Origin: Pseudomonadota bacterium
GTDB taxonomy: Bacteria > Pseudomonadota > Gammaproteobacteria > SURF-13
DNA length: 32,146 bases
Direction of reading: 5' to 3'
Assembly: GCA_027624315.1 (NCBI GenBank)
Contig: JAQBXX010000017.1
Span: 1-32,146, forward strand
Positions 1 through 32,146 of the stretch are shown here, piece after piece. The notes under the pieces are model-generated. The model did no database searches. It had not been told where the DNA came from and saw only the letters and a list, made by a program, of their open reading frames with translations. How positions within the stretch are numbered: position 1 is the first letter of the stretch; each line of letters opens with the position of its first letter. The position numbers were made by a program, and so were the translations under genes.

Positions 1-105
1 TACCACAATGCGCCCTAACTGGGTGTCCGTTTTATCGGGGTAAGATCAAGCGTAGCGAGGGGGGATTTGCCTCACAGGGGTTTGAGCGCAGCGGATCGAC
101 GCATC

Positions 106-753
106 TTACAATCCGCTCTTCTTCCAGTCGGCCATGAATTGGTCGATCCCTATCGTCGTCAGCGGATGTTTGTACATCTGCTCAAGCACCTTGAACGGCA
201 TGGTCACCACGTCGGCGCCGATGCGTGCGGCTTCGAGCACATGCGTGGGATGGCGCACCGAGGCCACCAGCACTTCGGTGTCCCAGTCATAGTTGCTGTA
301 AATCTCCACGATCTCGGCGATCAGGCTCATGCCGTGTTCGCCCACGTCGTCGATCCGGCCCACGAACGGCGAAATAAAGCTCGCACCGGCCTTGGCCCCG
401 AGTATCGCCTGCGCGGCTGAGAAACACAGCGTGACGTTCACCATTGTGCCCTCGTCCGCAAGCACGCGGCAGGCACGCAGGCCATCGGGGGTGAGCGGCA
501 GTTTGACTGTCACGTTGGCGGCAATCTTGGCGAGCTCGCGGCCCTGCTTCACCATGCCCGCATAGTCCAGCGCGGTGACTTCCGCACTCACCGGCCCGTC
601 CACCATTCCGCAGATCGTGGCGATCTGCTGGTGAAAGCTGATGCCGGTTTCCTTGGCCATCAGCGACGGATTGGTGGTAACACCGTCCGCCATGCCGAGT
701 TCCACCGCTTTACGCACATCATCCAGATTCGCACTGTCGATAAAGAATTTCAT
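106..753 (-). CDS. Transaldolase / fructose-6-phosphate aldolase family protein
   Basis: A 215-residue single-domain (beta/alpha)8 aldolase of the small transaldolase/FSA class, acting in the cytoplasm on sugar phosphates in the non-oxidative pentose phosphate pathway. The protein begins MKFFIDSAN, and the TTNPSLMAK segment (about residues 26-34) and VKLPLT around Lys84 fit the Schiff-base lysine of this family. The length matches the usual 210-220 residues. A longer reading from 804 exists, but the ATG at 753 has an AGGAGG Shine-Dalgarno 5 nt upstream, and family members start here. It is transcribed divergently from icd across a gap of about 120 bp. Transaldolase versus fructose-6-phosphate aldolase activity cannot be settled from sequence alone. 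Confidence 0.9.
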
Positions 754-873
754 GCCAGCCTCCTGCCCCGCGTGGGGTACGACTTGAAGGTACAACGGAT
801 ACAAATTTTATGCCACTCGTGCCGTTAATGGTAAAATTACGCACTTATTTGATTTTATCGACCCCGGAACGCT

Positions 874-2130
<1,257 letters not shown>

Positions 2131-2159
2131 GCGGCACACGTCGCGAGAAGTATCAAGAC

Positions 2160-2189
2160 AAAATCCGCCGTTTTGCGGCGGTTTCATTT
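2160..2189 (+). terminator. Rho-independent terminator after icd
   Basis: CCGCCG (2165-2170), loop TTTTG, CGGCGG (2176-2181), followed by TTTCATTTC and preceded by an A-rich run. It lies about 30 nt past the icd stop and just before the tRNA promoter, so it separates the two transcription units. Confidence 0.8.
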
Positions 2190-2190
2190 C

Positions 2191-2219
2191 TTGACGCTGC
2201 TTAGCCCGCCCCCTAGAAT
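2191..2219 (+). promoter_or_regulatory. Sigma-70 promoter of the tRNA-Ala/tRNA-Glu unit
   Basis: TTGACG (2191-2196) and TAGAAT (2214-2219) are separated by 17 bp. The predicted start near 2226 is about 8 nt before the tRNA-Ala 5' end. Both boxes are one base from consensus. Confidence 0.75.
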
Positions 2220-2233
2220 AGCGCCTTACTTTC

Positions 2234-2309
<76 letters not shown>

Positions 2310-2343
2310 CGTTGCCACACAGGTTCACGCACACATCACATCC

Positions 2344-2419
2344 GTCCCCATCGTCTAGAGGCCTAGGACACTGCCCTTTCACGGCGGCGACAGGGGTTCG
2401 AATCCCCTTGGGGACGCCA
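2344..2419 (+). tRNA. tRNA-Glu (anticodon TTC)
   Basis: A 76-nt tRNA with GTCCCCA/TGGGGAC acceptor, anticodon stem CTGCC/GGCGG (one T-G wobble) and loop CTTTCAC (anticodon TTC), T-arm GGTTCGAATCC, and encoded GCCA end. It is almost identical in layout to E. coli tRNA-Glu and is probably co-transcribed with the upstream tRNA-Ala. The RAYT region begins downstream, but I saw no duplicated tRNA 3' end that would mark an integrated element. Confidence 0.97.
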
Positions 2420-2641
2420 TTTATTCGGATCATTATGGGTCATTGCAAGACTCGGCCCTGTTCCTTAAATTCGATCGATAGCACCAAGCAGTCGAGCGCG
2501 CGCTCCGTGCACTGCTGGCGCGTTGCGCGCGGGCTGTGCCCTCCTCAGCTTGTGTTACCCAGCTTGAGCCACTAAGGTTAGACTGAGCGAATTGGGGATG
2601 TATTTCCGAACCAACAACGGGGTCACGCAACACGCAACAAC
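2420..2641. other. Non-coding stretch between tRNA-Glu and the RAYT element
   Basis: No convincing gene. It holds a perfect 12-bp palindrome GAGCGCGCGCTC (2494-2505), a GC-rich segment, and a direct repeat CAACAACGGGGTCA at 2612-2625 and 2635-2648 that leads into the inverted repeat flanking the transposase gene. The short reading frames here show no recognisable protein. Confidence 0.6.
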
Positions 2642-2665
2642 GGGGTCAGGCCTTACATTTGATAT
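2642..2665 (+). repeat. Left inverted repeat flanking the RAYT gene
   Basis: The 24-nt unit begins GGGGTCAGGCCTTACATTTG. Its reverse complement, with one mismatch, appears at 3592-3615 and again at 3746-3769, so the transposase gene is bracketed by this sequence in inverted orientation. Such bracketing is expected for REP-type elements mobilised by RAYT proteins. Confidence 0.8.
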
Positions 2666-2716
2666 TTCGGCCAATCTGTTTTAACCTATTTTCATCCCAT
2701 CCTCTGGATGATATGA

Positions 2717-3562
2717 ATGGCAAGACCACTACGCATAGAATTTGCAGGCGCGCTCTACCATGTCACCGCACGCGGCAATGCGCAGGCTGATATCTACGAT
2801 GACGATACTGACCGCCAGCAGTTTTTATCCTTGCTGCAAAATACAGTTGATCGCTTAGACTGGTATTACCATGCCTACTGCCTGATGGACAACCACTACC
2901 ATCTGTTAATTGAAACCAACTCTCCCACCTTGTCCAAGGGGATGAAGTTTCTCAATGGCACCTACACCCAATACTACAACCGGCAACACAAGCGCGTAGG
3001 CCACGTATTTCAGGGCCGTTTCAAAGCCATCCTCGTGCAAAAAGATTCCTACCTGCTCGAATTGGCGCGTTACATCGCCTTGAACCCGGTGCGTGCGCAC
3101 ATGGTGCGCAGCGCCAAAGACTGGCCGTGGAGCAGCTACCGCGCAACGGCCGGATACGAAGAAAATGCCGCCTGCCTCACCACGGACTGGGTACTCGCTG
3201 GCTTTGCCAAAACCAAAAAAATCGCCCAGCAACGCTATCGCGAGTTTGTACAACAAGGCAAAGGCTAGCCCCCACCCTGGCAAAAATTGAAAAACCAGAT
3301 TTATCTCGGTGATGATCAATTTGTGGAAGACATGCAATGCAAGCTTAACCCCGAGCAATCACTCAAAGACATTCCAAAAAAACAAAAGCAAGCCCCGGCT
3401 AAATCTTTGGCTTATTTTGAGAAGCGCTGTCAAAATCGAGACGAAAGCATGGTACAAGCATATTTGAGCGGGCACTACAGCCTTGAACAAGTGGGTAAGC
3501 ATTTTGGGGTAAGCTACGCAACAGTGAGCCGAGCGGTGAAGAAGGCGGAGGGAAGAGAATGA
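2717..3562 (+). pseudogene. REP-associated tyrosine transposase (RAYT), interrupted by one in-frame TAG
   Basis: Y1/HUH-type transposase related to TnpA of IS200/IS605 and thought to act on REP palindromes. The first part, to 3268, has the family N-terminus MARPLRIEFAGALYHVTARG, the metal-binding HUH motif NHYHLL (His60, His62) and the probable nucleophile Tyr119 in ELARYIALNPVRA. At 3266-3268 there is a TAG. The same frame then stays open through PPPWQKLKNQIYLGDDQFVEDMQ (read in two parts) to 3562 and ends in a helix-turn-helix, YSLEQVGKHFGVSYATVSR. Full-length family members carry this C-terminal section, so the gene appears whole except for a single amber codon. It may be a nonsense pseudogene, a functional short transposase plus a separate C-terminal ORF from ATG 3287, or a readthrough gene. 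Confidence 0.85.
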
Positions 3563-3570
3563 TGGGTTTG

Positions 3571-3778
3571 CGAACGGTGCGGGCTTGTGGGATGTCAAAT
3601 GTAAGGCCTGACCCCAGTGTTTTGTTCGGACCCCAGTGTTTTCGTGACCCCAGTGTTTTCGCAGTGTTTTCTCGCAGTGTTTTCTCGTGTTTTCTCGCAG
3701 CAGTGTTTTCTCGCAGTGTTTTCTCGAACGGTGCGGGCTTGTGGGATGTCAAATGTAAGGCCTGACCCCAGTGTTTTG
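3571..3778. repeat. 54-bp direct repeat containing right-hand copies of the RAYT inverted repeat
   Basis: Positions 3571-3624 and 3725-3778 are identical over 54 bp, beginning CGAACGGTGCGGGCTTGTGG. Each contains the 24-nt unit (3592-3615 and 3746-3769) in the orientation opposite to the copy at 2642-2665. The second copy looks like a duplication of the element's right end. Confidence 0.9.
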
Positions 3779-3808
3779 ACCCCAGCAGTGTTTTGACCCC
3801 AGTGTTTT
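3611..3808. repeat. Degenerate GTGTTTT tract, 11 copies
   Basis: Units of the forms ACCCCAGTGTTTT and CAGTGTTTTCTCG recur: eight GTGTTTT cores in about 3617-3726 and three more in 3771-3804. Unit spacing varies (roughly 12-18 bp), so this is not a clean tandem repeat. It looks like reiterated fragments of the right end of the RAYT-associated sequence. Confidence 0.8.
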
Positions 3809-4172
3809 CTTCGTGCTCGTATGAAGATTCCGGCGACACCTCTCACGCTTGCTCCGATTCCCTTATCCCTCCAGGAGAAGGATAAGATGAGGCAGATTTT
3901 CGCGCTCTCTCCCTCACCCTGCCCTCTCCCATAGGGAGAGGGGGGAAACAATATGGCTCTCCCGGAGGGAAGAGCGAAGCGAAGGGTGCAGCGAAGCGAA
4001 GGGTGTAGCGCCTTGTGCGTGGGCTTTTCACCTCCATCCCTACCTTTTGCGCTACGCTTCCAGCTTCGCGCAAAAGCCCAGGGTGTACGTCCGTGTACAC
4101 CCGTTCGGCCGCTTCGCGGCCTCACCCCCCATCAAGGGGGAAGGAGCGCGTAGTGTGTCGCGCCTACCCCGG
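3809..4172. repeat. Gene-free intergenic region with clustered palindromes downstream of cysS
   Basis: No credible gene. Structures in order: CCCTCTCCC-ATA-GGGAGAGGG (3922-3942); direct repeat GCGAAGCGAAGGGTG at 3974-3988 and 3991-4005; CTTTTGCGC (4044-4052) with GCGCAAAAG (4068-4076); GGGTGTAC (4081-4088) with GTACACCC just after; GGCCGC-TTC-GCGGCC (4107-4121); and CCCCC/GGGGG around CATCAA at about 4126-4140. The last ones lie just past the end of cysS on the minus strand and could serve as its terminator, though no U-tract is clear. Confidence 0.75.
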
Positions 4173-5558
4173 CTACTCCCTGCGCCAAGTAGTCCCGGTG
4201 GAGCCGTCTTCCAGAATAATATCGTTCTCGCTCAATAAATCACGGATGCGGTCGGACTCCGCCCAGTTTTTGTTTTTGCGTGCGCTGTTGCGCTCCGCGA
4301 TGAACCGTTCAATATCTTCATTGCCGAGCGCGGCGTGTCCGCGTGAGCCGGTCTGTAAATATATTTCCGCATCGCCCTGCGCCAGACCGAGCACGACGCC
4401 CAGACGGCGCAGCACGCCTGCCAGCCGCGCGGCTTCATCCACATCATGCAGGCGTATCTTGTTGATGTCGCGCGTGAGGTCAAACAACACGGCGAGCGCC
4501 ACCGGCGTATTGAAATCATCATCCATTGCGGCGTGAAAACGCGCCGCATAACCATCGCCGCCGCTGACGCTTACCACGGGCAGCCCGCGCAGCGCGGTGT
4601 AGAGGCGCGTGAGCGCGGCGTGTGCGTTGTCGAGGTTTTCATGCGAGTAGTTGAGCGGCCCGCGGTAATGGCTGGACAGAATAAAATAGCGTATCTCTTC
4701 CGGAGAATATTGTTTCAACACCTCGCGCACGGTGAAGAAATTGCCGAGCGATTTGGACATCTTTTCGTCGTCCACGCGCACGAAGCCGTTGTGCATCCAC
4801 ACATTGACGAATGTGTGGCCGCTTGCGCCTTCCGACTGCGCGATCTCGTTTTCGTGATGCGGAAACATCAGGTCCAGACCGCCGCCGTGGATGTCGAAGT
4901 GACCGCCCAGGCAGTGCATGGACATGGCTGAACACTCGATGTGCCAGCCGGATCGGCCCCGGCCCCAGGGCGACTCCCAGCTCGGCTCACCCGGCTTGGC
5001 CGCCTTCCACAGCACAAAATCCAGCGGATCATGCTTGGCCTCGTCGATCTCCACCCGCGCGCCCGCGCGCAGGTCCTCCAGATGCTTGCCGGAGAGCTGG
5101 CCGTAACCTTTGAAGCGGCTTACGGCGTAATACACATCGCCGTTGTGCGCAGCGTAGGCGTAACCTTTTTTCACCAACGCTTCGATCAGCGCAATAATGC
5201 CGCCGATGTGTTGTGTCGCTCGCGGCTCGGCATCCGGTCGCGCCACGCCCAATTTGTCCGCATCCTCGTTCATCGCCTCAATGAAACGCGTGGTCAACGC
5301 ACCGATCTCTTCGCCGTTTTCCTGCGCACGGCGGATGATCTTGTCGTCGATGTCGGTGATGTTGCGCACGTAGGTCACGTCGTAACCCAGGCTGCGCAGG
5401 TGGCGCACCACCGTGTCGAACACCACCAGCACGCGCGCATGGCCGAGATGGCAATAGTCGTACACCGTCATGCCGCAGACATAGAGGCGCACCTTGCCGG
5501 GCGTGATGGGGACAAACGGCTCTTTGACCCTGGTGAGACTGTTATGAATATGCAGCAT
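4173..5558 (-). CDS. cysS: Cysteinyl-tRNA synthetase
   Basis: Class I aminoacyl-tRNA synthetase that charges tRNA-Cys in the cytoplasm. The 461 residues match E. coli CysS (461). It begins [15 protein letters not shown] as in the family. The HIGH motif is HLGH (37-40) and KMSKS is at 266-270. The zinc ligands Cys28, Cys209, His234 and Glu238 are present, the latter three in WHIECSAM and MFPHHENEI. No clear Shine-Dalgarno precedes the ATG at 5558; the start was chosen by family alignment. It lies downstream of gltX on the same strand, but a palindromic element and about 160 bp separate them, so shared transcription is uncertain. Confidence 0.97.
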
Positions 5559-5610
5559 AAAACGCAGTCACATGTCTTCGCATCGAGGCCATAATGCTTG
5601 ATTAAAAACT

Positions 5611-5690
5611 TCAACGCAAAGTCGCCAAGACGCAAAGATTTTTATTAACATAAATTTGGTGTTCTCTGCGTCTTGGCGACTTTGCGTTGA
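5611..5690. repeat. Long palindromic element, copy 1 (cysS-gltX gap)
   Basis: Left arm 5611-5634 and right arm 5667-5690 are perfect 24-bp reverse complements, with a 32-nt AT-rich spacer; the left arm begins TCAACGCAAAGTCGCCAAGA. A related copy lies at 26664-26792 between pheS and pheT. The right half and its flank (5650-5698) match that copy over about 50 nt with few differences, so the two share ancestry. Confidence 0.95.
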
Positions 5691-5717
5691 GTATTTGTAG
5701 AGAACAGGCATCCCACC

Positions 5718-7133
5718 CTACCTTTTAATAATCAGTGCCGCTTCAAGACGGTTACGGGCGCGCTCCGCGCCCATCAGCGGCAGCAGGCGCACCATCTCCG
5801 GCCCGTCGAGTTCGCCGGTGAGTGCCGCGCGCAACGGCTGATAGAGCGCCTTGCCGTTTGCGCCCGTAGCGGCTTTCAACGTCTGCGCGAGCGCCTTGAA
5901 ATCCTGCGGATGCTGCTCCAGCGCATGCTGCGCACGTTCAAAAAACGGTCTCCCGGTCTGCTCGATCACGCCGCGCGCGGTGAGGCTCAATTCCAGCGGA
6001 TCGTGGTAAATAATGCGCGCCCACAACAAGGCGTGCGGCGGCAACCCGATGTTGGGGCGCACCGCGTCAATGAAGTCCTGCTGCAGCGGCTCCGGCACCA
6101 GCGCGTGCACCTCCTCACCCATCCAGCGCCAGAGCGCATCAGCGCTCGCATGCGCAATCGCCTCCTGCTGCCAGTGCTGCAACTGTACGGGATCGAAGCG
6201 CACCGGCGAACGTCCCAGTTTATCGGTATGGAACCCCGCCGCCAGCGCATCGAGATCGAGCAAGGCGTCGATGTCATAGTGATGGCCGAGACGCGCGAGA
6301 TAGTTGACAACCGCCGCCGCGAAATAACCCGAATCACGCAACTCACGCACGCTGCGGCTGCCGTGACGCTTGGACAACGGCGCGCTGTCGGCGCCCACGA
6401 TCAGCGACAAATGGCCGTAGTGCGGCACCGCGAGCCGCAGCGCATGCAGCAGCAGGATTTGCCGCGGTGTGTTGGTAAGGTGATCTTCGCCGCGCAGCAC
6501 GTGCGTAACCCCCATCAGGGCATCATCGAGGGCGTTGCTGAAAAAAAACGCCGCCGTACCGTCGGCGCGGCGGATGATGAAGTCGCCGATGTCATTGCTC
6601 GCAAACTGCTGCGGGCCGCGCACCAGATCGTCGAACTCCACCTGCTTGCCGCGCGGCACACGGAAGCGCAGCGTGGGCAGTTCGCCTTGAGCGAGCTTCG
6701 CTCTGATCTGCTCCTGCGTGAGCGCAGCACAGGTGCCCGCATAACGCGGCGGCTGGCCGGCATTGATCTGCGCCTTGCGCGAGAGCGCCAGCTCCTGCGT
6801 GCTGCAAAAGCAGGGGTAGATCAGTCCGTCCGTTTCAAGGCGTTCGAAATACTCCTGATAGATCGCCGTGCGCTCGGATTGCACATAAGGCACGTGCGCA
6901 CCACCCACGCGCGGGCCCTCCTGCCAGTCGAGCCCGAGCCAGCGCAGATCATCTTCAATGGCCTCGGTGTAACGCGTCTCGCAGCGCTCACGGTCGGTAT
7001 CTTCGATGCGCAGCAGAAACACACCGCGCGCATGGCGCGCCAGCAGCGCGCAAAACAGCGCGATGCGCGCATTCCCCATGTGCAGGAATCCACTCGGACT
7101 GGGGGCAAAACGGGTTTTGACGCGAGTTGTCAT
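5718..7133 (-). CDS. gltX: Glutamyl-tRNA synthetase
   Basis: Class I synthetase charging tRNA-Glu; the matching tRNA-Glu is at 2344. From the ATG at 7133 the protein is 471 residues, the same as E. coli GltX, and starts MTTRVKTRFAPSPSG. A longer reading from 7262 adds 43 residues with no family match and was rejected. HIGH appears as HMGN (18-21) and KMSKS as LSKRH (253-257). In the region of the E. coli zinc site, Cys108, Cys110 and Cys135 are present, but the position two past Cys135 is Ala rather than His, so the zinc site may be altered or lost. No strong Shine-Dalgarno is visible. It is divergent from the cyclophilin gene. Confidence 0.96.
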   Translation of the reverse strand: MTTRVKTRFAPSPSGFLHMGNARIALFCALLARHARGVFLLRIEDTDRERCETRYTEAIEDDLRWLGLDWQEGPRVGGAHVPYVQSERTAIYQEYFERLETDGLIYPCFCSTQELALSRKAQINAGQPPRYAGTCAALTQEQIRAKLAQGELPTLRFRVPRGKQVEFDDLVRGPQQFASNDIGDFIIRRADGTAAFFFSNALDDALMGVTHVLRGEDHLTNTPRQILLLHALRLAVPHYGHLSLIVGADSAPLSKRHGSRSVRELRDSGYFAAAVVNYLARLGHHYDIDALLDLDALAAGFHTDKLGRSPVRFDPVQLQHWQQEAIAHASADALWRWMGEEVHALVPEPLQQDFIDAVRPNIGLPPHALLWARIIYHDPLELSLTARGVIEQTGRPFFERAQHALEQHPQDFKALAQTLKAATGANGKALYQPLRAALTGELDGPEMVRLLPLMGAERARNRLEAALIIKR

Positions 7134-7209
7134 TTTGATTCGACATACTAACAAAAATGAAGGACCTTTCCATCTAGGCAGGGACGGATTATTATCGGCC
7201 CATGTTGTG

Positions 7210-7226
7210 CCCGGATCATATCCGGG
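7210..7226. promoter_or_regulatory. Palindrome upstream of the cyclophilin gene
   Basis: CCCGGAT-CAT-ATCCGGG, a 7-bp stem with a 3-nt loop, immediately before the AAAGGAG ribosome-binding site of the downstream gene. It could be an operator or a 5'-UTR hairpin; nothing more can be said. Confidence 0.35.
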
Positions 7227-7249
7227 GCTGGATAAAGGAGTACCCTGCC

Positions 7250-7960
7250 ATGAAATGTTCATTCACTGCACTGGCCCTCGCCGCATTCCTTGCCTCCTCC
7301 GCAATCTATGCCCAAGCCGACGAGGACGCCCGTCCGCTTGTGCGCATCCAGACCAACCAGGGCGACATCCTGATCGAACTCGACCGCGCCAGTGCGCCCA
7401 AGACCGTCGAGAACTTTTTAACCTATGTGCGCGAAGGCACGTATGACGGCACCCTCTTCCATCGCGTGATCGGAGACTTCATGGTCCAGGGCGGCACTTT
7501 CACACCCGCCTTCGAACCGCGTCCCGCACACGATCCGGTGCCGAGCGAGGCGACCAACGGTCTGCTGAACAAGCGCGGCACTATCGCCATGGCGCGCAGC
7601 CAGGACCCCAACTCCGCCACCAACCAGTTTTTCATCAACCTCAACGATAATCTGCACCTCAACCATCATGCGCCCAGGCCGGGCTACTGGGGCTACACCG
7701 TATTCGGCAAGGTGGTGCAAGGCATGGATGTCGTCGAGCGCATCGGCCAGTCCAGCACGGGCGCGGGCGGCCCCTTCGCGCAGGATGTGCCGCAATCACC
7801 CATCGTGATCAGCCAGGCGGCCCTTGCACCAGCGGCGGTGATAACGGCGCAGGCCGACACCGGCGACACTACACCCGCAGCGGGAAAACACAAACGCACG
7901 GCAGGTGCAAAAGCGACAAAGAAGAAAGTAGCCGCCGTCGGCTTGACGCAAACCCCCTGA
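7250..7960 (+). CDS. Periplasmic cyclophilin-type peptidyl-prolyl cis-trans isomerase
   Basis: Assists protein folding by isomerising X-Pro bonds, probably in the periplasm. The start at 7250 has AAAGGAG 9 nt upstream and yields a signal peptide with hydrophobic core FTALALAAFLASSAIYA and likely cleavage after AQA (about residue 23). A cyclophilin domain spans about residues 27-190, with the catalytic FHRV, FMVQGG, IAMARS and TNQFFINL motifs. After it comes a 40-residue Ala/Lys-rich tail (KHKRTAGAKATKKK) not usual in PpiA. The total is 236 residues. An upstream in-frame ATG at 7202 would bury the signal peptide. The gene is followed after about 40 nt by lpxH. Confidence 0.92.
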   Translation: MKCSFTALALAAFLASSAIYAQADEDARPLVRIQTNQGDILIELDRASAPKTVENFLTYVREGTYDGTLFHRVIGDFMVQGGTFTPAFEPRPAHDPVPSEATNGLLNKRGTIAMARSQDPNSATNQFFINLNDNLHLNHHAPRPGYWGYTVFGKVVQGMDVVERIGQSSTGAGGPFAQDVPQSPIVISQAALAPAAVITAQADTGDTTPAAGKHKRTAGAKATKKKVAAVGLTQTP

Positions 7961-7999
7961 AATGCATTTAAACGCGCGACATCATTGCGCAGAATCCTC

Positions 8000-8725
8000 A
8001 TGACGTTATTCATATCCGACCTGCACCTGTGCGAACAACGCCCGGACGCCGCCCAACGCTTCGTCCGGTTTCTGGAACAGGAGGCGCGCGGCGCCGATGC
8101 GCTGTACATCCTCGGTGATCTGTTCGAGGCCTGGCTGGGCGATGACGATACGAGTGATTTTCACCGTGGAATCACCCGCGCCTTGCACGCAAGCGTGCAA
8201 GGCGGCACGCCGGTGTTCGTGATGCACGGCAACCGCGACTTTCTGATCGGCGCGGAGTTCGAGCAACAAAGCGGCTGCCGCCTGCTGCCCGACCCCAGCA
8301 TGATTGACGTGGACGGCGTGCCCGCCCTCATCATGCACGGCGACACCTTGTGCACCGACGACATCGAATACCAGGAGTTCCGCGTCACCGTGCGTGATAC
8401 GGAATGGCAGCGGCAATTTCTGGCCAAGCCGTTGCAGCAACGGCGCGAGATTGCGCGTCACCTGCGCGATGAATCGCAAATCAGGACGCGTGCAAAACCC
8501 GAGCAGATCATGGACGTGAATCAACAGACGGTCGAACGCGTCATGCGCGAGCATCACATCAACCTGCTCATACACGGGCATACCCACCGCCCCGCACTGC
8601 ATGATTTTATGCTCGACGGAAAACCCGCGCGCCGCATCGTGCTCGGCGACTGGTACGAACAGGGCAGCGTGCTCACTCACGACGCGCGCGGTTTCATGCT
8701 CAGCCCATTGCCGTTCCGTCCATGA
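8000..8725 (+). CDS. lpxH: UDP-2,3-diacylglucosamine diphosphatase
   Basis: Peripheral-membrane metallophosphoesterase that hydrolyses UDP-2,3-diacylglucosamine to lipid X in lipid A synthesis. The 241 residues match E. coli LpxH (240). Metal-ligand motifs are DLHL (Asp7, His9), [11 protein letters not shown] (Asp40), [16 protein letters not shown] and HGHTHRPA. The ATG at 8000 starts the family-typical [10 protein letters not shown]; the TTG at 7985 was not used. The gene overlaps prmB in an ATGA arrangement, which suggests translational coupling. Its presence shows the cell makes a Gram-negative outer membrane with lipid A. Confidence 0.96.
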
Positions 8726-9645
8726 GTACCGCGCAGGAAGCCGTCGAGGAACTGCACACCCCGCGCGACTTCATCCGCTGGGGCGCGAGCCGTTTCAATG
8801 AGGCCGGCCTGCACTTCGGCCACGGCACGGACAACGCCGTGGATGAGGCCGCCAGCCTGGTGCTGCACGCGCTGCACCTGCCGCACGATGTCGTGCCGGA
8901 TATCCTGCACGGCGCGCTCACGCAGACTGAGAAACAAGCGGTCGTGGACTTGCTCATGCGACGTATCACCGAGCGCCTGCCCGCACCCTACCTCATCCAC
9001 GAGACCTGGTTCGCGGGCCTGAGCTTCTATGTCGATGAACGCGTGCTCGTCCCCCGCTCACCCATCGCCGAACTCATCGAGCAGCATTTTGCACCCTGGA
9101 TCGACGAGTCAGAGGTGCACCGTATCCTTGATCTCTGCACCGGCAGCGGCTGCATCGCCATTGCCTGCGCCTATGCCTTTCCACATGCCGTCGTCGACGC
9201 CACCGATATTTCTCCCGCCGCGTTGGAGGTCACCGCCATCAACATCGCGCGCCACGGCGTCGAGACTCGCGTACACACCATTGAGTCCGACATATTCAAT
9301 GCGCTCGAAAATAAAACCTACGACATCATCGTCAGCAATCCACCCTATGTGGACGCTGCCGACATGGCGGCGCTGCCCGCGGAATTCCATCACGAGCCGT
9401 CACTCGGTCTCAAGGCCGGCGCAGACGGACTCGACATCGTGCGGCGCATCCTGCGTGAAGCGCACCGCCACCTCAACCCCGGCGGCATTCTGGTGGTCGA
9501 AGTGGGCAACAGCGAGCAGGCATTGATGGAATGTTTCCCTGATGTGCCGTTTGTGTGGCCCGAATTCGAGCGCGGCGGCGGTGGGGTGTTCCTGCTCACA
9601 CAGGAGCAGGTAGTGGAGTATCAGAAAAAATTCTGCGCGCGCTAA
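8722..9645 (+). CDS. prmB: Ribosomal protein L3 N5-glutamine methyltransferase
   Basis: SAM-dependent methyltransferase that modifies a glutamine of ribosomal protein uL3. The 307 residues fit PrmB (310 in E. coli). The SAM-binding motif is [15 protein letters not shown], followed by [10 protein letters not shown], and the catalytic NPPYVD begins at Asn206. The N-terminal region ([20 protein letters not shown]) is of PrmB rather than PrmC type. The ATG overlaps the lpxH stop as ATGA. The 3' end overlaps the stop of the convergent response-regulator gene by 3-4 bp. Confidence 0.95.
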
Positions 9646-10208
9646 GCACCGCGCTCAGGCGCCGGGCGTTTCTGAAGCTTGCGTTGCAGCGTGCGCCGGT
9701 GCATGCCGAGCGTGCGCGCGGCGGCGGAGATGTTGCCATCACAGTCCGTGAGCACCTTTTGCAGATGTTCCCACTCCAGGCGTTCCACTGACATCGGTTT
9801 CGCCGCAATCGCGGCGTCTCCGGCGCCGGGGCGGTGCTCAAACGCCGCGATAATTTCATCCGCATCGGCGGGCTTGGCGAGATAGTGTGTTGCACCCAGC
9901 TTCACCGCCTCCACGGCGGTCGCGATGCTCGCATAGCCGGTGAGTACCACGATGCGCGCGTCGGGCGCACGTTCTTTGAGATACGCCACCAGCGACAACC
10001 CCGACGGCCCCGGCATCTTGAGATCAATCACCGCGTAGTCGGGCAGGTTTTGCGCGAGCACGTGCCTGGCCTCATCCACATTGTTCGCTACACTTACCGC
10101 GAAGCCACGCTTGCACAACGCCTGCGCGAGCACCATGCAAAATGTGACATCGTCATCCACCAGCAGCAGCTTGCGCGGTGGTGTGCTTTCCACTGCGGGC
10201 AACATCAT
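9642..10208 (-). CDS. RegA/PrrA-family response regulator
   Basis: DNA-binding response regulator of the RegA/PrrA/ActR/RoxR family, which controls redox-linked metabolism in proteobacteria. A receiver domain (about residues 12-125) has the acidic pocket VDDD (18-20), phospho-acceptor Asp62 in [11 protein letters not shown], and Lys in YLAKPAD. A short linker leads to a Fis-like helix-turn-helix, [20 protein letters not shown], characteristic of the family; there is no sigma-54 domain. It is 188 residues long. The start overlaps the kinase stop as ATGATG (first ATG at 10208), so the two are almost certainly co-translated. Confidence 0.92.
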
Positions 10209-11428
10209 GTCGCAGCCGTCGCGCGCAGCCGCTCCAGCGGCAGGGTCACGCACACGCACACACCGCCGCCGTCCCGGCTCGACAGCGCGAGCGCGCCGCC
10301 AAAGCGGCGCAGCACGGCCTTGACCAGAAACAGTCCGAGCCCCTGACCGCCTTCCTTGGTGGTGAAGAACAATTCCCCCGCATTGGCCTGCGCCATCGGA
10401 GTCAATCCCGCGCCACAGTCGGAAATCTCGATCTTCAACTGCCCGGCATCGCAACCCGCCTCCATCTCGACACTGTGCGCCGAGGCGTCGGCGGCGTTGC
10501 TCAGGATATTGGTGATGACCTGACCCAGCGCCTGTTCCGCCACGATCTGCGGCGCGGGTGACGGCCCCTTCCAGTGATAACTCACCTGCGCCGACGGGCG
10601 CATGCTGCGCCACTGCGCGAGGAGGTCTTCCAGATAACTGTCGAGGGCGACGCTGTAACCGCGTTCCGCGCGCGCCTGTTCCGTGGATGAGAGCATGTTG
10701 GAGAGCGTTTCCTTGCAGCGCGTGACCTGATCGCGCAACAGGCGCAGCCTTTCCGCCAGTTCCGGTTGCGTCACGTACTCGTGCTGCAATTCGTTCAGCA
10801 CCACCGCCATGATGCCGAGCGGCGTGCCGAGCTCGTGCGCTGCACCCACCGCCAGCGCGCCGAGGGCCACCAGACGCTCGTCGCGCAGCGCGTTTTCACG
10901 CACCTCCGCCAGCACACGCTCGCGCTCCCGCAACATGTTGCCCATCTTCACCACAAAATAGGCGACCAGCCCCACGCCCAGCACGAAGCCGAACCACATG
11001 CCCCAGGCACTCGGATCAAGACGGGCGGCATAGGTAATGTGAAAATGCGGTAACGGAATGTAAACGAACATCAGCAGCGTATAGCAGCCCACGATCACCG
11101 CGGCGAGCAGCCATGTGTAGACCGCCGCCAGCGTGGCGGCGACGATCGTAAGCGGCAACAGAAACAGCAGCACAAACGGATTGGTGGCGCCCCCGGCCAG
11201 ATAAAGCAGCGCACTCAGCAGCAGCACATCGAGCAGCAATTGCGCGAATACCTCGAACTCGCGCACCGGCCACGCGAATCTGAGCCGCGCCCAGGTGAGC
11301 AGATTGAGTGCCAGCAGCACGGTGCCAATCACTCCAAACGGCAGTGGCATGCCCAACCCGTGGGCGACCACCAGCACCGCCATGGTCTGGCCGACCACGG
11401 CGATATTTTTCAGCACCAGCACACCCAC
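10205..11428 (-). CDS. RegB/PrrB-family redox sensor histidine kinase
   Basis: Membrane-bound sensor kinase and partner of the adjacent regulator. About six hydrophobic segments occupy residues 5-160 and include GGATNPF (79-85), the conserved stretch linked to quinone sensing in RegB. The H-box is AAHELGTPL with phospho-acceptor His198. Cys238 (QVTRCKETL) lies in the dimerisation helix at the place of the redox-active cysteine of Rhodobacter RegB. N, G1 and G2 boxes are NILSNAADAS, DCGAGL and GQGLGLFL. The N-terminus is uncertain: the longest reading begins at GTG 11428, its frame is open back to a TGA at 11468-11470 without ATG, and an ATG pair at 11461-11466 is in another frame. The product from GTG is 407 residues. 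Confidence 0.88.
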   Translation of the reverse strand: MGVLVLKNIAVVGQTMAVLVVAHGLGMPLPFGVIGTVLLALNLLTWARLRFAWPVREFEVFAQLLLDVLLLSALLYLAGGATNPFVLLFLLPLTIVAATLAAVYTWLLAAVIVGCYTLLMFVYIPLPHFHITYAARLDPSAWGMWFGFVLGVGLVAYFVVKMGNMLRERERVLAEVRENALRDERLVALGALAVGAAHELGTPLGIMAVVLNELQHEYVTQPELAERLRLLRDQVTRCKETLSNMLSSTEQARAERGYSVALDSYLEDLLAQWRSMRPSAQVSYHWKGPSPAPQIVAEQALGQVITNILSNAADASAHSVEMEAGCDAGQLKIEISDCGAGLTPMAQANAGELFFTTKEGGQGLGLFLVKAVLRRFGGALALSSRDGGGVCVCVTLPLERLRATAAT

Positions 11429-11537
11429 CGACGCCGCCCCTGCGACAAATTGTCGCGCGGCATCATGTCACATTCCTTCCCCGCATCTCACTCTATATCC
11501 TGCCCTGGTTTCGACACGCAACCGTAAGGATATAAAA

Positions 11538-12490
11538 ATGCATGTACGTCTCCTGATTTTTGCAGTCGCCTGTTACGGCTTGGTGGCAACAGCGGCACAG
11601 GCAAGTTGCGGCACCGCCTCTTGCTCCGTCAACACCGGCACTGAATCACTCGGCACCGGGCATGAAAAAAACTGGCCGTTGATTTACGCTATGAATTCAT
11701 CAAGCAAGACCAGCAGCGTTCAGGCAGCGACAAGGTGAACGGGGTTTCCAATCGCGATGATGAAATCGAACAGCGCACCCTCAACCGCAACTGGCTGCTG
11801 GGTGTCGATCATGCCTTCGATACCTCCTGGGGCGTCTCGGCGCAGTTGCCCGTGGTGAGCCGCAGCCACGAACATCTACACGCGCATCATGGTGAAACAC
11901 CTGAACCCGAAGCCTGGAGCTTCAGCGAGATCGGCGACCTGCGTGTGGTGGGGCGTTACCAGTTTGCGCGCAACCCGTTCGAGTCGTCATCCGTTGGCGT
12001 GAACTTCGGCCTCAAGCTGCCCACCGGCAGGACGACCGTCGCAAATGCCGGCGGTACACGCGCAGAACGCAGCCTCCAGCCCGGCACCGGCAGCACCGAC
12101 ATCGTGCTCGGCGCGTTTTTCAACGCGCCCATCGGGCCTGCCTCGCACGGGTTCATACAGGCCCTATGGCAGAAACCGGTCGCCAGCCGCGGCCACTACA
12201 CCCCCGGCGCACGCTATTCGCTCGATGTCGGCATGCGTTACGCCGCGAGTGATCGCTTAAGCCTGCTCTTACAGCTCAACACATTGCAACGTGAACGCGA
12301 CGAGGGTGCGAACGCCAACCCGCAGGACAGCGGCGGCACCTTCGTCAACATCAGCCCGGGCGTGCGCTATGCGCTCACACCCGACCTCGACATCTATGGA
12401 TTTTTCCAGCAGCCGCTATACCAGCACGTCAACGGCGTACAACTCACCGCTGATTGGTCAGCGCTTGCGGGTATCAACCAGAGATTTTAA
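11538..12490 (+). CDS. Outer-membrane beta-barrel-like protein, frame broken by -1 at an A7 tract
   Basis: A secreted protein of unknown function with outer-membrane character. ATG 11538 (AAGGAT upstream) encodes a signal peptide with core LLIFAVACYGLVATAA and likely cleavage after AQA, then a cysteine-containing segment SCGTASCSVNTG. This frame stops at 11738. The protein continues in the -1 frame from about 11672 (LAVDLRYEFIKQDQQRSGSDK) to 12490, with alternating amphipathic strands such as VGVNFGLKLPTGR and LTADWSALAGINQRF and a terminal Phe, as in outer-membrane barrels. The switch falls on an A AAA AAC heptamer at 11666-11672. A full product would be about 317 residues. It may be a pseudogene from a one-base deletion in the A run, a phase-variable gene, or a frameshifted gene. 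It is divergent from regB; a functional link is not shown. Confidence 0.75.
11666..11672 (+). other. Slippery heptamer A AAA AAC at the frame junction
   Basis: Zero-frame codons are GAA-AAA-AAC at 11664-11672, giving the X XXY YYZ form used for -1 slippage. After one base back, the next codon is CTG at 11672, exactly the frame of the downstream barrel. The run itself is seven A (11665-11671). I see no strong downstream hairpin or pseudoknot. Confidence 0.6.
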
Positions 12491-12541
12491 ACCGCTGCGA
12501 GCACAATGGATTGCTCCCCGGCGGTTCGTAGTAAGGTAGAT

Positions 12542-12617
<76 letters not shown>

Positions 12618-12632
12618 AGATGAGGGGCTGTA

Positions 12633-12661
12633 ATGGTAAGGGCGTGGGGGGATTAGGTCAA
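12633..12661 (-). promoter_or_regulatory. Sigma-70 promoter of tRNA-Asn
   Basis: On the minus strand, TTGACC (plus 12656-12661) and TACCAT (plus 12633-12638) are 17 bp apart. The predicted start is about 9 nt before the tRNA. Confidence 0.65.
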
Positions 12662-12700
12662 GGAAAAGCGCGCCGGCGTTACGCAGACTGTTCTCCACTC

Positions 12701-12728
12701 CTGACACGCCGTTATGCCCTGCTATACT
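12701..12728 (+). promoter_or_regulatory. Probable glcD promoter
   Basis: CTGACA (12701-12706), 16 bp, TATACT (12723-12728). The expected transcription start coincides with the ATG at 12735, which would give a leaderless or near-leaderless glcD message. The upstream in-frame ATG at 12714 lies inside this promoter. Confidence 0.55.
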
Positions 12729-12734
12729 GTGAGC

Positions 12735-14216
12735 ATGGGACAAAAACCTCCGACGCACACCCCCGAAAAACAGGCCCTGCTCGTCGCGCTGCGCGGCATC
12801 TTGCCCGATCATTCCGTCCTGTGCGAGGGCGAACAGGTGCGTCCTTATGAGTGCGACGGCCTTACCGCCTATCGCGCCACACCGGGCGTGGTGTGCCTCC
12901 CTTCCAGTGCCGAACAGGTGCAACAGATACTGCGCCTGTGCAATCAGATGCAATACCCGGTGGTGGCGCGCGGCGCGGGCACGGGCCTGTCGGGCGGCGC
13001 GCTGCCGCTTGAGAACGGCGTGCTCCTGTCACTGGCGAAATTCATACGCATCCTCGAAATAGACGCGGACAATCGCACCGCACGTGTGGAGTGCGGCGTG
13101 CGCAACCTCGCCATCTCCGAGGCCGCCGCGCCCCATGGCCTGTATTACGCACCCGACCCCTCATCACAAATCGCCTGCACCATCGGCGGCAACGTGGCGG
13201 AAAATTCGGGCGGGGTGCATTGCCTGAAATACGGCCTCACCGTGCACAACGTGCTCGGCCTCAAGGCGCTGACCATGGACGGCGAACTGCTGGAGATCGG
13301 CAGCAAGGCGCTGGATGCGCCGGGTTATGATCTGCTCGCGCTGTTGCACGGCTCCGAAGGCCTGCTCGGCGTACTGCTCGAAGTCACGGTGAAATTGCTG
13401 CCCCAACCGGAGCGTGCGCAACTCGCTCTGGCGGCGTTTCACGATGTCACCCAGGCCGCGCAGGCCGTCGCCGCCATTATCGGCGCGGGCATCATTCCTG
13501 CGGGCCTTGAGATGATGGACAATCTCGCGCTCTGCGCCGCGGAGGATTACGCGCACGCCGGTTATCCGCGCGATGCCGCCGCCATCCTGCTGTGCGAACT
13601 GGACGGCAGCAACGAAGAGGTTTCTGAACTCATCATGCAGGTGCGCGATCTGTTGCTGGCCAACGGCGCTTACGAAGTGCATACCGCGCGTGACGACGCC
13701 GAACGGCTGAAAATGTGGGCCGGGCGCAAGGCGGCGTTCCCCGCCGTGGGCCGTCTCGCACCCGATTACTACTGCATGGACGGCACCATTCCACGCCGCC
13801 ATTTGCCCGCAGTGCTCACGCGTATCGCCGAACTTTCCCGGAAGTATGACCTGCCAGTCGCCAACGTGTTCCACGCCGGCGACGGCAATCTGCATCCGCT
13901 CATTCTGTATGACGCCAACCAGGCAGATGAGCGCACACGCGCGGAGGAATTCGGCGCAGATATTTTACAGTTGTGCCTCGATGCGGGAGGCACCATCACC
14001 GGTGAGCACGGTGTCGGTGTCGAAAAATTGAATCAGATGTGCGTGCAGTTTACCGCTCAGGAACTTAGCCAGTTCCATGAGATCAAGCACGCCTTCGACC
14101 CCAAGGACCTGCTCAACCCCGGCAAGGCGGTACCGACGCTGCACCGTTGCGCCGAACACGGCGCCATGCACGTGCATCACGGCAAGCTCCCGTTCCCGGA
14201 ACTGGAGCGTTTTTGA
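12735..14216 (+). CDS. glcD: Glycolate oxidase subunit GlcD (FAD-linked)
   Basis: FAD subunit of the membrane-associated glycolate dehydrogenase (GlcDEF), oxidising glycolate to glyoxylate. The PCMH-type FAD domain includes RGAGTGLSGGALPLENG and PDPSSQIACTIGGNVAENSGG. The C-terminal oxidase domain has HAGDGNLHPLILYD and GEHGVGVEK, typical of GlcD. From ATG 12735 it is 493 residues, close to the E. coli protein. The ATG at 12714 would add seven residues, but it overlaps a good -10 box. Neither start has a Shine-Dalgarno. The stop overlaps the glcE start as TGATG, so D, E and F form an operon. Confidence 0.95.
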   Translation: MGQKPPTHTPEKQALLVALRGILPDHSVLCEGEQVRPYECDGLTAYRATPGVVCLPSSAEQVQQILRLCNQMQYPVVARGAGTGLSGGALPLENGVLLSLAKFIRILEIDADNRTARVECGVRNLAISEAAAPHGLYYAPDPSSQIACTIGGNVAENSGGVHCLKYGLTVHNVLGLKALTMDGELLEIGSKALDAPGYDLLALLHGSEGLLGVLLEVTVKLLPQPERAQLALAAFHDVTQAAQAVAAIIGAGIIPAGLEMMDNLALCAAEDYAHAGYPRDAAAILLCELDGSNEEVSELIMQVRDLLLANGAYEVHTARDDAERLKMWAGRKAAFPAVGRLAPDYYCMDGTIPRRHLPAVLTRIAELSRKYDLPVANVFHAGDGNLHPLILYDANQADERTRAEEFGADILQLCLDAGGTITGEHGVGVEKLNQMCVQFTAQELSQFHEIKHAFDPKDLLNPGKAVPTLHRCAEHGAMHVHHGKLPFPELERF

Positions 14217-15277
14217 TGGACGCCGACCGCAGCGCGGAATTGCAGGCCGCCGTCCGTGAAGCCGCTGCGAGCAAGACGCAGCTGCAGATCAGCGGCGGCG
14301 GCAGCAAAAAGTTTTATGGCCGCGCCGCGACAGGTACGCTGCTCTCAGTGACGCAACACCGCGGCATCGTGCACTACGAACCGGGTGAGCTCATCATCAC
14401 CGCGCGCGCCGGGACACCGCTGGCGGAAATCGAAGCGGCGCTGGCCGCGCACGGCCAGATGCTGCCGTTCGAGCCGCCGCACTTCGGTCCCACTGCAACG
14501 CTCGGCGGCACCATCGCGTGCGGACTCTCCGGCCCGCGCCGCCCCTACGCCGGTGCGGCGCGCGATTTTGTACTGGGCGTGAAAATCATCAACGGCCAGG
14601 GCGATATCCTGAAATTCGGCGGCGAGGTGATGAAAAACGTGGCGGGTTTTGACGTTTCGCGCCTGATGACGGGCGCACTCGGCACGCTCGGTATTTTGCT
14701 CGAAATTTCACTCAAGGTGCTGCCAAAACCCCAGCACGAACTCACGCTCGCCTTCGCATGCACGCCGCAAGAAGCGCTGACCCACATCACCGAATGGAGC
14801 GGTCAACCCGTGCCGCTTTCCGGCGCGTGTCACGACGGTGCGCGGCTGGTGGTACGGCTCTCCGGCAGCAAGAGCGGCGTCACCGCTTGTCAGCGCAAGC
14901 TCAGGGGCGACATGGTGCATGACGGCGATAAATTCTGGCAGCAACTGCGCGAACACCAGCACGATTTTTTCAAGGGTGATGCGCTGCTGTGGCGGTTCTC
15001 CGTGCCGCCCGCCACGCCGTTGTTCAATCTGCCCGGCCAGTTGTTCATCGACTGGGGCGGCGCACAGCGCTGGCTGAAAAATCCCCTGTCCGCAGACGTG
15101 ATTCGCGCCAGTGCGGTAAAACTCGGCGGACACGCAACCCTGTTTCGCGGCGGCGAACGTATCGGGCAGGTATTTCACCCGCTTCCGCCCGCCCTGCTCG
15201 CGCTGCACAAACGCCTCAAGAACGCATTCGATCCGCACGGTATTTTCAACCCCGGCCGGCTGTACGTGGAATTCTGA
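14216..15277 (+). CDS. glcE: Glycolate oxidase subunit GlcE
   Basis: Second FAD-binding-4 subunit of glycolate dehydrogenase. It is 353 residues (E. coli GlcE 350). Features are LQISGGGSKKFYGR near the N-terminus, GTPLAEIEAALAAHGQMLPFEPP, ATLGGTIACGLSGPRRPYAG and GGEVMKNVAGFDVSRLMTGALGTLG, followed by a short C-terminal domain ending FDPHGIFNPGRLY. The start at 14216 shares its A with the glcD TGA. A longer reading from 14147 lies inside glcD and was rejected. glcF follows 2 nt later. Confidence 0.95.
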   Translation: MDADRSAELQAAVREAAASKTQLQISGGGSKKFYGRAATGTLLSVTQHRGIVHYEPGELIITARAGTPLAEIEAALAAHGQMLPFEPPHFGPTATLGGTIACGLSGPRRPYAGAARDFVLGVKIINGQGDILKFGGEVMKNVAGFDVSRLMTGALGTLGILLEISLKVLPKPQHELTLAFACTPQEALTHITEWSGQPVPLSGACHDGARLVVRLSGSKSGVTACQRKLRGDMVHDGDKFWQQLREHQHDFFKGDALLWRFSVPPATPLFNLPGQLFIDWGGAQRWLKNPLSADVIRASAVKLGGHATLFRGGERIGQVFHPLPPALLALHKRLKNAFDPHGIFNPGRLYVEF

Positions 15278-15279
15278 TC

Positions 15280-16491
15280 ATGCAGACGCAACTGAATGAA
15301 ACCCTTCTGGCCACGGCGCAGGGCCAGGAGGCCGACGCCATCCTGCGCAGCTGCGTGCACTGCGGATTTTGCAACGCGGCCTGTCCGACCTACCAACTGC
15401 TGGGCGATGAACTCGACGGCCCGCGCGGACGGATATATCTAATCAAGTCCCTACTGGAAGACGCAGAGGTGACGCGCACCACGCAACTCCACCTGGATCG
15501 CTGCCTCAGTTGCCGCGCCTGCGAGACCATCTGCCCGTCCGGCGTGCAATACGGGCGTCTGGCGGACATCGGACGCGGCGTCATAGAACAGCGGGTAAAG
15601 CGTCCCTGGCGCGAGCGCTTGCTGCGCCGCATGTTGCGCATCATCACGCCTTACCCCGCGCGCTTTGCGGTAGCGTTACGCCTTGCCCAATGGTTCAGGC
15701 CATTGCTGCCGGCACGGTTACGCAGGTCTGTTCCGCCACGGCAAAAAGGCAGGGCATGGCCGGTCACTGACAAGCGCCGTCGCATGATCCTGCTGGAGGG
15801 CTGCGCGCAGCCCTCGCTTGCACCGAACATCAATGGCGCCGCAGCACGCGTGCTGGATAAACTCAACATCAGCCTCATACGCCTGCAAAACGCCGGCTGC
15901 TGCGGCGCCATCAGTTATCACCTCGGCGCACACGAGGAAGGACTGAATTTCATGCGCCGCAACATCACCGCATGGTGGCCGCATATCACCAAGGGTGGCG
16001 CCAAGGCCATCGTGATTACGGCAAGCGGCTGCGGCAGCATGGTGAAGGAATACGGGCATTTGCTGCAACACGACCCCGACTACGCGGAAAAGGCCGCGCG
16101 CGTCTCCGCCATGACCCATGACATCAGTGAAGTACTGGCACAACAGGACTTAAGTGCGCTCAAGCCCGCCACAGGCAAGCGGATCGCCTGTCACGCCCCC
16201 TGCTCCCTGCAGCACGCGCAAAAACTGCCCGGCGCGGTGGAGAATATTCTGGGCCAACTCGGCTTTGAATTGACCAACGTCCCCGATGCCCACCTGTGTT
16301 GCGGCTCCGCCGGCACATATTCCATTTTGCAGCGGGAATTGTCGCAGGAATTATTGAAAAACAAGCTCACCGCATTACAGTCAGGCGACCCCGAGTGCAT
16401 CGTCACCGCCAACATCGGCTGTCTTGCCCACATGCAGACCGCATCACGCATACCCGTAAAGCACTGGATCGAGCTGCTGGATACCGTGTGA
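15280..16491 (+). CDS. glcF: Glycolate oxidase iron-sulfur subunit GlcF
   Basis: Iron-sulfur subunit that passes electrons from the GlcDE flavins towards the quinone pool. It is 403 residues (E. coli 407). Two 4Fe-4S motifs, CVHCGFCNAACP and CLSCRACETICP, occupy the first 90 residues. Two CCG-type domains follow, with CCGAISYHLGAHEEG and CCGSAGTYSILQ. The ATG at 15280 is 2 nt after the glcE stop. A much longer upstream reading overlaps glcE and has no family match. Confidence 0.96.
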   Translation: MQTQLNETLLATAQGQEADAILRSCVHCGFCNAACPTYQLLGDELDGPRGRIYLIKSLLEDAEVTRTTQLHLDRCLSCRACETICPSGVQYGRLADIGRGVIEQRVKRPWRERLLRRMLRIITPYPARFAVALRLAQWFRPLLPARLRRSVPPRQKGRAWPVTDKRRRMILLEGCAQPSLAPNINGAAARVLDKLNISLIRLQNAGCCGAISYHLGAHEEGLNFMRRNITAWWPHITKGGAKAIVITASGCGSMVKEYGHLLQHDPDYAEKAARVSAMTHDISEVLAQQDLSALKPATGKRIACHAPCSLQHAQKLPGAVENILGQLGFELTNVPDAHLCCGSAGTYSILQRELSQELLKNKLTALQSGDPECIVTANIGCLAHMQTASRIPVKHWIELLDTV

Positions 16492-16566
16492 GTGTGAAAA
16501 TCGCTGATTTTTCTATATCATTCGCCCCAGATAAAAAATACCCACTTGCCTCAGAGAGACTAACCC

Positions 16567-17748
<1,182 letters not shown>

Positions 17749-17765
17749 GTGCTCTCCAACGCAGC

Positions 17766-17820
17766 CCCTCACCCTACGGCTTCGCCCCCCTCGCTTCGCT
17801 CTCCCCATAGGGAGAGGGTG
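17766..17820. repeat. REP-like hairpin between convergent genes
   Basis: CTCTCCC (17799-17805), loop CATA, GGGAGAG (17810-17816), preceded by CCCCTCACCCT. It shares CCCTCACCCT and the ..CTCTCCCATAGGGAGAGGG.. core with the hairpin at 3911-3942, with about 20 extra bases between the two parts here. It sits between convergent genes and could act as a two-way terminator. Confidence 0.7.
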
Positions 17821-17833
17821 CCATTGCTTTAAT

Positions 17834-19033
17834 TCACGCCGCGCCGAGCAGTTTTAGCATGCGCGCCAGCGCGTCGCGCAGGTTGTCCATGCTGGTGGCA
17901 AACGACAAGCGCATATAACCCGGCGCGCCGAAGGCGGAGCCCGGCACCAGCGCCACGCCGATTTCGTTCAACAGATATTCGGCGAGTTCCACGTCGTCTT
18001 TCATTTTCAGGCCACCGATCACGCCCTGCATGCTGGGAAAGGAATAAAACGCGCCCGGCGAAGGCAGGCACTGCACACCCTTGATCTTATTCAGTGCGTC
18101 CAGCACGAAGTCGTGGCGCTCGCTGAACTGCCGTACCCAGTCGCGCATAAATGACTGATCGCCTTCCAGCGCAGCCTGTGCTGCGGCTTGTGAAATCGAC
18201 GCCGGGTTAGAGGTGCTTTGCGACTGGATATTCTTCATCGCCGCGATGAGCGACTTCGGACCCGCAGCGTAGCCGATGCGCCAGCCGGTCATGGAGTAAC
18301 TCTTGGACACGCCGTTGATGACGATGGTGCGCGCGGCAAGCTCCGGACAGACGTTGAGAATGTTGCAGAACGGCGTATCGCTCAGCAAGATGTGCTCGTA
18401 GATGTCGTCGCTCGCAATCATCACCTGCGGATAACGGCGCAGCACCGCGCCGAGTGCGGCCAGTTCTGCGCGCGTGTAGATGGCACCGGTCGGGTTGGAC
18501 GGACTGTTCAGCACGAACAATCGCGTGCCTGGTGTGATGGCTTCTTCGAGCTGTTGCGGCGTGATCTTGAATTTCTGCTCGATACCGGCATAGACAATCA
18601 CCGGCACACCTTCGGCGAGCAGCACCATATCAGGGTACGACACCCAGTAAGGTGCCGGGATGATCACCTCGTCGCGGGGGTTGAGCAGGGCCTGCGCGAG
18701 ATTGTAAAAGCTGTGCTTGCCGCCCGCCGACACCAGCACCTGATCGGAGGTATAATCGAGACCGTTCTCGCGGTGGAACTTGTCGACAATCGCCTGCTTC
18801 AGCGCCGGCGTGCCGTCCACCGCGGTGTACTTGGTGAAACCGGCCTGGATCGCCTGGATCGCCGCTTGCTTGATATGTTCCGGGGTGTCGAAGTCCGGCT
18901 CACCCGCGCTGAGCCCGATGATGTCCTTGCCCTGCGCCTTGAGCGCGGCGGCGCGCGCCGTCACGGCGAGCGTCGGCGAAGGCTTGATAAGCTGCACCCG
19001 CTTCGAGAGTTGCACGTCAAAAGTCGAATTCAA
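17834..19033 (-). CDS. Class I/II aminotransferase (aspartate aminotransferase-like)
   Basis: PLP-dependent fold-type I aminotransferase of the AspB/AatA (subgroup I-gamma) kind, likely transferring amino groups between aspartate or related acids and 2-oxoglutarate. Landmarks are [42 protein letters not shown], the PLP-lysine motif [21 protein letters not shown] and a C-terminal [12 protein letters not shown]. The frame has no nearby ATG. TTG at 19033 with GAGGG 7 nt upstream gives 399 residues and the family-typical [12 protein letters not shown] start. The frame open to 19465 runs back through uvrB antisense and was rejected. It is divergent from uvrB. Substrate specificity (aspartate versus other) is not certain. 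Confidence 0.88.
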
Positions 19034-19067
19034 ACCAAAACCCTCAATAAGGCTACAAAATGCGTTT

Positions 19068-19096
19068 ACTATACTGGATTGACGTTGCCATCTGAA
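19068..19096 (-). promoter_or_regulatory. Promoter of the aminotransferase gene, overlapping the uvrB upstream region
   Basis: On the minus strand, TTCAGA (plus 19091-19096) and TATAGT (plus 19068-19073) are 17 bp apart. On the plus strand TATACT (19070-19075) overlaps it and may be the uvrB -10, but no good -35 goes with it. No CTGT-N8-ACAG LexA box is visible ahead of uvrB. Confidence 0.55.
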
Positions 19097-19102
19097 CCCC
19101 CC

Positions 19103-21136
<2,034 letters not shown>

Positions 21137-21138
21137 CC

Positions 21139-22101
21139 ATGAAATTTTCAGGACAGATGCGCGCGCTGCTCTGTGCGCTGTTAATTTACACACCTGCGGG
21201 TGTGGCTGCGGACGACTCATTGTTCACCGGGGAAGAACCCGCAGCCGTCACCGGCACCACCGAAGCAGAGCCCGCCGCCGACACCGCAGCAAGTTTCCAC
21301 GAGGCCTACGTCGCGGGCAGTATTCTTCAGCTCACGCCGCAGTACACCGTCATCGTACGCAAAAAGATCGCTACGCTGGACACTCTCACGCCGTCGGGGG
21401 CAAACGAGGCTATTTCCCTGCTTGAATTTCTCGATGCCCAAGGCGTGCTGCTGTATGAGCAGGGCTTCCCCCTCAGCATCGGCGACAGCGGCTTTAACGA
21501 GCCGTGCACAACCAGCCTCAGTCAGCGTGCTATCGCCGGGCGGCCTTTCCTGCTGCTCGAATACAGTTGTGACTCGACCGCACCCGGCTTTCACACTTAC
21601 CGTCTTTTTACACTCGACGCTGAACAACGCCTGCGCCAGGTGACCGCGCCGCTCGACGGCATCAACGGCGAAATCATCACGCCTGCGGTGCCTTCTCCAC
21701 ACAGAAAATATCTCAACGTGCGCCTGTGGACCGGCTATTTCGATCTCGTGATCCCGTTTGTATTCGACCCTAAACAACACGCGCTGGTTATCGACTACGG
21801 CAAGCGTTACTTTGCCGTAGAGCAGTATCAGCCGGCGCAACTCCGTCCGCTTCCCGACGGCAACAGCGCAGCGCTCTACGACAAACCCGCGGGCAAGGTA
21901 AAAGAGACGGTGCAGGCGTCATCCGCCAGCCGCGTGAAGTTTCTGCGCGCGTACGTCAACGGCGAACTCATCACCGAGGGCGAACTGCCCTGGGTGAGCG
22001 ACGTCGGCGCGGTGAAATGGCTGGAGATCGATATCGACGGCAAGCGCGGCTGGCTCAACCTGGATGACGCCGCTGCGCTGGGTCTGCCTGAGTCGGGTTG
22101 A
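21139..22101 (+). CDS. Secreted protein of unknown function with C-terminal SH3-like segment
   Basis: I do not recognise a named family. The 320-residue protein has a signal peptide (core ALLCALLIYTPAGVAA, cleavage near residue 25), then a low-complexity Ala/Glu/Thr stretch (about 30-50), and a mixed alpha/beta region without cysteine-rich or catalytic motifs. The last 60 residues (FLRAYVNGELITEGELPWV, then KWLEIDIDGKRGWLNLDDA) resemble a bacterial SH3-type domain. It is probably periplasmic or surface-anchored. It starts 2 nt after uvrB, so it is likely in the same transcript, although no functional tie to DNA repair is evident. Confidence 0.8.
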   Translation: MKFSGQMRALLCALLIYTPAGVAADDSLFTGEEPAAVTGTTEAEPAADTAASFHEAYVAGSILQLTPQYTVIVRKKIATLDTLTPSGANEAISLLEFLDAQGVLLYEQGFPLSIGDSGFNEPCTTSLSQRAIAGRPFLLLEYSCDSTAPGFHTYRLFTLDAEQRLRQVTAPLDGINGEIITPAVPSPHRKYLNVRLWTGYFDLVIPFVFDPKQHALVIDYGKRYFAVEQYQPAQLRPLPDGNSAALYDKPAGKVKETVQASSASRVKFLRAYVNGELITEGELPWVSDVGAVKWLEIDIDGKRGWLNLDDAAALGLPESG

Positions 22102-22127
22102 ATCCATACCGGTGCACGTGGTATTTT
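22098..22127 (+). promoter_or_regulatory. Possible promoter of tRNA-Val
   Basis: TTGAAT (22098-22103), 18 bp, TATTTT (22122-22127). The predicted start is about 7 nt before the tRNA. The -10 is weak. Confidence 0.45.
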
Positions 22128-22140
22128 ACGCCCTCTTTGC

Positions 22141-22215
22141 AGGCGCGTAGCTCAGTGGTAGAGCACTACCTTGACATGGTAGTGGTCGGTGGTTCGATCC
22201 CACTCGCGCCTACCA
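22141..22215 (+). tRNA. tRNA-Val (anticodon GAC)
   Basis: A 75-nt tRNA with acceptor AGGCGCG/CGCGCCT, D-arm TAGCTCAGTGG, anticodon stem CTACC/GGTAG around loop TTGACAT (anticodon GAC), T-arm GGTTCGATCC, and encoded ACCA. It lies 96 nt upstream of thrS. Confidence 0.97.
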
Positions 22216-22230
22216 TCTAAACCCAGTCAC

Positions 22231-22303
22231 GAGTAGCGAGTGACGAGTAGCGAGTAACTGATAAAATGCCCCCTAGCCACTCGCCACTCGCCACTCGCCA
22301 CTA
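22231..22303. repeat. Facing heptamer arrays in the thrS leader
   Basis: Four head-to-tail heptamers GAGTAGC, GAGTGAC, GAGTAGC, GAGTAAC (22231-22258), then 17 bp, then GCCACTC three times and GCCACTA (22276-22303). The second array is the reverse complement type (GAGTGGC) of the first, so the two can pair imperfectly into one large hairpin ending 8 nt before the thrS ATG. Confidence 0.95.
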
Positions 22304-22311
22304 CCTTTAAT

Positions 22312-24237
22312 ATGCCCACAATCACCCTTCCCGACGGCAGCCAGCGCGAATTTCTGCAGCCCGTCAGCATCAAGGACATCGCCGCGTCGATCGGCGCGGG
22401 GCTGGCCAAGGCGGCGCTGGCCGCCAAAGTGGACGGCACGCTGGTGGATACCTCGTATCTGCTCGATCACGACGCCAGCGTCGCCATCATCACCGACAAG
22501 GGCGCGGAGGCGCTCGATGTCGTGCGTCACTCCACCGCGCACCTGCTCGCGCAGGCGGTGAAGGAGTTATTCCCCAAGGCGCAGGTGACCATCGGCCCGG
22601 TGATTGAAGACGGCTTTTATTACGACTTCGCCTTCGAGCACCGCTTCACCCCGGAAGACCTCGCCGCCATCGAAGCCAAGATGCAGGCACTCGCGGCGCG
22701 CGACTTGCCGGTGTCGCGCTCGGTGCTGTCACGCGAGGAGGCGATCACATTTTTCCGTGGCCTGGGCGAGGAATACAAGGCGCAGATCATCGAGGGCATT
22801 CCGGCGCACGAACAGCTTTCGCTGTACCAGCAAGGCGACTTTATCGACCTTTGCCGTGGCCCGCATGTGCCCAGCACCGGCAAACTCAAGGCCTTCAAAC
22901 TCATGAAACTGGCCGGCGCCTACTGGCGCGGCGACTCCAAAAACGAGATGCTGCAGCGCATCTACGGCACGGCCTGGCTCAACGAGAAAGACCTCAAGGC
23001 CTATCTGCACCGCCTGGAGGAAGCCGAAAAACGCGATCATCGCAAGCTCGCGCGCCAGCTCGACCTGTTTCATTTGCAGGAGGAGGCGCCGGGCATGGTG
23101 TTCTGGCACGACAATGGCTGGCGCATCTATCAAGAAGTGGAAAACTACATCCGCGTGCTGCTGCGCCAGCATGGTTATCAGGAGATTCGCACCCCGCAGA
23201 TGGTGGATCGCAGCCTGTGGGAAAAATCGGGACACTGGGACAAGTTCAAGGAACTGATGTTCACCACCGAGTCGGAGAAACGCGATTATGCAGTGAAGCC
23301 CATGAACTGCCCGTGCCACGTGCAAATCTACAACCAGGGTCTGAAGAGTTACCGCGACCTCCCCCTGCGCCTGGCCGAGTTCGGCTCCTGCCACCGCAAC
23401 GAACCCTCCGGCACGCTGCACGGCCTCATGCGTCTGCGCAACTTCGTGCAGGATGACGCGCACATCTTCTGCACCGAAGCGCAAATCCAGCCCGAGGTGT
23501 CGGCCTTCATCGATCTGCTGTTTCAGGTCTACGCGGACTTCGGCTTCAAGGACATTCTCATCAAGCTCTCCACCCGCCCGCCGAACCGCGTGGGCGCGGA
23601 CGAGGTATGGGACAAGGCCGAGCATGCGCTGGAACAGGCGCTCAACGCCAAACAGCTGCCGTGGGACTTGCAGCCCGGTGAAGGCGCGTTCTACGGCCCC
23701 AAGATCGAGTTCTCGCTCAAGGACAGCATCGGGCGCGTGTGGCAGTGCGGCACCATTCAAGTGGATTTCTCCATGCCGGGCCGCCTCGGGGCGCACTACA
23801 TCGCGGAAGACGGCTCCAAGCAGGTGCCGGTGATGCTGCATCGCGCCATACTGGGTTCACTCGAGCGTTTCATCGGCATTCTCATCGAAGACTGCGCGGG
23901 CAACCTGCCACCGTGGCTGGCGCCGACACAGGCGGTGGTCATGAATATCACCGACAATCAAGCAGGTTACGTAAAAAAATGCACGGAAATCCTGCTAAAA
24001 CAGGGATTAAGGGTCAAATCGGACTTGAGAAATGAGAAGATAGGCTTTAAAATCCGTGATCACACGATTCAGCGCGTCCCTTACCTGTTGGTGATAGGTG
24101 ACCGCGAAGTGGAAAATGACACCGTGGCCGTGCGCACGCGAAGCGGTAAAGACCTGGGAACGATGTCACTCCAAGCCTTTACGGATCGGATAACCTCCGA
24201 CATCGCGCGCCGCGGTCTTGCAGTTTTGGAGGATTAG
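22312..24237 (+). CDS. thrS: Threonyl-tRNA synthetase
   Basis: Class II synthetase charging tRNA-Thr. It is 641 residues (E. coli 642). Order: TGS domain (1-60); editing domain with HSTAH (His73, His77) and [10 protein letters not shown]; catalytic core with the zinc cysteine in [10 protein letters not shown] and motif 2 in [28 protein letters not shown]; and a C-terminal anticodon-binding domain. The ATG at 22312 gives the family start [10 protein letters not shown]. No good Shine-Dalgarno is visible because repeat arrays fill the leader. In E. coli thrS is autoregulated through its leader; whether the different structure here does that is unknown. It heads the thrS-infC-rpmI-rplT-pheST-ihfA block. 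Confidence 0.97.
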
Positions 24238-24241
24238 GCTT

Positions 24242-24757
24242 ATCGCTGCTGGAAAACAGACCCGTCTGAATGAGGACATTACCGCGGCGCAAGTGCGCCT
24301 GATCGGCAAAGAGGGAGAACAGATCGGCGTCGTGCCGATAGAGCAAGCGCAACAACTCGCCCTCGAAGCCGAGCTCGACTTGGTAGAAATAGTACCCACC
24401 GCCGACCCGCCGGTGTGCCGCGTGATGAATTACGGTAAATTCCTGTTTGAAGAAAGCAAGAAGCGCCACTCCGCGAAGAAGAAGCAGAAACAGATTCAGA
24501 TCAAGGAAGTGAAGTTCCGCCCGGGCACTGAAGAGGGCGACTATCAGGTCAAGCTGCGCAACCTGACCCGCTTTCTGGAAGAGGGTGACAAGGCCAAGGT
24601 TACGCTGCGCTACCGGGGCCGTGAAATGGCCCATCAGGAACTGGGCGTGAAGTTGTTGAAGCGGATTGAGGCCGATCTCGTGGAAATTGGCGTCGTGGAG
24701 CAGTTCCCACGCATGGAAGGGCGCCAGATAGTCATGCTGATTGGGCCGAAGAAATAA
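24242..24757 (+). CDS. infC: Translation initiation factor IF-3 (AUC start)
   Basis: Binds the 30S subunit, checks start-codon and initiator tRNA pairing, and prevents premature 50S joining. The body is typical: the N-domain [19 protein letters not shown] and [12 protein letters not shown], a Lys-rich linker, and the C-domain [20 protein letters not shown] and [13 protein letters not shown]. There is no ATG, GTG or suitable TTG at the family start. ATC at 24242 sits 9 nt after GGAGG (24228-24232) and gives 171 residues; an in-frame ATT at 24233 directly abuts the GGAGG. A rare start codon is the known basis of IF-3 autoregulation in E. coli (AUU). The gene follows thrS within 5 nt. Confidence 0.95.
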
Positions 24758-24781
24758 GAAACCGGAGTTGGAGTTAACGTA

Positions 24782-24979
24782 ATGCCAAAAATGAAGACCA
24801 ACAGTGGTGCGGCCAAGCGCTTCAAGCGCACGGCGTCGGGCGGCTTCAAGCACGGCCAGTCGCACCTGAACCACATCCTCACCAAGAAAAGCACCAAGCG
24901 CAAACGTCATCTGCGCCACAGCAACATGGTGGACGCGTCGGATGTACCCGGCCTGCGCCGCCTGCTGCCGTTCGCTTAA
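24782..24979 (+). CDS. rpmI: 50S ribosomal protein L35
   Basis: A 65-residue basic protein of the large subunit. It begins [17 protein letters not shown] and contains the conserved Lys/Arg-rich centre [20 protein letters not shown]-type ribosome-binding site precedes the ATG. It lies 24 nt after infC. In E. coli this operon is repressed by L20 acting on the rpmI leader; I cannot identify the L20 site here. Confidence 0.97.
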
Positions 24980-25021
24980 TTAGTAAGTCAGCAATATAGC
25001 AATATATAGAGGTTATTCGTC

Positions 25022-25384
25022 ATGCCAAGAGTCAAACGCGGCGTTACCGCAGGCCGCAGACACAAAAAGGTCCTTGATCAAGCCAAGGGTTATTACGGCG
25101 CGCGCAGCAAGATCTATCGCGTCGCCAAGCAGGCGGTCATCAAGGCCGGCCAATATGCCTACATCGGGCGCAAACAGCGTAAGCGTCAGTTCCGGGCATT
25201 GTGGATCGTGCGCATCAACGCCGCCGCGCGCGAGTGCGGGCTGTCGTACAGTTTGTTCATGAACGGCCTCAGCAAAGCCCTGATCGAACTCGACCGCAAG
25301 GTACTCGCTGACCTCGCGGTGTTTGACAAGCCAGCGTTTGTGGCGCTGGCGGAAAAGGCCAAGGCCCACACCCTGTCGCACTAG
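25022..25384 (+). CDS. rplT: 50S ribosomal protein L20
   Basis: A 120-residue early-assembly protein of the large subunit (E. coli 118). The N-terminal arm is [20 protein letters not shown], followed by [17 protein letters not shown] and the globular part [18 protein letters not shown]. In E. coli it also represses translation of its own operon. It lies 42 nt after rpmI. The candidate pheST attenuator begins just after its stop. Confidence 0.97.
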
Positions 25385-25407
25385 TAGATTGTTGGAAAAG
25401 GACATCC

Positions 25408-25482
25408 ATGGCCTTTCCCAACACGCAAAGCAAAAAATGTGATTTTTACTTTGCTCCATTTCTCAAACACTTGCGTGTTTGA
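25408..25482 (+). CDS. Candidate phenylalanine-rich leader peptide of pheST
   Basis: A 24-codon ORF starting at ATG 25408 with AAGGA 5 nt upstream, a good ribosome-binding site. It has four Phe codons, at residues 3, 13, 15 and 18, the last three clustered in DFYFAPF. It ends at TGA 25480-25482 inside a 15-bp hairpin (25456-25489). A strong intrinsic terminator follows before pheS. Position and content are analogous to pheM of E. coli (a Phe-rich leader peptide between rplT and pheS), but the peptide is longer and its sequence differs. The phenylalanine content is seen directly; the regulatory role is inferred. Confidence 0.55.
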   Translation: MAFPNTQSKKCDFYFAPFLKHLRV

Positions 25483-25548
25483 GAAATGGCGGTACATCCC
25501 TGTACCGCACCGCAGTTTATTGAAAAACGGAGTTTTTCAACAAACTGC
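25456..25548 (+). promoter_or_regulatory. Series of three leader hairpins upstream of pheS
   Basis: Hairpin 1: 15-bp perfect stem, 25456-25470 with 25475-25489, loop TTGC, overlapping the end of the leader ORF. Hairpin 2: GCGGTACA (25489-25496), loop TCCC, TGTACCGC (25501-25508). Hairpin 3: GCAGTTT (25512-25518) and TTGAAAAAC (25520-25528), loop GGA, GTTTTTCAA (25532-25540) and AAACTGC (25542-25548), with one A-C mismatch. The stalling of a ribosome at Phe codons 13-18 would block the 5' arm of hairpin 1. Confidence 0.7.
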
Positions 25549-25574
25549 TAACACACGCGGACATACCATGTCAG

Positions 25575-25612
25575 ATAGGGGAAAGGCCGCATGGCCTTTC
25601 CCCTATTTTTTT
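25575..25612 (+). terminator. Intrinsic terminator / attenuator directly ahead of pheS
   Basis: A perfect 14-bp stem, ATAGGGGAAAGGCC (25575-25588) with its complement at 25593-25606, loop GCAT, followed by a run of seven T (25606-25612). The pheS ribosome-binding site starts 4 nt later. GGCCTTTCCC at 25410-25419, inside the leader ORF, is complementary to 25579-25588 and could compete with the terminator stem. Confidence 0.85.
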
Positions 25613-25631
25613 ATGAAGGGGGCAAACCTAG

Positions 25632-26654
<1,023 letters not shown>

Positions 26655-26663
26655 AGCCACTTA

Positions 26664-26792
26664 ACGCAAAGACGCCAAGACGCAAAGGATTAAGGTTAAA
26701 AATAATTTTCTCGTGCTGGCGCGCGCATGCGGATGCTGGTCTTGGAAAAACTCATAAATATGATGTTCTTTGCGTCTTGGCGTCTTTGCGTT
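26664..26792. repeat. Long palindromic element, copy 2 (inside pheST)
   Basis: Left arm 26664-26688 and right arm 26768-26792 are perfect 25-bp reverse complements around a 79-nt spacer; the left arm begins AACGCAAAGACGCCAAGACG. It separates pheS and pheT by 156 bp. Compared with copy 1 (5611-5690), the arms differ at one base pair (T-A there, A-T here), changed on both sides so pairing is kept. Confidence 0.95.
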
Positions 26793-26810
26793 GAGCATTT
26801 AGGATAAACA

Positions 26811-29186
26811 ATGAAGCTAAGCGAACACTGGTTGCGTGAGTGGGTGAATCCCCCTCTCTCCACTGCCGAGCTGGCCGGGCAATTGACGCTCGCCGGTCTG
26901 GAGGTGGAATCCGTCACGCCCGTAGCGCCGGTTTCCGCAGGCGTCGTCGTGGGCGCGGTGCTCAGCGTGGCTCCGCATCCGCAGGCGACCAAGTTGCAGG
27001 TGTGCGAAGTCGATATCGGCACCGGCACGCCGCTCAGCATCGTGTGTGGGGCGGCCAACGTGCGCGCCGGCATGCGAGTGCCGGCGGCGATGGTGGGCGC
27101 GGAATTACCCGGTGGAAAAACCATCCGGCAGGCGCAGCTGCGCGGCGTGGATTCGTACGGCATGCTGTGCTCCGCCGCCGAGCTGGGCCTGGCCGAGGCC
27201 TCCGAAGGCCTGCTGGAACTGCCGCTGGACACGCGCGTGGGCGAGGACGTCTATCTCTACCTCCGGCTCGATGACACGAGCATCGACGTCAGCGTCACGC
27301 CCAACCGGGGTGATTGCCTGAGCGTGGCGGGCATCGCGCGCGAAGTCGCCGCTCTCAACCAGTTGACACTTAATGTGCCTGCGATTAACGAAGTCACACC
27401 CACTGTTCCCGATCATCTCGAAGTCATCATTGAAGCGCCCGCCGACTGCCTGCGCTATGCTGGGCGCGTGCTGCGCGGCATCAACCGCGCCGCCAGGACA
27501 CCGCTGTGGTTGCAGGAGCGCCTGCGCCGCAGCGGGATGCGCAGCATCAGCGCGGTGGTGGATGTCACCCATTACGTGATGCTGGAGCTCGGCCAGCCCA
27601 TGCACGCCTTCGACCTCGCGCGCCTCCACGGCAACATCCACGTGCGGCGAGCGGTTGCAGGCGAAGCCATCACCCTGCTCGACGGCCAGCGCATCACACT
27701 CAACGCAGACACGCTGGTGATCGCCGACGACGTGCAGGTGCAGGCCATCGCGGGCATCATGGGCGGCATCGACGCCGCCATGAGCACGACCAGCGACAGC
27801 CTGTTTCTGGAAAGCGCCTATTTCGCGCCGCAGGCCGTCGCGGGACGCGCCCGTGCCTATGGCCTGCGCACCGAATCATCGCACCGCTTCGAGCGTGGTG
27901 TCGCCCCCACCCTGCAGCGTCTCGCCCTTGAGCGCGCCACCGCCCTGCTGCTGGAGATCGTCGGCGGCGAAGCCGGGCCGGTGGTCGATGTCAGCGCAGC
28001 GGCCCATCTGCCGCAACGTCCGCCCATCACGCTGCGCGCACCACGGCTGCAACGCGTCCTCGGCCTGCCGCTGCCCGCGCAGGAGGTCACGGGGCTGTTG
28101 ACGCGCCTCGGCATGCAGGTTGCCGAAATATCCGATGGCTGGCAGGTCACCCCGCCGCCGCACCGCTTCGACGTGGCCATCGAGGCCGACCTCATCGAGG
28201 AGGTCGCGCGCCTGCACGGTTATCAGCGCCTGCCCGCCCATGCGCCGCGTGTCGGCCTGACGATGACCCCGGAACCCGAGACCCGCGTCAACCTCGCGCG
28301 CCTGCGCGAACTTCTGGTGGACCGCGGCTATCAGGAGGTGGTGACCTACAGCTTCGTGGAGCCTGGCCTGCAACAACTGCTCGACCCCGCCACCGCCCCG
28401 ATTGCGCTCGCCAATCCGATATCCGCCGAGATGTCGGTGATGCGCACGACCCTGTGGTGCGGCCTGCTCGCCACCCTGCGCTACAACCAGAACCGCCAGC
28501 AGACGCGCCAGCGACTATTCGAGTCAGGCCTTAGGTTTACACGGCAAGACAATGAAATTAAACAGAAAAGATCAATAGCTGGTATCGTCACCGGCAGCCC
28601 CTGTCCGGAGCAGTGGGGACTGCCGCAACAGGGCGTGGACTTCTATGACATCAAGGGCGATGTCGAGGCCCTGCTTGGTCTGGGCGGGCTCGGGGACTGC
28701 CACTTCGAGGCCTCAGCGCACCCGGCGCTGCATCCCGGCCAGAGTGCGCGCATCCTGCGCCAAGGCGAGGTACTGGGCTGGGTGGGTGCCTTGCACCCCG
28801 CCCTGTCGCGCACGCTGGGCCTCGATCAGGCGGCGTATGTCTTCGAACTGAGCCTCGACCTGCTGGAGCAGGCCCGCGTGCCAGCCTTCCGCGAGGTGTC
28901 GAAGTTCCCCGCGATACGGCGCGATATCGCCATTGTGGTGGAGGAAGGCGTCTCCGCCGCCCAGGTATTGGCCTGTGTGACGCAGGCGGCCGAAGATTAT
29001 CTGCGAGATTTACAGTTGTTTGACGTCTATCGGGGCAAAGGTGTTGATTCCGGAAGAAAAAGTATTGCTTTGGGCTTGACGTTGCAAGCGGCTTCGCGCA
29101 CTCTAACGGACGAGGACGTTGCCGGCATCATCGAACGTGTCGTGGGCACCCTAAAACAACAACTTGACGCCACCTTACGGGACTGA
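26811..29186 (+). CDS. pheT: Phenylalanyl-tRNA synthetase beta subunit
   Basis: Beta subunit, carrying tRNA-binding, editing and anticodon-recognition modules. It is 791 residues (E. coli 795). Order: [18 protein letters not shown]-terminal B1; a tRNA-binding (EMAP-like) domain with [15 protein letters not shown] and [10 protein letters not shown]; the B3/B4 editing domain with [20 protein letters not shown] and the [12 protein letters not shown] and [11 protein letters not shown] region; B5 with the catalytic-like fold; and a C-terminal FDX-ACB domain ([18 protein letters not shown]). AGGA precedes the ATG by 7 nt. ihfA starts 5 nt after the stop. Confidence 0.97.
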
Positions 29187-29191
29187 AAACC

Positions 29192-29494
29192 ATGGCCTTG
29201 ACCAAGGTCAAGATGACCAACAAACTGTTTGCAGAGCTTGGCCTGAACAAGCGCGAAGCCAAGGAGATCGTCGAGATGTTTTTCGAGGAGATCCGCACCG
29301 CACTGGAAAAGAACGCCGAGGTCAAACTGTCCGGCTTCGGTAACTTCGTGTTGCGCAACAAAAACCGCCGCCCGGGGCGTAACCCCAAGACCGGCGAGGA
29401 AATTCCCATCACCGCGCGGCGCGTCGTCACCTTCCGCTCGGGTCAGAAACTGAAGGCGCGGGTCGAGGCCTATGCTCGAAGCAAGTCACAATAA
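29192..29494 (+). CDS. ihfA: Integration host factor subunit alpha
   Basis: Alpha subunit of the IHF heterodimer, which bends DNA sharply at specific sites in the nucleoid. It is 100 residues (E. coli 99). The N-terminal helical part [20 protein letters not shown] and the beta-arm [19 protein letters not shown] with the intercalating proline are present. Its place directly after pheT is the conserved gammaproteobacterial arrangement. Its 3' end overlaps the start of the next gene by 23 nt. Confidence 0.97.
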
Positions 29495-29846
29495 CGAACT
29501 GCCCGCCATCCCCGGCAAGCGCTACTTCGCCATCGGCGAAGTGAGCGAACTGTGCGCGGTCAAGCCGCACGTACTGCGCTACTGGGAACAGGAATTCCCG
29601 CAGCTCAAACCCATCAAGCGCCGCGGCAACCGGCGCTACTATCAGCGCCACGACGTGCTGCTGATCCGGCAGATACGCAGCCTGCTCTATGAACACGGCT
29701 TCACCATCGGCGGCGCGCGCCAGCGCCTCACGGTCAGCAACGGCGAAACCCTGGAGCGGACGGATAAACCCCACACCAAGCAGCTCCTGCTCCAGTTACG
29801 CACCGAGCTGGAAGACATCTTGAAGCTGCTCGACACCCTAAAATAA
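29472..29846 (+). CDS. MerR-family transcriptional regulator
   Basis: A 124-residue DNA-binding protein. A winged helix-turn-helix (about residues 17-85) contains [27 protein letters not shown] (given here as FAIGEVSEL and VLRYWEQEF) and the [19 protein letters not shown] helix. A short C-terminal helix, [19 protein letters not shown], would form the dimer coiled coil. There is no cysteine set for metal sensing and no effector domain. The ATG at 29472 lies within ihfA with GAGG just upstream, so it is translationally coupled. This small MerR follows ihfA in many gammaproteobacteria; its targets are unknown to me. Confidence 0.9.
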
Positions 29847-29946
29847 CGCGGCCTGATTCCGGCGCGGGGCATTCTGCGGTATCATAGGCACCTCAGCATT
29901 TATTCCCGCCACAAAAACAGTACCCTGCCTTCAAGCAGATCAAACA

Positions 29947-30172
<226 letters not shown>

Positions 30173-30675
30173 ATGATTAGGCCAAAGGTGCCTGGATCGC
30201 CATTGAACTACTCCAAAAACATTCTGCTGTCGCGAGACCACCGCACCCGTGTGTGCTTCCGGGTCGTATTCGCCGACGGATCGAGTTACCAGAACTGTGC
30301 CGGCACGCCGGAAGCCACGATCATCTTCAGGAACCGATGGGCGGAATGGAACGCCCTGCTCTTCGGCCATGTGGGCCTGATGGAGGCCTACTCCGCATGC
30401 GACATCGACATCGAAGGCAGCCTGCCACTGGCGCTGCGCGCCGGGCTCGATATGACGCTGGACAAGAAGCCCAACCCGCTGGTCTCCCTCCGCAATCGCT
30501 GGCACGAATTCCGGTTCAGCAACAAAACGAGTATTTCCGCCGCAAGTGGCGCACCTACCTCTATGCCTGCGCGGAGATGTTCCGCTCCCCCAACACCCGC
30601 ACGCATTTGTTCCAGATCACCTTCAGCAAGGGCAACGTCACGGACAATTATCCGATGAGCCGGGCCTTCTTATAA
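30173..30675 (+). pseudogene. Remnant of a cyclopropane-fatty-acid-synthase-like SAM methyltransferase, internally deleted
   Basis: The N-terminal 110 or so residues (VVFADGSSYQN, IIFRNRWAEWNALLFGHVGL, CDIDIEGSLPLALRAGLD, NPLVSLRNRWHEFRFSN) match the lead section of Cfa-like methyltransferases. At about 30517-30527 the frame changes, and the C-terminal section is readable in a different frame up to TAA 30673-30675: EYFRRKWRTYLYACAEMF, SPNTRTHLFQITFSKGNV, YPMSRAFL. The SAM-binding core that should lie between (about 250 residues, including the GCGWGG motif) is absent. This is an internal deletion with a frameshift at the junction, so the gene cannot make an active enzyme. It lies 19 nt upstream of the intact FAD oxidoreductase. 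Family assignment is by recalled similarity. Confidence 0.75.
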
Positions 30676-30694
30676 GATGCCGACGGGGACATAC

Positions 30695-32026
30695 ATGCCG
30701 ACGTATGAAGAGAAGAAGCAGCGGCTTCTGGCCGAACTGCGGGCCAGTGCAGGCATGGCCGTCGGCCTCGCCAAGAACACCTCCAACCTGTTCCGCGACC
30801 GCAATCACGCCCCCAAGCGTAAACTCGACGTCAGAAATTTCAACAACGTGCTGCGGGTGGATGCCGCAAATGGCTGGGTGGAAGCCGAGGGGATGACCAC
30901 CTACGAGAAGCTGGTCGACGCCATGCTGGCGCACGGCGTCATGCCCGCGGTGGTGCCGCAACTCAAATCCATTACCATCGGCGGTGCAGCCGCAGGCATC
31001 GGCATCGAGGCTTCCTCCTTCAAATACGGCCTGGTGCACGAAACGCTGCTGGAAATGGAAATCCTGCTGCCGGACGGACGCGTCGTACTGTGCACACCGG
31101 ACAACGAACACAAGGACTTGTTCTTTGGTTTCCCGAATTCCTACGGCACGCTGGGCTATGTGCTGAAGCTGAAGGCCAAAGCCATACCGGTGAAGAAGTT
31201 TGTCCAGCTTCAGCACATCCGCCACACCGATCCCGCAGAGTATTTCCGTGATCTGGAACAGCGCTGCACTCAAAACGCGGATTTTGTCGATGGCGTGGTC
31301 TTCGGGCGCAACGAGATGGTCATCACCCTCGGCAGATTTGTGGATAACGCGCCCTTTGTGAGCGACTATACCTACAAAAATATCTACTACCGCTCGCTCC
31401 GCGAAAGAACGACAGACTTCCTCACCACACACGACTACATCTGGCGCTGGGACACCGACTGGTTCTGGTGTTCAAAGAATCTCTTCGTCCAGAATCCCCT
31501 CATCCGCCGCATCGTCGGCAAGTCCTTTCTGAATTCCATCACCTACAGCAAGATCATGCGCTGGAACAGCAAGTGGAAACTCACCAAGCGGCTGGATCAA
31601 TTGATGGGAGTGCACAGCGAATCCATCATTCAGGACGTCGACATTCCCATCGCCAACGCACCGCAATTTCTCGATTTCTTTCACCGCGAGATCGGCATCC
31701 TGCCCATCTGGGTCTGCCCCATACATCCCTCCCAGCCCAACGTACAATTCGACCTGTTTCGCATGCCCAACACACTCCACGTAAACTTTGGCTTCTGGGA
31801 TGTCGTCAAGGGCCGGGAACAGCATCCAAAGGGCCACTACAACCGCAAGATCGAGCGCAAAGTCGCCGAACTGGGCGGCATCAAATCGCTCTACTCGGAC
31901 TCCTACTATGAAGCCGATGAATTCTGGCAAATTTACAACAAGCCAGCGTACACTCAGCTAAAGCGAAAATATGACCCACAGAGTACCTTCAAGGATTTGT
32001 ATGAAAAATGCGTGTTACGGCAGTGA
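30695..32026 (+). CDS. FAD-binding oxidoreductase, DHCR24-like
   Basis: A flavoprotein with a PCMH-type FAD domain (about residues 30-180) showing PQLKSITIGGAAAGIGIEASSFKYG and the LLPDGRVVLCTPDN strand (read as separate short motifs), then a C-terminal part rich in aromatic residues (IWRWDTDWFWCSKNLF; WVCPIHPSQPNVQFDLF) as in delta-24-sterol reductase-like proteins. In other bacteria such oxidases sit beside Cfa-like methyltransferases and act in methyl-branched or furan fatty acid synthesis. The start at 30695 follows GGGG with about 7 nt spacing and matches the family start MPTYEEKK; ATG 30677 would add six residues. It gives 443 residues and appears intact. Its own upstream partner gene is deleted, so a stand-alone role or decay may follow. 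Confidence 0.85.
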   Translation: MPTYEEKKQRLLAELRASAGMAVGLAKNTSNLFRDRNHAPKRKLDVRNFNNVLRVDAANGWVEAEGMTTYEKLVDAMLAHGVMPAVVPQLKSITIGGAAAGIGIEASSFKYGLVHETLLEMEILLPDGRVVLCTPDNEHKDLFFGFPNSYGTLGYVLKLKAKAIPVKKFVQLQHIRHTDPAEYFRDLEQRCTQNADFVDGVVFGRNEMVITLGRFVDNAPFVSDYTYKNIYYRSLRERTTDFLTTHDYIWRWDTDWFWCSKNLFVQNPLIRRIVGKSFLNSITYSKIMRWNSKWKLTKRLDQLMGVHSESIIQDVDIPIANAPQFLDFFHREIGILPIWVCPIHPSQPNVQFDLFRMPNTLHVNFGFWDVVKGREQHPKGHYNRKIERKVAELGGIKSLYSDSYYEADEFWQIYNKPAYTQLKRKYDPQSTFKDLYEKCVLRQ

Positions 32027-32146
32027 GTCAACAATCCGCCAGATTTCTGCTGGAACTTTTCATAATGATTGCGAGCGAGCGACGTCACCCCATCCTGAGT
32101 AGCAGACCCGTTTAGAGTCCAGTGGTTACTGTAACGGATTTTTCTG
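32027..32146. other. Terminal non-coding sequence
   Basis: Nothing recognisable in the last 120 bases: no open frame, tRNA, or clear hairpin terminator. Confidence 0.5.

Follow-up and report, generated by a model that had tools for sequence, protein, structure and literature searches.

Facing heptamer arrays in the thrS leader of a gammaproteobacterium: a probable member of a mobile hairpin family associated with S23 genes

The facing heptamer arrays that precede thrS in a gammaproteobacterium of the SURF-13 lineage (assembly GCA_027624315.1, contig JAQBXX010000017.1) are best explained as a copy, lacking S23, within a mobile family of heptad hairpins, whose S23-bearing form is an array-S23-array cassette and in whose spread S23 would help; we assign this reading a probability of roughly 0.6. 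S23 (PF05635) is the four-helix-bundle protein of 23S rRNA intervening sequences (IVS). Membership of the arrays in a mobile family of facing-heptad hairpins is, taken by itself, highly probable. The hairpins are dispersed through the genome, lie in gene junctions, have been gained as extra DNA, replace one another's words between relatives and enclose S23 genes, and array-S23-array behaves as a unit of exchange.

The window is the whole stretch analysed, 32,146 nucleotides long. Its genome (G000) comprises 1.43 Mb in 53 contigs, and G000 to G005 belong to one GTDB family.

The hairpin between tRNA-Val and thrS

The features of the site, from the upstream neighbour to the gene, are as follows.

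22141..22216, + strand: tRNA-Val(GAC), the upstream neighbour (Rfam tRNA, 69 bits; ARAGORN, tRNA-Val gac)
22224..22230, + strand: CAGTCAC, a fifth, degenerate outer unit before the left array (from the sequence; a CAG-type first unit is the commonest in related copies)
22231..22258, + strand: left array, GAGTAGC GAGTGAC GAGTAGC GAGTAAC, four units of GAGTRRC (from the sequence; period of 7 by TRF)
22259..22275, no strand: 17-nt loop, varying between sites without conservation (from the sequence and the comparison of copies)
22276..22303, - strand: right array facing the left one, three units of GCCACTC, then GCCACTA (from the sequence; period of 7 by TRF)
22304..22311, + strand: AT-rich spacer ccTTTAAT from the last unit to the start codon, without a Shine-Dalgarno sequence (the motif TnTTTAAT is common to family copies)
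22312..24237, + strand: thrS, ATG at 22312 (Pfam tRNA-synt_2b, HGTP_anticodon, tRNA_SAD and TGS)

An earlier note on this DNA had described four heptamers facing four, 17 nt apart and ending 8 nt before the thrS ATG; the description is accurate, refined by the outer CAGTCAC and by the A that ends the last right unit. A repeat search of the window yields facing arms of 24-37 nt with 76-88% complementarity. The leader RNA, whose folding the note had proposed as a check, forms a stable hairpin (-33.1 kcal/mol, compared with -13.9 ± 2.8 for shuffled sequences; z = -6.8, with 0 of 200 shuffles as stable). With such arms (24-37 nt) and such a fold (z = -6.8), the element has the long-stem terminal hairpin typical of 23S rRNA IVS. 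It also has the facing 7-nt arrays that define the S23/heptad cassette family (a name coined here), and its word matches that of the S23 cassette resident in the same genome, with its GAGTTGC/TAGTAGC arms.

The thrS leader of E. coli contains an operator, a short hairpin upstream of the start codon with CGT in a loop of 7-9 nt. No hairpin of this type was found in the thrS leader of the window, where the gap holds the heptad hairpin alone; any CGT-loop hairpin of this leader (22217-22311) has been lost to the heptad element. To note, a crude test detected a short hairpin with a CGT loop in 11 of 66 other thrS leaders (e.g., L015, L019, L035 and L088), possibly the tRNA-Thr-like operator of E. 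coli. The closest named relatives of the ThrS protein among the matches kept are gammaproteobacterial, at 74-76% identity.

Dispersal, placement and turnover of the hairpins

The two-unit word GAGTRRCGAGTRRC has 43 matches in G000 as compared to one for a reversed-pattern control, which answers the search for further GAGTRRC arrays that the earlier note had called for. A 141-nt query stretch has 44 matches; merged by position, the matches in this genome fall at ~33 places, in both orientations and within a common outer frame, and the family copies have inverted ends (TTAAAnACAG...CTGTnTTTAA). Among the 37 genomes searched, the word occurs 43, 25, 8, 34, 2 and 4 times in G000, G001, G002, G003, G004 and G005, respectively, and only once or twice in 3 of 31 genomes outside this GTDB family. 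The dominant word varies from genome to genome. Three word families are distinguished: A (GAGTRRC), B (AAGATAC/AAGAGAA) and C (ACGCMAAG, an octamer).

Family C, in which ACGCMAAG faces CTTKGCGT, fills two junctions of the window, cysS/gltX (5559-5717) and pheS/pheT (26655-26810), and its word has 47 two-unit matches in G000 and 0-6 in five relatives. Family C behaves like the heptad families in G000, yet no link of it to S23 was found, which counts against the role proposed for S23. The gap before pheS (25385-25631) harbors several perfect hairpins within 247 nt.

Placement was read from a codon-usage gene caller made for this analysis, with tRNAs from ARAGORN, so junction lengths may err by some codons. 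Typically, the two arms directly adjoin the flanking genes, the first arm at the end of the upstream gene and the second at the start of the downstream one. The 135 gaps with A, B or C comprise 126 co-directional, 7 convergent and 2 divergent ones, vs. 86, 11 and 24 of 121 other gaps (Fisher p = 2e-6 for co-directional and 5e-7 for divergent). Stop codons are present in the GAGTRRC units, and the first unit of an A array often starts within the end of the upstream gene; the B units have no stops and B arms usually start past the upstream stop codon. The loci of these gaps were selected for their elements; in unselected stretches, hairpins are less frequent and occupy 7 of 129 co-directional gaps of at least 60 nt on contig C2 of G001 and 14 of 100 on nine contigs of G002. 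The corresponding figure for the window is 3 of 9. Insertion into site-specific slots was considered, as different words do share one gap, yet with hairpins in about a third of the window's gaps of this kind shared slots need not mean targeted insertion. In 38 of 65 gaps, 5-9 nt separate the final A unit from the start codon, with TnTTTAAT as a motif. Of the genes that follow an A or B hairpin, 12 of 105 have a Shine-Dalgarno sequence, vs. 132 of 491 others; the arrays do stand in place of the ribosome-binding site, as the earlier note had it.

The pheS/pheT junction measures 156 nt in G000 and is a 4-nt overlap in G001. Further filled and unfilled junctions measure 171 vs. -1, 170 vs. 6 and 210 vs. 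7 nt, and other genomes provide similar pairs (136 nt in G004 vs. -11 and -38; 140 nt in G005 vs. -4). Because the hairpin-filled junctions overlap or abut in relatives, DNA has been gained. The gains leave out "empty" junctions that hold another word or an ORF-internal array (e.g., G000 C1:30669 vs. G001; G003 C14:39130 vs. G004). Against mobility, neither an insertion event nor a target-site duplication was observed in the pairs of filled and empty junctions.

Words are also replaced in place. Where both members of an orthologous pair have a family hairpin (59 pairs), the family is the same in 29 and different in 30, and unit counts are unequal between orthologous copies. The thrS junction itself carries A in G000 and G003, B in G002, G004 and G005, and neither in G001, despite 94% identity of the thrS DNA between G000 and G002. 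At another site, L229 (G002 C62:67515), a further heptad word is found, GGGACTA/GAGACTG facing AGCCCCT, where G000 (C20:36262) has an A hairpin. The ~33 genomic places, the junction gain and the exchange of words between relatives support the mobile repeat family that the earlier note had suggested.

S23 genes and exchange of the cassette

The loop of one A hairpin of G000 contains an ORF, as does that of the B hairpin at the corresponding position in G004; this ORF matches PF05635 (23S_rRNA_IVP, 3.5e-32) and the structure of XCC0516 (PDB ID 2gsc, E = 2e-12). An S23 gene lies at this place, upstream of tRNA-Gln, in all six family genomes (G000-G005), with a second one in G004; by inspection, all seven are located between 7-nt arrays. 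The second S23 gene of G004 (L266, C4:26093) has flanks with another heptad word, GTGAGGS.

Beyond the family, PF05635 is present in 57 of 274 genomes from Gammaproteobacteria and 62 of 398 from Pseudomonadota, in none of 14 controls, and on 20 plasmid records, mostly cyanobacterial with the addition of Riemerella and Gemmatirosa, of which 14 stretches were fetched. The S23 ORFs were placed by HMM at 79 loci, 78 of them with usable flanks, and 73 remained after de-duplication and a flank length filter; these are from Pseudomonadota and from plasmids of cyanobacteria and others, and their effective number is below 73 because one genus, with a single word, contributes several of them. At lag 7, the best match over 35 nt has a mean of 0.69 on either flank of these loci, whereas the 438 control windows average 0.38; the means at lag 14 are 0.69 and 0.70, and the other lags between 3 and 15 are flat. 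The facing score of the flanks has a median of 36, whereas the direct orientation yields 15 and the 423 displaced windows used as controls yield 16; it exceeds the control 99% level at 54 of 73 loci. An earlier control with swapped partners, in which 26 of 78 loci exceeded the 99% level, was replaced by displaced windows because many loci have similar words.

A 7-nt periodic and/or facing signature, defined as a facing score above the control 95% level or a match of 0.65 or more at lag 7 on either flank (the latter being reached by 17 of 423 control windows), is found at 66 of 73 S23 loci. The seven loci without it are L293, L295, L296, L302, L332, L338 and L346, the Gemmatirosa locus among them. 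The flanking words differ by locus, with examples such as GTAGGCA, GGGARTA, AAGGGCC, TAACTGA, GTGAGGC and AAGGTTT.

On plasmids, 11 of the 12 S23 loci with both neighbours annotated lie between two same-strand genes, including cas6/cas4 and cas10/cmr3. S23 is thus found within CRISPR-cas operons of cyanobacterial plasmids, as cas6/S23/cas4 at L335 and L344 and as cas10/S23/cmr3 at L340. This may explain the CRISPR-linked listing of S23 in PMC10910872, where "23S rRNA IVP" is spelled out in a figure legend on CRISPR-linked proteins.

Comparison of the cassette upstream of tRNA-Gln between genomes reveals a mosaic. The S23 proteins of G002 and G005, which belong to different genera and both have B arms, are 90% identical over 86 amino acids, vs. 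59% for G000 and G002, of the same genus. At the DNA level, G002 and G000 share 92% identity in the upstream gene (presumably rpsI, judging from its sequence), 62% in S23 and 100% in tRNA-Gln; G002 and G005 share 77% in the upstream gene, 82-88% in the arrays and 86% in S23; and G003 and G005 share 93% upstream and 64% in S23. The breakpoints of identity are at or near the arrays. As read from these sequences, array-S23-array has been exchanged between lineages as one unit, possibly by homologous recombination with very short tracts.

In one genus, the abundance of arrays is associated with S23, with exceptions. Among its 61 genomes, the 48 with S23 have a median of 26.5 matches to GTAGKSA arrays vs. 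8 in the 13 without (p = 3e-4), and at least 20 matches occur in 28 of 48 vs. 2 of 13. Against a simple S23 rule, 9 of the 13 genomes without S23 still have GTAGKSA matches. In four of the six genomes of the window's family, S23 is flanked by whichever of the words A and B is commoner in that genome. The exceptions are G001 and G003, whose S23 arms are AAGTRRC-like and AAGGGAA-like, respectively; on contig C2 of G001, pairs of AAGTRRC have one match and those of GAGTRRC nine.

In the mechanism proposed here, copies would settle in the junction of two co-directional genes, here tRNA-Val and thrS, with their arms abutting both, and would bring their own AT-rich start context, displacing the native leader. 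The gene-bearing form would be array-S23 gene-array, and the thrS copy its non-autonomous form. S23 would recognise the heptad arms and help hairpins to spread in trans, a role as mobility factor that we propose tentatively. Cleavage of the long stem by RNase III, as in the Coxiella IVS (PMC4990558), might explain why copies within transcripts are tolerated.

Alternative readings, known systems and meaning

Short dispersed intergenic hairpins are also a feature of the REP/REPIN/BIME repeats moved by RAYT transposases, and REP-type hairpins are likewise found in such junctions. The window harbors a Y1 (IS200-like, RAYT-type) transposase gene at 2717-3268, followed by a tandem repeat, TGACCCCAGTGTTTTCG, at 3609-3808. 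The hairpins might therefore be REP/REPIN-like repeats moved by Y1 transposases such as this one, S23 being merely cargo, and Y1 transposases are indeed present in 19 of 23 genomes checked, four of them in G000. This reading is unlikely: the four genomes without Y1 (G002, G076, G322 and G330) carry heptad arrays or S23 cassettes, the array adjoining the Y1 gene of the window is a different repeat, and the arms consist of unmirrored tandem 7-mers whose word and unit number change, and not of a single conserved palindrome. The copies also resemble MITEs, being small, gene-less and dispersed with inverted ends, but differ from them by a loop that is not conserved between sites and by arms that are arrays, and no transposase or target duplication was identified for them.

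Selection for RNA elements, be they leader regulators, RNase III processing sites or mRNA stabilisers between cistrons, is similarly improbable. The stable fold and the placement between stop and start codons are in its favor, as are a junction occupancy that is conserved while words change and the cutting of the related Coxiella stem by RNase III (PMC4990558). Many orthologous junctions, however, have no array at all, and Rfam matches above the gathering threshold in the window are tRNAs alone, with none for the heptad hairpin. In 57 A gaps with both arms, the unit numbers of the two arms are uncorrelated (r = 0.03), and at degenerate positions the arms match as well when swapped between loci (0.59) as within a locus (0.61), which leaves mirror-copying of the arms without support. 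Mismatches in gene sense comprise 217 of G.U type vs. 204 of A.C type over the three families (A, 85 vs. 111; B, 74 vs. 52; C, 58 vs. 41), without a clear excess. Since G.U is not clearly above A.C and the arms are not mirrored, selection for fine pairing in the sense transcript is not apparent, which speaks against a leader switch but would leave cutting by RNase III unhindered. A regulator specific to thrS is weakened by the same observations and by the presence of A, B or neither at thrS in relatives. The length-variable regulator of the earlier note has little in its favor beyond unit counts that differ between orthologous copies, given uncorrelated arm counts, the lack of wobble bias and a thrS copy that is absent or of another word in relatives.

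Intrinsic terminators sharing a word by happenstance are very unlikely. A short T-rich stretch does follow the stem, and the hairpins are never common between divergent genes. Convergent gaps, however, are not enriched (7/135 vs. 11/121), the T stretch is short and broken, and some copies separate tRNA-Gly from tRNA-Thr or precede tRNA-Trp. Finally, chance duplication or simple slippage at thrS, to which the varying number of period-7 units might point, is refuted by a word present at ~33 places in both orientations within a common outer frame, and the grounds named for it in the earlier note, an invariant count and no other arrays, fail because many other arrays exist in the genome.

The reading as a mobile hairpin family with S23-bearing cassettes has several relatives in the literature. 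The 23S rRNA IVS of Coxiella burnetii has heptamers (GACAGAT) before the S23p ORF, in a strain-dependent copy number, a 28-bp terminal stem and excision by RNase III, and S23/IVP proteins are described there as having no known function (PMC4990558). It shares with the elements described here the long-stem hairpin and the heptamers, and its S23 ORF lies inside, as in the cassette of G000. The thrS copy differs in its position between tRNA-Val and thrS, outside 23S rRNA, and, as compared to S23-bearing IVS, in its 17-nt loop without S23 and in being one of tens of junction copies. Also, the arrays here face each other, an arrangement not described for the Coxiella heptamers in the accessible part of PMC4990558. 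The thrS element resembles an IVS or a REP in how it works; because both a 23S rRNA location and a single palindrome were tested for and are lacking, it is filed neither as an IVS nor as a REP.

Two Xanthomonas genomes contain 186 and 183 arrays of GGGAATC, with 70 and 75 facing pairs; these are intergenic, often of four units, few between divergent genes and different between species, with similar ones in Nostoc, and the literature on heptamer over-representation in bacteria is said to be little (PMC4692102). They resemble the arrays here as intergenic 7-mers in facing pairs, few at divergent genes, and differ from those at thrS by their word and by having been studied as G-quadruplexes; the term "four helix" is not present in the accessible text of PMC4692102. 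In Beggiatoaceae, TAACTGA forms mostly direct arrays just before start codons, with one indirect set and rare Shine-Dalgarno sequences, and has been proposed as the site of a post-transcriptional regulator (PMC4679880). The position before start codons and the rarity of Shine-Dalgarno sequences are shared, whereas the thrS arrays have another word and face each other, which sets them apart from these direct repeats. TAACTGA itself flanks S23 at L276. In the literature covered, which leaves aside most subscription journals and preprints, no description joining S23 and facing heptad arrays at junctions was found, the sole partial link being the heptamers upstream of S23p in Coxiella (PMC4990558).

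More tentatively still than the role of S23 in trans, these elements may form an unrecognised class of mobile element, in which S23/IVP proteins would act on facing 7-nt arrays and carry them, whether accompanied by the S23 gene or not, into gene junctions, tRNA operons and 23S rRNA without a known transposase. Its traces would then include the heptamer arrays known from Xanthomonas, Nostoc, Beggiatoaceae and others as well as IVS, and each S23 allele would move along with the word on which it acts. Since the S23 gene usually lies between the same kind of facing arrays, two old puzzles may be one system. The hairpins can enter tight junctions of essential genes, such as pheS/pheT and thrS, and provide a new start context there. 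The location of S23 between facing heptad arrays in several phyla ties the question of the S23/IVP proteins to that of the heptamers, and both become testable.
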